IMG/VR virus record: IMGVR_UViG_3300028873_000014
Span: 36,172 to 100,171 of that record
DNA: 64,000 nt
Reading direction: 5' to 3' (one strand)
From: a virus
The translations under genes were made by a program, and so were the position numbers. Position 1 is the stretch's first letter. The number at the start of each line of letters is the position of its first letter. This document shows, piece by piece, positions 1 through 64,000 of this stretch. The notes under the pieces are model-generated. The model was not told the DNA's origin. It did no database searches and saw only the letters and a program-made list of their open reading frames with translations.

Positions 1-1296
1 TATATCTGCAGCAGTTCTACCAGTTTCCCCCTGAATAGCTGCTGATGATGCTCTTGATGCTCTACTATTACCCGATAGTGCAGCATTGAAACTTTGTGAG
101 TTAGCTGCCTCACTATTAGCAGCAAGTGCCCTGGTAGGGTCAAGAAATACCGTATCGGGAGTAGTAGCACCTATAGGAGCTTCCCATGCAGGATATTTAT
201 GAATAGTAGCAAGGTTATAGATACTATTAGCAAGTGCCCATTTATCTGGTGTAGGGGAAGTAAACGGAACATCAGTTTTTCCTGCAACAGGCAAAGAACC
301 AAGGTTATTCCCCGGTACAGGAACACCCTGTATGTTTAAAGGATCAGGTACTGGATCAGTAGAGTAGTTAGGTAATTTATCCAGATACTCATTAGGTGGT
401 TTCTGCCAAGTACCTGCCCTTATACCATTCTCATTCATGCCAGATACCATATCTGTTCTTGCTCCCCAGTTACCATCATCAAACTTTCCAGCATTAGGTT
501 CTCCGGCAAGTGTAGTTGCCATTGCTACACTATTGGGTTTATTAGCCATTAACCACTGTTGGTAAGAATTAGTAGAAGGATCGGCATTTTGATCAAACCG
601 GAAAGAACCACCATCCTGTGCTATAGGTTGACTCTGTTGTGGCATACCCTGTTGAGGCATTTGTGGTACTTGACCATCTCCTTTGCCCATTTTCTCCTTC
701 ATTCCTTCCTGTACAGCCGCGAGTTGAGAAAGTTTTTGGGTATAATTATCAACCATCATCTGAGCAGTCTTCTTTTCCGTATTATCGCTATCGGGGTTAG
801 ATAAGACTTTGGTAAACTTTTGCAAATCATACTTAGTAGCTATTTGTGCAGGAGTAGCAGCTTTTGGTTGATTAAAGAACTTTAGTATCTCAGGGTCTTT
901 AATCTTTAGTGATTTGGTATCGCTGAAGATGAAGGAATTTGGAGGTACTGAAATATCTTTACCTCCTTCTGTATGAGGTGGACCATCAACATTCATAAGG
1001 GAAGGTAATCCATCTGCAGTAAAGTTACCTAGTACTTTTTCTTGTTTTTCAGCGTTCACGTTTGACATACCTGGTTCAGCTTCTGGTAATGTCTTACCTA
1101 CTCTTCCATATGGATCAGGATCAGGATTCACACCTGCCATTCCCTGATAGGTATCTGGGTTCCAGCGATTATCCAACGCTTGTGTCCCTGGAATAGCCAT
1201 CCCGTATTTTGCCATAGGGGGGTTACTACCATTATCAGGTGGAGTAATTCTTACTCTTTTATTCTGGGTAGGTGCTGTTATTCGTACTTTTGGCAT
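1..1296 (-). CDS. crAss-type virion/cargo-like protein, C-terminus cut by window edge
   Basis: Open from an ATG at 1296 down to the window edge (432 codons, no stop), so the C-terminus lies outside. The protein is rich in Gly, Pro, Asn and Gln and has no signal peptide or membrane segment. Residues about 105-126 hold the motif HTEGGKDISVPPNSFIFSD. Motifs of this type (GPxHxxGGI...FxFSD) recur in large internal virion proteins of crAss-like phages, which are ejected with the DNA. A helical, Lys/Gln-rich stretch follows (about 140-210), then low-complexity Ala/Ser/Asn sequence. It is the last visible gene of the late operon, 11 bp after the preceding cargo-like gene. Role as ejected cargo is inference from motif and position. 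Confidence 0.6.
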   Translation of the reverse strand, partial: MPKVRITAPTQNKRVRITPPDNGSNPPMAKYGMAIPGTQALDNRWNPDTYQGMAGVNPDPDPYGRVGKTLPEAEPGMSNVNAEKQEKVLGNFTADGLPSLMNVDGPPHTEGGKDISVPPNSFIFSDTKSLKIKDPEILKFFNQPKAATPAQIATKYDLQKFTKVLSNPDSDNTEKKTAQMMVDNYTQKLSQLAAVQEGMKEKMGKGDGQVPQMPQQGMPQQSQPIAQDGGSFRFDQNADPSTNSYQQWLMANKPNSVAMATTLAGEPNAGKFDDGNWGARTDMVSGMNENGIRAGTWQKPPNEYLDKLPNYSTDPVPDPLNIQGVPVPGNNLGSLPVAGKTDVPFTSPTPDKWALANSIYNLATIHKYPAWEAPIGATTPDTVFLDPTRALAANSEAANSQSFNAALSGNSRASRASSAAIQGETGRTAADI

Positions 1297-1307
1297 AAGT
1301 TTTTATT

Positions 1308-3704
1308 TTATAGGTACTCTACTTTATACCCCATTGATTTTAATCGAATTATTTCGTGATCAGGTAAGTCAACTTCTTGTGCTCCCATAGACACACCACC
1401 ACCATTTTGCATATATCCCCCATACCTACCTTGTGGGGCGTAATACATACCTGGAGCACTTGGAGTATTATCAGAAGGACGGAAAGTACCTGTATTTGGG
1501 GTGTAGTCACCTCTGTTTCCTTGGGTATTTAACCTCTGTGCCCCGAAAGTGTTATCAGATAATCCTTGGTTCTGGGTAAACTGGTGTAGCTGTCTTTGAT
1601 TCTTTTGATCATTAAAGTAGGATGCAGTTACTAAACCTGCTCCCAGTAAGTTATCAAACTCATGATTAGCAAAACCTAATCCGTTATTACCTCTATGAGA
1701 ACTTCCCCCAGGACCAGACTGTGATGTTGTCATAGGTGCATTTTGTACCATCGGTTGAGTACTAGGTGTAGTAGGAGATACCATTGGTTGATTGTTATTA
1801 TCTACCTGTGGTTCATTTGCATACGCTGCAGTTACAGGATTATTAGGGTCTGTAGCAGGGTTATATCCACCATCTTGCATGAATTTCTGTAGACCACCAT
1901 ATTCTTTTTTTGACCAAGATTTACTGTTCCTGGCAAAATTGGCCATCTGTCGTACATGTGGGTCAGAACTATGTAAAGCCTCTTCTGTAGTTTTACCTGT
2001 CCTTTTTTTATATGCAGTAAATTTACCTTTGTTCTCAGGCTTAATTTTAATACTACCACCATCTTTCATCTCTTCTGCCATACCTCCTTCCTGATAGCTC
2101 ATACCACCAGTACCATATCTGTCTACTACTCCTCCATTAGCAAGATATGCATACTCCATTGGTTCGGGCAGATAACCACCGAACTTTGACCAGGAAGTAC
2201 CATTCATAGTAGAACCTCCTTTTCTTGGTTGCCCTGGTCTTTCTTCATTCCTTGTATCATCTATAAACTGTACCCCACCACCATTTTGATAATTAGGCAT
2301 TGGGGCATAGGTATTTTGATAAGATAAATACCCCCCAAGTTCAGCACCCATCATACCGTTCTGTGTTCTCATAAACTCATGAGGACGTACTTGTGGGTTA
2401 ACATAGTTAGGGTCGTTATTAGTAGCAAAGAAAGGTCCACCGAGTTTTGCAAGACCTTGTTGCTGTCTAACAGAGTCTATGGAATAATCGGTATCTTCCC
2501 CTGTATGCCAATTATCCTGTTGGGGTCTTGACATACCTTTTGGCGTAGGAGAATACCCCGCATTAGTATTACCTGCTACAGGGGAAGGTTGTTGGTATTG
2601 AGGGGGATAGTTATTATCTCTTGGATAATATCTAAGACCTTCTTTATCACCAGCATCATACATATCCCCATAATCCTGGAAACCTTTGAGCATATTACCA
2701 AGGGCAGATACTCCACCACCCTGTTGCATCTTTTTACCAGACATGTATTTTTTCATGGTCGGATCAGTTTTAAGTTCCTGTATACGTTTATTAACCTTAT
2801 TTGCATAGTCGGGATCACCAGGATTATATCCGGCAATACCTTTCTGTTTGATATAGTCAGCAGTTAAGTCCATCAAAGGTACTTTACCTTGAGGGATTTT
2901 AGCACCTTGTGTATTACGATAAGTATCTATTAGTTGTGGGTGTTGGCGTAGGTAACTTTCTGTACTATCGGCATTTGTGATATTAGCCCCCATACCAGTA
3001 TTATCTCTTACCACATTTACCCCCGGGACACGATGATCTGCAAGGAAGAGTGTGTTATACTCAGGTTTGTACTTTTCAGCAACATTCCACCCACTCATTA
3101 CCTGATTCTGATCAGTATTATTATATCCATGTGATCCGAGAGCAGTTTCCTGTCCTGCAACACCTAACATGGTATAGGGGTCAACTCCTTTACGTTTTGC
3201 ACTTGCAACTATATCATCAAGTAATTGAGTATCTACATTAGCTCCCCGGAAGTTACCATTATTAAGTTTAATGGTATTTTCTCCAAAGTACTGCTTATTA
3301 TCTATATGATTCTGAGCCTCTGTAGATAAACTATCCTGTATAGTAGATAACCTGTTAATATTAGGGTACTTCATACCATAGTTATCCATTGGCGCAGTAG
3401 TACTATTATCCACTACTTGTTTTACCGGACCAGGTAGATATATACTAGGGGTTACACCTGAATAAGTTCCTCCTTGTTGATATCTTACAGGTATTTCTTT
3501 AACTACTTGGCCAGGAAATTTATAATCTCTTCCGGGGTACATCATAGAACTTGCTCCAGTATTATCTACCCCCAGAACAGGATGAGGTACACCTTTCATA
3601 GTAATATCTGAAGAGTTTATGTAGTTTACAGAGTTATCTTTATCAGGCGAATCGTATTTAAAGCCCTCTATGGAAAACCCTCCTGTCTTAAACTTCTTCT
3701 TCAT
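1308..3704 (-). CDS. large virion cargo-like protein with transglycosylase-like domain
   Basis: 798 aa from an ATG at 3704; a longer reading from TTG at 3755 would overlap the upstream gene, so I prefer the ATG. Residues about 153-280 resemble a lysozyme/lytic transglycosylase fold: helix, then KGVDPYTMLGVAGQETALG with E186 as candidate catalytic acid. Residues about 548-597 carry KIKPENKGKFTAYKKR followed by a DPHVRQMANFARNSKSW segment, a signature I associate with virion proteins of crAss-like phages. The rest is Gly/Gln/Asn/Tyr-rich with repeated GGG(V/I) and EGG/DGG turns. By context it is a structural or ejected protein that could open peptidoglycan during DNA entry. The enzyme activity is inferred from a short motif only. 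Confidence 0.6.
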   Translation of the reverse strand: MKKKFKTGGFSIEGFKYDSPDKDNSVNYINSSDITMKGVPHPVLGVDNTGASSMMYPGRDYKFPGQVVKEIPVRYQQGGTYSGVTPSIYLPGPVKQVVDNSTTAPMDNYGMKYPNINRLSTIQDSLSTEAQNHIDNKQYFGENTIKLNNGNFRGANVDTQLLDDIVASAKRKGVDPYTMLGVAGQETALGSHGYNNTDQNQVMSGWNVAEKYKPEYNTLFLADHRVPGVNVVRDNTGMGANITNADSTESYLRQHPQLIDTYRNTQGAKIPQGKVPLMDLTADYIKQKGIAGYNPGDPDYANKVNKRIQELKTDPTMKKYMSGKKMQQGGGVSALGNMLKGFQDYGDMYDAGDKEGLRYYPRDNNYPPQYQQPSPVAGNTNAGYSPTPKGMSRPQQDNWHTGEDTDYSIDSVRQQQGLAKLGGPFFATNNDPNYVNPQVRPHEFMRTQNGMMGAELGGYLSYQNTYAPMPNYQNGGGVQFIDDTRNEERPGQPRKGGSTMNGTSWSKFGGYLPEPMEYAYLANGGVVDRYGTGGMSYQEGGMAEEMKDGGSIKIKPENKGKFTAYKKRTGKTTEEALHSSDPHVRQMANFARNSKSWSKKEYGGLQKFMQDGGYNPATDPNNPVTAAYANEPQVDNNNQPMVSPTTPSTQPMVQNAPMTTSQSGPGGSSHRGNNGLGFANHEFDNLLGAGLVTASYFNDQKNQRQLHQFTQNQGLSDNTFGAQRLNTQGNRGDYTPNTGTFRPSDNTPSAPGMYYAPQGRYGGYMQNGGGVSMGAQEVDLPDHEIIRLKSMGYKVEYL

Positions 3705-3720
3705 GTTACCAAAGTTATGA

Positions 3721-6700
3721 TTATCTAGGTGATATTTGGTTATTCGTCTTGGCAAAAAGTATACTAATTGAGTTAATTCCCGGTAGTAACTTTCTTAAAA
3801 ATATTCTACTGTTCCTGGCCCTCATTCTCTTTCTCTGTAGTGGGGGTTTAGCAGGATCTATATATAAACTGTTTATAGAAAAGGTATATCCGTTCATATC
3901 AGTGTTGAACATATTAACAACATCAAGATCGAACTGCCCTCTATCGGCTGTCATATCATAGAAAGTGTTAAATCTCCATGTATTCTCTACCCGTGAATAA
4001 AGTATCTGTTGACCTGCAGCATCTGCAAATGGGTAACTCTGTGCCAGATAAGGGTTATCCCAGGGTCTTAAATTCAATTGCAAGAGTCCACTATTTTGTT
4101 CCCTGTTCCAGATAATCGCTTCATCTACAAAATTGTTATAGTTAAGATACTTATCTGTATTATTCTGTCGGTAGAGATAGGATTCTATGATCACTTCAAC
4201 GTTCTGTAAAGTAGTTACCGTAGGTCCGGTAGTTATAGGATATTCTATCTCAAAAGGAAACTGTTGTCCATAATAGTTACAGAACAGGTCTATCCGTTTG
4301 TTATGTCTCCATAACTCATTACCTGTACCATAAGTAGTTTCAGTAGTGAGGAAGTGGGTTTTAGCAGCTATTATTAAAGAAGGATGCCAATCATGAAAAG
4401 AGACAAACTTCTTATCTTTAGGGGAGTAACTAAGTGTCCAGGAACAGTCTATGAAATACTGTGAGTTGGTAAGTTCTATAGGTATAGGATGTGGTGCACG
4501 TACTTCTACTCCAGGTGTAAATGAAATACCACCTGAGTAATAAAACTGATCACCGATAAGAGTTATAGAACCAGGGTTTATAGCATAGAAATCTTTCTTG
4601 GTTATATATACCAGTTCATTAATATTATCATAGGTCATTTGCATACCTACCCCCGCTACAGGATTGTCATAGAGGGGGTAACTTGGAAATTGTTTGAGTA
4701 GATACGATGGCATATATAGAGAACACCAGTATTTCATACCGTCTTCTGTAATATCTATCATCGACTCACCTTTGTTATAGTAAGTTTTGTTAGGGGCGTA
4801 GTGGAGTATCTTACCAGTAGTTTGAGATACCCACATAACTCCGTAAGGGGTAGAGATGATACCGTATCTGCTTTGACAGGAACCATACTGGTAACTATCA
4901 TCCACGTTAGTAATACTCTGTAGTGCCTGATTAAATAATGATCCTGTACCTATAGTATATTCAGTACCACTTTTACTACCCATTGTCTCCACCCCGGTAA
5001 AAGATTGAGGAGCCTGATCGTCCAGGAGAATTAACGCACCTGTTTTATTAATATCCTTAATAGCTGTAACCTTAGTAGGAAAGTCCTTGTAGTTATTAGG
5101 TAAAAACATCTTCCAGTTATCCTTTCTTAGTTCTTCCTCCTGGGGCAGAGAATAAGTTATTCTTCTCGGGTAGTAGTTATAACAAGTATATGCAAGTACC
5201 GGGTTATAATCACGATCTAAGCATTTACCCCAAGACAGGAACTGATCCCAAAACTTGGAAGCAGATAATGAGTAGTCATACTTGTACAGAGTATCGCTCT
5301 TGATAATATCACTACGAAAAAGATATGCCAGTGATGTATACCCATATGGGTCATAGAACCTTTTCTCATCGACATCTTCCCAATCCCTAAATCCTACATT
5401 CACTTCACTCTCTACATAGAAATCCCTTACACCATTATTGAACAGGTAGAAATAACCATTCTTTAGCCAGAATCCTGACGCAGTACTGGGACCTACTTCA
5501 TCGAGATGCCAATTTGCACCAGCGTTATTCCAGAAATCGTAATAAACCTTGTTGTTGTTTATCCAATACCGGGGATAGGGAACATTTTCAACAGTAGTAT
5601 AATCGTATTGAAAGTCTTCATTTTCTGACACTAGCCAATCATTGAAAAACATCATTGCGTTCTTCTCTGTATACCTGGTAATGTATATATCCCCACCAAA
5701 GATTACTCCAGTAGACATTACGGAATTACTATACGTCTGCATACAGGAGATAAGTACCTGTTTGGGACTATCTACATCACCGTATTGAGCAGGTTGAGGA
5801 ATACAATAAGCACCATACCAGGAAACTATAGGTGCTGTATATGGGCCTATTATAGTTGAAGAAGCAGTTCCTGTAAATACTCTACCGTAACTATCAGCAA
5901 TACCCAGGGTATTGGGGGCCTGACCCAGAGTAAATCTACTGGCATCTGCAAAAGGTGCAGTATTGTATGGAGCAGGTAAATTAGGTAAACCATCTATGTT
6001 CATTAATACATAGTTGTTCCGGTAGAGATTATTAACATCATAGTTATTACCTACAACATCAGAGAAACTTTGAAGATGACCTCTTACATATTCGTAATTA
6101 GCCATTACTTCATAGTGTTGTCCTGTAACTACCGGAGTATCATAAAACCCATGAGAATCGTATTGCCATGCATATTGTCGTGCAGGAACTAAACCATTAA
6201 CAATGTTCAATATCTGCTGAGATATAACCTTAATTTGGATAGGTGCTAACATAGCTGTTACAGTTATTCCTACAGCAAGTCCTGCTATATAGATAGCATC
6301 TGAGGTTGCCCCTAATGATCCATCGGGAGCAACAGCATAACTTAAAGGTATTTCTATTGGTAAATCTCTGGTAGCAGCTAATTTTAAATTTGTACCACCT
6401 ACTGTACCACTATTTAGTATAAGTAATAACCCTTCTAAAATACTTATAGAATCAGCTAATACAGTTGCCATATTAGTAAGTACCTTAAACATAGGATGCT
6501 TATAACTTTCTGCAAAACTACCTACAGAAGTACCCGCAAGTGCCATGTATAGGTTTACATTACCTGTACCAAGATTAGGGTGTTGAAAAGAAGTATCAGG
6601 AGAATGAAAAGATACTAAGTTATTATAGATAGTATCAGAAGTATTCCCCCTAGTAGGATCATCTGTGTCAACCCCTCCGACAGTAGCAATAGTTTGGGAA

Positions 6701-8403
6701 GTGGTCAGATATATATCAGGGTTAAGATCATCATATCCATAGTTTTGAAAAAGCCCCAGAGAACCATCGGGGTTTGTATACCCCCGCATGTGGTTAAACA
6801 TACCTTTGGCGATAATACTTTTATTCCCATCACGTACCGCACGAAGTATCTCATATCCCTGAATATTGGGAATAACCACACCATTATTATCTACAGGAGG
6901 TTGGATATTATCAAAGTACACACCCATAACAGTAATAGTATTTACTGTACCATAACCGTTAAAATGAGATAAGATAGTACCACCAAAAGTAGCCTGGTTA
7001 GGGAATTTATGATGCATGATGGGTTGACCACAAAGGCTACCCCAAATAGTCGGCTCATTGTTAGGATAGGGAAGTACTGAGGAATACCCTGCAAATCTAC
7101 CGGAAGCAATAGTTACCCCACCATCTCCTACAGAAGGTCCTCCTAAGGATAATGTTGCGGGTGTTCCCCCAGGTAATCCCGGGATATGATAGGAAGCTGA
7201 CTTATCTCCTGTTGTATAAACCCATCTTACATAGTACGCATATACCTCATCCATAAGGTGAGACACATTCATGGGAGAGCCATTTAAACCCCCCTGATGG
7301 TAATAATCGCCAGGATATTGTACAGCTACCCAATTTGCTATTATCTGGTTGGCAAGAGGTTGATAGTTAAAATCAGGTTTTTCATAAGTACCAACCCGTA
7401 GTAAGTAGTTGGAAACATTGTATATAGCATCGCTCTTATCTATAATAGGATTAGAAATAGGTAAGATAGTAAGTGGTATATTTATAAGTTCTGGATTAAG
7501 ATTTGGTATAGATATAGTCTGTAGGGTACTATTAAATATGCCATATCTCTTAGCCTGTACCTGAAAGTTAGACATAGCAATTACTACTATTTCTATCTCG
7601 GGGAATATTATTGTAGTTTCAGTACTGATACCGGAAATATTTAAGATAAGTGACCCTGCGTTATTACTATGTGCAAAAGTAGATTGTACATTAGAAAGAG
7701 CTACAAAGTCAGTACAGGGTATACCATTAATGGCATATCTCATACATACCTGGTAAGAACCATTAGGTAGTGATCCTGCCCCAGGAGCCTTAACTATTGT
7801 TAGACAAGGTATAGTAAACTGTGGGGATAATCTAAGTTGTTCTATATCTATTAAGTTGGTATTTACACAAGTTATACAAGCTGCTATAGTAGTACAGTCT
7901 TGTACCCAGGGGTTTGGATATAGGAAAGCAGTATCTAACATTCTATCGGGGTTTAACCCCCCATCACTCCAATATACATCAAAGCCACAATCAAAGTTTC
8001 TACGGGCAGCTCCTGTAATTAAGTTAGTAGTATTAAACCCCAACCCCGGGAGACCTGATGATATGGTAGCAACATCATTGAGTAAAGTTGTATACATACC
8101 AGTACCTTCTACGTATAGTCCAATCTCTGAGTAAGTATTATTAGTAGAAAAAAGTATCCATTGATCTTGAGTAAGTAGTACAGAACCTATTAGGGTATAG
8201 GGGATAACAGTTTCCATAATATTCCCGCACTCTGTATGTACCCCACTACCCGTTTGACCATCCGGAAGTACTATTGTGGCATTTCTGGCATGAGTATAAC
8301 TATGTTGTTTCTCCTGACCATCTATGGCATCTTTATATAACCCACCAGCAAGTTGCGTAGTAGTACCCGGAATCTGTTGCTGTTGTTCTTCTTTCTCTGC
8401 CAT
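3721..8403 (-). CDS. crAss-like tail muzzle / tail stabilisation protein
   Basis: 1560 aa, the longest gene here, ATG at 8403 overlapping the stop of the next gene upstream by one base. The N-terminus (IPGTTTQLAGGLYKDAIDG, then SYTHARNATIVLPDG) matches what I know as the start of the very large tail 'muzzle' or stabilisation proteins of crAss-like phages. The body is a long run of beta-rich sequence full of Tyr, Asn, Gly and Pro, with no signal peptide. A weak hydrophobic, Ala/Ile-rich stretch lies near residues 690-720. The basic C-terminus (QRKRMRARNSRIFLRK) is conspicuous. It sits directly downstream of the ring-like proteins, as expected for the distal tail. Family identity is by recall of the N-terminal motif, size and gene order. 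Confidence 0.7.
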   Translation of the reverse strand: MAEKEEQQQQIPGTTTQLAGGLYKDAIDGQEKQHSYTHARNATIVLPDGQTGSGVHTECGNIMETVIPYTLIGSVLLTQDQWILFSTNNTYSEIGLYVEGTGMYTTLLNDVATISSGLPGLGFNTTNLITGAARRNFDCGFDVYWSDGGLNPDRMLDTAFLYPNPWVQDCTTIAACITCVNTNLIDIEQLRLSPQFTIPCLTIVKAPGAGSLPNGSYQVCMRYAINGIPCTDFVALSNVQSTFAHSNNAGSLILNISGISTETTIIFPEIEIVVIAMSNFQVQAKRYGIFNSTLQTISIPNLNPELINIPLTILPISNPIIDKSDAIYNVSNYLLRVGTYEKPDFNYQPLANQIIANWVAVQYPGDYYHQGGLNGSPMNVSHLMDEVYAYYVRWVYTTGDKSASYHIPGLPGGTPATLSLGGPSVGDGGVTIASGRFAGYSSVLPYPNNEPTIWGSLCGQPIMHHKFPNQATFGGTILSHFNGYGTVNTITVMGVYFDNIQPPVDNNGVVIPNIQGYEILRAVRDGNKSIIAKGMFNHMRGYTNPDGSLGLFQNYGYDDLNPDIYLTTSQTIATVGGVDTDDPTRGNTSDTIYNNLVSFHSPDTSFQHPNLGTGNVNLYMALAGTSVGSFAESYKHPMFKVLTNMATVLADSISILEGLLLILNSGTVGGTNLKLAATRDLPIEIPLSYAVAPDGSLGATSDAIYIAGLAVGITVTAMLAPIQIKVISQQILNIVNGLVPARQYAWQYDSHGFYDTPVVTGQHYEVMANYEYVRGHLQSFSDVVGNNYDVNNLYRNNYVLMNIDGLPNLPAPYNTAPFADASRFTLGQAPNTLGIADSYGRVFTGTASSTIIGPYTAPIVSWYGAYCIPQPAQYGDVDSPKQVLISCMQTYSNSVMSTGVIFGGDIYITRYTEKNAMMFFNDWLVSENEDFQYDYTTVENVPYPRYWINNNKVYYDFWNNAGANWHLDEVGPSTASGFWLKNGYFYLFNNGVRDFYVESEVNVGFRDWEDVDEKRFYDPYGYTSLAYLFRSDIIKSDTLYKYDYSLSASKFWDQFLSWGKCLDRDYNPVLAYTCYNYYPRRITYSLPQEEELRKDNWKMFLPNNYKDFPTKVTAIKDINKTGALILLDDQAPQSFTGVETMGSKSGTEYTIGTGSLFNQALQSITNVDDSYQYGSCQSRYGIISTPYGVMWVSQTTGKILHYAPNKTYYNKGESMIDITEDGMKYWCSLYMPSYLLKQFPSYPLYDNPVAGVGMQMTYDNINELVYITKKDFYAINPGSITLIGDQFYYSGGISFTPGVEVRAPHPIPIELTNSQYFIDCSWTLSYSPKDKKFVSFHDWHPSLIIAAKTHFLTTETTYGTGNELWRHNKRIDLFCNYYGQQFPFEIEYPITTGPTVTTLQNVEVIIESYLYRQNNTDKYLNYNNFVDEAIIWNREQNSGLLQLNLRPWDNPYLAQSYPFADAAGQQILYSRVENTWRFNTFYDMTADRGQFDLDVVNMFNTDMNGYTFSINSLYIDPAKPPLQRKRMRARNSRIFLRKLLPGINSISILFAKTNNQISPR

Positions 8404-9674
8404 TATAATTGATCTACTCTTATAGCATGTCCAATCCTACCATAATATCTACTTAACGGATGCCAATATTGTCGGTTGTGGTTCCTTCTGATAGTTTCAA
8501 TAGTTTTGATACAATCACGGTAATTAGGCATATTAGATATAGATAATGCCTGATACCGATACTCTTCCTTCTTATCATGTGCATACCTAACTCTTTGTCC
8601 CATATCTTCACCATTGAGATACAGGTTCTCCAGGATAACTTCCTTAATCGCCCAGGTATAGTACTGGTTGATCTCCGGATGGTCCAGGACAAGTAAGTTG
8701 CCATCATCATCTTCCATCCCCCCGAGGTAGTTGATATATACCTTAGTACATTCCATATCGGGTACTTCCAAAAAATTACCGTTTATAGAACCGTGATACC
8801 TTCCTTCGTGTCTACTATCTCTAAACTGTCCTTGTCTGGAAAAAGCATCTGCCTGAATGAATGGTTCTATGTAGAGCCTTTCAAACTGTTCATAACATCT
8901 TACCTCACTTTCACAGTATTGGAGGATCTTAATATTTATAGTATCATTACAAATAGATCGTGTCTTTCCTAGTGGGTAAGGGTTAGTAACTAACTCAGGA
9001 CAATCCCCAATATGAGTAATATTACAGATATCACAAGTTGTAGTGGGGGTAGGTGGGGAACAGGAATATGTACCGTCCGGGTTTACATAACAGCCTAATC
9101 CTTTAACTATACTATCTTTAGGACCAATTACACAGGCAATACCCGCAGGAGTAAACCCTGACATAACATTTTGTGCACAGATAGTACTTACACCAGGACT
9201 TGTAAAACATTTAATTGACCAGTTACCATTAGCATCCTGTACCCCAAGACTAGTACTGCCACTACAGGTATATGGAACACAGGTAATATTTTCAGTTAAG
9301 GTAATTGTCCAGCAAAATACAGTACCGGAAGGTGAGGGTAATGTGCCAGGACTAGTAGGAGAAGGTACTACCTGTTCTAAAAGCACATGCCCATTCCAGG
9401 GAGCATTTTGTACATGCCTGTAGTTATGACAAATTAGAGCAAGGTTCATTTGATAAAAATCAGCAGGAAGTTTTGCCTTAAAGTGATCAACCTCAAGCAT
9501 AGTTTCCTTCATGGTACGTATACGTAAACCAAGTTCCCAGTTAATCCTTTGTGCTACTTTGATAAGATTTGCAGCATCTATATCACCAGCAGAGTTAAAG
9601 GATGAGAGATCCAGTCGGACTGAATCCAGTAACTCATCGAACGTGCGGTAGCTGACTTCTTTGATAGCGGCCAT
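8403..9674 (-). CDS. tail ring/connector protein, crAss-like
   Basis: 423 aa, ATG at 9674. Residues 1-90 are helical (TFDELLDSVRLDLSSFNSAG, then LIKVAQRINWELGLRIRTMK), followed by KAKLPADFYQMNLALICHNY. This opening is typical of the ring or tubular proteins that attach below the portal in crAss-like phages, a role like P22 gp4/gp10. The middle (about 110-230) is Cys-rich and beta-like (CTVP, CSPP, CDICNI). The C-terminal third is charged and helical with many Tyr and Arg. It overlaps its downstream neighbour by one base and follows a 225-aa connector-like gene with a one-base gap, so these are translated together. The exact ring position cannot be assigned by eye. Confidence 0.6.
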   Translation of the reverse strand: MAAIKEVSYRTFDELLDSVRLDLSSFNSAGDIDAANLIKVAQRINWELGLRIRTMKETMLEVDHFKAKLPADFYQMNLALICHNYRHVQNAPWNGHVLLEQVVPSPTSPGTLPSPSGTVFCWTITLTENITCVPYTCSGSTSLGVQDANGNWSIKCFTSPGVSTICAQNVMSGFTPAGIACVIGPKDSIVKGLGCYVNPDGTYSCSPPTPTTTCDICNITHIGDCPELVTNPYPLGKTRSICNDTINIKILQYCESEVRCYEQFERLYIEPFIQADAFSRQGQFRDSRHEGRYHGSINGNFLEVPDMECTKVYINYLGGMEDDDGNLLVLDHPEINQYYTWAIKEVILENLYLNGEDMGQRVRYAHDKKEEYRYQALSISNMPNYRDCIKTIETIRRNHNRQYWHPLSRYYGRIGHAIRVDQL

Positions 9675-9675
9675 C

Positions 9676-10353
9676 TTATCTATTAATATTTATATTATCA
9701 TGTTCCTGATCACTTGGTATGTGCTGACTAAAGCCCAGGTCTTTTAATACATTGGCTTCAATTTCACTTAATAAATGATCAGGAACATTTAGTGATTGTT
9801 GTTGTCTTGGTTTGCACTTATCATCGTAGTTACACTTAAAAATAGAGATATCTTCTTCAAACATCCCCTCTATCCGAATTGCAGGATAGTCCACATCAGG
9901 AAAGTATATGCGGTCATTAAGATACCAACAATACTTAGTCTTGTTGTACTTAAAGTTTTTCTGGTTAGAAAGAATTACATAATTATCCAGGGAAGTAAGT
10001 TGAAAGGGAGTAGAACCATCCAGGGAAGTTATCGATCTTACCATAGGTCCCCACTTACCTTCTGTAAATACAGGTATGGGCAATGTAGTCTTTCTGAAAG
10101 TCCTGTAACTCTTAACCCCTCTACAACCAGCTTCTATCCAATCACATTCCTCCAGTTGTACCCAGTCAAGTGTCTCAAAGACAGATGAAAATGCCATTAA
10201 TCTACCTTTTTCATCTAATCTCTTAATAGATAAAGAAGCATGTTTACGAAATAATGAATATAAGTATCGGTCAGTGATAAAGGCATCCTGACGGTTGGCT
10301 TTTATCAAACCCCGTAACCTGGAACAAACATCCCCAATTACCAACATGCTCAT
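9676..10353 (-). CDS. tail ring/tube-like structural protein, crAss-like
   Basis: 225 aa, ATG at 10353 (a second ATG two codons in is also possible). The N-terminal 55 residues are helical and basic (SRLRGLIKANRQDAFITDRY). The middle is beta-rich with a conserved-looking Cys/Trp pair (ECDWIEAGCRGVKSYRTFRK). The C-terminus has paired Cys (CNYDDKC) and a helix (PDHLLSEIEANVLKDLG). The order ring-like 214 aa, 225 aa, 423 aa, then the giant muzzle-like gene matches the tail module of crAss-like phages. I therefore read it as one of the stacked tail-ring proteins. No enzymatic motif is visible. Confidence 0.5.
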   Translation of the reverse strand: MSMLVIGDVCSRLRGLIKANRQDAFITDRYLYSLFRKHASLSIKRLDEKGRLMAFSSVFETLDWVQLEECDWIEAGCRGVKSYRTFRKTTLPIPVFTEGKWGPMVRSITSLDGSTPFQLTSLDNYVILSNQKNFKYNKTKYCWYLNDRIYFPDVDYPAIRIEGMFEEDISIFKCNYDDKCKPRQQQSLNVPDHLLSEIEANVLKDLGFSQHIPSDQEHDNININR

Positions 10354-10356
10354 AAA

Positions 10357-11001
10357 CTAAAATTCAAACTCGTTATAATCTTCTTTAATCTTTTCCTGTA
10401 TTTTCTTACGGTAATTCTTCTTACGATAACTCTCTACTATATCTACTATCCTACGTGTAGAAGACATAAACCAATATCTTTTCCAGTCTACTTTATATAC
10501 AGCAGCTATCTTATTTTTAAGATCTCTACCCATCTCAAATGCCCAGAACTGAGCATTTTGATACATATTCTTAGTGTAGGAGAAATAGTCAGCATTCCAC
10601 TGAGCACTATAAAATATCCCTCCCCCATATCCCTCTGAGTGTGCATTTTTAAAGTGTACAAATTTACCTAGTTCGTCAGAGGTTTTAAGATCAACAGCTT
10701 TAGTCCTTTTACCAAGAGTAGCGACCATCATATTCCCCATACGTAAAGGTAAGGTTATACCATCCTTATGCTCTACCATTAATGTGCAGGTAGACTTATT
10801 AAACTCTCTAATAATACACTTAATCTCTCTGTTAGTAAATCTACTTAACGCAGGGTCTTGTTTCTTAAGCTCTTTGTAAAATTCTCCGGTTGTAACATTC
10901 ACTCCATTATGGTGACTTCTGATACTAAGTACATCATGGTACTTCTTTTCGTACCGGGGAGCTGTCTTATCTACACCTGGAAAATCTTTTAGCTCATTCA
11001 T
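10357..11001 (-). CDS. conserved late protein of unknown function in tail module
   Basis: 214 aa, ATG at 11001, three bases from the next gene. The protein is mostly helical and strongly basic at its C-terminus (RKKNYRKKIQEKIKEDYNEF), with a central aromatic stretch (GGGIFYSAQWNADYFSYTKN). The segment FTNREIKCIIREFNKSTCTL looks like a compact helical N-terminal domain. I do not recognise a defined family. Its place at the head of the ring/muzzle block suggests a structural or assembly role, and the basic tail could contact DNA. It follows a 75-bp gap after the fibre genes. Confidence 0.45.
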   Translation of the reverse strand: MNELKDFPGVDKTAPRYEKKYHDVLSIRSHHNGVNVTTGEFYKELKKQDPALSRFTNREIKCIIREFNKSTCTLMVEHKDGITLPLRMGNMMVATLGKRTKAVDLKTSDELGKFVHFKNAHSEGYGGGIFYSAQWNADYFSYTKNMYQNAQFWAFEMGRDLKNKIAAVYKVDWKRYWFMSSTRRIVDIVESYRKKNYRKKIQEKIKEDYNEFEF

Positions 11002-11075
11002 ACAAGTAAAGTTATAAAACCTTGTTTACTTAGTTATAATAAACCTTATACATTAATACATCTGATACATAGCAC

Positions 11076-12053
11076 CTACCTAATTTGTGTACAGGTAGCT
11101 TCAATGTTATAAACTACTGTTGTATATGTACCACTTGTTGTTTGAACAGTCAGGTTTGTACCTGCTTTACATCTGATATGTACAGGTATACCATTATAGG
11201 GAACTGCCCCACCAGCATTTGTAAGAGTTGTAGAAATAGTTCCGGCAAGATTACTAAAGCTGAGATTTTGTACTCTAGCTGTGTTAGTCTCATCTGTATA
11301 GTTTATAGTTACTCCAAAACTAAATAAAGTAGCTGTAGTGATATTAACATTAGCAGAAAGCACATAACTTGCATCTACAGCAGCTACACTACCACTTAAT
11401 ACACCACTTACCGCTGTTATCTGCCCTGTTAATCTATTACCAGCATTTGCAACACTGATGATACCTGTAGCATTAGGTAAGTATTGTATTTGATTACTAC
11501 CAAGTATACTATTCGTTACCGTGACTGAGTTACCTGCACTATTAGTTACATCTATTATTTGCATCCCTGTTTGTGTTATATTCAGAGAGTTGCTTGCAGT
11601 ATCCTGTAAGGATATAATTACAGAGGTTTGTGTGACTTGCATTAATGCAGAAAAATAAGGATTAAACCCATTAGAAGGACCTGCTGCCATATGTATAGCA
11701 GCTTGGGATAAAGCATCTGATGCATAAGTGTGAACAGCATAATAGTATACTCCCTGTGAGTTAGGCACACTCCATACTCGTATATCACCAGACCCATCTC
11801 CTTGAGCAAGATTTTGTCCTATTTGTACAGAACGGTAAGGAGTGCTTCCTGTAGATGGTCCAAAATACATATTATCTGTAGTCTGATTACCTTCAGTAAG
11901 TACTTGTTGTAAGGTTGGGGTACTTGTGCTCCCAGAGGTATTTGTACTAGTAGATATACCATTAACTCTACCTTTTAAGATATTTATGTTCTGTACACAC
12001 CACCATAGTTTTTCCAGAAAACCTTCTGGTGGTGGATTATTAGGATTACCCAT
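11076..12053 (-). CDS. fibre-like structural protein
   Basis: 325 aa, ATG at 12053. The first 35 residues are a short helical cap (GFLEKLWWCVQNINILKGRV), followed by a Ser/Thr/Asn/Gly-rich body of short beta strands (TGSTPYRSVQIGQNLAQGDG, SLNITQTGMQIIDVTNSAGN) as in trimeric phage fibres. There is no enzymatic motif. It is the most downstream of a row of fibre-type genes (12-22 kb). The N-terminal helix probably docks to the virion and the C-terminal beta part faces outward, by analogy with phage fibres. Which part of the particle carries it cannot be told from the sequence. Confidence 0.5.
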   Translation of the reverse strand: MGNPNNPPPEGFLEKLWWCVQNINILKGRVNGISTSTNTSGSTSTPTLQQVLTEGNQTTDNMYFGPSTGSTPYRSVQIGQNLAQGDGSGDIRVWSVPNSQGVYYYAVHTYASDALSQAAIHMAAGPSNGFNPYFSALMQVTQTSVIISLQDTASNSLNITQTGMQIIDVTNSAGNSVTVTNSILGSNQIQYLPNATGIISVANAGNRLTGQITAVSGVLSGSVAAVDASYVLSANVNITTATLFSFGVTINYTDETNTARVQNLSFSNLAGTISTTLTNAGGAVPYNGIPVHIRCKAGTNLTVQTTSGTYTTVVYNIEATCTQIR

Positions 12054-12063
12054 AGTTCAAATT

Positions 12064-13032
12064 TTATAAAGTTGCTGGTGGAAGATAAAATGTTGTTGTG
12101 TTAATGGTACTACCATTTGCCCAGGTAGCTGTAATAGTAAATAGAGTACTCGATGTTAATGGATAACTTGAATTAGTTCTGGTTAGGGTAATAGTATTAT
12201 TCCTTAGTCCTAAAGGGGATTGAGGGAAAGATACTGCCCCCACTACAGAAGTAGCCGGATCAGTGACTGCGAGTGTTACATTATCATAAATTCCAGTACC
12301 TCCACTAAATAAGCTACCTTGTATCCATGATATAGCAAGATTACCTACCAATGCATTATTGTTAACATCCTGTTGGGTTACCTGAAAATTAGATAACACA
12401 AAAGAGGCATGGGATAAAGGAGAACCATTCCAGGGGGCTTTAGTACCAAAATAGAAACCAAAGTATTCAGGTGTAAGTAAGGCATCAAACTGTTGTAATC
12501 CCCCGCCATAGTCGAATTGTGGAGTTACGGCAGTAACTACGATATTAGATATAGAGTATGTGTTAGCAGTTGGTAAGGATATGGCAATTGTGGCACTTGT
12601 ATTAATACTAGCTGCAGGGTATATAAGATTGGTAAAGTTTACAGTAGTGGTTCCGGATGTAGCTCCCGAAGTAGTGGTTAATAAAAAGTTTCCTGATATA
12701 TACGTAGCATAAGGGTTTCCGTATACAGAACTAATAATAGCTTTGTAGTAAGAGTTTTGCCCTGGTTCCGGAATAATTTGTAAACCGAACCCAAGGTAAC
12801 TATTTATACCAAAAGGTTGTCCTGGGGAGTTGTTACCAGAACAGCAATTACTCTGTATGACTCCTTCATAATTAGCAGGAGCAAGTACAGGAATAGTTAC
12901 AGAAGTACTACCTGATGTAGTTCCGGAAGTAGTTGCTGTACTATATATAGGATATCCTTGCTGCCTATACAGGATATTATATCCACAAGCAGGTAAAGGG
13001 GCAGGATTAGTCCAAGTTAAACCTAAGTTCAT
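12064..13032 (-). CDS. fibre or decoration-like protein with fibronectin-like segments
   Basis: 322 aa, ATG at 13032, ten bases after the 182-aa gene. The start (LGLTWTNPAPLPACGYNILY) reads like an opening strand pair of a fibronectin type III domain. The body is Ser/Thr/Gly/Asn-rich with TTSGTTSGSTSVTIP repeats at two places. A few Cys occur near residues 85-95 (SNCCSGNN). No signal peptide is seen. With the adjacent 182-aa gene, which also looks fibronectin-like, it forms a pair of surface-protein candidates in the fibre block. Domain assignment is by pattern only. Confidence 0.45.
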   Translation of the reverse strand: MNLGLTWTNPAPLPACGYNILYRQQGYPIYSTATTSGTTSGSTSVTIPVLAPANYEGVIQSNCCSGNNSPGQPFGINSYLGFGLQIIPEPGQNSYYKAIISSVYGNPYATYISGNFLLTTTSGATSGTTTVNFTNLIYPAASINTSATIAISLPTANTYSISNIVVTAVTPQFDYGGGLQQFDALLTPEYFGFYFGTKAPWNGSPLSHASFVLSNFQVTQQDVNNNALVGNLAISWIQGSLFSGGTGIYDNVTLAVTDPATSVVGAVSFPQSPLGLRNNTITLTRTNSSYPLTSSTLFTITATWANGSTINTTTFYLPPATL

Positions 13033-13042
13033 AATCGTTAAT

Positions 13043-13591
13043 TTATGCTAATGTTACTATAATGTTTTGAGGGTCAGGGCAACTTGATAAAATACTAGTA
13101 GTAAATGTATATATAAATGTCTTGGAAAACTGATTGGCTGTAGGAGTAATAGTTAAGTAGTATTGAGTATTAGATGATAGTCCTACAAAAGTATCTGATA
13201 TCAATGTTGTTGGAGATAAAGTATGTGTTGCTATAATCTCCCCGGGAGCACTAAAAAGTGATAGAGTACATACATAATCAGTTATGGAAGCACCTAAATT
13301 ACCAAAGTAATACCCTACCGAACTATTAGTAGGACTGATTACAGGACCGGGGTCAGTAAAGTGAATATCCTGGATAATAGCTGATGTGGGGTTTCCAAGA
13401 GTAGCTGATACATTAACTACCTGTATATCATATAGCGTATTATCTATTCCTACAAAACCTACAGGGGTTGCTGTTCCCCCTGAAGTCTGAAAGGTGGTCC
13501 ATAGAGATGTACCAGATACCCGGTAAAGATATTTGTATGCAGTTGTTCCTGAGTTATTATCTACTGCTACCGTTATTACAAAATTTGCCAT
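13043..13591 (-). CDS. small fibronectin-III-like surface protein
   Basis: 182 aa, ATG at 13591. Two halves each look like one fibronectin type III domain: YKYLYRVSGTSLWTTFQTSG followed by YDIQVVNVSATLG, and later TFVGLSSNTQYYLTITPTAN, a typical 'L.p.T.Y.v.v.a' strand pattern. The C-terminus ends with a Cys (SSCPDPQNIIVTLA), which resembles the start of another domain. There is no signal peptide. Such domains in phages sit on fibres or capsids and are thought to bind carbohydrate weakly. It lies between the 195-aa Cys-rich gene and the 322-aa fibronectin-like gene. Confidence 0.45.
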   Translation of the reverse strand: MANFVITVAVDNNSGTTAYKYLYRVSGTSLWTTFQTSGGTATPVGFVGIDNTLYDIQVVNVSATLGNPTSAIIQDIHFTDPGPVISPTNSSVGYYFGNLGASITDYVCTLSLFSAPGEIIATHTLSPTTLISDTFVGLSSNTQYYLTITPTANQFSKTFIYTFTTSILSSCPDPQNIIVTLA

Positions 13592-13616
13592 AATTATATG
13601 ATCTTTAATATTTTTA

Positions 13617-14204
13617 TTAACAAGGTACTGGAGGTAATACGTTTCCTGTTCCTACCTGTATACAACAACCATTAGGGAAAGCCGATACAGGGCATTGACC
13701 ACTAGCTCCAGGTAAGTTATAGATATATGCACCACCTGAAGTAGCAGGAGCACAACACCATGTACTTACAGTAACTATAGGAGTACCCTTAGTTGCCGGA
13801 GGACAAGCAGATACAATATTGCATAAGGTAGCTTGTAAGGAAGCACTTGTACTGATCTGTGATAATACTGTACCAGCTAATGTGTTACACATCTTTTGGA
13901 ACATCGTTGTTACACTATCCCCACTATTAATACCAAAACAGTTGATGCCATTCCCCTGATAGGTAACACAATCTGTATATGTACTATCTACACATGATCC
14001 ACAAGGAATAGGTGTTACAGGATTACCATTACCATCAGTGCACTGACCACTTGGATATCCTAATGAAGGAGGAGTATATGTAGCCCCCGGGGGGCAACAC
14101 TGGCATAATACAGGTGCCGGAGTTATAGAATAATCAGGAGGACAGTTACAACTCTGCCCATTCGCACAATTATTACAAGGATATGAATTATTACAGTTAC
14201 ACAT
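13617..14204 (-). CDS. cysteine-rich fibre-region protein
   Basis: 195 aa, ATG at 14204. It contains many Cys, concentrated in the first 90 residues (MCNCNNSYPCNNCANG, CNCPP, CQCC, CGSC), and Pro-rich linkers. The segment GINSGDSVTTMFQKMCNTLAG resembles a short helical trimerisation cap used in fibre proteins of Bacteroidota phages. A similar element (LCAGASITDVLNSLVTLV) occurs in the 222-aa gene nearby. The C-terminal part again has Cys pairs (WCCAP, GCCIQ). The Cys count suggests metal binding or disulphides formed outside the cell. I do not recognise a family. Confidence 0.45.
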   Translation of the reverse strand: MCNCNNSYPCNNCANGQSCNCPPDYSITPAPVLCQCCPPGATYTPPSLGYPSGQCTDGNGNPVTPIPCGSCVDSTYTDCVTYQGNGINCFGINSGDSVTTMFQKMCNTLAGTVLSQISTSASLQATLCNIVSACPPATKGTPIVTVSTWCCAPATSGGAYIYNLPGASGQCPVSAFPNGCCIQVGTGNVLPPVPC

Positions 14205-14211
14205 AGTAAGT

Positions 14212-15408
14212 TTATCTAAAAGTGATTATGTCAATATTTGCTGTTCCTGCTACAGAAATAGCCTGACCAAAGTTTATAACTACCCCACCAAGTATATATG
14301 AAAAATACGGTGCTTTACTAAGTATATATGTAGCATCGTAATTATCCTTAGCAACTATAGTAGCAAACCTTGGAGTGTAGGATAATCCGCTAACAGCAGT
14401 TATAGCAGTAGTTCCTGATGTAACTGGTTGGTTATAGTTAGTTACGTCATACCCAATTCCCCCCGGAGTAGAACTTGCAGTGTATAGGGTTTCGATCACT
14501 ACCTTACTGCAACTTTGACCTGTAGTGGGGTTACTAACATTAGAAGTAACCTGAACTGTATAAGAACTGGATGTTGGAGAAAGAGTAGTTCCAGAAGTAG
14601 ATATACTAATAGGAGTATTGGATAAAGAAGCTGCTGTAATACTAAAGGCTTGTTGATAATTATTACCAGAAGCATCGGTAATTTTTATCTGGGATTGATT
14701 CTGACTATCCCCAAAACCAGTAGGTATGAATGTGTACCCATTGAAGTATAGGTTAATAACAGGTCCTGATATCAATACTGCCTGGTATGCAACTTTAACC
14801 TGAGCACAAGTAGGAGTAATAGCAGCAAGGGCATTTGTGATACCTGCCCTTGCGTCCCCATATGCTATCCATTGGTTACTTTCAGAAGCAGCAATAGTAG
14901 TAGGATTAGTATTCCACCCCGATAGCCCTGACATAGTACTATTCTGTGAAAAGGCAGGTAAACTATTAAGATTTGTTGGTTGTGCAGCAATTGCCTGGGA
15001 AAGTGCTGTAGTAGTACCAAGAACATTGTTATACCCACATATATTAGCAACTGCATTTGCAACTACAACATTTATAGGAAGTACCTGGTTAACAGGACTA
15101 CTTAAACATCCTGCATTAACCTGTGGTATAGCAGTTGCACCAGAAGTTTGTATAGCAAGTACAGATGCTTGCAGGGTAGTAATTTCAGTGTTATATGTAT
15201 TAAGTAATGCAACTACCTGGTTATAATTATCGATCTGAGTACTAAGAGAAGCACCTATTAATGATATATATCCTGTAGTGGGGCTATCTGCAGGATATCC
15301 TACTGGATAAAGTTGCGTAACAATGTTGCCATTACTATCCTGGAATCTAAGATTCTTAGAAAGTTGTAAAGGAAAATTAGATACATATTGAGGAGGTGTA
15401 TTGTTCAT
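14212..15408 (-). CDS. tail or head fibre-like protein
   Basis: 398 aa, ATG at 15408. The N-terminus (QYVSNFPLQLSKNLRFQDSN) is a short folded cap. A helical segment with heptad-like hydrophobics follows (residues about 55-90, QIDNYNQVVALLNTYNTEIT), likely a trimeric coiled coil. The remainder is beta-rich Ser/Thr/Ala/Asn sequence ending in VINFGQAISVAGTANIDIIT, similar to distal fibre domains. This cap, coiled coil, beta-shaft order is the usual plan of phage fibres. It lies in an unbroken run of minus-strand fibre genes with gaps of 1-8 bp. Confidence 0.5.
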   Translation of the reverse strand: MNNTPPQYVSNFPLQLSKNLRFQDSNGNIVTQLYPVGYPADSPTTGYISLIGASLSTQIDNYNQVVALLNTYNTEITTLQASVLAIQTSGATAIPQVNAGCLSSPVNQVLPINVVVANAVANICGYNNVLGTTTALSQAIAAQPTNLNSLPAFSQNSTMSGLSGWNTNPTTIAASESNQWIAYGDARAGITNALAAITPTCAQVKVAYQAVLISGPVINLYFNGYTFIPTGFGDSQNQSQIKITDASGNNYQQAFSITAASLSNTPISISTSGTTLSPTSSSYTVQVTSNVSNPTTGQSCSKVVIETLYTASSTPGGIGYDVTNYNQPVTSGTTAITAVSGLSYTPRFATIVAKDNYDATYILSKAPYFSYILGGVVINFGQAISVAGTANIDIITFR

Positions 15409-15409
15409 A

Positions 15410-16078
15410 TTAAGTTAGATTAAAAGTTATAGCACCAAGTGTTATAGGATAGTTGTATGAAATATTTGAAGGAGGCCCATCATAGTTTATCAAAACTTGC
15501 AGTAGTCCTCCAGGGTTTATAATAGCATAGAATCTAAGATATAAATAACTATTCTGTTGTCCTGGGTTAGGTATAGCAATAGAGTCTATTAGTCTTACCT
15601 GTGCTTTAGTAAATGTAGTTGGTAAACAGCTTGTTGAAACTGTACACAAGTTTATTAAAACATCCCCAACACTTCCAGATCCTACCCCGGGGTAAATAGT
15701 ATTAAAGTTTATATCGAAACACCCCCGTAATTTCAGGTCCCCCTCATTAGTGAACTTATACATAGGGTTATCACAAGTCACACCTAAAAAAGCACCACTA
15801 TCCGTAAAGAAATTCTGTAATCCAAATAATGACCATGTGCAATTTGCCCCTGCACCAGAAGTAGGAATACCTGCACTAAAGTCTTTCCATCCTGCAGCAG
15901 CACAAGGTCCTGTAGTATTTGAGCTATTAACAAGTGTTACCAGACTATTTAATACATCTGTTATAGAAGCACCTGCACATAAGTTTAACCCTGGCAATTG
16001 GGTACTGAGTATGACACAATTTGACCCAATAGGATCAGGACAACTTTTGCTGGTAATATTAGTAGTTACAGGTTCCAT
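15410..16078 (-). CDS. fibre-region protein with helical cap motif
   Basis: 222 aa, ATG at 16078. Residues about 22-55 (CVILSTQLPGLNLCAGASIT, then DVLNSLVTLVN) look like the helical cap seen in other fibre proteins of Bacteroidota phages. The rest is beta-rich and ends with a compact domain (YLYLRFYAIINPGGLLQVLI). Several Cys pairs occur (GPCAAAGW, NCTWSLF, CDNPMY, GCFDINF). There is no signal peptide, unlike the gene upstream. Likely a fibre or baseplate-type component, with binding target unknown. Confidence 0.45.
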   Translation of the reverse strand: MEPVTTNITSKSCPDPIGSNCVILSTQLPGLNLCAGASITDVLNSLVTLVNSSNTTGPCAAAGWKDFSAGIPTSGAGANCTWSLFGLQNFFTDSGAFLGVTCDNPMYKFTNEGDLKLRGCFDINFNTIYPGVGSGSVGDVLINLCTVSTSCLPTTFTKAQVRLIDSIAIPNPGQQNSYLYLRFYAIINPGGLLQVLINYDGPPSNISYNYPITLGAITFNLT

Positions 16079-16123
16079 AATTTTATTTTATAATCAACAT
16101 TTTTATTTATAACCAAGCTGTTG

Positions 16124-17173
16124 TTAAGGTCTCATAAACCACAATACAAGTGCTGAACCAAATATAACTGTTATTACTTGCGATGCATTACATCCTACTC
16201 CTGTAGTAGTATATCTAACAGTTGTAGTTCCAGCGGATACTCCAGTAACTATTCCAGATGAAGATCCTACTGTTGCGATAGCTGTATTATCTATACCCCA
16301 TCCTCCACCTGTAACTCCAGGACTGATAGCAAGTGCAGATGTTCCAGTTCCGGATATAGTAAAAGTTCCAGTAATAACTGGAGTTGCGTTATCTGTTAAT
16401 GTTTGAGTTGTTGAACAATGCGAGCCGGATGCTGTATATGTTATTGTGCTAGTTCCTGTAGATACTCCTGTTACTAACCCAGATGTTGAATTTACAGTTA
16501 TGTGTGCGCTACTGCTTGCCCATGTACCACCTGTAAAACCAGATGATAATGTAGTTGTAGATGTCCCGCAAATTATAAATGATGTTCCTGTAATAACAGG
16601 GTTAACTAGAAACGAAGTGGTTATAGTACATCCAGATGCATTATATGTAATAACAGTAGTTCCAGATGATACACCATAAATAATTCCTGTTGTTGCTCCT
16701 GATGTAGCTACTGTAGTATTACTACTACTCCAAGTTCCACCTAATGTTGCATCAGATAATGTAGTTGTGAAGCCAGAACAAACTGATGCTGTTCCAGTTA
16801 TAGGATCGGGTGTAGGATTTACAGTTAAGTTACCTGTATATCCATCATCTTCATAAGAACTCTCTGTATAATTAAAAACCCCTGTTTCGGTAACAACTAC
16901 CTGATAAAAATTACCGTTGTCGCTATATGGTACAGATGTTAATGAATAAGTTGTATTTGTAGCACCAGTAAGATTGCTAAATGTACTTCCGCCATCTAAT
17001 GATAGTTGCCATTGGTAGGTAAGTACATCTCCACCAACTATAGGACTTGCCGTTACTACGTAGGATGCATTTTGTCCAGCACAAATAGTTACATCTCCAG
17101 AAAATGAAGTAATAACCTGGGCTGATACAGACCCACTAAGGCACAATAGTAATATGAATAGTTTTAGTCTCAT
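16124..17173 (-). CDS. secreted Ig-like repeat protein in the fibre operon
   Basis: 349 aa, ATG at 17173. The first 18 residues (MRLKLFILLLCLSGSVSA, then Q) form a clear Sec signal peptide with an A-x-A-like cleavage site. Residues about 20-130 are an Ig-like domain (GQNASYVVTASPIVGGD, TYQWQLSLDGGSTFSNLTGA). Three Big_2-like repeats follow, each with a GGTWxSS...TGxxxGVSxGTxTITY pattern, beginning near residues 135, 200 and 265. This architecture is familiar from cell-surface proteins of Bacteroidota, less so from phages. It overlaps the next gene upstream by one base. A host-derived adhesin now used as a receptor-binding part is one reading. Export during infection is another. Confidence 0.6.
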   Translation of the reverse strand: MRLKLFILLLCLSGSVSAQVITSFSGDVTICAGQNASYVVTASPIVGGDVLTYQWQLSLDGGSTFSNLTGATNTTYSLTSVPYSDNGNFYQVVVTETGVFNYTESSYEDDGYTGNLTVNPTPDPITGTASVCSGFTTTLSDATLGGTWSSSNTTVATSGATTGIIYGVSSGTTVITYNASGCTITTSFLVNPVITGTSFIICGTSTTTLSSGFTGGTWASSSAHITVNSTSGLVTGVSTGTSTITYTASGSHCSTTQTLTDNATPVITGTFTISGTGTSALAISPGVTGGGWGIDNTAIATVGSSSGIVTGVSAGTTTVRYTTTGVGCNASQVITVIFGSALVLWFMRP

Positions 17174-19545
17174 TAGTATGTCGTATAAAGTTGACCAACC
17201 GCAAAAAATTCGCTATTATTAGCATTGTATATCCACTGCTGAGTGATAACCTGCCCTATTACCGTTGTGGCTGCTGGTGTCAATGCGGTAGGCGATACCC
17301 CCGGTTTAAACTTAGTTCCGTAAGTGATCGCTCTTGCGGTTCCGTTGTCTTGGTAGGTGATAAATAATGCCTGATTGTTCTGCCAGCTCCCTGCAGGATT
17401 GTTTACCGTAATGGCTCCCGATGCTGCATTTATTTCATAGCTGATGGGGATCACCCTATTTGCGACTGCCGAATAGGGGGTAAGGCTTGCCACGTAGGCA
17501 ACACTACTGTCGGGTGAGGTAATTGAGATCACACCACCCGAAATATTTATCGGGTACGTACTGGTATATGTCGTTGGGGCTGTTCCGCTTGATGCCGATG
17601 TTACCCGTCCTTTAGAATCTACAGTAACTGTAGAATAGGTATATGTGGCAGGTGAGGCGTTTACGGTAACTATCGTGGGGTTTGGATAAGACCCCGTTAA
17701 ATCACCTCCTGCTGTACCTGAGGGTGCCGCTGTAATGGTATTGTTTGATCCATAGGTAATAGGGGTAGCGTTAACACTTGTTGCTGTAGTGGCGTTTGTA
17801 CCACCATATCCTATGTCTAATTTAGTTCCCTGCCATGTACCAGTCCCAATAGTTCCTACACTTGTTAAAGAAGAGGTTACCACAGTCGGGTTAAGTGTCG
17901 TTGTTGTTAATGTATTCGCTGATGCTGTTATAGTATAAGCATTACCCGTTGTCATTGGGGTAGTATTTACGGTTAGTGTTTGTGCTGCCGGAGCGATGTT
18001 AACAGTAGTTACCGATGTTACTCTACCTTGCGCATCTGTAGTTATTTCAGGTATCGTCGTACTACTTCCATAAGTTCCAGATGTTCCTACAGACGGCATA
18101 GATATCGTACCGGATGTAGTAATAGTTCCTCCAGATAACCCAGTTCCTGCTGTTATGCTAGTTACAGTACCACTTGCAGGGTTTACCCAAACATATCCAG
18201 TTCCACCAGTATTAACTTCAAGCATTTGGTTCGCACTACCAATGGGTATTTCTCCATAAACTGTCGATGAAGTTGCATAAGGAATAGCATATTGCGTTGT
18301 AGTTGATTTATTCAATCCTCCATTTGCTGTAGGTAAAATTCCTGTAACGCTAGTAACCAAAGATACAGGGGCAACATTAATAGCTTGGGTCATTGTATTA
18401 TATGTCAAACCTGTTCCTATTTGTATCTCCTGATATGCTGTAGTATTACCAGAACCTAAGAGAACTTCATTAGTTGATGCTGGTTGTAATTTAGCATAAG
18501 TTACTGCATTATTAGCAATATCCCCTGTAACAACTTGTCCCCAGGATGGATTACCTGAAGCATTGCCGTGTAAAAGAGTTGTATTAGTTCCCTGATTATT
18601 AAATAATGATGATGCTAATATAGGACTAAAATATGAAGGAGCACCGGATGACGTTCCCCCTAAGATAGTATTGGCTGATATTGGAGTTAGTGAATAAGAT
18701 ATGACAGGGGTAGTCGTACTTGTTGTTACAGATGATGTAAATACCGGAGATAAGTTCCCGGATGAAACACTTGTTACTGTACCAGATCCACCTGATGTTA
18801 TACTATATGATGTTACTCCGGTTATTTGACCCTGAGCATTTACCGTATACCCAGGTATAGAAGTAGAACTACCATAAGTACCGGGAGTTACAGTAGTATT
18901 GGTTATAGCTACTGAATAAGAAGGTGTTCCAGATAAAGATTGCGAAGTATTACCACTTACCGTTATACCATTACCTGCAGTCACATTCATACTTCCTATA
19001 GGAGTAGCACTGATAGTATTGTTAGACCCATAAGTTATAGGTGTAGTATTGATACTTGTTTGCACAGAGCTATTAGTTCCCCCATTAGCAATAGGAAGTA
19101 TGCCAATAACCCCTGTAGTTAATGGTAATCCTGTTTCGTTAGTACCAACTAAAGCAGATGGGGTTCCTAAGTTCCATGTTCCGGGTAATATACCATTGGT
19201 ATATAACGATAAAACTGGTGTAGTTCCTCCAGTGCTGTTTATCTGGTTAGTAGTTCCGGACACACTAGTTACTCCACTCCCTCCCCCACTACCAGTATAC
19301 CATGCCCCATTAGAATAGTAGTAAAAAGTATTGTTGCTGCTATTTATATAAACCAGGCCATTTGTAACCCCATTACAAGATAAGGTTCCTACAGAAGGAA
19401 CTGATGCATACACAGGTATACCAAGACCTAAAGAAAACGTTCCTCTATTCCAGGTATTACCATAGTTAGAAGAAGGCAAACAAGGTTGCTGCCCCTTTAC
19501 AAAACAGGATATGAAAAGTAATATGATAATTAAGTAGTATCTCAT
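17173..19545 (-). CDS. long tail-fibre-like protein with N-terminal signal peptide
   Basis: 790 aa, ATG at 19545. Residues 1-18 (MRYYLIIILLFISCFVKG) form a signal peptide; the Cys at 14 makes a lipobox possible but poor. The body is made of fibre repeats: GTVTSVSSGNLSPVF, ILPIANGGTN and ILPTANGGLN, GTYGSSTxIPxxTxxAQGxxTxV twice, and ITYGSNNTI three times. These are typical of phage tail fibres and of prophage-like secreted proteins. The C-terminal 110 residues look like a separate globular tip (PDSSVAYVASLTPYSAVANR). The DNA coding the last 200 residues is visibly more GC-rich than its surroundings. Likely the main receptor-binding fibre, although the signal peptide is odd. Confidence 0.6.
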   Translation of the reverse strand: MRYYLIIILLFISCFVKGQQPCLPSSNYGNTWNRGTFSLGLGIPVYASVPSVGTLSCNGVTNGLVYINSSNNTFYYYSNGAWYTGSGGGSGVTSVSGTTNQINSTGGTTPVLSLYTNGILPGTWNLGTPSALVGTNETGLPLTTGVIGILPIANGGTNSSVQTSINTTPITYGSNNTISATPIGSMNVTAGNGITVSGNTSQSLSGTPSYSVAITNTTVTPGTYGSSTSIPGYTVNAQGQITGVTSYSITSGGSGTVTSVSSGNLSPVFTSSVTTSTTTPVISYSLTPISANTILGGTSSGAPSYFSPILASSLFNNQGTNTTLLHGNASGNPSWGQVVTGDIANNAVTYAKLQPASTNEVLLGSGNTTAYQEIQIGTGLTYNTMTQAINVAPVSLVTSVTGILPTANGGLNKSTTTQYAIPYATSSTVYGEIPIGSANQMLEVNTGGTGYVWVNPASGTVTSITAGTGLSGGTITTSGTISMPSVGTSGTYGSSTTIPEITTDAQGRVTSVTTVNIAPAAQTLTVNTTPMTTGNAYTITASANTLTTTTLNPTVVTSSLTSVGTIGTGTWQGTKLDIGYGGTNATTATSVNATPITYGSNNTITAAPSGTAGGDLTGSYPNPTIVTVNASPATYTYSTVTVDSKGRVTSASSGTAPTTYTSTYPINISGGVISITSPDSSVAYVASLTPYSAVANRVIPISYEINAASGAITVNNPAGSWQNNQALFITYQDNGTARAITYGTKFKPGVSPTALTPAATTVIGQVITQQWIYNANNSEFFAVGQLYTTY

Positions 19546-20153
19546 TAGTATGCTGTAATTGTATATGTCTCTGTTGTGTTAAATAATCTTCCTCCAAGTA
19601 ATGTAATACCTCCTGTAGTGCTATTGAAAGAATAGTCTACAGTATTAGTTAACGGTCCATATCCCGAAAGTTCTATAGATACTGACTTACCTTCCAGTAA
19701 TGGTAATCCTGTAGTACTGTTAATCGGTAAAAATGTACTAGACCCATTAATAGGACCACCTACATTACCTACAGTAAATTGTTCTATAATCAATGATGAA
19801 ACAGGAGTATTAGGTGAAGGTAAAACTACCTGAACACTTTGTAAGTTAACATTCTGTATAGGGTTATAGCAACCCTTACTCTCATAGGCACTATCTACCT
19901 GGGGGAATGGCGACCCTCCATAAACAGGATAAGCAATGATATTTACGATAGTATTCTGTGCAATTTTACAAAGAGTGTTTTGACAATCAGATTCTTTCTG
20001 CCAATCAGCAAGTACTTTCTTTCGATTAATAGCATAATAGGAAACAGGATCATAACCAACCTTAACCCCCCATTCTCCTGCCATATACATAGCAAAATAG
20101 AGACTGGTGTAGTCACTGTTAATTGATCGTAACTCTTTCCTATAATTATCCAC
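19545..20153 (-). CDS. structural protein with helical N-terminus in fibre block
   Basis: 202 aa starting at a GTG (20153) that overlaps the preceding gene by 8 bp; no ATG fits before residue 21. The first 85 residues are helical (SDYTSLYFAMYMAGEWGVKV, KKVLADWQKESDCQNTLCKI). The remainder is beta-rich (VQVVLPSPNTPVSSLIIEQF, YSFNSTTGGITLLGGRLF). It abuts the long fibre gene by one base. The helical head plus beta tail could be a fibre adaptor that binds the virion and anchors the long fibre. This role is inference from position. Confidence 0.45.
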   Translation of the reverse strand: MDNYRKELRSINSDYTSLYFAMYMAGEWGVKVGYDPVSYYAINRKKVLADWQKESDCQNTLCKIAQNTIVNIIAYPVYGGSPFPQVDSAYESKGCYNPIQNVNLQSVQVVLPSPNTPVSSLIIEQFTVGNVGGPINGSSTFLPINSTTGLPLLEGKSVSIELSGYGPLTNTVDYSFNSTTGGITLLGGRLFNTTETYTITAY

Positions 20154-20358
20154 TGTTTCTATTCTTTAAAAGTTGTTCTATACTTTGTATCAAACTCTGT
20201 TGCATACTAACGTTTTGTGTACTTTGTACTATAGCTTGTGAACTTCTTTCTACTCCTGTGTAGCACTTACTACAGCATTTAATTCCTGAACTGGTAGTCA
20301 TTTCTCTACAACCTGTACAACTGCAACAATCAGTTCGGCAACTCGGACACAATGCCAT
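20146..20358 (-). CDS. small zinc-ribbon-like Cys-rich protein
   Basis: 70 aa, ATG at 20358. The first 34 residues contain nine Cys in the order CPSCRTDCCSCTGC and KCCSKC, spaced like a small zinc-binding knuckle. The second half is a Gln/Ser-rich helix (QNVSMQQSLIQSIEQLLKN) that could form a coiled coil. It overlaps the downstream 202-aa gene by 8 bp and lies 3 bp from the 187-aa gene upstream, so it is part of the same transcript. A small metal-binding structural or assembly factor is plausible. No family recognised. Confidence 0.45.
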   Translation of the reverse strand: MALCPSCRTDCCSCTGCREMTTSSGIKCCSKCYTGVERSSQAIVQSTQNVSMQQSLIQSIEQLLKNRNSG

Positions 20359-20361
20359 ATA

Positions 20362-20925
20362 CTAATAATTTACACAATTTGGTTTACGCCTACTCATCTT
20401 TTCCATAAGAGCCAATGCATAACGGTATTGATTAATACCGTCTTCGCACTGGTGTTTATCATTCACATTTACCTGTCCACTGATTAAGTAGTTACGTATA
20501 GTATCTATATTCTTAAGATAATACTCTGTTTCTGTATCAGGTAAACAATCCCCGAGATCAACTTCACACAAAAGATGGTTTAGCCTATTTATAGCATGGG
20601 TGATCCTAAGGTATTGATACTCTACCCATACCTGAGTATTGGGGGAAACAGAATATCGCAGGTTATATATGCCATCTGGCAGATTAGGGCATATATCATT
20701 ACATCCCCCGGGAGCAGCTACTCCTATAGTACAGGCATTAAGTACTAAACGAAAGTTCTGTTGGGTAATACTGATTATAGTAGGTGTGCCATAACCAGGA
20801 GGGGTTATCTGTAGGTTCTGACAGGTTACAGGAATATTAGCAGCATATATAGAAATATCCTCTACAATGAAAATACCTTCATTGTATACCGGAGGAACTT
20901 CAAGTTGTAAGATATGTTTTGCCAC
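20362..20925 (-). CDS. connector/fibre-adaptor-like structural protein
   Basis: 187 aa, GTG start at 20925 (GTG GCA AAA CAT). There is no nearby in-frame ATG. The N-terminal 105 residues are a beta domain (LQLEVPPVYNEGIFIVEDIS, GIYNLRYSVSPNTQVWVEYQ). The C-terminal 80 are helical (RITHAINRLNHLLCEVDLG, TEYYLKNIDTIRNYLISGQV, YRYALALMEKMSRRK). Similar beta-then-helix proteins accompany the fibres and rings in crAss-like phages, but I cannot name the exact family. It is the first gene after a strong terminator hairpin, so its own promoter or read-through must supply it. Confidence 0.45.
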   Translation of the reverse strand: MAKHILQLEVPPVYNEGIFIVEDISIYAANIPVTCQNLQITPPGYGTPTIISITQQNFRLVLNACTIGVAAPGGCNDICPNLPDGIYNLRYSVSPNTQVWVEYQYLRITHAINRLNHLLCEVDLGDCLPDTETEYYLKNIDTIRNYLISGQVNVNDKHQCEDGINQYRYALALMEKMSRRKPNCVNY

Positions 20926-20942
20926 TATTTTTAGAAATTAAA

Positions 20943-20975
20943 AGAGGGAAAAGGAGTTTTTATCCTTCTCCCTCT
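20943..20975 (-). terminator. intrinsic terminator after the 438-aa gene
   Basis: Thirteen-base arms (20943-20955 and 20963-20975) pair with one mismatch around a 7-base loop. On the minus strand the hairpin is followed by TTTTAATTTCT. It ends the transcript of the 438-aa gene 20 bp after its stop. Confidence 0.75.
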
Positions 20976-20994
20976 GTTTATAAATACTTACTTT

Positions 20995-22311
20995 TTATAT
21001 AGTCTGTAACTGTATAAAGTTTGCAGATAACGTCAAACAGCTATTTATCAAAGTGGTAAATGGTGTGATCACCGTACCTGTTGGGAAATAGATTGTTATT
21101 GCATACTCATCATTATCTGTAACAGACTGGCTATTATATGGGCGGAATACGTTAAACTTTAGATACAAACTATCGTATAGACCCTGTAGAGCAACATTAG
21201 GCATAACCCAATCATCCTCAATAGTCCTCATCCTTAAGCTACCTACCCATTGGTTATCGGGGAAATCCTCTTGTTTGTACCTATTCCACTCTATTAAGTT
21301 ACGGGCAACTTGCTGACCTATACCACGAACCTGTAAAGGAGCAGTAATCTGTGTCCACATAGTAGGTACTGATGTATCAATAGTAGTGTTTATTACACAA
21401 GGATCAGCAGTTTGTGAGAACAATGAACCTTCTACGTAAAGCGGTTCTATTGTATATAGATCAGTTGGAGAGAAAGTACAAGTCCCAAAAGTGGTCTGTA
21501 CATATGCTACAGTTATCTGTAACCCCGCAACAACAGATATAGGATTAGATGTATTAGGTACATACGCACCTGCATTTAATACAGCAGTCTGTAATGCGGC
21601 GTTACCTGGAGTACCTGGAGGCGGTGTACCATAAGTACCTGCAGTTGCCCTAATCACATCATATGCAGAGAATACTTCTACTGCTGTACCTGCTGATGTT
21701 TGTATGAATACCTGGGGATAGATAAAGCTGGTTTCATAAGGATCTTGTGTAATACCATCCTTCCACTGCAACATTACTGATGCAGCATCCACATTACTGG
21801 TAGTGCAGCCAGAAGTACATCCTGTACCGCAACATCCTGAAAATGCTGTAAATGATTTATAATATTGATGGTTCAGAAACTGGAGAGCAGGAGCACCAAG
21901 TAACTCTAACTGAAATTGATAGGTAGTACCACACTGGAAAGCTGGCCCTACTGTAGAACCAGAGGTAAGATTCCAACCAAATACCGATACCTGATTTTGA
22001 GGTGCCTGTGCTTGGGTATAGATAAAGGCAGTTACCCTGGACCAATCTATGATCTTGGTATAGTCAGGTTCTTGTAAACCCCCCCATAGCGGAGTAATCT
22101 GATCTATTAAATGCCATGACCCAGAAGCAATGATACATGGTGTTAAAGTAGCTGCACTAATTGCAGTACCATAAACTCCTGTTTGCGGGGGGCATGTAAA
22201 TATACCAAGTTGCCCTTTGGTAAGAAGATCTGTAGTTCCTGAAGTTGTGTAGTTAACAGTGTTGCTAACTGGGTTGTTTAACAGGTACGGTTGAAAACTA
22301 TCTGGTAGCAT
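20995..22311 (-). CDS. abundant-class structural protein, monocistronic unit
   Basis: 438 aa, ATG at 22311. The N-terminus (MLPDSFQPYLLNNPVSNTVN) leads into a beta-rich protein with a Cys cluster at about 175-190 (GCCGTGCTSGCTT). A large C-terminal domain is rich in Trp, Tyr and Arg (RNLIEWNRYKQEDFPDNQW, VGSLRMRTIEDDWVMPNVAL). No signal peptide or enzyme motif. It stands alone between a candidate late promoter (22382-22395) and a strong terminator (20943-20975). That arrangement suggests need for a high or separate dose. A decoration, head-fibre or tail-shaft protein are all possible. Confidence 0.5.
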   Translation of the reverse strand: MLPDSFQPYLLNNPVSNTVNYTTSGTTDLLTKGQLGIFTCPPQTGVYGTAISAATLTPCIIASGSWHLIDQITPLWGGLQEPDYTKIIDWSRVTAFIYTQAQAPQNQVSVFGWNLTSGSTVGPAFQCGTTYQFQLELLGAPALQFLNHQYYKSFTAFSGCCGTGCTSGCTTSNVDAASVMLQWKDGITQDPYETSFIYPQVFIQTSAGTAVEVFSAYDVIRATAGTYGTPPPGTPGNAALQTAVLNAGAYVPNTSNPISVVAGLQITVAYVQTTFGTCTFSPTDLYTIEPLYVEGSLFSQTADPCVINTTIDTSVPTMWTQITAPLQVRGIGQQVARNLIEWNRYKQEDFPDNQWVGSLRMRTIEDDWVMPNVALQGLYDSLYLKFNVFRPYNSQSVTDNDEYAITIYFPTGTVITPFTTLINSCLTLSANFIQLQTI

Positions 22312-22381
22312 GTGTATATTGTTTTAGCTTTCATAAAATTAGTATTAAGTTCTATCCCCGATATGAATAGTTATTGAAAAC

Positions 22382-22395
22382 ACCTTACAAATATT
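22382..22395 (-). promoter_or_regulatory. candidate phage late promoter motif P3
   Basis: On the minus strand it reads AATATTTGTAAGGT, 70 bp upstream of the 438-aa gene. The core TTTGTAAGGT is shared with the regions upstream of the 49.8-kb operon (50214-50227) and, with one mismatch, the scaffold gene (31631-31644). No start site has been mapped. Confidence 0.5.
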
Positions 22396-22460
22396 CATCC
22401 CATTACTAAAAATAATTCAGTTTTAGTAGTTATCTTTAATTCTTAATCAAGAACATAAAA

Positions 22461-22910
22461 ATGAGAACTAAAGCAAAATATGAAGGAAAGCATTTTGGGC
22501 TGTTAACTGTAATGGAATGTTTAATAGATTCTGATGGTAAGAATAAAGGAGGTGTATGGTTATGTAAATGTAAGTGTGGTGGGACTATCAGTCTTGCAGG
22601 GTATCGTTTACATAATAGAGATAGCTGTGGTTGTCTTACTAAAAAAGCTACTGAGATACGGGCAAAGAATAATAAAAAGCCCCAGGAGGAAAAAGATATC
22701 ACAAAGGCATATAGTAATTACAAAAGAAAAGGTGGAGAACTAACTAAGGAAAAATGGTTAAAAGCTATTAAAAAACCCTGCATCTTTTGTGCAAGCACTT
22801 TACTTAGGACAGATACTACAATATGCAATACCTGTTTCACTATGATGGGAAATCTTTCAGAAAATAAATTCCTGGAACAGGTTAAGATAATAGCGAAAGT
22901 TAGTTGTTAA
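22461..22910 (+). CDS. degenerate HNH homing-endonuclease-like protein
   Basis: 149 aa, ATG at 22461, on the strand opposite to all neighbours and overlapping the 3' end of the next gene by 11 bp. Residues 33-58 are the W-C-x-C-x-C-G ... SCGC N-terminal finger common in phage HNH/AP2-type selfish endonucleases. Residues 83-145 match the phage HNH scaffold: SNYKRKGGELTKEKW, PCIFC (C107, C110), then ICNTC (C122, C125) and MMGNLSENKFLEQVKII. The part between the two Cys knuckles, which normally carries the NGxDRxDN catalytic core over some 30-40 residues, is only about 11 residues long and lacks it. Probably an internally deleted, inactive selfish gene. Confidence 0.65.
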   Translation: MRTKAKYEGKHFGLLTVMECLIDSDGKNKGGVWLCKCKCGGTISLAGYRLHNRDSCGCLTKKATEIRAKNNKKPQEEKDITKAYSNYKRKGGELTKEKWLKAIKKPCIFCASTLLRTDTTICNTCFTMMGNLSENKFLEQVKIIAKVSC

Positions 22911-23607
22911 ACTCAGCATTTTGAGAAAGTACTTGCTTCTTGTTATAGTTATCTAAGTCCATAGAAAGAATAGCAGCAGCATCATCTATGATCAGTTCTA
23001 TAACGTTATCCGGTAATTCACAAAGAACATCTACCGTAGAAGTAGTACCGTCATCAGGATTAGTAGCACCTGCTATTTGTATATGTACAGGTCTGTGATA
23101 GTAAATAACTAATGGGTCTACTATATTAAACTCATCATTGGTCCATATCTTAAAAGTATTCCCCATGACAGTCGAAAAGGTAGTTGCCCATGCGTAGGAA
23201 GGTTGTCTATTAACATCAGGGAGATATGTATCTACATCGGCCTCATTACCTTCATAGATAGTCAACTGTCTTGGGGGGCAAGTATTACAACTATCTTGTG
23301 CACAAGCACTGATTCTGCACCATTCCAGGTAATCAGTAGGGAATAAATCAGACTGCCAGTATAATCCTTTATCGGTAAAGTTACCTGTCCAGGTACTAAG
23401 TAAACATTGCAGATCATCTATTCTTCTGGTAGATGCCTCTGCTCCTGTTTTTGTCTGATTTATTCCCTCTAATTGTCTCCTGACCCATTCATCCATACCT
23501 TTGTTAAAAGCCTCTATTTCCATAAAGGGTTCAAGGTTAGCATAATCGAACGAACTCAATTTGTTCACCCGCTGCTCCAATTTCAGTTGAATGGTCTGGT
23601 TGGTCAT
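22900..23607 (-). CDS. head-tail connector/ring-like protein
   Basis: 235 aa, ATG at 23607, start overlapping the preceding gene by one base. The N-terminus is helical (SSFDYANLEPFMEIEAFNKG, MDEWVRRQLEGINQTKTG). The middle is beta-rich with Cys (CRISACAQDSCNTCPPRQLT). The C-terminus holds LPDNVIELIIDDAAAILSMD, a helical segment familiar to me from connector or ring proteins of crAss-like phages. It sits between the capsid/lysis genes and the fibres, where connector genes are expected. No enzyme motif. Confidence 0.55.
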   Translation of the reverse strand: MTNQTIQLKLEQRVNKLSSFDYANLEPFMEIEAFNKGMDEWVRRQLEGINQTKTGAEASTRRIDDLQCLLSTWTGNFTDKGLYWQSDLFPTDYLEWCRISACAQDSCNTCPPRQLTIYEGNEADVDTYLPDVNRQPSYAWATTFSTVMGNTFKIWTNDEFNIVDPLVIYYHRPVHIQIAGATNPDDGTTSTVDVLCELPDNVIELIIDDAAAILSMDLDNYNKKQVLSQNAEFNN

Positions 23608-24701
23608 TATTCTCTCCAGTGGCGTTCAACTTCCTTATCTAAACTAAGTTGAACAGATTCATTAAGTTTGTTTTTCAAATATTCTACTATATCTTCTATA
23701 GTCCTTCCCATAGGAACATCCATCTTGAGATAGTATAATTGCCCATCCCCTTTAGGTTCGATAAGATGCATTTCTGTAGCATCTTTAACAATAGCTCTTA
23801 CACGTAATGCGTCTATCGGCATATCGTAGTAATCGAGAAATCTCTGAACAGTTACCCGGGTATCATGTTCTACAGTTTTACCATCCAGGTAATTACACAC
23901 ATCGTCATACATCTGATCTGCAGGAGTATAGTTAGGACCACCTTTCTTGTACATAGATGCCCCCGATGTAGCAGTAAGTTTAGCTATATAAAATAGTTTA
24001 TTCTGGTCATTGGTTAACATGGTGTCCATATACCCGCCAGCCTTATTACGTAGTTTCTTAAACTTCGTTTTGATATCTGAAGTTTCTTCTGGTTGGTCCA
24101 GATAGAAATTATACCCAGGTTCATTAATAGCTATCTGCATAGAGGGGGCTACTAATGATAATCCACCCGCTTCTATAGCATGAAAAATAACAAGATCGTG
24201 AGGATTAGTAAGATCAAGTTCTTTACCATCATTACTGATCTTCAACTCTACTTTATCCCAGTAAGTCTCAATACGATCACCTTTAGCATCAAACTTATCA
24301 GGTCCTGTACTATTAAAAGTAGTTACCTTCTTCCAAAAATCATCTTCCGGAGTACCATACTTTTCAAAACAGGTCTCCTTGGAAACATCATAGTTATTAG
24401 CTATGGTATTTTCCAGGTATGTAACAACCTCACGTATGCTTCTGATCTTTGCTCTTTTTTCAGCATCTGGCAATCTTTGTACCTCTGCAGTTTTTTCATC
24501 AAGACCTGTGATATAGGTTTTGTAACCATTCTTTTCTGTAAGTCCAATGTGGTCATACTGAAATGTACCGGGGAATAATGCTTCCCCATACTTTTCAAGA
24601 CCCATCTTCTCCTCTCCTGATGAATAAGGCTTAATGGCTATACGACCTCTTACCCTATTGATCTTTGGGGCTTTTAACTCTTCTAATTCTAAGTCAGGCA
24701 T
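23607..24701 (-). CDS. conserved head/neck structural protein
   Basis: 364 aa from an ATG at 24701. A TTG nine codons earlier extends the frame but is not needed. The protein is a mix of helices and strands rich in Lys, Asp and Glu, with segments such as IFHAIEAGGLSLVAP, NKLFYIAKLTATSGASMY and DHIGLTEKNGYKTYITGLDE. The region LDYYDMPIDALRVRAIVKDA near residue 305 is followed by a helical C-terminus. It is coupled to the connector-like gene by a one-base overlap. I think it is a conserved crAss-like virion protein of the neck or capsid, but cannot assign a position. Confidence 0.5.
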   Translation of the reverse strand: MPDLELEELKAPKINRVRGRIAIKPYSSGEEKMGLEKYGEALFPGTFQYDHIGLTEKNGYKTYITGLDEKTAEVQRLPDAEKRAKIRSIREVVTYLENTIANNYDVSKETCFEKYGTPEDDFWKKVTTFNSTGPDKFDAKGDRIETYWDKVELKISNDGKELDLTNPHDLVIFHAIEAGGLSLVAPSMQIAINEPGYNFYLDQPEETSDIKTKFKKLRNKAGGYMDTMLTNDQNKLFYIAKLTATSGASMYKKGGPNYTPADQMYDDVCNYLDGKTVEHDTRVTVQRFLDYYDMPIDALRVRAIVKDATEMHLIEPKGDGQLYYLKMDVPMGRTIEDIVEYLKNKLNESVQLSLDKEVERHWRE

Positions 24702-24760
24702 AAAGTAATAATTTGGTTTGAAAACCAAAGGTATAACGGATTATTTTATTATACAACTAT

Positions 24761-25183
24761 TTAAGTTGTTGCTGGTAAAAATAATTGCTGAACATCATCA
24801 ATATATTCATCGATAGTTTTTACACTACCATCAAGAATACTGGTAATCTCTGCAGCAAGATGATGAAGAGCACCATTAAAGATGGTGGCATCACCTACAG
24901 CATTTTTAAGATAAGGAGCAACACGATTAAGTACTGCTATGATCTCATTCAGATAAGTAGTACCATTTGGTAGTAAAGAAGCTATTTCTGTAACAAAAGG
25001 ACTTTCCAGGTCTGCAATAACTACGGGTTCTATAGTAGTTGCATTCTGTACAAGATTAGCAAACTTATCTACTATATTCGTAGCAGATAGAGTAATGTCT
25101 ACAATACCTGTATCTACCTTTTGTTCCAGGTTCGCTAATTCTGTCTTAGCATTAGTAAGGAGTGTTCTGAAATTGATTGACAT
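24761..25183 (-). CDS. small helical protein of unknown function
   Basis: 140 aa, ATG at 25183. Almost wholly helical with amphipathic segments (TNAKTELANLEQKVDTGIVD, YLNEIIAVLNRVAPYLKNAV, LHHLAAEITSILDGSVKTID). It is acidic overall and has no Cys, signal peptide or strongly hydrophobic span. It sits 26 bp downstream of the spanin-like gene and 59 bp upstream of the neck protein. A bundle-forming structural or lysis accessory protein is possible. No family recognised. Confidence 0.4.
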   Translation of the reverse strand: MSINFRTLLTNAKTELANLEQKVDTGIVDITLSATNIVDKFANLVQNATTIEPVVIADLESPFVTEIASLLPNGTTYLNEIIAVLNRVAPYLKNAVGDATIFNGALHHLAAEITSILDGSVKTIDEYIDDVQQLFLPATT

Positions 25184-25209
25184 ATATTTAATTTTTAAGA
25201 GTTAACTAT

Positions 25210-25794
25210 TTAATTTTTCTTTTTTCTACCCCATACTATCCATCCTAGTAATACCCCCACTAATATGCCACCTACCCATCCTATCCAGGGCACGGAGAAT
25301 AGAGAAACACTTACGGAAGTACTACCTTTAACATCTGTTTTGACATTACTCTTTTTGGCAGAAGATGAATCTATATTAGACCTTTTATGATCATTAATAG
25401 TTATATCCTTTTTATCAAACTGTAATTTAAAGGTTGTGTCACGAACTACCAAGTTAAGAATAAGTTTACCATGATCGTAAATAGCAACTGCAGTTGCATT
25501 TTGTACGTTCTTAACTGCTCTTAGGGGTTTAGAACTATACGTAATTACCCCGGTAGAAATAGTAATAACGTTAGCAGTTGTTGTATCAGAACCGTTAGAA
25601 CCAGTAATACCAACTGTAGTATCTGCAGTCTCCTCTTGTATATGAGTAGCTTTTTGATCATCTACTTTTGCTTCTACAGCCTTTTGTGTATTATCAGTTA
25701 CCGTTGCTGTAACATGGGAACTGTGAGAAAACTTTGCTCCTATGCACCCCGAGAGTAGACATAAGATAACTGAGATGTAGAATAGTTGTTTCAT
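25210..25794 (-). CDS. u-spanin-like lysis lipoprotein with C-terminal membrane anchor
   Basis: 194 aa, ATG at 25794. Residues 1-17 form a lipoprotein signal with lipobox LSGC (Cys17). Residues about 168-188 (VPWIGWVGGILVGVLLGWIV) form one transmembrane helix followed by a positive end (WGRKKKN). The part between is a polar Ser/Thr/Asp/Lys-rich periplasmic linker with some beta strand. An outer-membrane lipid anchor plus an inner-membrane C-terminal helix in one chain is the defining plan of unimolecular spanins such as T1 gp11, which fuse the two membranes at lysis. Next to it lie three small membrane proteins, forming a probable lysis block. Confidence 0.7.
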   Translation of the reverse strand: MKQLFYISVILCLLSGCIGAKFSHSSHVTATVTDNTQKAVEAKVDDQKATHIQEETADTTVGITGSNGSDTTTANVITISTGVITYSSKPLRAVKNVQNATAVAIYDHGKLILNLVVRDTTFKLQFDKKDITINDHKRSNIDSSSAKKSNVKTDVKGSTSVSVSLFSVPWIGWVGGILVGVLLGWIVWGRKKKN

Positions 25795-25813
25795 GTTATA
25801 GTTGTTTTGTTTA

Positions 25814-26050
25814 TTATATTATTTTATGTTTTTCCATTTCTGATATAATCATTTCCCACTTTTCTTTACTGTCATATTCGTACAGTATTGTTGCATCCTT
25901 CGTTTGAATCTCAATAGCATAATATGTCCTGTCTACCTGCCATGATTGAAACGATTCTATATCTCTTTTGATAGACATTTGAATTATTCCATCGAATTTT
26001 ATTCGGAATCGATCAAATGTTGTTTCAGAAGTTATCGTCATATCACTCAT
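25814..26050 (-). CDS. small protein of unknown function
   Basis: 78 aa, ATG at 26050, overlapping the stop of the preceding gene by four bases. Pattern of four to five beta strands then a helix (RFRIKFDGIIQMSI, YYAIEIQTKDATILYEYDS, WEMIISEMEKHK). No membrane segment or Cys. Located between the membrane-protein block and the spanin-like gene. Function not recognised. Confidence 0.45.
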   Translation of the reverse strand: MSDMTITSETTFDRFRIKFDGIIQMSIKRDIESFQSWQVDRTYYAIEIQTKDATILYEYDSKEKWEMIISEMEKHKII

Positions 26051-26328
26051 GGTTGTTTTGTCGGTATAAATTCAATGTCGCCTATGCCGCCGCCAGTTCG
26101 ATAATCATCAAAGTCTGCATCTTGCCAACGTTGATAGTTGTCGCCTTCATCTAAATCCATCTGTGAAAGCTCATTCCATAATTCGCGTTTTTCTACTGGT
26201 ATCATATACCAATGGCAGAAATCATCTTGGCTAAAAAAGTATGCTTGTTTCATGTTGTTTGCCTTATTAATAAGGTCAACATTATTTAATGCCAGTTCTG
26301 AAATAATATCTAGATCGGTGATTTTCAT
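26047..26328 (-). CDS. small acidic protein of unknown function
   Basis: 93 aa, ATG at 26328. Strongly acidic (DEGDNYQRWQDADFDDYR) with a helical N-terminus and a Gly-rich turn (TGGGIGDIEF). It overlaps its neighbours on both sides by four bases, so it is a true member of this operon. The segment AYFFSQDDFCHWYMIPVEKR hints at a small folded domain. Not recognised. Confidence 0.45.
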   Translation of the reverse strand: MKITDLDIISELALNNVDLINKANNMKQAYFFSQDDFCHWYMIPVEKRELWNELSQMDLDEGDNYQRWQDADFDDYRTGGGIGDIEFIPTKQP

Positions 26329-26696
26329 ACTGGTTGTTTTATCTCTAGCGAAGATACATCAGTTTTTGTTACAGTAGTAGTATTGGGGCTATTACCTTTC
26401 CATAAACTAATAACTTGTGCTACAGTAGCTACCCCAAGAAGGAGTAAGATAAATGCAAGAAAGGCATACATATGCCCATCTACAAACTCCTGTTTTTTAA
26501 TAGTGTTGATAATTTCACATGTACAGGTAGTTAAGGTAAATAGAAAAGCACAAAGTCTTTTAGCACTGGGACTATCCCCTTCACTGAGTGCTCTACTTAT
26601 CCAATTCCATTTTGTAAATAAAAAGATAATAGCAACAATACCTGCAATAGCAAGTATGGTATAATCAGCATATACAAAATTATGAGTCGGAGTCAT
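26325..26696 (-). CDS. holin-like membrane protein
   Basis: 123 aa, ATG at 26696. Three hydrophobic segments are visible: about 11-28 (TILAIAGIVAIIFLFTKW), 48-62 (LCAFLFTLTTCTCEI) and 75-95 (MYAFLAFILLLLGVATVAQV). The loop EGDSPSAKRLCAFL and the spacing resemble a family of three-helix membrane proteins often found beside lysis genes in phages of Bacteroidota. The C-terminus is polar. It overlaps the next membrane-protein gene by 17 bp. Holin is the best guess from size, helices and the adjacent spanin-like gene. Confidence 0.5.
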   Translation of the reverse strand: MTPTHNFVYADYTILAIAGIVAIIFLFTKWNWISRALSEGDSPSAKRLCAFLFTLTTCTCEIINTIKKQEFVDGHMYAFLAFILLLLGVATVAQVISLWKGNSPNTTTVTKTDVSSLEIKQPV

Positions 26697-27048
26697 CTTT
26701 TTTCATATCTAGTTTAAATATCTTACTAACAGCATATCTCCAATCTATGACAGTAACAAAGAGCATAACATCTCTACTGATCAGGGAAGCAAAAGGTACT
26801 ATTATCCCTGGGTTAAAATTAGTGTGTTGAGTACACCATCCCCAAGACAAAAAGCCTATACAGAAAGCTACACAACTTGTACCAAAGACATACCAAAAGC
26901 TGATATGTTTTTTGGTCACTATATCAAACCCAAACTTTCCTAACAGCCCTATAGATACATAAGCTAAAAATGCTCCCCATTTAGACAAAAACTCTAGGAT
27001 TTCTTCGTATGTATCTTTGTGCATTTTATGATTCTGAATACTGTCCAT
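26680..27048 (-). CDS. holin-like or lysis-accessory membrane protein
   Basis: 122 aa, ATG at 27048; a later ATG at residue 9 is possible and would reduce the 55-bp overlap with the upstream gene. Hydrophobic stretches at about 25-45 (WGAFLAYVSIGLLGKFGFDI) and 50-72 (WYVFGTSCVAFCIGFLSWGW), plus a weaker one at 82-105. The C-terminus is charged (LDMKKDDSDS). Size and layout fit a phage holin family with two to three helices. One of a trio of membrane proteins here, so which one makes the hole cannot be decided. Confidence 0.5.
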   Translation of the reverse strand: MDSIQNHKMHKDTYEEILEFLSKWGAFLAYVSIGLLGKFGFDIVTKKHISFWYVFGTSCVAFCIGFLSWGWCTQHTNFNPGIIVPFASLISRDVMLFVTVIDWRYAVSKIFKLDMKKDDSDS

Positions 27049-27341
27049 AATGTAATTAAAACTCCAAATGTTTTTTCAATCGCATCAAAGTTATATGGAT
27101 TGCCAAGAGCTTCATCAAAGAAGTTATTAAAAGCAAGCCATCCAACCCAAGTCCAGAGAATTATAACATACTGGTTATTTTTTCTACTGTTTGCCCCTAT
27201 AGCCATTAACAAAAACGATAGTGCCTGCATCTTACAGAAGAAATCCCCGAACTCCTTACTGGGAATATGTGGAATCCACCTTGGTATCGTATTAACTAAT
27301 ACACACGTAACTATACAGAAAATATTAATAGTCTGCCGCAT
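26994..27341 (-). CDS. small membrane protein in lysis block
   Basis: 115 aa, ATG at 27341. Four hydrophobic stretches are visible: about 4-20 (TINIFCIVTCVLVNTI), 38-50 (MQALSFLLMAIGA), 58-72 (YVIILWTWVGWLAF) and 92-107 (FGVLITLWTVFRII). The C-terminus is basic (KCTKIHTKKS). The 3' end overlaps the next membrane gene by 55 bp, so the two are probably coupled. May be a holin, antiholin or superinfection protein. No family recognised. Confidence 0.45.
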   Translation of the reverse strand: MRQTINIFCIVTCVLVNTIPRWIPHIPSKEFGDFFCKMQALSFLLMAIGANSRKNNQYVIILWTWVGWLAFNNFFDEALGNPYNFDAIEKTFGVLITLWTVFRIIKCTKIHTKKS

Positions 27342-27342
27342 T

Positions 27343-27618
27343 TTACCTGATAATAATTGGTCTACCTCCTACAAATGAGTTTCCGGTAATTGTGTATGGA
27401 CCTTGCTGACTAGTAAAACTAGCACTGATATCTCCTGTAGTGGGGAGAATAATAGTACATAACTGTTGATTATTATTACTATCCGTATCTATAAACCACT
27501 GTGGGTTATCCGAAACTAAAGTACTAATGGCAATATTATCAAAAGAAGCATCTCCGCAAGAAGATATAGTATCTGTTGATACATTAACCCCTGGAAAAGA
27601 AACACATTGAATTTGCAT
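27343..27618 (-). CDS. small beta-rich protein, possibly structural
   Basis: 91 aa, ATG at 27618, one base before the membrane-protein gene. Beta-rich with Ser/Thr/Gly and two Cys (SSCGDASFDNIA, QQLCTIILP), ending in a GNSFVGGRPIIIR strand pair. The composition resembles the fibre-region proteins more than the lysis proteins. It follows the selfish LAGLIDADG gene by 18 bp. Not recognised. Confidence 0.4.
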   Translation of the reverse strand: MQIQCVSFPGVNVSTDTISSCGDASFDNIAISTLVSDNPQWFIDTDSNNNQQLCTIILPTTGDISASFTSQQGPYTITGNSFVGGRPIIIR

Positions 27619-27636
27619 AGTGTGTGATTTTAAAAG

Positions 27637-28521
27637 TTAATAATTATTCGGTAATGATAATAACTCTAAATACTTTTGGTACTTTCTATCCAGATAAACT
27701 GTGGCATCTTTATACAGTAAATTCATTATTTGCATTGCTGGTTTTCCTGTAGAATCCATACTATATAACTCATTTTCTCTTGGGGCTTTCTTTGTATTAG
27801 ATGCACATGTTATACCCGATATCTTTATAAAATTTAAGAACTCGTCTATAGTACTATTATTACCGCTTAACCCTACTTTAGGATAATAGTAAACTTTTGC
27901 ATCAGGTTTATCGTTATTAGCACCTTTGCTATGTGAAAGACCTACCCAACCATCACCATCAACTACCCCTCTCCAAAAATCCCTAGAATATTTTAAAAGA
28001 TCATGAGGGGTTATACTATATGTTTTATTAGAAGTAAACCCTAAATCTTTTAATCTATTATAGAGTTGAGTATCTGCTACTTTTACTCTAAACATCTTAC
28101 CTCCAAAAGTAATCTGCCCCTTTAGTCCTCTATTCTCTTTTTTAGGTGTACAGTCTGTAATATTTAACTGACCTCCTAAAAACTGGTTAAACTTTTCTAA
28201 ATGACCTTTATCTACTTCCGCAAGAGCAACCCCGACTGTTGGTGCTTTTTTTTCAATACTTCCATCTGCATACAGAAAACCTATCCAGTACAGTGATTCA
28301 GGGGTTAGAATATCAAAAGCATCACTTTTGACATATTTTATCCCCATACACAACCTTTGAGCTTCTCCTTTAGTACGAAGTATTCCCATATCTTTAATCT
28401 CTCTTCGTAAAGTACCTCTATCTGTATTCATTCTTTCAGAAACTTGAATAGCAGATAATCCCGATAAATAAAGAGCTTTCATCTCTTGTCTCTGTTCTTC
28501 TGTATATACTGTTCTTTTCAT
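27637..28521 (-). CDS. LAGLIDADG homing endonuclease
   Basis: 294 aa from the ATG at 28521; a TTG nine codons earlier also keeps the frame open. Residues about 3-55 are a helix-turn-helix (EEQRQEMKALYLSGLSAIQV). The two LAGLIDADG motifs are YWIGFLYADGSI (about 79-90) and FWRGVVDGDGWV (about 182-193), each with its acidic residue, so the protein looks like an intact single-chain enzyme. It lies just downstream of the major capsid gene and its terminator. A TATCTTTG box immediately upstream (28526-28533, minus strand) may give it its own transcription. Probably a free-standing selfish element; the cut site is unknown. Confidence 0.85.
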   Translation of the reverse strand: MKRTVYTEEQRQEMKALYLSGLSAIQVSERMNTDRGTLRREIKDMGILRTKGEAQRLCMGIKYVKSDAFDILTPESLYWIGFLYADGSIEKKAPTVGVALAEVDKGHLEKFNQFLGGQLNITDCTPKKENRGLKGQITFGGKMFRVKVADTQLYNRLKDLGFTSNKTYSITPHDLLKYSRDFWRGVVDGDGWVGLSHSKGANNDKPDAKVYYYPKVGLSGNNSTIDEFLNFIKISGITCASNTKKAPRENELYSMDSTGKPAMQIMNLLYKDATVYLDRKYQKYLELLSLPNNY

Positions 28522-28591
28522 TGAACAAAGATACAAAGAGATTTTCAATTTTGTACTATACTTACTTAGTTATTTTTATAGAAATTTTTAA

Positions 28592-28620
28592 AAACACCCT
28601 ACTTATAAGGCAGGGTGTTT
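28592..28620 (-). terminator. intrinsic terminator after the major capsid gene
   Basis: AAACACCCT (28592-28600) pairs with AGGGTGTTT (28612-28620) around an 11-base loop. Read on the minus strand it continues into TTAAAAATTTC. It lies 25 bp past the capsid gene stop and separates capsid from the LAGLIDADG gene. Confidence 0.75.
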
Positions 28621-28644
28621 GTTTTTTACAAAGATATATATAAA

Positions 28645-30282
28645 TTATCCACCATATGCCTTTTTTGTAACGACATTGTAGGGAACTATCTTGAGTAGCT
28701 TTGTATTGTCTATTACCTGCAGACTCTTGTGATCCATAGTCATACGAACTTTGTACCCGGAGAAGTCACCAGAGCTTTGGAAACCCTTAGTACGTCCCAT
28801 ATAGTCAGTATCACCATTGATATACCTCCACTTAAAATCATCCTCATCACCTGCACGTTTCATTAAGAAGATGTTATCTTCCGGGTTATCTGTAATATCC
28901 CATATGATGTAACAATAAGATGATGTACGATAACCATCTACCCAGGGGTTTTCTATATCATTAGCTAGTACCGGGTCAAGTGCAGGATTAACTACAAATT
29001 TGAGGTTAGCAAGGAAAGGTATTGTATAAGATGTGTAGGCAAAACCAAAGTCCAGGTCAAGTCCTTTACGGGTAATTGCGCCAACTTCGGAAGCATTTAT
29101 GATCAGACCTGAATTGATAGCCATTGTCTTAATAGCATTATTCATCTGGCGCATACCTGCAATACCTGTCTGTACGATCAACTTACGGTCAGGATCTGGA
29201 CCTACAAAGTCCACCCTCCCCCTGAAGAAGTTGTAAACCTGATTCTCAATGATGTTGGGAGTAAATGTGCCGATGTTATATACAGTCTTAAATGCATTAT
29301 CCATCTGCCTCCAAAGACCTACTGTAGTCCTTACCATATCAGGACCATCGGAAGTTGTTCTGCCCCCAAGACCCCACATAAGGTTATTTTCTACATCTTC
29401 TACCATTTTAGTGATAGCTGCTTGTTCTATAGAAGTAACCAGGGTCTTAGTGATCCATCCTTCTTCCATAGCCTTTGCAATTCCTGCCTGTCCTAATCTT
29501 CCTGCAGCATCTGGTATAGATACTATTGAAGGATCACGTTTATCAGTGTCATGAAGCTGCCATATCTCACGCATTGGTATACCCTTGGTTTTTACACCTT
29601 TTGCGTTCATCATAGCTTCTGCACGATTACTTATAGAGTAGGAAGCATTTGCTACACCTCCACCTACGAAGTTGTAGTACTCTCTTATACCTGTACGGGT
29701 AAATACTTCTGAGTAACGTTCCCCATAATCAACTGCCTTAACAGAAGATTTACGGAAGAAAGAAGTTTGTGGAGTAAGGTATTTGTTATCAAGATAAACA
29801 CCGTTATTGTTATTCATCAACCTTACGGTATAAATGAACTCGTTATTACCTAGAGAGATGATCTCATTATCGCATACTCGCATTTCCAAACCTGACATCT
29901 TATCATAAGAGATAATGTCTGTGTAGGAAAAAGCTCTACGATTAAATGCCAACTGGAAAGGTTGACCTGCTAAACCTTTCTTGGTATTAGTAGGGTTTAT
30001 GTCCCTGGTAATGTGGGGCATATCATTAATGATAGGGGAACTCCAGGTATACCGGCCCATTGGATCTTGTACTGTCTTTATGTTCTTGCCCCCGAAAGAA
30101 GACATGAGGTATAGGGGGGTTGCTGTCTGCTGCATCTGAGACCAGTACTCTATGATACCAAGATCATCAGGTTTAGCATTTTGCATAATATTGTACAGGT
30201 GATAACTGTCAATATTAGCTCCGAGATCATAGACCTTATCACGGAAGAATACCGAATTTAAATTTTGGGACGGCGTTGCCAT
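28645..30282 (-). CDS. major capsid protein, crAss-like (HK97 fold)
   Basis: 545 aa, ATG at 30282. The sequence is that of a crAss-type major capsid protein: an N-terminal arm (MATPSQNLNSVFFRDKVYDL), then TPLYLMSSFGGKNIKTVQDP, a central helix region (LVTSIEQAAITKMVEDVENN) and a beta-rich C-terminus (DFKWRYINGDTDYMGRTKGF). Length is in the usual range for this group (about 500 aa). It lies 23 bp downstream of the scaffold-like gene and ends at a strong terminator, so scaffold and capsid form a short two-gene unit under the candidate promoter at 31631-31644. It assembles into the icosahedral head. Confidence 0.85.
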   Translation of the reverse strand: MATPSQNLNSVFFRDKVYDLGANIDSYHLYNIMQNAKPDDLGIIEYWSQMQQTATPLYLMSSFGGKNIKTVQDPMGRYTWSSPIINDMPHITRDINPTNTKKGLAGQPFQLAFNRRAFSYTDIISYDKMSGLEMRVCDNEIISLGNNEFIYTVRLMNNNNGVYLDNKYLTPQTSFFRKSSVKAVDYGERYSEVFTRTGIREYYNFVGGGVANASYSISNRAEAMMNAKGVKTKGIPMREIWQLHDTDKRDPSIVSIPDAAGRLGQAGIAKAMEEGWITKTLVTSIEQAAITKMVEDVENNLMWGLGGRTTSDGPDMVRTTVGLWRQMDNAFKTVYNIGTFTPNIIENQVYNFFRGRVDFVGPDPDRKLIVQTGIAGMRQMNNAIKTMAINSGLIINASEVGAITRKGLDLDFGFAYTSYTIPFLANLKFVVNPALDPVLANDIENPWVDGYRTSSYCYIIWDITDNPEDNIFLMKRAGDEDDFKWRYINGDTDYMGRTKGFQSSGDFSGYKVRMTMDHKSLQVIDNTKLLKIVPYNVVTKKAYGG

Positions 30283-30305
30283 TTTTATATATATTTAAGT
30301 TGTGA

Positions 30306-31577
30306 TTAATTAACTTTTCTGAGTACATTTGATTGATTAGGAATACGTTTAACAACTTTTTCAGGTTGAGCAGGTTGTTCAGATGTACCAAGACCCTGGT
30401 TCAATTTTACCAGTTTAGTAATCTTTTCTGCAGCAGCACTCTCACCTTGTGAACGAATAGCAGTAAGAGCAGCTTTTTTGTCATTCAATATCCAACTAGC
30501 TATCATAACTGCTTCATAATCAGGTTCTACATACTGGGCTTTTTCTAAACCATACCCTAGGTAGTTAACTGGTTTACCACTCCAGGGGCCAGGTACTGTA
30601 GATACCATGTTATTACCAAGCTCCCGGGCAAACTTTTTATCTAGTTTTACACCAGCTAGTTCGTTCTTTTCCAAGGTTTGGAAAACGTTATTTGAGTAAA
30701 ATTGTGCTAGTTTTGCCTGTTGCTGTTTTTGTTCTTCTGCTACCCTGATATGAGCTTCTACCTGTTGTTTCTGCATGTTATCCAGTGCAGGTTTGAACTC
30801 AGTAGCTTTTTTAGCTATTTTGTTGGCATCTTTCCAATCTTCAATCTGTTCTGCTATTTGATCTTCTGTACCAAACCCTGTAGCCTGCAGGTAGTTACGG
30901 GCAATTAATACCTGGTCTTCTTCTTTAGCAGGATCAAGTGCCTTAACTTCTTCTACATGAGAAAGTGCCCGGAAAAGTCCTTTTAAGTCCTGTCCACCTT
31001 CCGCAACATATGCAGCAGCATATTGTAATTCGTCAGGGAGAGAGTCGAAGAACTCTTTAGGTGTTTGTGCCCGTAGTTCATCTTCTTTAGCTTTCCAGTT
31101 ACTATCTAGTATGCCATGAAGTTCTTTTTCAGGAAGAGTAGCAAGATATTGTTCTACCGTTTGTTTCTTAGCATCGAAAGGTGCATCATCAGGTATACCA
31201 AATTCATTAGCTTCTATCTTTTGTGCCAGGTAGGACACCATAGCATTTTTATCAGTCTTAGGACGACCAGCTTTTTCAGCAGCTTCAGGAGTTTCAACTA
31301 CTGAAGTATCTACCAGTTGGTTACTGGCATCATCTAATACATTAGCAAGTTTCTTATCATCAATTGTTTCAACTTCTGCAACAGGAGTTTTAGTATCAGC
31401 TACTACTTTCTTTTCTGGTTCAGGGGTGTCTAATGCCTTAGAAGCATCATTATCCAGTAATATGTTAGTAGGTTGAGCAGCTTCTGCAATCAGTACATCT
31501 TCTGCCCCTGTACCAAACATTCCGTCCAGTGCACTCAAATCAACTGATTCGGATAAAATCATTGTATCATTCCTCAT
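30306..31577 (-). CDS. scaffold-like acidic head-assembly protein
   Basis: 423 aa, ATG at 31577 (another ATG five codons in). Highly charged, Ala/Glu/Lys/Asp-rich and mostly helical, with a disordered acidic N-terminal half (PEPEKKVVADTKTPVAEVET) and coiled-coil segments (VEAHIRVAEEQKQQQAKLAQ). It has no Cys. The position between portal and major capsid gene, the composition and the helices are what is expected of a scaffolding protein. No protease motif is visible, so I do not call a protease-scaffold fusion. The C-terminus is basic (VVKRIPNQSNVLRKVN). Confidence 0.6.
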   Translation of the reverse strand: MRNDTMILSESVDLSALDGMFGTGAEDVLIAEAAQPTNILLDNDASKALDTPEPEKKVVADTKTPVAEVETIDDKKLANVLDDASNQLVDTSVVETPEAAEKAGRPKTDKNAMVSYLAQKIEANEFGIPDDAPFDAKKQTVEQYLATLPEKELHGILDSNWKAKEDELRAQTPKEFFDSLPDELQYAAAYVAEGGQDLKGLFRALSHVEEVKALDPAKEEDQVLIARNYLQATGFGTEDQIAEQIEDWKDANKIAKKATEFKPALDNMQKQQVEAHIRVAEEQKQQQAKLAQFYSNNVFQTLEKNELAGVKLDKKFARELGNNMVSTVPGPWSGKPVNYLGYGLEKAQYVEPDYEAVMIASWILNDKKAALTAIRSQGESAAAEKITKLVKLNQGLGTSEQPAQPEKVVKRIPNQSNVLRKVN

Positions 31578-31630
31578 AAATGTTTTTGCTGTTGATGATA
31601 TAAATGTAGATACTCTTTTTATATCAATAC

Positions 31631-31644
31631 ACCTTACAGATGTA
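31631..31644 (-). promoter_or_regulatory. candidate phage late promoter motif P2
   Basis: On the minus strand it reads TACATCTGTAAGGT, 54 bp upstream of the scaffold gene. It differs by one base from the match at 50214-50227 and shares GTAAGGT with the one at 22382-22395. It lies between the portal terminator and the scaffold/capsid unit. Confidence 0.5.
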
Positions 31645-31667
31645 TGAGCGAAGGAGTTTGTTTTATC

Positions 31668-31684
31668 CCATTACTGATAATAAC
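31668..31684. repeat. 17-bp intergenic repeat, copy 1
   Basis: CCATTACTGATAATAAC here recurs exactly at 54476-54492, both times in intergenic DNA. A partial version (CCATTACTAAAAATAA) lies near 22400 next to the promoter-like motif P3. Confidence 0.6.
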
Positions 31685-31702
31685 TTATTTTAACAATAAA
31701 TA

Positions 31703-31728
31703 AGCCCCATGTAGTTAAACATGGGGCT
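31703..31728 (-). terminator. intrinsic terminator after the portal gene
   Basis: AGCCCCATG (31703-31711) pairs perfectly with CATGGGGCT (31720-31728) around an 8-base loop. On the minus strand the tail is TATTTATTGTT. It lies 24 bp past the portal stop. Confidence 0.75.
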
Positions 31729-31751
31729 GGTTGTGTGTGCTGAAATGGGAA

Positions 31752-34499
31752 TTACTTACTCTTACTGTCTTTAACTTTAACTTTATGGGCTATTTGAGTA
31801 CTCTTTAACTGTTCTTTGGTTCTATTCTCTTCAGCATTGATCTTCTGTTTAGTTAGTTGCTGATCTACTTCTTTCTGTTTAGACCCCACTACAAACTTCT
31901 GTTTCTCCAGGTCCATCTTATCTGTATGTTGCTGTTGACTCTGCTGTATTTTAGCAGTTGCTAATTGATAAGCATCTTCTCCTGCTTGTGGAGGGTTTGA
32001 TCCGGCTGCTTTTGCAGCAGCAAGTAATTCAGTTTCTCTCCATTTTTCTTCTCTGTCTTTCTCATTCTCTCCAGCTTCAAACTCTTGTTTCATCTGTAGT
32101 AATTGTTGCTGGTGTTGTTGTTCTGCCTGTGCTTCCTGTTGTTGCGCCTGTTGTTGTGCTTGTTTTTCCTGTATAACTTTCTGCTGGATAGTATCTATAG
32201 TATTATTTAAGATAGATAATACAGGAATTTGTATGGCCTTAATTTTATCAAAGATGTCTATACCGCTGCTATCGTTTACCAACATCTGTTCAATCTTCTG
32301 CATGATGAACCGTGAGTTTACAGTAGTCTTGGCTTTAACATTAAAATCTCTACCCATCAACTTAGTTCCATCTATTTCAAAGAAAGCCTTTTCGTCCCCC
32401 TGAGTGATATACTGTAACCTCAAAGAAGGATTGGTAGAATTATAGTACTGGGCAAGATCTGTACGCATCTGGTGTACTCTTGGCATAAGTTCATCACAGT
32501 GTTGCGAGAATAGATATTCTGTATGTGAATAGGAAGCAGCTTTTGCCTGGTTAATCCCTGTAGCAGTTTGTTCCTGATCAATAGGCGTTCCTGTTCTGGT
32601 AGGGTTCATACCTACAGAGTCAAGACCTGACATCTTAAACCAATCAGATATTTTCATAAGGCCAAGTAATCGTTCTGTCTGGGAAAGATCCAATCGTTGC
32701 ATATGACCTTCCCTAATAGGATTACCTTCTTTATCCCTAATAGAAGCAAGTGGAAGTATTTGACCATTCTTCATTACTGTAATTGCACTAGCTAAGTTAT
32801 TTGGTCCCCAATCTTCCCCAAGAGACTGTTTAGGGAGTGAGTTAGGATCAAGAGTAAGGATAACACCGTAGTCATTAACCATAGTGTCCTGGATAAGGTT
32901 ATTTGCCATATTATAACCTATCTGCCAAGGCTTTAGGTTATCCATCATTGACCTACTCTTAGTATTGTGGTCATTAAATATTCTCCCCTCTACAGGTAAC
33001 TTACACCCATAAATGTTGTTGTCTCCTTTGAACTGGAAAGGTAACCTCCCCGGTACAGGTGTGTTAATGCCCAGATAGATAGGTGCAAATTCTGCAGAGG
33101 TTCCTTGCCATCCAATTGCAGGAGCATTGGTTCCTATCCGCACTCCCCCCCATGTCTCATTAACCCATAGGGGGTCAAGATGTTCACCATATACCAAATT
33201 CGCTTTACTCTTTTCTTTAAAGAGTACTGTGTTATACATAGGTTTTACAGTTACCTTGTAGTCTTCTCCCACAATATCTGTAAATAAATTACCCTGATCA
33301 TCAACTTTAGTTAAGTGAAAAAATTTGCGCTCTGTTTTCCAGTAAATAGTAGAAATACGTAAAAGAAACTCACCATTGATATTAACAAGGTCTTCACCTT
33401 CATTGAGTATCTGTTTAGTAATATCCCCCCCAAAACCAACATCATCTAATACAGACATAGCCTGTCTCATACCTATACCCGGCCCTGTTCGGTTCCAGTC
33501 ATAACTTTTATGACCATCCCAATACTGATCAGGTTCTTTACCATCAAGTGCATACCCGGCAGCTCTTGCACCATGAATAGTGTTAAGCGTTAACAACTGT
33601 TCTTCACTCATCATCCATCCATACTTATCTACAGTATCGGGGACGGTAAGATAATCTATACATCCTACCCAGGCGGCATCTGATATATATCGTACAGAAG
33701 GACTCTTTCTATAAAATACTTGTGGAGGGTTCCACGTTTCTATACAGTAGTCATTATCCATCATCCGGAAGTGCCAGAACTCCCGGTCAGTAATGAGCAT
33801 GTTCCTGAAATTAACTCTCTCTAACTCAGGTATGGTAAATCGTTCATTATCTACCTGCATTTGGTGTTCTGCCCATTCCTGGTAGATATTACGATAACTC
33901 TTGTTGTAGTATTTTTGTATTTCTGGTAATGACTGAATAGTCTTAGGGTCCATCATCTGTTTCCCTTGTTCGCTATCGGGGGAAAGACCCATTTGCTGCA
34001 ACTTCATTAATTGGTTAATAGCTGCTTTTGCCTCTAGTGCTTTTTCTATATCTGCCCTTTTAGCTTCCAGCATTTCATTAACCCCTATATCACTCTTATC
34101 ATCAAATGTCATATGAGATGCTCTTTTAGCAAACTCATCAGTAAGAATGTTTATAACAGTACTTGCAAAAGGATAGTTCTTAAGTTCCATAGACTCAAGT
34201 TCTTTTCCGGCATGTTCTTCAAGAGCATCGATCATATCCGCATACTCATTATCCATTCGGATATAGTCGTTCTTCTCTATCTCCCCTATAGCAAGTTTGT
34301 AGTTCTTGAGCATCCAGTTAGCGTTTTGCCGTAACTGTTTTAGACCCTGCCAGTCTACATAAGATAGCATCTGTGCTGCCCATTCTGCATCCTTTTCTTT
34401 GTTGGGAAGGAATTGAAGTGGCTGGTAGAAGCCCGAAGAGACGCCTAACTGTTTGAGTTTCTTACCTTGCTTTAACTGATACCCGCTAATTATCTCCAT
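31752..34499 (-). CDS. portal protein, crAss-like
   Basis: 915 aa, ATG at 34499, a length typical of crAss-like portals, which are far longer than those of most phages. The N-terminal third is helical (LKQLRQNANWMLKNYKLAIG). The central wing/stem region has aromatic clusters (WHFRMMDNDYCIETWNPPQV, WVGCIDYLTVPDTVDKYGWM). The C-terminal 150 residues are a Gln/Glu/Lys-rich coiled coil (KQAQQQAQQQEAQAEQQ) that probably forms the barrel. It forms the dodecameric DNA gate of the head. A GIY-YIG endonuclease gene separates it from terL by 11 bp on one side and 19 on the other. Confidence 0.85.
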   Translation of the reverse strand: MEIISGYQLKQGKKLKQLGVSSGFYQPLQFLPNKEKDAEWAAQMLSYVDWQGLKQLRQNANWMLKNYKLAIGEIEKNDYIRMDNEYADMIDALEEHAGKELESMELKNYPFASTVINILTDEFAKRASHMTFDDKSDIGVNEMLEAKRADIEKALEAKAAINQLMKLQQMGLSPDSEQGKQMMDPKTIQSLPEIQKYYNKSYRNIYQEWAEHQMQVDNERFTIPELERVNFRNMLITDREFWHFRMMDNDYCIETWNPPQVFYRKSPSVRYISDAAWVGCIDYLTVPDTVDKYGWMMSEEQLLTLNTIHGARAAGYALDGKEPDQYWDGHKSYDWNRTGPGIGMRQAMSVLDDVGFGGDITKQILNEGEDLVNINGEFLLRISTIYWKTERKFFHLTKVDDQGNLFTDIVGEDYKVTVKPMYNTVLFKEKSKANLVYGEHLDPLWVNETWGGVRIGTNAPAIGWQGTSAEFAPIYLGINTPVPGRLPFQFKGDNNIYGCKLPVEGRIFNDHNTKSRSMMDNLKPWQIGYNMANNLIQDTMVNDYGVILTLDPNSLPKQSLGEDWGPNNLASAITVMKNGQILPLASIRDKEGNPIREGHMQRLDLSQTERLLGLMKISDWFKMSGLDSVGMNPTRTGTPIDQEQTATGINQAKAASYSHTEYLFSQHCDELMPRVHQMRTDLAQYYNSTNPSLRLQYITQGDEKAFFEIDGTKLMGRDFNVKAKTTVNSRFIMQKIEQMLVNDSSGIDIFDKIKAIQIPVLSILNNTIDTIQQKVIQEKQAQQQAQQQEAQAEQQHQQQLLQMKQEFEAGENEKDREEKWRETELLAAAKAAGSNPPQAGEDAYQLATAKIQQSQQQHTDKMDLEKQKFVVGSKQKEVDQQLTKQKINAEENRTKEQLKSTQIAHKVKVKDSKSK

Positions 34500-34510
34500 A
34501 GTAATTACTT

Positions 34511-35272
34511 TTATAATGCTTTATAATCTTTTAAATATAAAAAATCCGAATCTCCTCTTTTGATTCTGGCTATTAAAGTAGTTAATTTTACATTTAAATG
34601 TATTGATAATTCGGTTAATGAAACATATATCTCTTTAGTTTTTATATTTATTACCCCTTTGGCAGATCCTGTTATAGCTAAAAGATTACCGTTTTTAAAT
34701 TCTTCTTTAGCTGCACTTATCTTATTTATTCGTTTTGATATAGTCTCTTGAGATTGTACATGACCAATTCTAGTTTGGCGTAATCGCTCTTTTTGTTCTT
34801 CTGATAAAACTGGAGGGGATAATCTATATTTTTCTTTTAATGTTGCTATTCTTTTTGCTTGAGATTCAGGGCTTAATTTTTTACCCATGTGACTATCAAC
34901 TAATTTTTTTATTGTTTCTTCGGAATGAGTATACCCCTTTAACCCTTCCCCTCCATCTGTAATATTAGATAAGCACCCTGTATTATTACATATTTTTCCA
35001 TAGAGTTTTATTAACTCAATTTCTTTTTGTTTAATAAATTCATAATCATCTGACTCTAATAGAATTTCTATATCGTAATCAGTTTTGTTTACTATTCTTT
35101 TGAAGATATTATTATTACTTATATGTTTAGAAGTAGCTCTATAGTAAGTGTAATAATTGATATCGTCTTTATTTTTAGTACCTAATCCTATATAAAAAGG
35201 TTCATTTTTATCTCTTCTAATATATCTGTATATATAATGACGTCCAAAATTTACAATTGGATTATTCTGCAT
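34511..35272 (-). CDS. GIY-YIG homing endonuclease between terL and portal
   Basis: 253 aa, ATG at 35272. The GIY-YIG module is at residues 12-33 (YIYRY...PFYIGLG), with a catalytic-type glutamate in KQKEIELIKLYG near residue 83. A SNITDGGEGLKGYTHSEET segment (about 101-120) leads into DNA-binding repeats. The C-terminal 55 residues (GVINIKTKEIYVSLTELSIH) resemble an intron-encoded nuclease HTH (NUMOD1/IENR1 type). It is wedged between terL and portal with short gaps and no sign of an intron, so it is likely a free-standing homing gene. Confidence 0.8.
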   Translation of the reverse strand: MQNNPIVNFGRHYIYRYIRRDKNEPFYIGLGTKNKDDINYYTYYRATSKHISNNNIFKRIVNKTDYDIEILLESDDYEFIKQKEIELIKLYGKICNNTGCLSNITDGGEGLKGYTHSEETIKKLVDSHMGKKLSPESQAKRIATLKEKYRLSPPVLSEEQKERLRQTRIGHVQSQETISKRINKISAAKEEFKNGNLLAITGSAKGVINIKTKEIYVSLTELSIHLNVKLTTLIARIKRGDSDFLYLKDYKAL

Positions 35273-35291
35273 GGAAAAGTAAGTTTAAAAG

Positions 35292-37487
35292 TTATCTTCT
35301 ACCAATACTTTTAAAAGGATTAACCTTTGCTCTGTTCATTGCTGAACCTGGTCTACCTACACTTTTTAAAAAAGTATTTCTATCAAAATTAGGTATTTTT
35401 TGTTTATTCGTACTTTCTTCTTTCCGTTCTATCTTTTTTCTGATACCTTTAGCTTCTTGTATTTTAGCAAATGCCATCAGCGCACAGTAGGAAGATAGCC
35501 TGTCAAAGTTTCCTTTATCCTGGTATTGTTGCATCTCTCTAAGTAACCATATGAAAGATATTCTTTCTACACCATACTTAATCTTAGTTATCTCCCCTGT
35601 ATCACTTGTTTCATGTCCTAGTTCTTCTGAAAGATAGTTAATACCATACTCTAGTAATTTTTTCCAAAGTGCTGGTGTTCTGGTATATCCATACTTTTGA
35701 AATACATTTTGTTTAACATCGAGTTCTTTATCAAATAACATCTCTGATGCCGGAACTAAATACTTTGCTCTTTTCTTAGCGATCATGTAGTTGATAAAGG
35801 ATGTTTTATTATTCTCTGAAAGAGTCCATGCATTATATAACTCTACCAGCATAGATATCTGTTCATTCGTTTCGTTAGGATCATCGTATCTACATACTAG
35901 TTCTGCTACTAGTTTACCCCCCTCGAGAAAAGTAGTGCTTGACCCTTCGGCATCTATTCTAACCACTTCTACTGGGGTAGCATAGATATATACAGATGCT
36001 AATGAATCACTGGTATCTGAACGGCCAACTTCTATAGGGTCTACAGAAGCATAGTGGTTACCCCATGCAGGATTTTCCCCAGGAAACTGATGTATAACTA
36101 CACAGCCTCTTTTATCTGAAGCTGTTCTGGATATAGGGTATGGGCAAGGTTGTCGTTTACTATCTTTATATGTTATCTTATTTTCATCAGTACGTTCAAG
36201 ATCAACATACTTAAGATAAACAGATCCTTCTTCGATCTTCTTAACTTGCCGTGTAGTATGTTTTACAGGGAAGACAGATACAGTTCTTATAGCAAAGGCT
36301 TCTTTGATATTCCTGGGTCTTTGAGAAACCTCTAGTTGAAAAGCCTCTGGTGCTTTTTCTTTCTCAATTCTTGCATACTCATTGTCCAGGTATTCAAGAG
36401 CTTCCTTAACTAAGGAATTCCCAAACTTATCTATGAATGGAGGCATGGACCATTGTTCCGGAATAAACAAACCTGTTTCTCCTTCTGTGCCATTCTCATC
36501 TAATAAGTTTGTATATACAGGATAAAAATCATTAGCTACAGGATGTAGTAAAAACTCTTTAAGAGGATTGCACTGGGATAGATCACCTACTGACCCCCCA
36601 ATGACAAAGATACCTGATGTGAGGGCACCTTCTCTCATAGCTTGTCTCATAAAACCATAAGTAGTATCCGCAGTAGGTGCTATGCCTCCTTCTTCATAAT
36701 CGAATTCATCAGTTGCCCCCGCTACACCAGATACAGGGTCTTTATCCATAGATACCCCGGTAATAGTAGCCATAGTACCTATCTGCACTTTTCTACCATC
36801 AACAGTTTTAGTTTCTACTTTCTGTTGCCAGGAAAATTCTTTATCTGGTAAGTTAGTACAACTCCATGCAGTTTCTTTATTGGTAAAGTTGTGATATTCA
36901 GCAAGAAACTTCCAACAACCATTGGTGGCATTGATGTACTTTTTATCAGAGGCAGCTATCTTACCCACAAAACCTTCTTCAAAAAGATACTTGTTATAGA
37001 TACGACACATATGAAAATATGTCCATGCTACTTGTCTCTTTTTTAGACATACCACATTTTTGTCATTCAGTTCAGCTAATATCTCATACAAGGCTATATG
37101 ATAATGCACATCACGTATCTCGGGGAACTCAAATTTCTTGGCAACTTTAAAGTATATCCTTAGGAAATTTATCCAATGATAGTAGAACCTGGGGAGATAC
37201 CATACATCACCTTTACCATTTTTGAAAATAACCCCTTTACGGCATTTCTCTTTCTCTGTATCCCAGTATTCAATAAAGTCCTGCGATCCTTCAGGTGCTT
37301 CACAGAACATTTTCTTCTTCTGGAAAGTTCTTGCTTGTTCGTTGAAAAGATATGCAGTTTCATCAAAGTTGTATAATCCAGGTTCTTTAAATAAACTCTT
37401 TACAAAGTCTCTGAAAGCAACTCTATCAGGAAATATAGTATATTCCCATACACCCGCGTTATAGGTAGGTATCTTATATCTAGCCAT
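35292..37487 (-). CDS. terL: terminase large subunit
   Basis: 731 aa, ATG at 37487. The ATPase half has a divergent Walker A (KKRQVAWTY, about 149-157) that lacks the usual GKS/GKT, and a Walker B with acidic pair in GATDEFDYEEGG (257-268). A motif III-like FVIGGSVGD follows near 294-302. The nuclease half begins with YASVDPIEVGRSDTSDS (Asp483), continues through a YDDP segment, and ends with FDRLSSYCALM near residue 675, the usual RNase H-like metal sites. It cuts concatemers and pumps DNA through the portal. The gene overlaps the small 62-aa gene upstream by 8 bp. Confidence 0.85.
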   Translation of the reverse strand: MARYKIPTYNAGVWEYTIFPDRVAFRDFVKSLFKEPGLYNFDETAYLFNEQARTFQKKKMFCEAPEGSQDFIEYWDTEKEKCRKGVIFKNGKGDVWYLPRFYYHWINFLRIYFKVAKKFEFPEIRDVHYHIALYEILAELNDKNVVCLKKRQVAWTYFHMCRIYNKYLFEEGFVGKIAASDKKYINATNGCWKFLAEYHNFTNKETAWSCTNLPDKEFSWQQKVETKTVDGRKVQIGTMATITGVSMDKDPVSGVAGATDEFDYEEGGIAPTADTTYGFMRQAMREGALTSGIFVIGGSVGDLSQCNPLKEFLLHPVANDFYPVYTNLLDENGTEGETGLFIPEQWSMPPFIDKFGNSLVKEALEYLDNEYARIEKEKAPEAFQLEVSQRPRNIKEAFAIRTVSVFPVKHTTRQVKKIEEGSVYLKYVDLERTDENKITYKDSKRQPCPYPISRTASDKRGCVVIHQFPGENPAWGNHYASVDPIEVGRSDTSDSLASVYIYATPVEVVRIDAEGSSTTFLEGGKLVAELVCRYDDPNETNEQISMLVELYNAWTLSENNKTSFINYMIAKKRAKYLVPASEMLFDKELDVKQNVFQKYGYTRTPALWKKLLEYGINYLSEELGHETSDTGEITKIKYGVERISFIWLLREMQQYQDKGNFDRLSSYCALMAFAKIQEAKGIRKKIERKEESTNKQKIPNFDRNTFLKSVGRPGSAMNRAKVNPFKSIGRR

Positions 37488-37668
37488 TATATAAACTGCA
37501 GCGAAGTAATTTTACACTGCTTTTGGGGATATCATGTATCTTTAGTAACTCGTCCAGGGCATTATCATTATCTATACCCATAACTGTTTCATCTATGGTC
37601 ATCCCCGCAAAGTAGAACATATGATTATCAAGTACTTCTACCGATATGCTATATGGTTGTTTATCCAT
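37480..37668 (-). CDS. small conserved protein upstream of terL
   Basis: 62 aa, ATG at 37668. Acidic, beta-alpha pattern (YSISVEVLDNHMFYFAGMTI, NALDELLKIHDIPKSSVKLL). It overlaps the upstream gene by 8 bp and terL by 8 bp, so it is translationally coupled. Position in front of terL might suggest a small-terminase role, but the size and lack of helix-turn-helix argue against it. Function not recognised. Confidence 0.5.
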   Translation of the reverse strand: MDKQPYSISVEVLDNHMFYFAGMTIDETVMGIDNDNALDELLKIHDIPKSSVKLLRCSLYNG

Positions 37669-38002
37669 GATTAACTTGTTTATCTATAGAAAACTCTACT
37701 TTTCCGGATATACTATCTCCTTTAGATATATCTGGAAATTCTCCTACACTTCTGGATATTACATAGAGCCGTGTCATTGGTTGAAAGTACTTCAGTTGAA
37801 GATTATATACATTAAACCCTTTTCCAAGTATAGTACAGGTAATCCAATCATTATAAATATTTTCTATACGATACTGTGCCCCAGTCATCTTATCATAAGT
37901 TATCACATCCTGTTCCTGTAGATGATGACCAGGTAATATTTGAAATTCTATAGTATCTGTTTTACCTGTGTCTATTATCGCTTTAACTAAACGGTTGTTC
38001 AT
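37661..38002 (-). CDS. small protein of unknown function
   Basis: 113 aa, ATG at 38002. Beta-rich, with a barrel-like strand series (TIEFQILPGHHLQEQDVITY, YRIENIYNDWITCTILGKGF, YNLQLKYFQPMTRLYVISRS). No membrane segment. It sits between the epimerase gene and the terL block, 19 bp from the former, and is coupled to the next gene by overlap. Not recognised. Confidence 0.45.
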   Translation of the reverse strand: MNNRLVKAIIDTGKTDTIEFQILPGHHLQEQDVITYDKMTGAQYRIENIYNDWITCTILGKGFNVYNLQLKYFQPMTRLYVISRSVGEFPDISKGDSISGKVEFSIDKQVNHG

Positions 38003-38021
38003 ATAGTTTTATTTTAATTGA

Positions 38022-39035
38022 TTACTTATTTACTTGTTTATCTATCCAACTATAGAGTAGTTTCATCCCCTCTATAAGTGGTTGTGTTGGTGACCAATTC
38101 AATCGTTGTTTGATAAGATCGTTATTACTATTCCTCCCCCTAACACCTTCAGGGCCAGGAATGTTACTAATAATTACGTTCTTCTCGGATATACCTATAA
38201 CCATTTCAGCAAGATCATTTATAGAGATCATCTCATCACTACCTATGTTAAGTATATCTGTACAATCACTTCTCATCAATCTGATTATTCCCTCTACACA
38301 TTCATCTATATAAAGAAATGAACGGGTCTGTTTACCATCTCCCCAAATGTCAATCCACACAGGTGCTTCAAAGTCTATACCATCTCCGGCAATTCTACCA
38401 TTTGTTCCTTCTATAACTTTAGCAACTTTACGACATATAGCTGCAGGTGCTTTCTCCTTACCATTATTCCAGGTAGTTTCTGGACCAAAGATATTATGAA
38501 AACGTGCTATCCTAACAGTTAATCCATAGTTACGCTCAAAAGCTTTGTAAAGTCTCTCACTAAAAATCTTCTCCCATCCATATTCACTATCGGGTGCAGC
38601 AGGGTATATAGAATCTTCTGAACACTTTGGGTTATCCGGATCAGTTTGATTATATGCAGGATAGGCACATGCAGAACTGCTATAAAATACTCTACCTACT
38701 TTTCTTTTAACTGCTTCATTAGCAACATTCAAATTGATCATAGCAGAATTATGCATTACATTAGCATCATTTTCTCCTGTGAATATATACCCGGCACCCC
38801 CCATGTCACAGGCTAATGTATAACATTCATCGATATGTATTCCTGAAAACACTTTAGCTACTTGTAACGGATCTCGTAAATCAGCCTGTATATACTCGCT
38901 ACAATACTCTTCCTGTGAAAAATATTCATTTTCCTGTTTAATATCAGCTACCCTTATATAATTACCTTCCTGTAGTAATCTTTTAGCTAAATGTGATCCT
39001 ATAAATCCTGCCCCTCCTGTTATTAATATATTCAT
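38022..39035 (-). CDS. GDP-mannose 3,5-epimerase-like sugar-nucleotide epimerase
   Basis: 337 aa, ATG at 39035. An extended short-chain dehydrogenase: NAD-binding GGAGFIG at 7-13, ADLRD near 51-55, catalytic YGWEK at 152-156 and a Ser near 120 (YSSSACAYP). The sequence around the active site (CDMGGAGYIFTGENDANVMH, RIARFHNIFGPETTW, EKAPAAICRK) and the C-terminal NIPGPEGVRGRNSNNDLIKQ closely follow plant-type GDP-mannose 3,5-epimerase. That enzyme makes GDP-L-galactose (and GDP-L-gulose) from GDP-D-mannose. UDP- or GDP-sugar epimerases of other specificity are the alternative. It heads the downstream end of the glycan locus. Confidence 0.75.
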   Translation of the reverse strand: MNILITGGAGFIGSHLAKRLLQEGNYIRVADIKQENEYFSQEEYCSEYIQADLRDPLQVAKVFSGIHIDECYTLACDMGGAGYIFTGENDANVMHNSAMINLNVANEAVKRKVGRVFYSSSACAYPAYNQTDPDNPKCSEDSIYPAAPDSEYGWEKIFSERLYKAFERNYGLTVRIARFHNIFGPETTWNNGKEKAPAAICRKVAKVIEGTNGRIAGDGIDFEAPVWIDIWGDGKQTRSFLYIDECVEGIIRLMRSDCTDILNIGSDEMISINDLAEMVIGISEKNVIISNIPGPEGVRGRNSNNDLIKQRLNWSPTQPLIEGMKLLYSWIDKQVNK

Positions 39036-39811
39036 ATAGTTTGTATTTTTTGTTCTCGTTTATTTTGTTCTCTTTCATATGCTTTTTGTCTCATCTTTTC
39101 TATAGTTTCTGGTTTTAACTTCTTTCCCCAGTTTGGATGCTTATCACCAGAGATCGCCAATGATGCAGTTCTACAGTATTCTTCAGACATCTTTTTTCCT
39201 TTATTCCACGCAGTTTGACCTTTGTGTGACTCAGATGACTTTTTTCTTGTTTCTTCAGAAACAACCTTTCCTTTATGTGTTCTACTTATACACTCTTTCT
39301 CATAGTCAGTTCTTGGTATTCCTTTCATCTGCTTACTTGTAGATTCTGCTATCTTTCGTATTGTTTCTTCTGAGTATATACCTATCTTTCCAAAATTCCA
39401 CGGTGTCTTACCAATTAATCCTTCTGATATTTTTTTCTTTGTTTCTTCACTTGGGTTGGTTAGACCATCCCCACCATCTGTCAAATTACATAATGGTCCT
39501 AGTTTCATATCCTCTCTACCTATCTTTCGTATAATATCTATTTCCATTATTAGAGAATCTTTTTCTGATAACCCATCAGCTATATGAATTATAATTGGTT
39601 GAAGTTCATCTCTAAGGATTGCCTTTATCTTATTTGATTTATGCGAATTCTTTACACTTTTATAGTGTACTTTATTTACATGATCGTGTGATCTCTTTCC
39701 TTGGCCTTTACCTACATAAAATGGTTCATGTCCTAGAACTACATTATCGTATATATACTGCCCAGGCTTTCTTGGGTCAAGATATATATAAACATAAAAC
39801 ACATTTTTCAT
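39032..39811 (-). CDS. GIY-YIG homing endonuclease with NUMOD3 repeats, inside glycan locus
   Basis: 259 aa, ATG at 39811, 3' end overlapping the epimerase start by four bases. GIY-YIG motifs at residues 6-37 (FYVYIYL ... PFYVGKGQGKRS). A KDSLIMEIDIIRKIGRED segment holds the expected Glu. A LCNLTDGGDGL segment follows, then three to four NUMOD3-type repeats (SEETKKKISEGLIGKTPWN, SEETRKKSSESHKGQTAWN, SGDKHPNWGKKLKPETIEK), which bind DNA. It shares the GIY-YIG/TDGG/SEET layout with the gene at 34511-35272 but is a separate, divergent copy. Likely a free-standing selfish gene. Confidence 0.85.
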   Translation of the reverse strand: MKNVFYVYIYLDPRKPGQYIYDNVVLGHEPFYVGKGQGKRSHDHVNKVHYKSVKNSHKSNKIKAILRDELQPIIIHIADGLSEKDSLIMEIDIIRKIGREDMKLGPLCNLTDGGDGLTNPSEETKKKISEGLIGKTPWNFGKIGIYSEETIRKIAESTSKQMKGIPRTDYEKECISRTHKGKVVSEETRKKSSESHKGQTAWNKGKKMSEEYCRTASLAISGDKHPNWGKKLKPETIEKMRQKAYEREQNKREQKIQTI

Positions 39812-39815
39812 AAGT

Positions 39816-40454
39816 TCATATATTTTCGTTTATCATAAAACTGTCCCCCCAACCATGATTGCCACTCATCACTTTCTCTCTTACAACAAATCCAAAGGTA
39901 GCAAGATATTCTTTAAGTTCTGGATATAATGCACAATTTTGATAAAGAGAAAGATCATTTACTTCTATGTATAACCATTTAACTTTGTTTAATAACTCAC
40001 CAAACCCCTTGAGACAAAGTAGTTCTGCTCCCTGGATATCGATGTTTACAAAAGGATAGTCATCAATATTTAATAAGTTATTCTGAAATAAGGTATCAAG
40101 TCGCTTGGTCTTAAGAGTAATATCCTGTACATAGTGGACCTCAGGATGTGCCTGAATATGCGTACCGAGAGCAAGAATAGAACTACTCTGTCCTTGGTTA
40201 TTAGCTATATGAAAAGTTACCTCTTCATCATCTGTATCTGTCAGACAATCATTGAAGATTAAATGGTTAGAATAGGGTTGTAAATTTCCTATCAGATTCA
40301 TTATCAATCCAGGGTCTGCTTCTACCCATACAGTTTTATTGACCCCATTAGAGTAGTAGTCAGGTGCTTCTTGTCCAACGTTAGCTCCTATATGTATTAC
40401 ACCTTTTGGTAATATGTTGTACTTCTGTATTAGTTCCTTATATGGTATAAGCAT
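39816..40454 (-). CDS. FkbM-type methyltransferase
   Basis: 212 aa, ATG at 40454. SAM-binding motif I is GVIHIGANVGQEAPDY (about 18-33), motif II WVEADPGL near 43-50, then SILALGTHIQ and TLKTKRLDTLF, and IDDYPFVNIDIQGAELLCLK (about 131-150). The pair DIQGAE is the FkbM hallmark. FkbM enzymes O-methylate sugars and polyketides. Placed four bases after a second methyltransferase and among glycosyltransferases, it probably methylates a glycan. The acceptor is unknown. Confidence 0.8.
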   Translation of the reverse strand: MLIPYKELIQKYNILPKGVIHIGANVGQEAPDYYSNGVNKTVWVEADPGLIMNLIGNLQPYSNHLIFNDCLTDTDDEEVTFHIANNQGQSSSILALGTHIQAHPEVHYVQDITLKTKRLDTLFQNNLLNIDDYPFVNIDIQGAELLCLKGFGELLNKVKWLYIEVNDLSLYQNCALYPELKEYLATFGFVVREKVMSGNHGWGDSFMINENI

Positions 40455-40457
40455 TAT

Positions 40458-41018
40458 TTAATGTTTTATAAAGTAAGCACCTGTATCCATTATGTCATTC
40501 TCTGGTATGAGAACTATCTCTGAGTAGTCATAACCTTTTTCCTTTAGAAAATCCCTACACGCTTTTTCTACCTGGTAATCAGGAGATAAGTAATCATGCA
40601 TTGCAATTAACCCTCCTGATATAACTTTTGGGTAATAAGCAATCAGGTCTTTAGTAACTCCTTCATAACTATGATCTGCATCTACATATACCATAGATAA
40701 AGAACTATCAGGTATCTGGTCTGCCATTGTAGATGTATCCCCCCGGAGCATGATATACTTTTGAGGTCTGTTATCATACATTGCCATACGATCTATTACC
40801 TGCAGGACATTGGTATCATGCCACTCTTGGGTAAACCCCCCATCACCACTTTGTCCTTCTATAGTCTCCCATTTATCCACCAGATAAAGTAGTTCAGCTC
40901 CCCAATCCATAATAGTTTTAGCGAAGAGTCCTTCTGCAACGCCGAGTTCACATATTATCAATGGTAAGTTCATGCTCTTTAGCAAATCTCCTAATTGATC
41001 TCTATATCTTATTTTCAT
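40458..41018 (-). CDS. class I SAM-dependent methyltransferase (Methyltransf_24-like)
   Basis: 186 aa, ATG at 41018, overlapping the 460-aa gene by four bases. Motif I is ICELGVAEGLFAKTIMDWG (about 22-40), then LYLVDKWE, and SLSMVYVDADHSYEGVTKDL (near 111-130) with the acidic DADHSYE triad. GGLIAMHDYLSP follows. This ordering is that of small methyltransferases in polysaccharide and rhamnose-methylation clusters. The product is probably an O-methylated sugar. Together with the FkbM gene it gives the locus two different methylation steps. Confidence 0.75.
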   Translation of the reverse strand: MKIRYRDQLGDLLKSMNLPLIICELGVAEGLFAKTIMDWGAELLYLVDKWETIEGQSGDGGFTQEWHDTNVLQVIDRMAMYDNRPQKYIMLRGDTSTMADQIPDSSLSMVYVDADHSYEGVTKDLIAYYPKVISGGLIAMHDYLSPDYQVEKACRDFLKEKGYDYSEIVLIPENDIMDTGAYFIKH

Positions 41019-42397
41019 AAATGTTCTTTATACCAATGATCGCCTAAGTTAGAAAATACCGAAAATCTTGTCATACCTGTACCGATGTTACTTTCGTTAT
41101 CCCTTTGTATCACACACCCCGGGTTGAAAGCATATGTGTATAGTTGTGGCTGTAGTAATATCATAGTCCAGTCTATACCCATAGAACGGTACATGTTCTG
41201 GTCAAGAGAATCCAGGATATGAGCTAATCTGTCCTTGTTTACTATATATGCATATGTACTCCAGCAACCATAGGTACGAACTATCAGGGGGTCATCTGTT
41301 GGTTCCCAATCACAGTCTTTATCGCATCCGCACATTAACAGATCAGCATGGGTGTGTTTACCATTTTCTCTTTTGTGCCAGGTAGGTTCTTTATGGTATG
41401 TCCCCCCTAACCACATAATATCCCACTGGTGGTCAGTAAGAAATTCTTCCATGTGCCGTAGTCTATCTTGTATATCATCACAGAAGATTAGGTCATCTTC
41501 CATTACAAAAGCATGTTTTCCTTGTTCTAAAGCCTTCTTCATGATCTCTACCTGACTTTCCCAACAACCAGTAGCACCTTTGGTCCTGTTCCACATAACC
41601 GCTATCTCATCCCATCTTCTTCTTTCCCTAACCTCATCTGGTAAAAAACCTCTTTGTCTTTCTGCAGATATACCGGCCTTAACTAACTGATCTTCCATAA
41701 GTACTTTCCGGTCAGGTCTGTTATCCAGGTTCACATAACTTGTGTACGTAGTCTCGGGAGTAAGTGTTAGCAACTCCCATTTGTGAAAAGCAAAAGTTTC
41801 CAGTTTCTTCTGTTCAGGAGTGTTGTTCTCTTTAGAGAAATACTTAGCTATTTCTAAAGGGGCAAATGTCATACCTGCTCCCAGGAAATATGGACGGTAA
41901 TGTGCAGTAATTTGTGTGTCTTCATTATAAGAACCATTGTATTCTTTCCAGGGGAGATTTAACTTACTTGGTAACTCTAGTAATCTTTTACTCCGGACAG
42001 ATACAGAATTACCCACTCTAACCTCTTCACCATAGATATCGAAGATAGTATTAGGTAAAAAGGGTGCGCCACAATAGTCATAGTTTAGAAACTCATCTTT
42101 CCAAAGATCAGGTCTGATAACATATCCATCAGGATGAATTAAAAGTACAAATTCTGTATCTATATACTTGTGTAGGTCATAGAAGATAAACTTGTTCCAA
42201 TCATCTATATGTCTGAAAATAGTTCCAATGTTAACAATACTAATACCATTATCTTCTTCAAAAGTGGCTCCTACACTTGTAAGTAACTTAACCTCACCAA
42301 ATTTAATACCTACAGAACTTTTTATAAGAGCATCTACAGCACCAGTTATATCGTTAGTACTTACACAAATAAGAGTAACGTTAGGCAAACTTTTCAT
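41015..42397 (-). CDS. two-domain glycosyltransferase: DUF5672-like plus GT25-like
   Basis: 460 aa, ATG at 42397. Residues about 5-205 resemble the DUF5672 family (IHPDGYVIRPDLW at 88-99, then NYDYCGAPFLPN). Residues about 215-460 resemble glycosyltransferase family 25: TSYVNLDNRPDR (219-230), KGATGCWESQVEIMKKALEQ (273-292) and the metal-site FVMEDDL (297-303). GT25 enzymes are best known as LPS beta-galactosyltransferases. Fusion of both parts in one chain suggests two sequential sugar transfers, or a nucleotide-binding helper plus a catalytic domain. The start overlaps the GT11-like gene by one base. Confidence 0.7.
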   Translation of the reverse strand: MKSLPNVTLICVSTNDITGAVDALIKSSVGIKFGEVKLLTSVGATFEEDNGISIVNIGTIFRHIDDWNKFIFYDLHKYIDTEFVLLIHPDGYVIRPDLWKDEFLNYDYCGAPFLPNTIFDIYGEEVRVGNSVSVRSKRLLELPSKLNLPWKEYNGSYNEDTQITAHYRPYFLGAGMTFAPLEIAKYFSKENNTPEQKKLETFAFHKWELLTLTPETTYTSYVNLDNRPDRKVLMEDQLVKAGISAERQRGFLPDEVRERRRWDEIAVMWNRTKGATGCWESQVEIMKKALEQGKHAFVMEDDLIFCDDIQDRLRHMEEFLTDHQWDIMWLGGTYHKEPTWHKRENGKHTHADLLMCGCDKDCDWEPTDDPLIVRTYGCWSTYAYIVNKDRLAHILDSLDQNMYRSMGIDWTMILLQPQLYTYAFNPGCVIQRDNESNIGTGMTRFSVFSNLGDHWYKEHL

Positions 42398-43176
42398 TAG
42401 AAATCTAGTTGGATAAATGAAGAATGTATAAAGTTAGCATTAGCTCCTGAAAATACATAATCTTTTGGAGGTATTATTATTTGTTTATTGGGGTTACGAT
42501 TGAGATAAGCTGCAACAAATCCGAAAGTAGAGTAGCACAATATCTGGTGTTCACACCCCGAGAGTGAAATAAGATCGTCTAGTTCGCTGGTGGCATTTGA
42601 GAATAATAAGTTTATATCTTTTGGTAAAAGATGAGTCAGGTTCTCTTCGCACCATTTCATATCATCACTGAAGACAATGAAATCTTCATATCCTTTATCT
42701 GCAAAGTATCTGATAGCTTTTCTATAATACTCGATAGGTATCTCAGGATGTTTATCTGTAAGTTGAAGAAAATCCCCGCGACGAAAGTGTAGTCCTACAC
42801 ATCCTTCTTTCTTCTGATAAGGTAAGTTGAACTTCTCTAAAATGTAGTCACGTTCCGAATCAAAGTATTCAAAACTCTGCCAATAACCTATAAACTTAGT
42901 ATTATCCATACGAGGGATATCCTGGTATGAAGGAGTATTGTAGGTAAATGTACCGTCCCCTTTAGGAGTAGCATGTGTAGTAAGTTCGTGGTACTCTGCA
43001 AAACCTGGTAACTCAGGCCCATTTGCCATTGAGGGGAAGTACATCTTTCTACCATCACAATGATATGCCACATCAGGTATATAGTATTCAAGGTTATTCT
43101 TTTTAGCATATGCTAACATATGAGAAATAATGTAGAATTGATTTCCTGCGCGGCCTTGAAGTGTTGTAGTGATCAT
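42397..43176 (-). CDS. GT11-family alpha-1,2-fucosyltransferase-like enzyme
   Basis: 259 aa, ATG at 43176. GRAGNQF at residues 8-14 is the N-terminal signature of family GT11, and LHFRRGDFLQL (HxRRxD, 129-139) is the conserved nucleotide-sugar loop. The later YEDFIVFSDDMKWCEENL and SELDDLISLSGCEHQILCYS also follow the family order. GT11 enzymes transfer L-fucose from GDP-fucose in an alpha-1,2 link, in the cytosol. No GDP-fucose synthase is visible here, but a GDP-mannose 3,5-epimerase is. GDP-L-galactose (6-hydroxy-fucose donor) could therefore be its substrate; that is inference. Confidence 0.8.
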   Translation of the reverse strand: MITTTLQGRAGNQFYIISHMLAYAKKNNLEYYIPDVAYHCDGRKMYFPSMANGPELPGFAEYHELTTHATPKGDGTFTYNTPSYQDIPRMDNTKFIGYWQSFEYFDSERDYILEKFNLPYQKKEGCVGLHFRRGDFLQLTDKHPEIPIEYYRKAIRYFADKGYEDFIVFSDDMKWCEENLTHLLPKDINLLFSNATSELDDLISLSGCEHQILCYSTFGFVAAYLNRNPNKQIIIPPKDYVFSGANANFIHSSFIQLDF

Positions 43177-43895
43177 AAGTTAGCAATTTTATCTATTATC
43201 GATTGATGAAAACCCGATGGTGTTTTATGCACATTAGTAGTATAGTGGGATGCATGACCTACCCTATGTTCATATTCTAACCCCGGCACAAAGTAATACT
43301 TATTTCCCTGTTCTAATAATCTGTAGGCTAAATAGATAGAATCACTTGTTACGGGAATAATATCCGGGTTAAACGCGTTAAGGTAAGTATTCTTGTTTAT
43401 AAAGAAGTTCATTGCGTTAAGCGCAGTAGTGAACTTATCATCTTGTATATAATCTTTAGCGTTTGCTTTATCAATAAACTTCCCCGCAAGGTGAGTAAAA
43501 TTAAAATGGGGTTTAGCAAATACTGGTTGATAGATAGTATCTTCCTCCCATCTGGGAATAGAGAAGAGAGCATCTAGGTAATCTATTCCTATGATATTAT
43601 CACTATCAAGAAGTATACACCAGTCATTAGTAGCATGAGAAATGGCTATCTGTTTATTCTTGTAACAGTCCTGGTTAGCATCATTCCTAAACAACTTGAT
43701 CTTGTTCTGTTGACTATCTGAACAAAATCCCCACCATGTCCAAAACTGTCCCCATGAACCGTCAGTACTGCAGTCATCGACTATAACTATCTCATCAACT
43801 CTTACATCATCTACTACCTGAGCAAATGATTCTAAGGTCATCTCGTAACGATTGTATGTCGGAATTACAATAGATAAAGTCCTTGTGTTATCCAT
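43173..43895 (-). CDS. GT2-family glycosyltransferase (GT-A)
   Basis: 240 aa, ATG at 43895. Starts with LSIVIPTYNRYEMTLESFAQ (7-26), the usual GT2 opening, followed by VDEIVIVDDCSTDGSWGQFW. The DxD-like site is CILLDSDNIIGIDYLDALF (about 92-110). It overlaps the neighbours by four and eight bases. There is no membrane segment, so it acts in the cytosol on a nucleotide-sugar donor. Donor and acceptor cannot be read from the sequence. Confidence 0.8.
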   Translation of the reverse strand: MDNTRTLSIVIPTYNRYEMTLESFAQVVDDVRVDEIVIVDDCSTDGSWGQFWTWWGFCSDSQQNKIKLFRNDANQDCYKNKQIAISHATNDWCILLDSDNIIGIDYLDALFSIPRWEEDTIYQPVFAKPHFNFTHLAGKFIDKANAKDYIQDDKFTTALNAMNFFINKNTYLNAFNPDIIPVTSDSIYLAYRLLEQGNKYYFVPGLEYEHRVGHASHYTTNVHKTPSGFHQSIIDKIANL

Positions 43896-44526
43896 TTGTT
43901 CTAACTTTTATGTGTGTATAGTTACTATCTTTTTCAATAGACATAATATCGTACATATTTGTAATAGTACTTAGTCCTTCTGTAAAATCTCTCCCTGCAG
44001 CAAGTACCCGTAAGTTGTGTTGATACTCATCTTCTCTCTTTGGTCTTGGGTGAGCAAAACATTCAAACCTGCCATTCTTAGTAGATGGTGTAATACCTTT
44101 CTTTATAAAAGATCGGTATAGTAAATCATCTTCTCCCCCATACCCCTTAAACAGGTTAGAAAATCCGTTCACTAGCTGGTAATGTTCTTTAGATAATATA
44201 ACTACCCCCCCAAAGAAAGTAGGGTAGGTTAACCTGTAGTCAAATTGAGATGATTCCCCCGCGATCATAGTAGGTACAGGGCAATAGGAATAGTCTACCT
44301 TCCCCACTACAGGTATGAAATCAACATCATGTAGTATTAAGTACTTATGGTCTTTAGCAAGTAATTCGTAACCAATATTAAAGAGCAATCCTTTGTTCCA
44401 GGGAGAATTACCAATATCTTCTATAACAGCTATGTGCATACCGGGGTAATGTTTCTGTACATGGAGTAAGAAACAAGATAAATGTGTAGGGCGATTCCTA
44501 TAAGCTACTAATACTAGTGGGGACAT
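43888..44526 (-). CDS. GT7-type beta-1,4-galactosyltransferase-like enzyme
   Basis: 212 aa, ATG at 44526. The catalytic-domain motifs of beta-1,4-galactosyltransferases appear in order: VAYRNRPTHLSCFL (7-20), NKGLLFNIGYELL (44-56), DVD metal site in LILHDVDFIP (63-72), YPTFFGGVVILSKEHYQLVN (101-120) and GFSNLFKGYGGEDD (121-134). GT7 enzymes transfer Gal or GalNAc/GlcNAc from UDP-sugars. The family is best known from animals, with scattered bacterial members. The protein is soluble and has only the catalytic domain. It overlaps the next gene upstream by 29 bp. Confidence 0.8.
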   Translation of the reverse strand: MSPLVLVAYRNRPTHLSCFLLHVQKHYPGMHIAVIEDIGNSPWNKGLLFNIGYELLAKDHKYLILHDVDFIPVVGKVDYSYCPVPTMIAGESSQFDYRLTYPTFFGGVVILSKEHYQLVNGFSNLFKGYGGEDDLLYRSFIKKGITPSTKNGRFECFAHPRPKREDEYQHNLRVLAAGRDFTEGLSTITNMYDIMSIEKDSNYTHIKVRTNG

Positions 44527-45187
44527 GTTTTTGAGATAACCAGTTTAAGTAATGTTGTTTAGTAGTAGCAATCTTTGGGTCAGCATGGTCAAAATAATAC
44601 TTCTCTTCTTCTGTAAGATTAGTCCAGTCACTATACCAGTCAAGATGAGTAATAGGGTAATCAGCTAGTCTTATAGCATTATACTGAAAAGGTAATTCCG
44701 GTTTAACTATACAGAAGGTAGTATCTACAGGAGCAGAAAAAATGTTGTGTCTGGGGTGAGGTATCTTAGTTAACCAGTATTTACGCTCAATAGGTTCTAT
44801 GATAGGTTTAAGAATAGGGTTAGTAATATTACTAAACCTTATGGCAAGACCTACTTTGTTCTCTCTGGTGTACTTACCTAGTTCTATCATCTCTTTTATA
44901 AAACCTGCAGGTGTATCAGGGTCAAGAGCAATATCACTATCTGTAACTACTACCCAGGGAGAAGAAAAGTTTTTTATGAAACTATTCTCCCATATACCTT
45001 TATGACCAATGTTATTAAAATAGTGCACCATCTTTTCATTCTCCCTATACCATTCTAGTAATGGGGGGTACGTACTACCAAGATCGATTATGTGAATACC
45101 TTCTCCATACCCTAACTCTACTAACTTTTTACAGAGAGCTTTTGTACAAGTTAATCGATCACGATTGAGAATCAGAATAGGTATCAT
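44498..45187 (-). CDS. glycosyltransferase (GT-A type)
   Basis: 229 aa, ATG at 45187. PILILNRDRLTCTKALCKKL at the start and WVVVTDSDIALDPDTPAGF (about 78-96, DSD as metal site) give a GT-A fold. The C-terminal RLADYPITHLDWYSDWTNL is a motif I have seen in small phage and bacterial glycosyltransferases. There is no signal peptide. The 3' end runs 29 bp into the GT7-like gene. Substrates unknown. Confidence 0.65.
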   Translation of the reverse strand: MIPILILNRDRLTCTKALCKKLVELGYGEGIHIIDLGSTYPPLLEWYRENEKMVHYFNNIGHKGIWENSFIKNFSSPWVVVTDSDIALDPDTPAGFIKEMIELGKYTRENKVGLAIRFSNITNPILKPIIEPIERKYWLTKIPHPRHNIFSAPVDTTFCIVKPELPFQYNAIRLADYPITHLDWYSDWTNLTEEEKYYFDHADPKIATTKQHYLNWLSQKHVPTSISSL

Positions 45188-45190
45188 AAA

Positions 45191-45763
45191 TTAGTTATGT
45201 ATAGTTAATACCCCGTTTATCTTTTTAATATTCTTAAGCAATCCTGATCGTAAACAATCCTGAATGAATAACCAATCACTACAATATTCAGTAGGATAAT
45301 TAATACCAATTTCTTTAGCTATAGAGGTCTTTATACAGAAATTCCCCCAGTCTAGTTTTGACCATTCTAACTTACTATCCAGTACCTGACAAGGCCCCAC
45401 GAGATGGTTAATGCTGTTCCAGAGTACTAAGTCGGGTTCTTCTACTAATACTCTTTGTATATATTCTACTGCCTGGGATAAAAAATAATCCTGAATACTT
45501 GTCTGAAGGATATAGTCGGTAGTGCAATCTTCTATAGCCTTTTGTCTATTATGTGCCCCCCAACAGTTAGTATTAACCGGAGATTCCATATACCTAATAT
45601 TCTGAAGTCCTAGAAACTCATCTCCCATATCTCTTTCAGAAGGACCATTATGAAATACTATAGCTTCAAAGTCTTGACAAGTTTGGTTAAGCATTGAAGG
45701 TACAAAAATACATTCTTGCCATTTCTCATTAAATGCTGTAGCAACTATAGTTAGTGTTTTCAT
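45191..45763 (-). CDS. short GT2-like glycosyltransferase
   Basis: 190 aa, ATG at 45763. LTIVATAFNEKWQECIFVPS opens a GT2-like fold, then DFEAIVFHNGPSERD. The usual DxD position reads DYILQTSIQDYFL (about 83-95), where QTSIQD replaces the DxD. NWGNFCIKTSIAKEIG and YCSDWLFIQDCL follow. The protein is shorter than usual (most are 230 aa or more), and the altered metal site may mean low or unusual activity. It overlaps the unknown 183-aa gene by four bases. Confidence 0.6.
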   Translation of the reverse strand: MKTLTIVATAFNEKWQECIFVPSMLNQTCQDFEAIVFHNGPSERDMGDEFLGLQNIRYMESPVNTNCWGAHNRQKAIEDCTTDYILQTSIQDYFLSQAVEYIQRVLVEEPDLVLWNSINHLVGPCQVLDSKLEWSKLDWGNFCIKTSIAKEIGINYPTEYCSDWLFIQDCLRSGLLKNIKKINGVLTIHN

Positions 45764-46311
45764 TCTTCTTCCTTATCTTCTTTACTATTAACATATGTAG
45801 GTAATTGATCATACCTTACCTTAACATTTCCGCGAACCTTAGACTGTTCTTCTTTAAGTATCTCACCAACTTTGTTAAGTATCTCTACATACTCAAGACC
45901 CTGTTTCATAAATCTGTCAATAGCCATTGCGTTACTATCTTTACCTTCTGTTATCTCGGTAATATCTAAATAGTTGGCTATCTTTTCTACCATCTTCTTC
46001 TGTCCTCTCCACATACGAAGTGTAGGAGTTTCATACATGATACGGCATTTCTCTATAGTTTCCAGGATATGCAGATCTTCAGGATAGAACTCAGGTTTGA
46101 GATCAAGTAGTATTACCTCTTCCCTTTTATCTTCCGGAAGTTGTACATATGGGTTCATAGTACTATCCGGACAAGTCATGTAGAAGATATATTTGTATAT
46201 CTCTAAGTAATGCCCCGGAAAGTCATCCATAACTCTTTTCAACCAAGGTATTGCATAACAATGTACCGAGGGCTTAACAGTCTTTTCAGAAACATCAAAT
46301 AGGTTAATCAT
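45760..46311 (-). CDS. conserved protein of unknown function in glycan locus
   Basis: 183 aa, ATG at 46311. Alpha/beta pattern, with YAIPWLKRVMDDFPGHYLEI and EVILLDLKPEFYPEDLHILE, then a long charged helical C-terminus (MKQGLEYVEILNKVGEILKE) ending in KEDKEEE. No sugar-transferase motif. It lies between a GT4-like and a GT2-like gene, tightly packed. It might be a core phage protein interrupted by the glycan locus, or a scaffold for the transferases. Not recognised. Confidence 0.45.
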   Translation of the reverse strand: MINLFDVSEKTVKPSVHCYAIPWLKRVMDDFPGHYLEIYKYIFYMTCPDSTMNPYVQLPEDKREEVILLDLKPEFYPEDLHILETIEKCRIMYETPTLRMWRGQKKMVEKIANYLDITEITEGKDSNAMAIDRFMKQGLEYVEILNKVGEILKEEQSKVRGNVKVRYDQLPTYVNSKEDKEEE

Positions 46312-46312
46312 A

Positions 46313-47410
46313 CTAGTTCATTAAACTTTCTAAAACCTGCATACGTACTTTATTCCACTTGGGTAATGAGTATTCTTCTCTTATCCAACTACCCATCTGC
46401 ATACCTCTTTCTTTTGCCCAATCCTTTTCCTTAATAGACTTCCTGATATACTTTAACCAATCATCCTGTGTCTCTACAAAACATACCCCCTCACAAGGAC
46501 GCAAATCACTGTAAGGGCTAACATTACTACAGATAGCGGGGATATCTCTGGTAGCAAGTTCCAGTAGTTTCAACTCACTTATATAGGAGTGCCAACTACT
46601 ATCTGTAAGAGGGACAAGCCCTACATCGGCGTGATCATAATGATGCATATATTCCCATAGAGGAAGAGTAGGTAAAATCTTGTAACTACCTGTATGTGAG
46701 AAGATCAGTTTCATATGATCGTATGGCCCGGTAATGTTCTCTAAGTTAAAATTACTATTATTCTTATCCCTATCTTCTTTAGTATGGAATTTCTTAGCAA
46801 CTGATTTTTCATACCCCGCCAGGATGAACTGTGCGTTGTTCCTGATATACGGATCAGAGCCTATCTTCTTAAACTTACCCTCTAGTAGTTTTACATCAGC
46901 TAAGTGACCTACCCCACCAGCATAAAGGAAAGACATCTTATCAGTAACTATCTTTTCTCCTGGTGCAAATTGACCATCCCCGAAAGGTAGTGCATTTGGT
47001 ATCACTACTGTATTCTTATTAAGCTCTCTTACCTTCTCCTGTAACCGCATAGAAGTACAGATAACTAAGTTGGCTATCTTTATATGTTCTTCAGTAAGTT
47101 TATCATTACCACTACCATTCCATTGTGGGGCGTAGGGATTACCGGGGGGAAGTATCCAATAGTCGTCTATATCTACTACTATTTTCATACCCTGTGCCTG
47201 CAGTTGTTTTAATACTTCTACAGGAGTGGCAATACATTTGTTATAGACAAGTATATCACAGTCGATAAAATGTTCATCCTGCGCTATGAATAACATTTCT
47301 ATAGAATGCTTTGAACTCCATGATGGGTCTTTACCCATGTAGCTAAAAGGGAGAATGATCCTATGATATTCACATCCGCTTTTGTCTCTAACAACTAACT
47401 GTATCTTCAT
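46313..47410 (-). CDS. GT4-like glycosyltransferase (GT-B)
   Basis: 365 aa, ATG at 47410, overlapping the next gene by four bases. The N-terminal domain includes CEYHRIILPFSYMGKDP, KIVVDIDDYWILPPGNP and LVICTSMRLQEKVRELN. The linker VIPNALPFG and KMSFLYAGGVGHLADVKLLE mark the GT-B second domain. HADVGLVPLTDSSWHSYISELKLLE-type sequence near 265-290, with an acidic/Lys site (SELKLLE), is the usual donor loop (E-x7-E variant). It transfers a sugar from a nucleotide donor with retention. Donor not deducible. Confidence 0.75.
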   Translation of the reverse strand: MKIQLVVRDKSGCEYHRIILPFSYMGKDPSWSSKHSIEMLFIAQDEHFIDCDILVYNKCIATPVEVLKQLQAQGMKIVVDIDDYWILPPGNPYAPQWNGSGNDKLTEEHIKIANLVICTSMRLQEKVRELNKNTVVIPNALPFGDGQFAPGEKIVTDKMSFLYAGGVGHLADVKLLEGKFKKIGSDPYIRNNAQFILAGYEKSVAKKFHTKEDRDKNNSNFNLENITGPYDHMKLIFSHTGSYKILPTLPLWEYMHHYDHADVGLVPLTDSSWHSYISELKLLELATRDIPAICSNVSPYSDLRPCEGVCFVETQDDWLKYIRKSIKEKDWAKERGMQMGSWIREEYSLPKWNKVRMQVLESLMN

Positions 47411-47778
47411 GGTTGTTCTATAAAGTATTTATCGAGTGAGTTATATAATTTCAAACATTCTTTAGCATCTTCAAAGAAATAATAACTAGTATCGGCAACA
47501 CCGTTAAAATCTATAGATACTACATACTTATCTTCAGGGTTATCGTAAAACATTTCCACACTAGTGATATCACTTCTCTTTCTTCTCCAACGGTAATTAC
47601 TTTTCTTTTCTTTCCATTGTATATCTTCCTCTTCTTTGGTGGAATAGTCCGCTACTACTTTGTAGAAGATAAAACGCTCAGATAGAATCAGATATGCTTC
47701 TTTACGAACAATATCCTTTCTTGTAGATAATTCACAAAGAGGAGTATCTATTCTAATATCCAAGGTTGTGTCTGTCAT
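47407..47778 (-). CDS. small conserved protein of unknown function
   Basis: 123 aa, ATG at 47778. Beta-rich with pleckstrin-like strand spacing (YLILSERFIFYKVVADYSTK, YVVSIDFNGVADTSYYFFED) and a C-terminal helix (CLKLYNSLDKYF). A basic patch occurs in the middle (SNYRWRRKRSD). It overlaps both neighbours by one to four bases. Located between a nuclease and the glycan locus. Not recognised. Confidence 0.45.
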   Translation of the reverse strand: MTDTTLDIRIDTPLCELSTRKDIVRKEAYLILSERFIFYKVVADYSTKEEEDIQWKEKKSNYRWRRKRSDITSVEMFYDNPEDKYVVSIDFNGVADTSYYFFEDAKECLKLYNSLDKYFIEQP

Positions 47779-48605
47779 CAGTGCTTCTTAATAAGTGCTC
47801 TTTTCTTTGGGTCAGATATGTAGTCTATGAGTTTTACCACATCCCCCCGCAAGTAAGGTAGTTCTATAACTTCAATACTTTCTACAACAGGTTCGTTATT
47901 CTCATCTAGGAATGCTATTGGATAATCATACTTATCCTTTCCTGCTTCTACGAATTTTACATGATTGATCCGTAACTTCCCCGGTAGCAAAAGTGGGTTA
48001 TGTTTAAGAATACAATACATATAGATAGATAACTGCAGGGCATAATGATTAAACTGACAGTCTTCAAGATGAGTAAAAGGTTGTAACATCTTTTTCTTAG
48101 TACCTTCCCAGTTGGTAAATCCTTCTCTCTTAATCTCCTTACTGGTCTTATGATCTTCAATAGTCACTATCCCTTTCTCTACCTTAACTATATCACTCTG
48201 TCCGGTAATAGCGGGTCCGGCAAGATATACTAAATGCTCTGGGTAAACCCCGTCTCGTAACCTTTGATCAGGTGCTAACTTAACTCCATCTTCTACGATG
48301 GGAGCAAATACAGTAAGTGTGGTATCTTCCAGTAACTCCTTCTCCTTTTTATTATGATACCAATGACCAAGATCAGTAGCACGTTTACTCTCCTTCTCCC
48401 AGGCCTGTAGAATATCTTCAGGACTAACCTTATACCATTTGTTAGGATAACGAGAACTAGGTACTCTTACAGAAGCCTTTGCTGCTTTCTCTATCTTATT
48501 AAAAGGTTCACAGAAAGCATGTACCAGGGTCGTAACTCCTAACCATTCTCTGTTATCGGAGATGATGGACTCATACCTGTGGTTTTCTGCTATAAATTTT
48601 ACCAT
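47778..48605 (-). CDS. RecB/Cas4-like PD-(D/E)XK nuclease
   Basis: 275 aa, ATG at 48605. The motifs follow the RecB/Cas4-type order: GHWYHNKKEKEL (80-91, the G-x-x-x-H...E helix), YPEHLVY (121-127), GQSDIVKVE (135-143, Asp138), VTIEDHKTSK (147-156, Asp151/Lys153) and QLSIYMYCIL (about 189-200, the Q...Y helix). Such enzymes are metal-dependent DNA exonucleases used in phage recombination and replication, and similar nucleases are part of the conserved crAss-like gene set as I recall it. It overlaps its upstream neighbour by one base. Confidence 0.75.
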   Translation of the reverse strand: MVKFIAENHRYESIISDNREWLGVTTLVHAFCEPFNKIEKAAKASVRVPSSRYPNKWYKVSPEDILQAWEKESKRATDLGHWYHNKKEKELLEDTTLTVFAPIVEDGVKLAPDQRLRDGVYPEHLVYLAGPAITGQSDIVKVEKGIVTIEDHKTSKEIKREGFTNWEGTKKKMLQPFTHLEDCQFNHYALQLSIYMYCILKHNPLLLPGKLRINHVKFVEAGKDKYDYPIAFLDENNEPVVESIEVIELPYLRGDVVKLIDYISDPKKRALIKKH

Positions 48606-48973
48606 TAGCTTCTATTCTTAAATTGGTTCTGATACGTAACTTCATTGATTTTATTAGCCTGGTCCTGGGTAATTAACTCATCCCAAAGAGGTTCCTGCCC
48701 CATATCCTTAAGTGAACAATGACACTGCATACAAGAAGTTTTCATACCCCCCTCACACCCACATGCTGTACACCCTGGTTTACCGCTAACTACCAGTTTT
48801 TCAGAAGTACCAGTAGCATCCCAATAACCACAACTATTTGCCTCACATATACTAAGTCTTCTTGCTGCTTCTGCCTTAATCTCAGGGTCCATAGAGATGT
48901 ATTCGTTATAGAACCCTTCTAGGATGTGCCCCTTATTCTCCCAGGCTTTCTGTATCTTCTCCTTCAGTGTCAT
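48605..48973 (-). CDS. small Cys-rich metal-binding-like protein
   Basis: 122 aa from the ATG at 48973; a much longer open frame reaches 49105 but only through codons buried in the upstream gene. The N-terminus is helical (LKEKIQKAWENKGHILEGFY). A Cys block begins at LSICEANSC and continues through GCTACGCEGGMKTSCMQCHC, spaced like a zinc or iron-sulphur site. Similar short Cys-rich proteins occur in bacteria and phages of the Bacteroidota. It overlaps the upstream gene by 41 bp. Function unknown. Confidence 0.5.
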   Translation of the reverse strand: MTLKEKIQKAWENKGHILEGFYNEYISMDPEIKAEAARRLSICEANSCGYWDATGTSEKLVVSGKPGCTACGCEGGMKTSCMQCHCSLKDMGQEPLWDELITQDQANKINEVTYQNQFKNRS

Positions 48974-49370
48974 GATCAGTATTTTTCTTTTGTCTGATAT
49001 ATTCTTTCCGCATCTCTCTGAACAGCTTCTCCCTATCCCATTCTTTATTACGATCTTCTGCCAGTTGTTCCAGTAAGGCCAGTTGTTCTTTCTTCTTGAA
49101 TACAATAACCTCTGCAGTATTCTTATTGAACCTTAACCAATGCCGGAGTTCACCAATCTCGTAATCCAGCTTCTTACTCCTGATCTTAAAGTACCCCATA
49201 CCTGGTACTTCTACACGAAGGTACTTCATACTACTAACCGCTTCACGTAGTTTCTTATAGAAAAAGAGAATGAGCGTCTCTAACTCTTGTTCACTTAATC
49301 CTTTCGGTAACTGATGCTCATTTATTTGATAATAATCATGTATGTGATCTTTTACCTTCTTCGGTATCAT
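48933..49370 (-). CDS. HU/IHF-like DNA-binding protein
   Basis: 145 aa, ATG at 49370. Residues about 25-72 follow the HU/IHF plan: two helices (SEQELETLILFFYKKLREAV) and a strand pair KYLRVEVPGMGYFKIRSKK, close to the family pattern V-x-L-x-G-x-G-x-F-x-x-x. The basic, charged C-terminal part is longer than in HU (EQLAEDRNKEWDREKLFREM, KEYIRQKK) and ends acidic. IHF-like subunits are among the conserved genes of crAss-like phages. It may bend DNA in packaging or late transcription. The assignment rests on the PGMGYF-type motif. Confidence 0.5.
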   Translation of the reverse strand: MIPKKVKDHIHDYYQINEHQLPKGLSEQELETLILFFYKKLREAVSSMKYLRVEVPGMGYFKIRSKKLDYEIGELRHWLRFNKNTAEVIVFKKKEQLALLEQLAEDRNKEWDREKLFREMRKEYIRQKKNTDHDTEGEDTESLGE

Positions 49371-49373
49371 AGT

Positions 49374-49772
49374 TTAGTTATCTATGTATAATCCTTTTAC
49401 ATCTACCATAATATTACCTTCGTTCTGTATCTGCATAGAGGGGTGTAGAAATACTTTCTTAGTTCCCCCGGTACTGGCTTGTTTGACTACCAATTCTTTC
49501 TCCTCAAACAGGTCTATCTTATTACGGGCACTCTGTGTACTTTTAAAAAGACCCATGCTCTTCATCTTCTTACAGACATCCAGTAATTCACTTACCCCCC
49601 ATAGCCCAAGTAATGTCAGGCACCGCAACTCTGTATCATTAACTATCTTTCTTCCTTCTTCGGAGAATACTATACCTTTAGTATGGCAATGAAGTAGTAT
49701 CTGGAAGCTGATGATCTCTTCCTTAGACATTCTACTATTACTTACATACTTCTTTATAGATATCTCACCCAT
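49374..49772 (-). CDS. winged-helix-like regulator
   Basis: 132 aa, ATG at 49772, overlapping its upstream neighbour by one base. Helical N-terminus and middle (VSELLDVCKKMKSMGLFKST) followed by a wing-like end (KIDLFEEKELVVKQASTGGT, KKVFLHPSMQI). The order helix-helix-helix-beta is what a winged helix looks like. It could be a late-gene regulator, given its place at the front of the big minus-strand operon. Not matched to a named family. Confidence 0.45.
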   Translation of the reverse strand: MGEISIKKYVSNSRMSKEEIISFQILLHCHTKGIVFSEEGRKIVNDTELRCLTLLGLWGVSELLDVCKKMKSMGLFKSTQSARNKIDLFEEKELVVKQASTGGTKKVFLHPSMQIQNEGNIMVDVKGLYIDN

Positions 49773-50164
49773 TACTTATTTTCTGTTTTCAGAGCTTCTT
49801 CTTTTTCCTGAGTGTTTTTTAGATACTCTTCATGCCCTTGTTTATGCTGAGTTAAAAAGCCAAGTGCCTGCAACTCACGAACCTTTAGTTCTAACCCTAG
49901 TAATCCTGGTATAGCAGAAAGAGGTCTGCGATTTAACAAAGCATTATTCTCCAGTTGTTCTAAAAGAAGTTTATCATACTCTGCCTGTTTGCGCATTAAT
50001 GGAAGGGTCTCATCAAGGAAAGCATCAACCTGTTCTTTACTCATAGGTGTCTGAGTAGGAATATTCATATCACTAACTGGTGGAGGGGGAGTACCTGCTC
50101 CTTTCTTATACTGATCCTCGATACTAACCTTCTCTGTGTCTGGGGTAAACTCTTTTGTTGCCAT
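49772..50164 (-). CDS. first gene of the late minus-strand operon, unknown function
   Basis: 130 aa, ATG at 50164. Pro/Thr-rich N-terminus (GAGTPPPPVSDMNIPTQTP), then a helical body with heptads (VDAFLDETLPLMRKQAEYDK, LLLEQLENNALLNRR, HEEYLKNTQEKEEALK). Probably a coiled-coil protein. It is preceded by the candidate late promoter at 50214-50227 and leads into the rest of the operon with one-base overlaps. Not recognised. Confidence 0.5.
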   Translation of the reverse strand: MATKEFTPDTEKVSIEDQYKKGAGTPPPPVSDMNIPTQTPMSKEQVDAFLDETLPLMRKQAEYDKLLLEQLENNALLNRRPLSAIPGLLGLELKVRELQALGFLTQHKQGHEEYLKNTQEKEEALKTENK

Positions 50165-50213
50165 TTGAAATGTGTATTAATTTTTTATATGGTATTATGT
50201 TAAAAATGTTATT

Positions 50214-50227
50214 ACCTTACAAATGTA
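50214..50227 (-). promoter_or_regulatory. candidate phage late promoter motif P1
   Basis: On the minus strand it reads TACATTTGTAAGGT, 50 bp upstream of the first gene of the large late operon. It contains TACATTTG, a perfect TAnnTTTG box, and the GTAAGGT extension shared with 22382-22395 and 31631-31644. Confidence 0.55.
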
Positions 50228-50272
50228 ATATGCATAATTTGAATTTCCTATCTTTACACAAAATATTTTCAA

Positions 50273-50746
50273 ATGCTTAAGAATATTAGCAAAGTTACCG
50301 GGGATAAAGCTACAGAGATGTTTCATGTAACAGGGAAGAAGAATAGGTCTGAAGCAGAACGGCACATAGAGAATATCTTGCTGCAGTATGATGTGGAATA
50401 CCAGCGGGAAATATCATTTAGAGGACTACAGTTTAGTACCGGGGGTTTTCCAAGGTTCGACTTTGTTATACACATCCCTCATATGCTTATGGGAAAGATC
50501 AAGTTTGTAATTTGGGAATACGATGGGGAGGCATCTCATACAACAGAAGAACAACAGGAGAAAGATCAGCTTAAGACACTGTTCTGTCATCAATATGGGA
50601 TAAGACTTACCAGATGGAATAAGAATGACTACTTTCACCTGGAAGAAAGAATAGCCCATGAGTTTGATATGTACTGTGTTAAGAAAGTACGTGACTTATT
50701 ATGGTTAGAAAGAAACCCTCCAGCATATCTACGGGGGTTTAAATAA
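50273..50746 (+). CDS. PD-(D/E)XK-like endonuclease
   Basis: 157 aa, ATG at 50273, diverging from the late operon. Conserved-looking sites are RSEAERHIENILLQYDVEYQ (an E-containing helix), RFDFVIHIP (first Asp), FVIWEYDGEASHTTEEQQEK (ExD plus His) and DQLKTLFCHQYGIRLTRW. This order (E helix, D, ExD, then D-helix) is that of small single-domain nucleases related to DUF559/Vsr-like folds. The central Lys is replaced by Asp (EYD), as in many members. It may act on DNA ends or host DNA. Preceded by a TATCTTTA box (50249-50256) for its promoter. Confidence 0.65.
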   Translation: MLKNISKVTGDKATEMFHVTGKKNRSEAERHIENILLQYDVEYQREISFRGLQFSTGGFPRFDFVIHIPHMLMGKIKFVIWEYDGEASHTTEEQQEKDQLKTLFCHQYGIRLTRWNKNDYFHLEERIAHEFDMYCVKKVRDLLWLERNPPAYLRGFK

Positions 50747-50747
50747 A

Positions 50748-50780
50748 TAAACCTACTAAGTGTTATACCTAGTAGGTTTA
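50748..50780. terminator. bidirectional terminator between convergent genes
   Basis: Perfect 11-bp stem TAAACCTACTA (50748-50758) with TAGTAGGTTTA (50770-50780), loop of 11 bases. It lies between the plus-strand nuclease and the minus-strand 64-aa gene, and can serve both. Confidence 0.75.
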
Positions 50781-50806
50781 GTGGTTTTCGTTACACCCCA
50801 TACATG

Positions 50807-51001
50807 TTAGGCAGCAGGAGTAGTAAGTGTTTCCGTTACTGCTGTTAATGATGCAGTTGCTGTGTTGATAGCAGCGACTATAGTGTCCCCTTGAGCAGGT
50901 GTGATAACTCCTGCCTGGTAAGTAGAGAGTGCAGTAGTAAGTGCTGTTACAGCAGTGGTCAGGTTAGTTGTTGCGGTTTCTGTATCTGAAAAAGTGGCCA
51001 T
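50807..51001 (-). CDS. small Thr/Ala-rich helical protein
   Basis: 64 aa from the ATG at 51001. A longer frame to 51079 would add a membrane-anchor-like start. I prefer the short form because a good promoter with -7 box TATCTTTG at 51086-51093 would start RNA at about 51080, leaving no leader for the longer version. The protein is nearly all Thr, Ala, Val and Leu in heptad order (ATTNLTTAVTALTTALSTYQ), suggesting a coiled coil. Possibly a small virion protein. The longer form, with a transmembrane span, cannot be excluded. Confidence 0.55.
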   Translation of the reverse strand: MATFSDTETATTNLTTAVTALTTALSTYQAGVITPAQGDTIVAAINTATASLTAVTETLTTPAA

Positions 51002-51085
51002 GATATGTTTTTGTTTAGTAATGATGACATAAGTTGCTATGAGTATAACTACCAGCAGTATGCAGATGATGTATAACATAGGGTA

Positions 51086-51116
51086 CAAAGATATACACTA
51101 TTATGTATCTACCAAA
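51086..51116 (-). promoter_or_regulatory. Bacteroidota-type promoter for the 64-aa gene
   Basis: On the minus strand TTTG (51116-51113), 19 bases, then TATCTTTG (51093-51086). This matches the TTTG-N~19-TAnnTTTG housekeeping promoter of Bacteroidota. Confidence 0.65.
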
Positions 51117-51160
51117 AGAATGTTGGTATAATTTTTAAAGAATAGCTATAAACAGTTATT

Positions 51161-51343
51161 ATGACACTTTCACTTGTAGTTATTATTGTACTGATCATCT
51201 TAATGGTAATACTTGGTCTTGGTATATTCGGGTTAATCCCCATGAGCCAGGTAGCTATTAATAGATTGTTCTTTGTACTCTTTGCTGTAATGATCCTGCT
51301 GCAGTGTTTAGGACAGTATGGGTTTTTACCAAGGACCAGGTAA
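51161..51343 (+). CDS. small two-helix membrane protein
   Basis: 60 aa, ATG at 51161. Two hydrophobic spans (LVVIIVLIILMVILGLGIFG and RLFFVLFAVMILLQCLG) separated by a short polar loop (LIPMSQVAIN), with a basic end (PRTR). No family recognised. It diverges from the 64-aa gene and is followed by its own terminator. A membrane-active early protein or host-interaction factor is possible. Confidence 0.55.
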   Translation: MTLSLVVIIVLIILMVILGLGIFGLIPMSQVAINRLFFVLFAVMILLQCLGQYGFLPRTR

Positions 51344-51348
51344 AAAGA

Positions 51349-51374
51349 AAATACCTATCCGGAGATAGGTATTT
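51349..51374 (+). terminator. intrinsic terminator after the 60-aa membrane gene
   Basis: AAATACCTATC (51349-51359) and GATAGGTATTT (51364-51374) form a perfect 11-bp stem with loop CGGA, followed by CTATTT. It lies a few bases past the stop. Confidence 0.75.
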
Positions 51375-51406
51375 CTATTTCAGTGTGCGGACTGAATGTA
51401 GAATCT

Positions 51407-51553
51407 TTAGCACATCTTTCCACCCTTCTTCATAGAAGACATTCCACCTTTTTTGTAGGTAGGGGGAGTCATTGGAGGAGCCTGTTTCTTGTTCTTAACA
51501 GGTGTTACCGGAGTTGCTGGTTTTGCTGGTTTAATATTTTTTACTGCTGCCAT
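51407..51553 (-). CDS. small basic KKGG-repeat protein
   Basis: 48 aa, ATG at 51553, stop at 51407. Lys/Pro/Ala-rich start (PAKPATPVTPVKNKKQAPPM) and a C-terminal YKKGGMSSMKKGGKMC with two KKGG blocks. Basic, disordered, without hydrophobic segments. KKGG-ending peptides of this kind recall tails of crAss-like internal proteins, so it may be a DNA-associated virion peptide. A TATCTTTG box lies 30 bp upstream. Confidence 0.5.
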   Translation of the reverse strand: MAAVKNIKPAKPATPVTPVKNKKQAPPMTPPTYKKGGMSSMKKGGKMC

Positions 51554-51582
51554 GATCAATGGTTTTTATTGTTAACAATAAT

Positions 51583-51590
51583 CAAAGATA
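51583..51590 (-). promoter_or_regulatory. TATCTTTG promoter box for the KKGG gene
   Basis: TATCTTTG on the minus strand, about 30 bp before the ATG at 51553. The best upstream TTTG (51602-51605) is only 11 bases away, so the -33 element is poor. Confidence 0.4.
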
Positions 51591-51608
51591 TACAACTTTA
51601 TCAAATTA

Positions 51609-51983
51609 CTATACATTTTCCAAAATCTTTTCTGTTTTTGGTATAGTCTTAAACCTTGCCTCTATGTGATATTCATTGAATAGCATGTACACATCTTCCC
51701 CCTGACGTAATGCACCCATACTATTAGCTTTGAAATAGAATACAGTTACCCCCGGTAGCAAAGACTTATCTTCTACCTTGGCACCAACATTAACTATTAC
51801 CCCCTTAGTTAACATAGTCTGTTTGATCTTATCTTCAGTTGTCTCGGGGAGGAGCACACCACCTTTAGTCTTAGGTAAAGATTCAGGGCAAGGTTTGATC
51901 AGTATCTTATCTGCCTGTACTTGTATGTCAAGGATATCTTCTACTTCCGGTATCATGTAGATACTCATTACTGGTTGTTCCAT
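51609..51983 (-). CDS. GroES-like co-chaperonin
   Basis: 124 aa, ATG at 51983. From residue 20 it follows Cpn10: VQADKILIKPCPESLPKTKG, GVLLPETTEDKIKQTMLTKG (mobile loop position), VIVNVGAKV and GVTVFYFKANSMGALRQGED, then VYMLFNEYHIEARF. Length is near that of bacterial GroES (about 95) plus a short N-terminal extension. The canonical GroEL-binding hydrophobic triad (IVL/IVM) reads VLL here. Such proteins can partner with host GroEL, as T4 gp31 does, to fold a capsid protein. No GroEL homologue is seen in the window. Confidence 0.7.
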   Translation of the reverse strand: MEQPVMSIYMIPEVEDILDIQVQADKILIKPCPESLPKTKGGVLLPETTEDKIKQTMLTKGVIVNVGAKVEDKSLLPGVTVFYFKANSMGALRQGEDVYMLFNEYHIEARFKTIPKTEKILENV

Positions 51984-52001
51984 ATATAGTATTTGTTTAG
52001 T

Positions 52002-52151
52002 TTACAAAAGTGTATTAGCATTTTCTACAGGGGTAAGAGATGTCTCTTTCTTTACCCGTACCAGGTTCTTCTCCAGGTATGCAGGATGATTTACATTCAC
52101 CTTTTCCCTGTGAGGCTTGTGAGTAAAGAAGTGTATGATACGTTTCCACAT
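52002..52151 (-). CDS. small basic protein between GroES-like and 148-aa genes
   Basis: 49 aa, ATG at 52151, two bases from the stop of the upstream gene. Residues WKRIIHFFTHKPHREKVNVN start an amphipathic basic helix, followed by LEKNLVRVKKETSLTPVENA. It fits the gap between two known genes exactly, which is the main support. Function unknown. Confidence 0.45.
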   Translation of the reverse strand: MWKRIIHFFTHKPHREKVNVNHPAYLEKNLVRVKKETSLTPVENANTLL

Positions 52152-52153
52152 AG

Positions 52154-52600
52154 TTATTTTCTTTTAGGTAAAGGGTTTTTAAAAACTTTGGGTAATTCAT
52201 CTTGGTTACCTTTCTGATCTTTTAAAAACTTACTATCCATTTGATCAAGTTGTTTTAGTAACAATCTCCTATCATTACCATGTAATATCATAAATAGTAA
52301 AGGGATCATTCTCTTAGCCTGAGAAGGTTGTAACCTGTTCATATATCTATCCTCTTCCCCGGGACGAATGAAATGGATAGTGTGTAAATACGCTTCAGGG
52401 CTATTCTCTCTACCAAACCCCTCTACAAAGCAGAGATGACTTTCTTCCTGGGTATTATCCGGGTAGTCCCAGTTTCCTTTAAGAGCATCAAAGAACTTAT
52501 TCATTACATCATCCCTAAGGTCACTTCTGTCAGTAGCTACAGAAGCTGTAATCATTGGCTCATTGTTAGAGTACAAATCAATTTTCAAAGTACTTTTCAT
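52154..52600 (-). CDS. conserved protein of unknown function
   Basis: 148 aa, ATG at 52600. Mixed alpha/beta (STLKIDLYSNNEPMITASVA) with a long helical C-terminus (KRMIPLLFMILHGNDRRLLL, KQLDQMDSKFLKDQKG). The basic end (KVFKNPLPKRK) hints at nucleic-acid binding. It forms an operon with the 49-aa and GroES-like genes. Not recognised. Confidence 0.5.
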   Translation of the reverse strand: MKSTLKIDLYSNNEPMITASVATDRSDLRDDVMNKFFDALKGNWDYPDNTQEESHLCFVEGFGRENSPEAYLHTIHFIRPGEEDRYMNRLQPSQAKRMIPLLFMILHGNDRRLLLKQLDQMDSKFLKDQKGNQDELPKVFKNPLPKRK

Positions 52601-52644
52601 GTTATTTTATGTTTTAATGACCTGGCTGAATTGCTCGAAGTCTT

Positions 52645-53292
52645 TTACAAATCTAAAGGTTTCTGATAATATTTCCAAACCTTTTCTAATTGCTTAGGAT
52701 CTTTTATATAGAAATTCCAATCATCAGATTTAACTTCTTTACTTATAACATCTATATAAAAAGTCTTTGGTGTGAAGGGGAATTCTTTTATAAATTGTCT
52801 TGCTTGTACAGTAAACTCTACCATTCCTTCTTTGTCTACCATCCATTTAGGACCACCTTCCACATAAACAGATAGATCAGATAATGGAACTTTCAATATA
52901 GCAGATCCTCCCCAACAACTTCCTTTCTGATCCTTCCATACAATAGCATCTAAATACCAACAACCTTTATCATCTTTAAATAATGCACTACATCTTTTGT
53001 TTTGATAAAGAGTTTCTTTATTAGCATCGTATTGGGTAACATTAGACCATTCATCATTAATCCCGGTTATAGGACAGATGGGTTCTTGTAGCAATAAAGA
53101 TTTAATAGCTTGGGATAAAGCAGTTGCAACATATCCTGCAGATCCCCCGGACTGACCACTCTTACCAAATGCCTCACACAAAGCAAGTATCTCTTTGGTA
53201 AACTCTTCTACTACAGGTCTGTTCTCCGGATCAGTAAATGACTTACTGAGTATAGACAATTCAGTAACAGCAAATGATTTTGTATTAGTCAT
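52645..53292 (-). CDS. conserved phage protein of unknown function
   Basis: 215 aa from the ATG at 53292; an upstream codon extends the frame by ten residues but lacks a promoter fit. The pattern GQSGGSAGYVATALSQAIKS, PICPITGINDEW and YQNKRCSALFKDDKG is one I know from small unassigned phage proteins, with a GGSA loop and NKRC block. A Trp-rich middle (WYLDAIVWKDQKGSCWGGSA) follows. No catalytic residues can be named. It is transcribed from a good promoter at 53342-53371. Confidence 0.5.
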   Translation of the reverse strand: MTNTKSFAVTELSILSKSFTDPENRPVVEEFTKEILALCEAFGKSGQSGGSAGYVATALSQAIKSLLLQEPICPITGINDEWSNVTQYDANKETLYQNKRCSALFKDDKGCWYLDAIVWKDQKGSCWGGSAILKVPLSDLSVYVEGGPKWMVDKEGMVEFTVQARQFIKEFPFTPKTFYIDVISKEVKSDDWNFYIKDPKQLEKVWKYYQKPLDL

Positions 53293-53341
53293 AGTATTAA
53301 GTATGGTTCGCCTTGACACCAAAAGGTTAAGAAGTGAGATA

Positions 53342-53371
53342 CAAAGATATTAAACTTTTTAATTTTTCAAA
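53342..53371 (-). promoter_or_regulatory. Bacteroidota-type promoter, minus strand
   Basis: TTTG (53371-53368), 18 bases, then TATCTTTG (53349-53342) on the minus strand, 50 bp before the gene at 53292. Among the best matches to the host consensus in the window. Confidence 0.65.
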
Positions 53372-53387
53372 AACTTTTTCCAAAAAA

Positions 53388-53410
53388 ATTTAGTGTGAAA
53401 ATTTAGTGTG
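53388..53410. repeat. pair of 10-bp direct repeats, operator-like
   Basis: ATTTAGTGTG occurs at 53388-53397 and again at 53401-53410, a 13-bp period, in the divergent region between the genes at 53292 (-) and 53516 (+). It is just upstream of the minus-strand promoter, so it may be an operator. A hairpin-like stretch (TCTACCCC to GGGTTAGA) lies at about 53465-53485. Confidence 0.4.
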
Positions 53411-53515
53411 TAGGTGTGAGAGTAAACCTCCCCACATTATCTGTCTCCCTTGCTTACCCAAGAGGTCTACCCCGTAGGGTTAGATAACTATTTCTTAACA
53501 ATTTAATGCTTTTTT

Positions 53516-54070
53516 ATGAGTAACAAAAACGTTGTAACAGTAGTTGCCAACAAGAGTGGCGCAGTAGTTAGTACCAGTCCAAATAACCCGGAGTTTGGTT
53601 GGTTGTGTGTAGAGTCTATTCAACCTACCTTCCAGGGAGGGTTTTTACGGTTGGGTAAAAGGGTTGCGTTCATCGCCGGTAAGGTTGATGAGCTGAACAA
53701 GTATGTAGGGGATTTGTCCCTTGTTGCAGGTAGTGAGTTACCTGGTAAGATTGTGGTGAAGGAGTCTTTAATCCCCGTTAGTGCAACAGACGCTACTATG
53801 GGTGTTAAATATCCTAATGCTGCTGCAAAGACTCAAGGTCTTGCATGTTTGGTTGATGATCAACCAGTGTATCGTAAATCGATGTATACGCCTAACGTGG
53901 ACGAACTGGATATCCTGGTTCAGCACACTAATGGGGATGAGATACGTGCCTTTATGAACGCTGGTACAAAAACCCCAACTCCGGAACAAAGACTTGCTGA
54001 ATTACAGGCAATTCCTAAGGCCCAGAGGACTGCTGCACAGAAAGCTGAATTAGCTGAACTTGTAGGATAG
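53516..54070 (+). CDS. first plus-strand gene, possible nucleic-acid-binding protein
   Basis: 184 aa, ATG at 53516. The opening (NKNVVTVVANKSGAVVSTSP) and LCVESIQPTFQGGFLRLGKR read as strands of a small beta-barrel. Later parts are VDELNKYVGDLSLVAG and LPGKIVVKESLIPVSATDAT. The C-terminal 30 residues form an Ala/Gln-rich helix (EQRLAELQAIPKAQRTAAQK). The barrel-plus-tail layout, place at the front of the plus-strand region and strong terminator after it would suit an abundant single-stranded-DNA-binding protein. That is only a suggestion. Confidence 0.45.
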   Translation: MSNKNVVTVVANKSGAVVSTSPNNPEFGWLCVESIQPTFQGGFLRLGKRVAFIAGKVDELNKYVGDLSLVAGSELPGKIVVKESLIPVSATDATMGVKYPNAAAKTQGLACLVDDQPVYRKSMYTPNVDELDILVQHTNGDEIRAFMNAGTKTPTPEQRLAELQAIPKAQRTAAQKAELAELVG

Positions 54071-54080
54071 TTGTAATATA

Positions 54081-54112
54081 TAGAGTGTTATCTAGCAATA
54101 GGTAACACTCTA
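54081..54112 (+). terminator. intrinsic terminator after 53516-54070
   Basis: Perfect 10-bp stem TAGAGTGTTA (54081-54090) and TAACACTCTA (54103-54112), followed by TTTTATCTTT. It closes the first plus-strand gene as its own unit. Confidence 0.8.
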
Positions 54113-54534
54113 TTTTATCTTTACATACAGTAACTCTGAACTTTCCGTTATATATAATCATATAGTTCAATACAACTATATGGATATAAACCCACAACGA
54201 GACAATGAAATTGCCCATATCAATGGTAATTCATATACATAACTGCATTGAAAAGTATCAAAAAAGACATTCGTAAAGACATTCGGGATCAATCATACAT
54301 GCAATAGTTTGTTATATATCATAATAATTCATGTGTAGTTAATCTTATTTAAAAACATTTTGATTGTGTAAGTGATTGAGGATGAGTGAGACAGGTTTTT
54401 TATCGCCCTTTCCACTAGTTTTTACTTTCTTTACCTTTCACCTTGCTCATAAAACCTTCGGGTGAGGTAATCTTTCCATTACTGATAATAACATCGATTC
54501 GTTTCAATCATAACTTCATTAACCGTTTAACCAA
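54113..54534. other. 420-bp intergenic leader region
   Basis: No credible gene. It contains a 23-codon reading frame from 54206 that I do not consider supported, the second copy of a 17-bp repeat (54476-54492), and pyrimidine-rich stretches. It leads into a hairpin-bearing 5' leader at 54535. Confidence 0.5.
54476..54492. repeat. 17-bp intergenic repeat, copy 2
   Basis: Exact second copy of CCATTACTGATAATAAC at 31668-31684. About 75 bp upstream of the gene at 54566. Confidence 0.6.
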
Positions 54535-54548
54535 TCACTGGGAAGTGA
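54535..54548 (+). promoter_or_regulatory. leader hairpin with GNRA loop, copy A
   Basis: TCACT, loop GGGA, AGTGA, 17 bases before the ATG at 54566. The same leader sequence with a compensated stem change is found at 55736-55749. Confidence 0.55.
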
Positions 54549-54565
54549 ATAAACATCCTTTATTT

Positions 54566-54916
54566 ATGGCTAAGTTACTATTAGAATTGCCTTACTCTTA
54601 TTGTAAAGAGGATATTGCTGAATGGTTATCAGATCGTTCATTGGTTCATTTGAAGTCTCATGGTAATCATTGGATTACTACAGGGGATGCACTGAAATCC
54701 TCTAAAGGGGTTATTGCTCGTGTTGTAGATACCTGTCGTAATGAAGTTGGTGAGCCTTTTATTACTATTGCTAATAACAAATTGTCCCGTGAGGAAATGG
54801 ATGAACAATTTGATTGTCCTATATATAGTAAACCTGGTGATCCCCTTAATGCTGAAGGTCTGAGATATGTATCTGAATCTGTTGGATGGGTTGATCAGGA
54901 TGAAGAATATTATTGA
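54566..54916 (+). CDS. protein of unknown function with leader hairpin
   Basis: 116 aa from the ATG at 54566. The frame is open further upstream but that part is the leader, which is shared in stem form with another gene. The protein has a helical start (AKLLLELPYSYCKEDIAEWL) and a DGD-poor alpha/beta middle (GDALKSSKGVIARVVDTCRN, EVGEPFITIANNKLSREEMD). Acidic end (WVDQDEEYY). Not recognised. Confidence 0.5.
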   Translation: MAKLLLELPYSYCKEDIAEWLSDRSLVHLKSHGNHWITTGDALKSSKGVIARVVDTCRNEVGEPFITIANNKLSREEMDEQFDCPIYSKPGDPLNAEGLRYVSESVGWVDQDEEYY

Positions 54917-55196
54917 TAGTTGACTATAAGCTAATGTAGTTGTAAAGCTACAGGGTCGAGAAAAAAGGATAGAAACCTTTCCCTCAAGTAATAGTCCAGT
55001 TCTTATGACATCTGTAACCAAGTCATAGTTTTATGTGGGAATCACTTTATCTCAAAAGTGTCCAAACAAACTTCCAGTCCGAATGCCAGTTTACTGGTAT
55101 ATGGTGACCTATTTTAAGGAAGGAGGGGTAGCAGCTACAGGTTCTTACCCACTTTTTAATTCATTTCTCTTAACTCTTTTTAAATCATTTTTAATT
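54917..55196. other. 280-bp intergenic stretch
   Basis: I see no gene. A weak hairpin (GGGTA to TACCC, about 55126-55150) is followed by CTTTTT and may be a terminator or attenuator before the gene at 55197. Confidence 0.4.
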
Positions 55197-55709
55197 ATGA
55201 AATACCTGATACAAGAATTCTACATTAAGCCGATGGTCTATTTTGATGATTCCGTTACAGTAGAACAGGTTATTGATTGGATCAATAACCATAAGGATGA
55301 CGATAGGTTATGTCTTAGTGATCCTTATAGCTGTATTGCTATCATTCAGGCAGATGATGAGATTATCATTAAAGGAGATAATGACTATCATACCTATTAT
55401 ATTGCATCAATTGTTGTTGAAGAAATAAATACACCCATTATTCCCCGTCAGAGGGATAATGATACTGGCTGGTTTACTGATCTCCAGATAATAGCACTAT
55501 TGAACCAGGTACAGGTATTCTCAAATGCTAATAATAACCAGGGTCTTTTGACTGTTACAGGTGACAATTACGGAGAACGTGCTGCTCATATACTCAACTG
55601 CTATCTGACCAGTAAATCAACACAGGAATCTCTTAGTAAGTTTCGTGGTCCACTATTAACAGATTACCCTAATGAAGTGCTGTACCCTAATTGTAGTAAT
55701 AAACAATAA
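55197..55709 (+). CDS. acidic protein of unknown function
   Basis: 170 aa from the ATG at 55197; the longer upstream frame is leader DNA. Acidic N-terminal part (KYLIQEFYIKPMVYFDDSVT, NHKDDDRLCLSDPYSCIAII) followed by FTDLQIIALLNQVQVFSNAN and a helical end. No membrane segment, no catalytic motif seen. Not recognised. Confidence 0.5.
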   Translation: MKYLIQEFYIKPMVYFDDSVTVEQVIDWINNHKDDDRLCLSDPYSCIAIIQADDEIIIKGDNDYHTYYIASIVVEEINTPIIPRQRDNDTGWFTDLQIIALLNQVQVFSNANNNQGLLTVTGDNYGERAAHILNCYLTSKSTQESLSKFRGPLLTDYPNEVLYPNCSNKQ

Positions 55710-55735
55710 CCTCATTCATTCATTTTATTAAACAA

Positions 55736-55749
55736 TCAGTGGGAACTGA
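55736..55749 (+). promoter_or_regulatory. leader hairpin with GNRA loop, copy B
   Basis: TCAGT, loop GGGA, ACTGA, 19 bases before the ATG at 55769. Compared with copy A at 54535-54548, one base in each arm changed so that pairing is kept. Confidence 0.55.
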
Positions 55750-55768
55750 ATAAATATCCCCTTTAGTT

Positions 55769-56167
55769 ATGGAAAAGATAATAAAGTTTAATCCGGCATT
55801 TGATAAACGTAATCCTGACCCTTCAAAGGACTATGGTATTCATTGTATGGAGATGCATATGGTTCTTAAAGGATCATTAGGTGCTATTTCATTCTCTATC
55901 TATACAGGGTGGTATTTAGAGCACATAGATAATCATTTTGAAGCATCCGGTGCTGCTGTTTGTTATCATAGTCCTGTTGCGAAGTATGAAGATCAAACCC
56001 CTAGAGAACACAAGTGTGAGTACCTGGATGGTAATATTCCTTGCTATTCAGATTGCACCTACATAGGAGGACATGACCTATTTATAGAGTTTGTCGCTAA
56101 AGGGGAAGATTACGTATGGCAAGCCCTGGAACGTAGATATATTGGTAATTTTGGCGAACTTAAGTAA
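55769..56167 (+). CDS. conserved protein of unknown function
   Basis: 132 aa, ATG at 55769. Beta-rich with aromatic and Cys/His residues (HCMEMHMVLKGSLGAISFSI, YTGWYLEHIDNHFEASG, HKCEYLDGNIPCYSDCTYIG). The Cys/His spacing could bind a metal. C-terminal helix YVWQALERRYIGNFGEL. Follows the covarying leader hairpin and ends at a strong terminator. Not recognised. Confidence 0.5.
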   Translation: MEKIIKFNPAFDKRNPDPSKDYGIHCMEMHMVLKGSLGAISFSIYTGWYLEHIDNHFEASGAAVCYHSPVAKYEDQTPREHKCEYLDGNIPCYSDCTYIGGHDLFIEFVAKGEDYVWQALERRYIGNFGELK

Positions 56168-56207
56168 TCCCCCGGACCAGTAGTGATATACTATTGCTCT
56201 GGGGGAT
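56167..56207 (+). terminator. intrinsic terminator after 55769-56167
   Basis: ATCCCCC (56167-56173) pairs with GGGGGAT (56201-56207), extended by imperfect pairing inside, and followed by ATTTTTTAAT. It also overlaps the promoter of the next gene. Confidence 0.75.
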
Positions 56208-56224
56208 ATTTTTTAATAACTTTG
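56193..56224 (+). promoter_or_regulatory. candidate promoter TTG-N20-TAACTTTG
   Basis: ATTG at 56193-56196, 20 bases, then TAACTTTG at 56217-56224, a TAnnTTTG match, 29 bp before the ATG at 56253. Confidence 0.5.
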
Positions 56225-56252
56225 TTTTTCACCTTTTTAAAGCTATTTGTTT

Positions 56253-56474
56253 ATGAAAAAAATGATCTGGATTGGTATGATACGTCAAATACCTAATCTT
56301 AAACTAGAAGACGTTGAGAAAATGAACGAGGGTATTAAGGGTGAAGTTATTGATATGTTTGGTGCTGGTTGGGCAATAATAGGAGATAAACAAGCCCAGG
56401 ATAACTTTGGTCTTATCGCAGAACATGCTAAAAGTTATGAAAAATCAGACTTTTTTAAAAAACCTGTTTTATGA
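56253..56474 (+). CDS. small protein of unknown function
   Basis: 73 aa, ATG at 56253; a TTG two codons earlier also opens the frame. Alpha/beta pattern (MIWIGMIRQIPNLKLEDVEK, GEVIDMFGAGWAIIGDKQAQ). It overlaps the HAD gene by four bases, so the two are co-translated. May be a partner of that enzyme. Not recognised. Confidence 0.45.
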   Translation: MKKMIWIGMIRQIPNLKLEDVEKMNEGIKGEVIDMFGAGWAIIGDKQAQDNFGLIAEHAKSYEKSDFFKKPVL

Positions 56475-56959
56475 AAATACTATTCCTTGACATAGATGGT
56501 GTGCTCAATTATGAGCAGTACTACACACGAGGTCGTAGAGATGCTCCTCATCCATTATCAGAAATATGTCCTGTAGCAATAGATAACTTAAACAGAATAG
56601 TGTCCGAAACAGGCTGTAAAGTAGTTATTAGTTCTACCTGGAGACATAGTGGTATACAGTATTGTATCAATGTGCTCAGAGAATGTGGGTTCACTGGTAT
56701 GGTCATAGGTATAACCCCTTCACTGGATAAACATGGTGAATGGGTCTGCAGGGGCAATGAAATAGATCAGTACCTAAAGTTCCACAAATTGTATAAGTAT
56801 GATAGTTATTACATAACTGATCATGACTATGCGATAATTGATGACGATAGTGATATGCTATATCGACAGCGACACAACTTCTTTGAATGTTCTCCTGTAA
56901 AGGGGTTAACTTTAGAGATAGCAGATAAAATCATTCAATTTCTTAACAATACTCAATAA
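56471..56959 (+). CDS. HAD-superfamily phosphatase-like protein
   Basis: 162 aa, ATG at 56471. HAD motif I is FLDIDGVLN (5-13, Asp7 nucleophile and Asp9), motif II is VVISSTWRH (51-59), and the acidic motif IV is IIDDDSDM (122-129). This order with ISSTWR is that of the small HAD domains found in RNA-repair and nucleotide phosphatases (HAD_SAK-type) of phages. It may remove 3'-phosphates in RNA or DNA repair or act on nucleotides. The substrate is not known. Confidence 0.75.
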   Translation: MKILFLDIDGVLNYEQYYTRGRRDAPHPLSEICPVAIDNLNRIVSETGCKVVISSTWRHSGIQYCINVLRECGFTGMVIGITPSLDKHGEWVCRGNEIDQYLKFHKLYKYDSYYITDHDYAIIDDDSDMLYRQRHNFFECSPVKGLTLEIADKIIQFLNNTQ

Positions 56960-56964
56960 CTATT

Positions 56965-57147
56965 ATGAAAAAGATATTACTGTTCTTATTCCCTAAGACT
57001 ATCCAAAATATAGTTGATGATGCAATAATTAAACATCTTAGTGATTTAAAGGAAATTCATGACTATTGGGATAAAGAATATGAAGAACATTACAGGGTAT
57101 GTGATTCTACATATATCCCCGAGACAGATGAAGAAAGTATGTTGTAA
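56965..57147 (+). CDS. small protein of unknown function
   Basis: 60 aa, ATG at 56965. Helical start (KKILLFLFPKTIQNIVDDAI) and acidic end (EEHYRVCDSTYIPETDEESM). It follows the HAD gene by five bases. Not recognised. Confidence 0.45.
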   Translation: MKKILLFLFPKTIQNIVDDAIIKHLSDLKEIHDYWDKEYEEHYRVCDSTYIPETDEESML

Positions 57148-57179
57148 TTTATTTAAAAACTGTTTAAAAGTAACTAATT

Positions 57180-57362
57180 ATGCTACTACAATCAATTATA
57201 CTATTCTGTGCTATATTTGTAACCCCTGCAGCAATAGTAGGAGCATACAATCTCGCAATGAATAAATACCCAGACACCAGAGACAGAAATCTCTGGACAG
57301 GTATCAAATCCATTACATGTGCTCTATGGGCAATATTCTATTATCTAAGTCATAAAAACTAA
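57180..57362 (+). CDS. small membrane protein
   Basis: 60 aa, ATG at 57180. Two hydrophobic spans (LQSIILFCAIFVTPAAIVGA and ITCALWAIFYYLSH) with a polar charged loop (NKYPDTRDRNLWTG). No family recognised. A GC-rich hairpin (57399-57434, GGGGAGAA/TTCTCCCC) separates it from the tmRNA. Confidence 0.5.
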   Translation: MLLQSIILFCAIFVTPAAIVGAYNLAMNKYPDTRDRNLWTGIKSITCALWAIFYYLSHKN

Positions 57363-57462
57363 AGTACATGAAATCATGTTCTTTAACTATTGGCTACGGG
57401 GGAGAAGTAGAGATACATTTTTCTGTTTCTCCCCTTGATGAGATAAAATAGAAAGATTTTTA

Positions 57463-57470
57463 TAACTTTA
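57463..57470 (+). promoter_or_regulatory. promoter box for tmRNA
   Basis: TAACTTTA, a near-match to TAnnTTTG, ends six bases before the first base of the mature tmRNA (57477). A TTGA at 57435-57438 is a possible -33 element. Confidence 0.5.
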
Positions 57471-57476
57471 CAAAAG

Positions 57477-57860
57477 GGGGACGATTGGTTTTGACAGCAT
57501 GGAGTGAGTAAGAGTGGCGAAACAGACAATGACAATGAGTCCAAAGCGAATGTGTCAACAATAAAAGCAACATCTGAAAAGATTGCTCGTCAGAATGAAG
57601 GTGATCGCATCATAAATGCGTGTTTTGCTAATGATTTAGTTGAACTATATGACGGTTCTTTTGCTGAATCAGAATTAATAGCAGCCTAAAGTTCAAACCC
57701 ACACGATATGGGTCAATAGTCGTCTAAGGGTAGGTAACAGCCGTAAAAACAAGGAACAGTTACAAAAGCATACCTGAAGACAGCAGGAATAAAACTAGTC
57801 ATGATCGTAACTACTCCAGGAACACATGTTTGGACCCGGGTTCGACTCCCGGCGTCTCCA
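57477..57860 (+). ncRNA. ssrA: tmRNA (ssrA) with a long tag reading frame
   Basis: The two ends form the tRNA-like domain: GGGGACG (57477-57483) pairs with CGTCTCC (57853-57859) including a G3-U70 wobble, the alanine identity mark. The T arm reads CCCGGGTTCGACTCCCGG (57834-57851), and the 3' CCA is not encoded. It holds a reading frame that ends in ...GSFAESELIAA and stop TAA at 57687-57689, an LIAA-type degradation signal. The frame is open from at least 57504. Resume codon candidates are GCA at 57567 (nucleotide 91, the usual position; 40-residue tag) or GCT at 57627 (20-residue tag). A hairpin CGCAT-cataa-ATGCG lies at 57606-57620. It rescues stalled ribosomes and tags their products. Confidence 0.9.
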
Positions 57861-57899
57861 CTACTGCAGTCAAATGGCTGTAAGTATTCGCCACAATAA

Positions 57900-57930
57900 C
57901 CCCCAGATGCAGTAAGAATCGTCTGGGGGA
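57900..57930 (+). terminator. tmRNA intrinsic terminator
   Basis: CCCCCAGA (57900-57907) pairs with TCTGGGGG (57922-57929) and is followed by ATTTTTATT, 40 bases past the tRNA-like end. Confidence 0.85.
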
Positions 57931-57997
57931 TTTTTATTCTCCCCTATAGAAGATAATAATATAAATCAATTAAATAAAATTTAAAACTGAAATAATC

Positions 57998-58177
57998 ATG
58001 GAAGAAATAAACATAACATATTGGGATAATATAAATAAAACTCTCAAAAATGTACAGGTGCATAATTATGGATTAATTCAAGCTATAGAACAGATTAGGT
58101 ACGAAAATGACTATAATATCATAGTCTTATCTGTTGAGTATAGCGATATACAAGGTACAATCAATAAATTAGCATAA
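57998..58177 (+). CDS. small protein of unknown function
   Basis: 59 aa, ATG at 57998, stop at 58175-58177. Alternating strand/helix pattern (EEINITYWDNINKTLKNVQV, GLIQAIEQIRYENDYNIIVL). A-rich leader like those of the downstream genes. Sits just after the tmRNA terminator. Not recognised. Confidence 0.5.
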   Translation: MEEINITYWDNINKTLKNVQVHNYGLIQAIEQIRYENDYNIIVLSVEYSDIQGTINKLA

Positions 58178-58457
58178 CGAAAACAACATCTTTACCTGTC
58201 TAGGGGAGGCTCAAAAGATACATAGGTAGAGATTAGTAATGACCCCCTATAGAAAAATAGAAATAGTATCCTAATAAGGTTAAGAAGAAAACCCCATAAC
58301 TCGTTGATAGTCAATATGTATAGGTTGTGATTACATACCTAGAAAGTTGTGAATAACAAACTAATCCTGCATTGCAGACCATATATAACAAAAATAATGT
58401 TGGAAATAGTTGGTAATGTAAATACAAACTATTATCTTCGTTTGTAAAACAATTGGT
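58178..58457. other. 280-bp non-coding stretch, possible small RNA
   Basis: No credible gene. CTAGGGG (about 58201-58207) could pair with CCCCCTATAG (about 58242-58251), so a structured RNA is possible. A TATCTTCG box with upstream TTGG precedes the gene at 58458. Confidence 0.35.
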
Positions 58458-59006
58458 ATGGATACACAAACAAAGACTAAACGACAAGGACCAGAGATAG
58501 GAAGTTATGGAAGTTTTCCAGAATCACCATATATAGTAGAATTACATAGTAAATATATACAAGCAGCTCCTGAACATAGAGCAGTAGAGATTGATGGTGT
58601 ACCACACGGAATATACGAAATACCAAAAGGTAGAACAATACCTATAGATACAGCCAAATACAGTAAGCTGTTTAAAAACTATGGTATGTTATTAGCAAAC
58701 TTGAATGAAGCAGCCATTAAGATGTTTATGTATATACATGAGCATTTAGGAGTAAATTCTGATTATGTTTGTATAACCAAGGAAGACTACTTAAAGTATT
58801 ATGGATACGCACCTACTAACAAGTATACCTATTACCAGGCACTGGAAGGGCTATTAAAAGCCGATGTAATGAAAAAGAAGGCAGGTAGTACAGTATGTTA
58901 CTGGATCAACCCAAATATCCTGTTCAATGGCGATAGAACAAAGTTGAAGAATGTGAAAATAGTACCACCAGAAAGACCCTTCTCATTCAGTAAAGGGGAA
59001 GATTAG
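58458..59006 (+). CDS. replication-initiator-like winged-helix protein
   Basis: 182 aa, ATG at 58458. A winged-helix region is visible: NLNEAAIKMFMYIHEHLGVN, YVCITKEDYLKYYGYAPTNK, YYQALEGLLKADVMKKKAG, followed by wing and VCYWINPNILFNGDRTKLKN. The ending 'YWINPNxxFNGDR' is the hallmark of RepL-like plasmid and phage initiators, and also occurs in phage transcription factors. The N-terminal 60 residues (SYGSFPESPYIVELHSKYIQ) are extra. It may start phage DNA replication or regulate early genes. Confidence 0.6.
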   Translation: MDTQTKTKRQGPEIGSYGSFPESPYIVELHSKYIQAAPEHRAVEIDGVPHGIYEIPKGRTIPIDTAKYSKLFKNYGMLLANLNEAAIKMFMYIHEHLGVNSDYVCITKEDYLKYYGYAPTNKYTYYQALEGLLKADVMKKKAGSTVCYWINPNILFNGDRTKLKNVKIVPPERPFSFSKGED

Positions 59007-59038
59007 AAGATTATATAAACAATCAAAAACAATAAATC

Positions 59039-59332
59039 ATGACAAAAATCCTTGAAGAGGTAAGAGCAATTAGCTCAGAAGCAATTGCAAAAAAGCAAGA
59101 TAGTGCTAAGAATAACTATCCAAAACTAATAGAGCAGATAAAGAAAGCTGCCCAGTTAGGTAAAACTCAGTGTGAGTTTAGTGAATATGAAATAGACCAA
59201 TACGCCAAGAAACTTTTAGAAGTAGAAGGGTTTTGTGTGTGGGCTACTACTCGTTCGCCAAATGAAATGGAGAAATACATGTTCAATGGTACTACCTCTA
59301 ACTCAAAATCAATATGGGTTGTAAGGTGGTGA
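59039..59332 (+). CDS. small helical protein of unknown function
   Basis: 97 aa, ATG at 59039. Helical, Lys/Glu-rich (LEEVRAISSEAIAKKQDSAK, KLIEQIKKAAQLGKTQCEFS, EIDQYAKKLLEVEG) with a beta end (WATTRSPNEMEKYMFNG). Follows the initiator-like gene by 32 bp. Not recognised. Confidence 0.45.
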   Translation: MTKILEEVRAISSEAIAKKQDSAKNNYPKLIEQIKKAAQLGKTQCEFSEYEIDQYAKKLLEVEGFCVWATTRSPNEMEKYMFNGTTSNSKSIWVVRW

Positions 59333-59367
59333 TATTACAAATCAAAGAACTTTAAAAAATAACTAAC

Positions 59368-59601
59368 ATGAAAACAAAACTATTAAAACAAATACGTAAT
59401 CGTTGGGAGTATAAGTTCCGTGGTGGATCAATAGTCGCCAGGAGAAAGGAAGATGGGTGTGTTGTGGAGCATGGTAATATGGAGCAATTTCTTCGATTTC
59501 ATACAATGGATACCTTTTTTTGGGAGGGTTACAAAAAATGGATTAACCGCAAGATCCGAATAGCAGAAGAGAAAAAATGGAGAATAGAATGGTCGAAATG
59601 A
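59368..59601 (+). CDS. small basic protein of unknown function
   Basis: 77 aa, ATG at 59368. Strongly basic with many Arg/Trp (KTKLLKQIRNRWEYKFRGGS, KKWINRKIRIAEEKKWRIEW). It may bind nucleic acid. A-rich leader without Shine-Dalgarno site. Not recognised. Confidence 0.45.
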   Translation: MKTKLLKQIRNRWEYKFRGGSIVARRKEDGCVVEHGNMEQFLRFHTMDTFFWEGYKKWINRKIRIAEEKKWRIEWSK

Positions 59602-59628
59602 TTTTAATGTATAAAATAAATAACTATT

Positions 59629-59841
59629 ATGGCAAAGCAATTAAAAATACAAGTGTTTGTCCCTTGCACCATAACTATAGATAAGGACAAATACCCCACA
59701 ACAGCAGAAAGTGACAGAGTATTAAACGATATTCTCAAACAACTTTCTCTAGGAGGCTACCAAGTTGGTAATGGATGGTATAGTTATGACTTCGAGCCAA
59801 CCAGTGTTAAAAGATTAAAAAAACTATCTAATATAAAATAA
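59629..59841 (+). CDS. small protein of unknown function
   Basis: 70 aa, ATG at 59629. Beta start (LKIQVFVPCTITIDKDKYPT), a helix (ESDRVLNDILKQLSLGGYQV) and a beta end (GNGWYSYDFEPTSVKRL). Compact alpha/beta fold. Not recognised. Confidence 0.45.
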   Translation: MAKQLKIQVFVPCTITIDKDKYPTTAESDRVLNDILKQLSLGGYQVGNGWYSYDFEPTSVKRLKKLSNIK

Positions 59842-59847
59842 CTAACA

Positions 59848-60099
59848 ATGGAACAAACTAAAATAGAACACTTTCGTACCTGGTTAAGGAAAAGAATGGA
59901 AGTACAGCAGATGTGCGGAACCCCTGAAGGTTCTGCTATCATACTGGGGATTAAAACTAAGTTCGATGAAGTATTCCCCTTGATAGAAGAAATAAAAAGT
60001 CATAAAAGTCAATATCGGGGGCTAGGGTTCGATGACTTTGCGAGAGATTACACAGAAGGATTTGGGTTTGATGACTATGATACATTTGATGAATTTTAA
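59848..60099 (+). CDS. small protein with acidic C-terminus, unknown function
   Basis: 83 aa, ATG at 59848. Basic helical start (IEHFRTWLRKRMEVQQMCGT), then FDEVFPLIEEIKSHKSQYRG, and an acidic tail rich in Asp, Phe and Tyr (FGFDDYDTFDEF). Short gap of six bases after the previous gene. Not recognised. Confidence 0.45.
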   Translation: MEQTKIEHFRTWLRKRMEVQQMCGTPEGSAIILGIKTKFDEVFPLIEEIKSHKSQYRGLGFDDFARDYTEGFGFDDYDTFDEF

Positions 60100-60127
60100 C
60101 TTCACAAAAAACTAAAAACAAAACTAT

Positions 60128-60361
60128 ATGAAAAAGCAAGTAATCGATTATGTTCACAGCCTAGGTGGAAATGCTCACTATGCAGGGAATACTATGCATA
60201 TGATAAATAATCCAGCAGGTATACCTGATGAAGTACGAGGTAGTGAAAGAACCATGTATATAGATGATCCAATGATCGAAAACGTAGTCACTCAAAGTAT
60301 AGAGGAGTGTGTACTAAACAAATTCGGATATAACTTACCATTCAAATTACAAACAAACTAA
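60128..60361 (+). CDS. small protein of unknown function
   Basis: 77 aa, ATG at 60128. Contains HSLGGNAHYAGNTMHMINNP and an acidic DDPMIENVVTQSIEECVLNK helix. No membrane span. Not recognised. Confidence 0.45.
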   Translation: MKKQVIDYVHSLGGNAHYAGNTMHMINNPAGIPDEVRGSERTMYIDDPMIENVVTQSIEECVLNKFGYNLPFKLQTN

Positions 60362-60365
60362 CTAT

Positions 60366-60461
60366 ATGAAATACTACACAATAATGAACTTCAACTACGA
60401 ATGCTTCGATTGTTACGAACAAGATGAAGTTATTCCCTATATCTTACTCGATCAGGAGTAG
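60366..60461 (+). CDS. 31-residue peptide gene
   Basis: ATG at 60366, TAG at 60459-60461. The sequence NFNYECFDCYEQDEVIPYIL has two Cys and many acidic residues. It starts five bases after the previous stop and ends just before a terminator hairpin, which supports it as a real small gene. Confidence 0.35.
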   Translation: MKYYTIMNFNYECFDCYEQDEVIPYILLDQE

Positions 60462-60483
60462 GTAATAAGATAATATGTTAACT

Positions 60484-60515
60484 CCCCGAGATAGATAAGT
60501 TATTCTGTTTCGGGG
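60484..60515 (+). terminator. intrinsic terminator after the 60.1-60.5 kb genes
   Basis: CCCCGA (60484-60489) pairs with TCGGGG (60510-60515), with some internal pairing. No strong T-run follows, so strength is uncertain. Confidence 0.5.
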
Positions 60516-60552
60516 GATATATCACTTTTATAACAAATTAAAACTAAACATC

Positions 60553-60675
60553 ATGTCTTGGATAGAAAACTATGAAGCAGAGATAGTTCTTGAAAGAAAA
60601 CAAATCGAACAGGAACTTCAGGAACTTATAGAACAAGAGAATATTCCTAACTGGTCTTTCTGTGAAGAAGATTAA
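60553..60675 (+). CDS. 40-residue acidic helical peptide gene
   Basis: ATG at 60553, TAA at 60673-60675. Nearly all helix, Glu/Gln-rich (AEIVLERKQIEQELQELIEQ), ending NIPNWSFCEED. Could be a coiled-coil partner. A-rich leader. Confidence 0.4.
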   Translation: MSWIENYEAEIVLERKQIEQELQELIEQENIPNWSFCEED

Positions 60676-60688
60676 AACTCCCATTAAT

Positions 60689-60907
60689 ATGCAAACATTA
60701 TATGAAATGACTTATGTGCCAGATTACTGGATAGAGTTCGATGGCAATTACAAGAAAACTGTTCAGGATATAAGATTAAAAGATGGAACTGAAATATTAG
60801 AATGTTGGCCTAATGCTGGTAAGTTTATATGTTTATCATGTAATAACCAAGGTGATACACCAATTTCAGAAGTTAGTCATGTTAGAAAACATAAAGAAAT
60901 TGATTAG
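60689..60907 (+). CDS. small protein, paralogue of 61922-62194
   Basis: 72 aa from the ATG at 60689 (a GTG at 60662 would overlap the previous gene). DIRLKDGTEILECWPNAGKF (about 27-46) closely matches DIKLKDGTVVTNCYPNADKF in the gene at 61922, marking a duplicated family. Beta-rich. Not recognised. Confidence 0.5.
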   Translation: MQTLYEMTYVPDYWIEFDGNYKKTVQDIRLKDGTEILECWPNAGKFICLSCNNQGDTPISEVSHVRKHKEID

Positions 60908-60908
60908 T

Positions 60909-61031
60909 ATGGAAAAGATATACATCCTAGTAAACCCGGATAAGGATAGTTCAGAAACACTCATGTTAACAGAGAAGATGTACTTTCTGCTCCCGGGGTT
61001 TAAGAAAGTTTTGTATAAACAATTAAACTAA
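60909..61031 (+). CDS. 40-residue peptide gene
   Basis: ATG at 60909, stop ending 61031. Sequence EKIYILVNPDKDSSETLMLT followed by EKMYFLLPGFKKVLYKQLN, alternating strand and helix. One base after the previous stop. Not recognised. Confidence 0.4.
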   Translation: MEKIYILVNPDKDSSETLMLTEKMYFLLPGFKKVLYKQLN

Positions 61032-61035
61032 ATTT

Positions 61036-61356
61036 ATGAATAAGTTATCAGGTTCTAATGTAATAGTAATAGATAGAACAAAAGAAGATGATGAAATAAC
61101 CCCCGAGATACTGGAAAGTATTGGGTTCAAACATGTCAACAAAGCAAGTTTTCGAGGTAGTGAGATGTGGTGTTACCAATTAATGGACATAATATTGCTA
61201 CGGTTTATGGCAAATGGTTTGTTTGAAATCAATCCCCAAAACAGGACGGAAAATATAGGTGGAGAGTTAAAAACTAAAGTAGATGTAGAAAACAGAATTC
61301 TAAAACGTCTAAATCAAAAAGCTCATGACACAAGAAAAGATAGAGAAAATAGCTAA
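61036..61356 (+). CDS. small protein of unknown function
   Basis: 106 aa, ATG at 61036. Contains SNVIVIDRTKEDDEITPEIL, a FRGSEMWCYQLMDIILLRFM strand/helix pair and a basic C-terminus (RILKRLNQKAHDTRKDRENS). The 3' end overlaps the next gene by 32 bp in another frame. Not recognised. Confidence 0.45.
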   Translation: MNKLSGSNVIVIDRTKEDDEITPEILESIGFKHVNKASFRGSEMWCYQLMDIILLRFMANGLFEINPQNRTENIGGELKTKVDVENRILKRLNQKAHDTRKDRENS

Positions 61357-61591
61357 AGAAGAATGGGATAGACTACAAATGTCTGAAGGTTTATTAAGTG
61401 AACTTGCACCTGCAGCATGGATACATTGGAAAAATGCATTTAAAGTTTGTATGAGTACTTATAAGTGGATGGATCAAGATATGGAAATAGCCTATTGTGA
61501 AGGGCACTCAAATTCGATGAAAAAAGAATTAGGAAAAATTGATAAAGTTCCAAAGTCAAATCAGTGGTTAAAGGAATATGAAGCTAAGTAA
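61325..61591 (+). CDS. small helical protein of unknown function
   Basis: 88 aa, ATG at 61325. Helical (QEKIEKIAKEEWDRLQMSEG, HWKNAFKVCMSTYKWMDQDM). It overlaps both neighbours (32 bp and 14 bp), so the three genes are translated as a block. Not recognised. Confidence 0.45.
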   Translation: MTQEKIEKIAKEEWDRLQMSEGLLSELAPAAWIHWKNAFKVCMSTYKWMDQDMEIAYCEGHSNSMKKELGKIDKVPKSNQWLKEYEAK

Positions 61592-61913
61592 TAAGCCACA
61601 AAATAACTACCCCGAGAGCAAAGAAACTACCTACAAAACTGTATACATCGACTGGAAGGTCTATGAGCCTGATGAAAATGCTGTACTTTCCTATGGTAAA
61701 AATCGTGGTAAAACACTTGGTTGGGTAATGGATAATGATGATAGTTATTACTTGTGGATGATAAGTAATGGTATTATAGGCTCGTGGGGGTTAGTTAAAC
61801 AACGTTACCCCGATAGCCCAAAGTCATTAGTAGGTTTTATCAGCTCAGGGGGTGAAAAATGGGTTGATATAAGAGAATGCCCAGGTACAGGAATAAGTTC
61901 ACAATATTTATAA
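61578..61913 (+). CDS. small DUF3820-like protein
   Basis: 111 aa, ATG at 61578. The motif SYGKNRGKTLGWVMDNDDSY (about 38-57), then YLWMISNG, matches the pattern YGKxKGKxxxxVxxxDxxYxxWM known in DUF3820-type proteins and in C-terminal parts of some exonucleases. The function is not established. It starts 14 bp inside the previous gene. Confidence 0.5.
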   Translation: MKLSNKPQNNYPESKETTYKTVYIDWKVYEPDENAVLSYGKNRGKTLGWVMDNDDSYYLWMISNGIIGSWGLVKQRYPDSPKSLVGFISSGGEKWVDIRECPGTGISSQYL

Positions 61914-61921
61914 ATAATTTT

Positions 61922-62194
61922 ATGACATATTTTGAAGAAGATAATTTTTGTAAATATAGTATCGAATGGCAACCGTATAAAGGTGATTATGATAAATTCG
62001 AGTATGATATTAAGCTAAAAGATGGAACTGTTGTAACAAACTGTTACCCCAATGCTGACAAATTTCATTCGATATCCAAAGAGTTTAATGGTAAAACTTT
62101 TCATGCAGATACTATAGCAGAAATCAGGTTCACACCAGAAGATAAGCAGAAATTTGGTATTAATCCAGATGGAATGTACAAACAAAATTTATAA
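61922..62194 (+). CDS. small protein, paralogue of 60689-60907
   Basis: 90 aa from the ATG at 61922; the open frame further upstream overlaps the previous gene. It carries DIKLKDGTVVTNCYPNADKF (about 29-48), as in the paralogue, and adds a longer C-terminus (IAEIRFTPEDKQKFGINPDG). Beta-rich. Not recognised. Confidence 0.5.
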   Translation: MTYFEEDNFCKYSIEWQPYKGDYDKFEYDIKLKDGTVVTNCYPNADKFHSISKEFNGKTFHADTIAEIRFTPEDKQKFGINPDGMYKQNL

Positions 62195-62202
62195 ACAATT
62201 TT

Positions 62203-62415
62203 ATGATAAAGGAATTTTATAAAGATCACGATAATCCAAAAGATAGCCAGGTAATTATCTGTCTTACAGGAACACCAGAGTTTATAGCAGAAAAGTTATT
62301 GGAAATGTATAACCAATGTACTATAGGTTATGGTAAACCTATACAGGGACAAATATGGTCTTCTGGCGGTAGTTCTGAAGTAGCTACTCCTAAATGGAAA
62401 GGCATAACGTATTAA
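62203..62415 (+). CDS. small protein of unknown function
   Basis: 70 aa, ATG at 62203, nine bases after the previous stop. DSQVIICLTGTPEFIAEKLL is a strand-turn-helix, followed by a Gly/Ser-rich segment (IWSSGGSSEVATPKWKG). Not recognised. Confidence 0.45.
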   Translation: MIKEFYKDHDNPKDSQVIICLTGTPEFIAEKLLEMYNQCTIGYGKPIQGQIWSSGGSSEVATPKWKGITY

Positions 62416-62416
62416 C

Positions 62417-62536
62417 ATGAAAGGATATAACAGAATACACAGGACTTGGCAAATCATACCAAATACAATACGACATGAGTTATTTGCCAGAAAACCAAAA
62501 AATAGACATTATAATTTCAAACAATCAAAAACTTAA
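62417..62536 (+). CDS. 39-residue basic peptide gene
   Basis: ATG at 62417, TAA at 62534-62536. Very basic (IRHELFARKPKNRHYNFKQS). One base after the previous stop and five before the AAA+ gene. Could be a small regulator; support is position only. Confidence 0.35.
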   Translation: MKGYNRIHRTWQIIPNTIRHELFARKPKNRHYNFKQSKT

Positions 62537-62541
62537 ATAAA

Positions 62542-63372
62542 ATGAAAAATAAGCAAGAAAGCAAGATAGTTGGTCAGGAAACGTTAACAAACGAAGTTAC
62601 CAAAATCCTGGAGATATTTAAGAATAGTCAGTGCGAGGTAAGACCTCATTTTATTCTTACAGGTGCCTCGGGTAGTGGTAAATCATTTACTATAAAGAAC
62701 ATGGCAGCTAAGTATGAGTTAGGGTTTATAGAAATTAATGCTGCTCAGTTAACTAAAGAAGGAACTTCTGGAAATAGTTTATCGAAAGCTCTTTCCCCCT
62801 TGATGCAAATGGGTTCAAAGCCAACTATCGTTTTTGTAGATGAGTTTGATAAGTTATTCATATCAGGTAATAGTAATGACTCCTGTGCACATGAATCTAC
62901 TACAGGTGTTCAAAATGAGTTTCTGAAAGTTCTTGAATCAGATACAGCTAGTGTTTTTGGTGATTATGGTAAATATGTAAATGCTCCTGCTAAGAATATA
63001 TTATTCATATTCGCTGGGGCATTTAATGGTGAGAAGGATATAACACTGGACCGTCTACGAGAGATAGGACTAAAAACTGAGTTTTTGGGGCGAGTAGGTC
63101 TTGTATATAATACAAAGCCATTAAGTCTGCAGGACATGTTTGATATAATAGATCATTCAGAACTACTTGACAACTATATAAAACTATTTGAAAATGTAGA
63201 TAGAGAGAAAGTAGTCTATGAACTAAAAGCACATATCCAAACTAATCATGAAATGAATACTCTAGGGGCAAGATTAATAAATACTCTTATTCATCAGTAT
63301 TTCATTAAAGGAGGAAAATTAGGAGAATCACAAGTAAAAGAAATATCATTTCAAAACAAACTAAAATTATAA
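62542..63372 (+). CDS. ClpX-like AAA+ ATPase
   Basis: 276 aa, ATG at 62542. Walker A GASGSGKS (41-48), Walker B IVFVDEFDKL (96-105), sensor 1 in NILFIFAGAF (152-161), the ClpX/HslU-like IGLKTEFLGRV (175-185) containing EFxGR with arginine finger, and a sensor 2 LGAR (241-244). There is no N-terminal zinc domain and I see no pore GYVG or IGF loop, so it is a trimmed ClpX-type module. It could unfold proteins or remodel phage complexes. Its gene is in the same region as the tmRNA but 4.7 kb away and not visibly co-regulated. Confidence 0.75.
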   Translation: MKNKQESKIVGQETLTNEVTKILEIFKNSQCEVRPHFILTGASGSGKSFTIKNMAAKYELGFIEINAAQLTKEGTSGNSLSKALSPLMQMGSKPTIVFVDEFDKLFISGNSNDSCAHESTTGVQNEFLKVLESDTASVFGDYGKYVNAPAKNILFIFAGAFNGEKDITLDRLREIGLKTEFLGRVGLVYNTKPLSLQDMFDIIDHSELLDNYIKLFENVDREKVVYELKAHIQTNHEMNTLGARLINTLIHQYFIKGGKLGESQVKEISFQNKLKL

Positions 63373-63376
63373 CAAA

Positions 63377-63793
63377 ATGGAAAAGAAAACAATTACGAAG
63401 AGTTCTTTAGTATTAGCCTCTCTGGGGGTAATGGGTATAGCATATACACCTGTACAAAAGAACAATCCTACAAGAGACTTTGTAGAAAGCACTTACCTGG
63501 TCAAAACCCCTAAAGGGTTAATGAAGAGTAACAGGTTATCGGAACAACGCCGGGAGATACTCAAGAATATCGCTGGTATTCGTAAAGAGATCAGGTTAAC
63601 GCACCACGAATCACAGGCTATAGATAAAGTATGTAACGATTGCTTCCAGGGGATAACAGAAAGAAGCAACAAACGCATCAGCCAACTACAGTTACAAAGA
63701 GCACAGGAACTCCGTGTACCTGTTAAGTATGTAAAGGTTGAAGTAGTAGCGCAGAGAAAAGGTATAATGATCATTGATAACTTTGAAATCTAA
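63377..63793 (+). CDS. protein of unknown function with signal-like start
   Basis: 138 aa, ATG at 63377, four bases after the AAA+ gene. Residues about 8-24 are hydrophobic (KSSLVLASLGVMGIAYTP) and could be a membrane anchor or uncleaved signal. The rest is charged and helical (EQRREILKNIAGIRKEIRLT), with one Cys pair (KVCNDC). The C-terminus has strands (VKYVKVEVVAQRKGIMIIDN). It may partner the AAA+ ATPase. Not recognised. Confidence 0.45.
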   Translation: MEKKTITKSSLVLASLGVMGIAYTPVQKNNPTRDFVESTYLVKTPKGLMKSNRLSEQRREILKNIAGIRKEIRLTHHESQAIDKVCNDCFQGITERSNKRISQLQLQRAQELRVPVKYVKVEVVAQRKGIMIIDNFEI

Positions 63794-63820
63794 TTATAAA
63801 CAAACTAAAAAGCAAATTTT

Positions 63821-64000
63821 ATGGCTACTCAAATATTTAAAAGTTACAATGACTTTCTTGATAGAGAAGATAAATCTATCAATGGTGTTTCAGAATATTT
63901 CTCTCAAGAGAATTCTAATTGGGAAGAAATGAATATGACAAATGATTCCTGTTGGGATTGTTCAGGTTGTTCACGTTGTTCAGGTTGTTCACGTTGTTCA
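63821..64000 (+). CDS. Cys-Ser-x tandem repeat protein, cut by window edge
   Basis: ATG at 63821, open to the window end (60 codons seen). Residues 1-43 are polar and acidic (SYNDFLDREDKSINGVSEYF). From CWDCSGC onward the protein is a strict three-residue repeat C-S-(G/R), coded by an 18-bp DNA unit. Cys every third residue would place them on one side of a strand-like or helical solenoid. Metal binding or cross-linking is possible. Similar CSx-repeat proteins occur in phages and bacteria of the Bacteroidota, with no known role that I am aware of. Confidence 0.6.
   Translation, partial: MATQIFKSYNDFLDREDKSINGVSEYFSQENSNWEEMNMTNDSCWDCSGCSRCSGCSRCS
63959..64000 (+). repeat. 18-bp tandem repeat coding CSGCSR
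   Basis: TGTTCAGGTTGTTCACGT repeats in tandem, two full copies and the start of a third to the window edge, in frame with the gene at 63821. Confidence 0.8.

Follow-up and report, generated by a model that had tools for sequence, protein, structure and literature searches.

A phage one-piece tmRNA that probably carries a 40-residue tag, and long-tagged tmRNAs in other phages

The window analysed here, a 64,000-nucleotide stretch of a 100,171-base IMG/VR phage record, encodes a one-piece tmRNA (ssrA) at 57477–57860 on the plus strand, on which ARAGORN (57477–57861) and the Rfam model RF00023 (57477–57863; 61.9 bits, above the curated cut-off of 47; E 9e-22) agree. It is the only tRNA-type gene that ARAGORN reports in the window. 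The acceptor stem pairs GGGGACG (57477–57483) with CGUCUCC (57853–57859) and includes the G3-U70 wobble, while CCA is not encoded and CUA follows the discriminator A at 57860. The T-arm CCGGGUUCGACUCCCGG (57835–57852), placed from the sequence and the RF00023 alignment, is intact as GGUUCGACUCC, and the tRNA-like domain consists of G3-U70 and this T-arm without an anticodon arm. The 5′ strand of helix P2 occupies 57495–57521, with its partner at about 57801–57831 (duplex energy −15.4 kcal/mol). Downstream, an intrinsic terminator at 57900–57938 is evident from the sequence as the hairpin CCCCCAGA/TCTGGGGG with a 14-nt loop and a T-run; it is absent from the consensus scan, which has a loop limit of 8. 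A gene at 56471–56959, some 520 bp ahead of the tmRNA, encodes a phosphatase of the HAD class, 'Swiss Army Knife RNA repair' type (PF18143, 91 bits), and an RNA-repair and ribosome-rescue neighbourhood around the tmRNA is possible.

The tag frame ends in ELIAA-UAA (stop at 57687–57689), namely an open frame closed after a hydrophobic/Ala degron. The initial annotation of this DNA had recognised a tmRNA with G3-U70, a terminator and an LIAA tag end, all of which we recovered with ARAGORN, RF00023 and the sequence, and had correctly noted that the frame runs without a stop for over 60 codons; counting nucleotides (nt) from the start of the tmRNA, it is open back to a TGA at nt 16–18. Since 40 codons stay open in about 4–5% of shuffles, the length of the open frame is weak evidence alone. 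Three in-frame codons before ELIAA-UAA are serious candidates for the resume codon: GCA at nt 91 (57567–57569), preceded by CAAUAAAA and giving 40 aa; GCG at nt 142 (57618–57620), preceded by AUAAAU and giving 23 aa; and GAA at nt 166 (57642–57644), preceded by UUUAGUU and giving 15 aa. A later GCT, offered in the initial annotation as the start of a 20-residue tag, is nt 151 and follows GUUUU, which holds no resume motif.

Published rules describe a nearly invariant A at −4, U at −5, a purine at −3 and C or U at −1 (PMC2481249), favour AUAG or AUAA at −6 to −3 (PMC4236655), and place the very rare Glu resume codons in one species only (PMC1168896). GCG follows all of these rules, and GCA (site AACAAUAAAA|GCA) departs from them only at −1, where A replaces C or U. 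GAA agrees at −5, −4, −3 and −1, has U at −6 and is a Glu codon. In-frame UARNY matches are expected by chance: 67% of shuffles contain one or more and 28% contain two, so the motif alone cannot place the tag start. The −1 A of the GCA site is a real oddity; of 119 bacterial loci only two, each of them doubtful, have it, and among viral loci L069.

Position within the molecule points to GCA. The covariance model, which the initial annotation had proposed as a way to locate the resume codon, aligns its resume region to AACAAUAAAAGCAA (nt 82–94) with high posterior, and resume codons lie at nt 81–101 in 110 bacterial tmRNAs and at nt 83–109 in the viral ones fetched, ranges that the fetch patterns themselves restrict. 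Just ahead of GCA, ACAAUAAAA (57558–57566) is a predicted single-stranded stretch with AUAA at −6 to −3 and the unusual −1 A (rules of PMC2481249 and PMC4236655). The upstream context AACAAUAAANGCAA is common to the window tmRNA, L033, L048, L056 and others, and AACAAUAAAN|GCAA around nt 91 recurs in the phage tmRNAs L033, L048 and L056. A brute-force pseudoknot search yielded a candidate PK1 at 57525–57557 (GAC/GUC at nt 49–51/63–65 and UGACA/UGUCA at nt 54–58/77–81), which scores −12.5, ends 9 nt before GCA and is equalled by 9% of shuffles. The initial annotation had named a PK1 just ahead of a resume codon near 57650 as an outcome that would refute the long tag, and this was not what emerged: before nt 166 the same search found no pseudoknot better than chance (45% of shuffles match), and both the RF00023 resume region and the PK1-like fold at nt 49–81 lie upstream.

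The codon-usage signal across nt 91–210, scored with the phage's own codon usage against dinucleotide-preserving shuffles, is above chance; mononucleotide shuffles agree. The signal extends over nt 91–165 (P=0.0002) and is present in nt 91–141 by itself (P=0.007), the comparison gives no coding signal in the tag frame over nt 1–90, and the cumulative coding score reaches its minimum at nt 85. Per codon, the window tag scores 0.19–0.22, as against 0.07–0.30 for eleven other long tags and −0.81 to −0.08 for the regions upstream of these. The changepoint itself was set aside as an exact locator of the start, being too imprecise (calibrators were off by up to 22 codons). We therefore regard the gene as probably a functional phage tmRNA that resumes at GCA 57567, encodes the 40-residue tag ATSEKIARQNEGDRIINACFANDLVELYDGSFAESELIAA (reading frame 57567–57689) and uses host SmpB and a host protease. 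The central proposal of the initial annotation, a GCA near nt 90 that opens a 40-residue tag, is thus refined to nt 91 and upheld as the best-supported reading by position and coding signal, short of proof. The tag is most likely about four times the usual length.

The main and serious rival, which we judge unlikely, resumes at GCG 57618 after a PK1 at nt 97–130 and the spacer GCAUCAUAAAU; the 23-residue sequence ACFANDLVELYDGSFAESELIAA would be a phage tag of ordinary length, preceded by an insertion of some 50 nt. AUAAAU|GCG fits the motif rules better than the nt 91 site, and other phage tmRNAs with tags of 22–26 aa exist, but UARNY often arises in frame by chance. Its pseudoknot scores −16.6 and ends 11 nt upstream, yet 14% of shuffles match it, and the codon is buried in a competing CGCAU/AUGCG hairpin (57606–57620). 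The fetched tmRNAs never resume past nt 109, though fetch patterns limit that range, and the coding-like character of nt 91–141 speaks for an earlier start; ATSEKIARQNEGDR would be the tag stretch that separates the 40-aa from the 23-aa reading. We consider it improbable that ARAGORN is correct in resuming at GAA 57642 with the 15-residue tag ELYDGSFAESELIAA. Upstream, UAGUU fits −5 to −1, and L038 carries an identical GATTTAGTT 15 codons ahead of its stop; however, a similar motif occurs in frame in two thirds of shuffles, the −6 U and the Glu codon are against it, the preceding pseudoknot is not better than that of shuffles, and nt 91–165 is coding-like. Tags above 33 aa, moreover, lie beyond ARAGORN's range. 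Least probable is a decaying or tag-less tmRNA, e.g., one that mainly competes for SmpB, with a long open frame by chance. The sporadic occurrence of tmRNA in this phage lineage (1 of 44 further records, none of the nearest) and the weak PK1 candidate would fit decay, whereas the intact tRNA-like domain, the Rfam score above cut-off and the coding signal along the tag do not.

The ARAGORN limit emerged from a mock test in which neutral codons were put after the resume codon of an E. coli tmRNA (whose known tag ARAGORN recognised): tags were called up to 33 residues, and the gene was lost at 34 or more. A 40-residue tag falls outside this range, which explains the 15-aa answer for the window, and we rejected that answer as a likely length-limit product. 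ARAGORN calls were shortened likewise in L049, L067 and Cellulophaga phage phi14:2, and nothing was called in L038 or Flavobacterium phage Fpv20. Factors other than length also cause misses, since L257, with a tag of only 26 aa, was not called either. Tags above 33 residues may therefore be truncated or missed in annotation, and tag catalogues built with ARAGORN may be biased.

Pattern scans of viral contigs revealed one-piece tmRNAs whose resume sites are canonical; in addition to the usual 10–14 residues, their tag lengths include 22, 24, 26, 33, 35, 36, 37, 50 and 54. Of those scored with Rfam, most exceed the RF00023 cut-off (L033, L038, L049, L067, L128, L133, L135, L138, L139, L146 and Fpv20), and phi14:2 (46.0 bits) and L257 (45 bits) narrowly miss it. 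The GCA viral pattern alone, run on GTDB genomes as a bacterial control, returned 119 loci with credible tags of 8–23 residues; at the three exceptions, with tags of 4, 30 and 124 residues, ARAGORN did not confirm a tmRNA. In the 2025 tmRNA database (PMC11915505), which holds 97,179 sequences, the most frequent tag length is 10 aa and 79 sequences are from phages; longer tags may already be catalogued in it.

The clearest long-tag set is a 35-residue family, e.g., GKNTNGVVSQGDNAQIEANMNTVFSLLRNEVLAAA, found in viral contigs and in 29 records of cultured Flavobacterium psychrophilum phages, whose tag matches the query at 60% identity. A related tag of 38 residues occurs in Cellulophaga phage phi14:2 (Crassvirales, Steigviridae), and VVSLEDNAQVEANMNMAFSLIR is an example of the tag peptides predicted for the cultured long-tag relatives (Fpv20, phi14:2). 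Across seven distinct DNA sequences of the 35-residue family, the tag frame has pS 0.355 and pN 0.150 (ratio 0.42), whereas the other two frames give pN/pS of 0.98 and 0.90. Similar restraint is seen in the L257–L061 pair (pS 0.35, pN 0.05) and in the phi14:2–L038 core (pS 0.64, pN 0.07). This pattern in the tag frame indicates that the tags of these families are translated and selected as peptides. In two cultured phages the gene has escaped annotation: the records of Fpv20 (KU599886.1, 84536–84950, minus strand) and phi14:2 (KC821624.1, 4031–4502, plus strand) list no tmRNA, and the latter places short CDSs of either strand across it. In L137, the span of a 35-aa-tag tmRNA contains a group I intron (1524–1739; RF00028, 94 bits), which probably corresponds to the T-loop introns described in bacterial tmRNAs. 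In L128, a 119-kb viral contig, an array of about ten tRNA genes (about 2466–3301) adjoins a tmRNA with a 33-aa tag, whose 120.6 bits are the best RF00023 score in this analysis.

The large terminase (terL) of the window phage is 22–25% identical to those of Crassvirales. Among annotated phage records, Leptolyngbya phage Lbo-JY46 gave the only match to its capsid protein, at 25%. Its lineage counts at least 534 terminase relatives in IMG/VR. A tmRNA was present in one of 44 further terminase-lineage records, many of them fragments. The nearest phages by capsid protein (L003–L005, L010) have none in their records, which rules out close comparison. At terminase identities of 40% or more, all tmRNAs detected in the lineage are long-tagged (window tmRNA 40, L146 37, L067 54 and L257 26 aa, with terL identities to the window phage of 47%, 41% and 48% for the latter three), a set that is not unbiased because L146 and L067 were found first through tmRNA patterns. 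The window also holds homing-endonuclease-like genes at 27637–28548 (LAGLIDADG_3), 34511–35272 (NUMOD3) and 39032–39811 (GIY-YIG with NUMOD3), the first two adjoining the capsid and terminase genes.

With the standard one-piece bacterial tmRNA (RF00023), the window gene shares the G3-U70 tRNA-like domain, P2, a candidate PK1-like fold, probable resumption near nt 90 and a hydrophobic-Ala-Ala tag end before UAA. It differs in being phage-encoded, in its −1 A and in a probable tag of 40 aa, compared with the most frequent 10 in the database cited above (PMC11915505). The tmRNAs of the Flavobacterium psychrophilum phages (35-aa tag) and phi14:2 (38 aa) are likewise phage-borne and one-piece, with long tags and no SmpB gene; these tags are conserved as protein and begin at a canonical resume site. 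Unlike the window gene, however, they resume at GGN, their terminases are 26% identical to that of the window phage, and homology of the tags is not demonstrable. Namely, Smith-Waterman alignment of the window tag to this family (DNxQ[IV][EK]ANM core) was no better than shuffles (p 0.13–0.96). The first 20 residues of the window tag, SEKIARQNEGDRIINACF, align to the L061 tag SERVA---EGEAILASIF with p=0.006, but over 14 comparisons this is not significant after correction and homology is only suggested. L067, from a 165-kb viral contig, shares the terminase lineage (41%), the GCA resume codon and a long tag, and differs in the greater length (54 aa) and other sequence of its tag, a strong PK1 (UAGACC/GGUCUA) and −1 C. 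The tag of mycobacteriophage Bxz1 reportedly has about 25 aa. Mycobacteriophages (e.g., Bxz1) and marine phages (e.g., Melnitz) also encode tmRNAs (PMC4131195, PMC9004378); they belong to other phage groups, and the Melnitz tmRNA is two-piece.

A model of action for the 40-residue reading can be outlined. Host alanyl-tRNA synthetase would charge the tmRNA through G3-U70, and host SmpB would bind it, since our search found no SmpB gene in the phage. During infection the tmRNA would then enter and rescue ribosomes that have stalled on broken mRNAs, with translation resuming at GCA 57567, adding 40 residues and stopping at UAA 57687. The most likely reader of the ELIAA tail would be ClpXP or another AAA+ protease of the host. 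The initial annotation's suggestion of a phage-chosen protease finds no support, as searches of the phage and six relatives returned neither ClpP nor a Clp C-terminal domain. A single-sequence AlphaFold model places a helix at residues 2–28 (pLDDT about 87 over the first 20) ahead of a disordered tail, so the tag is predicted to be a helix of about 27 residues with a flexible end. By analogy with the other long-tag phage families, this N-terminal extra part is probably a selected peptide element; the helix may be a spacer, provide a binding site or pair with a phage protein. The further suggestion that a long tag carries extra signals is supported by protein-level conservation in those families, but not for the window tag itself: the data searched hold no diverged copy of its tmRNA (L002 is identical over 8142 bases). 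Searches of phage records with the tmRNA and tag (blastn, tblastn) gave no match, and tag-end pattern scans of IMG/VR returned the identical contig only.

The general view takes the tag to be a short degron. Tags of 35–54 residues, conserved as protein in cultured phages of Flavobacterium psychrophilum and Cellulophaga, point to a second function that phages may confer on rescued proteins, which is directly testable. Our broader proposal is more tentative than the reading of the window gene: it is possible that several phage lineages expanded the tag into a functional, conserved helix of 35–54 residues (e.g., for adaptor binding or for inhibiting or relocating the tagged protein), that the window tag is one example, and that the class was overlooked because the gene finder stops at 33 residues. 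Apparent 211-aa tags in L076 and L097 were discarded as chance pattern matches without a T-arm, and RF00023 matches in gut crAss phages as sub-threshold fragments rather than tmRNAs. Permuted (two-piece) tmRNAs of the RF04321 type share the same 5′ motif and occur in many aquatic viral contigs (L013–L020, L024, L026, L029–L032, L035–L037, L042, L043 and L045).
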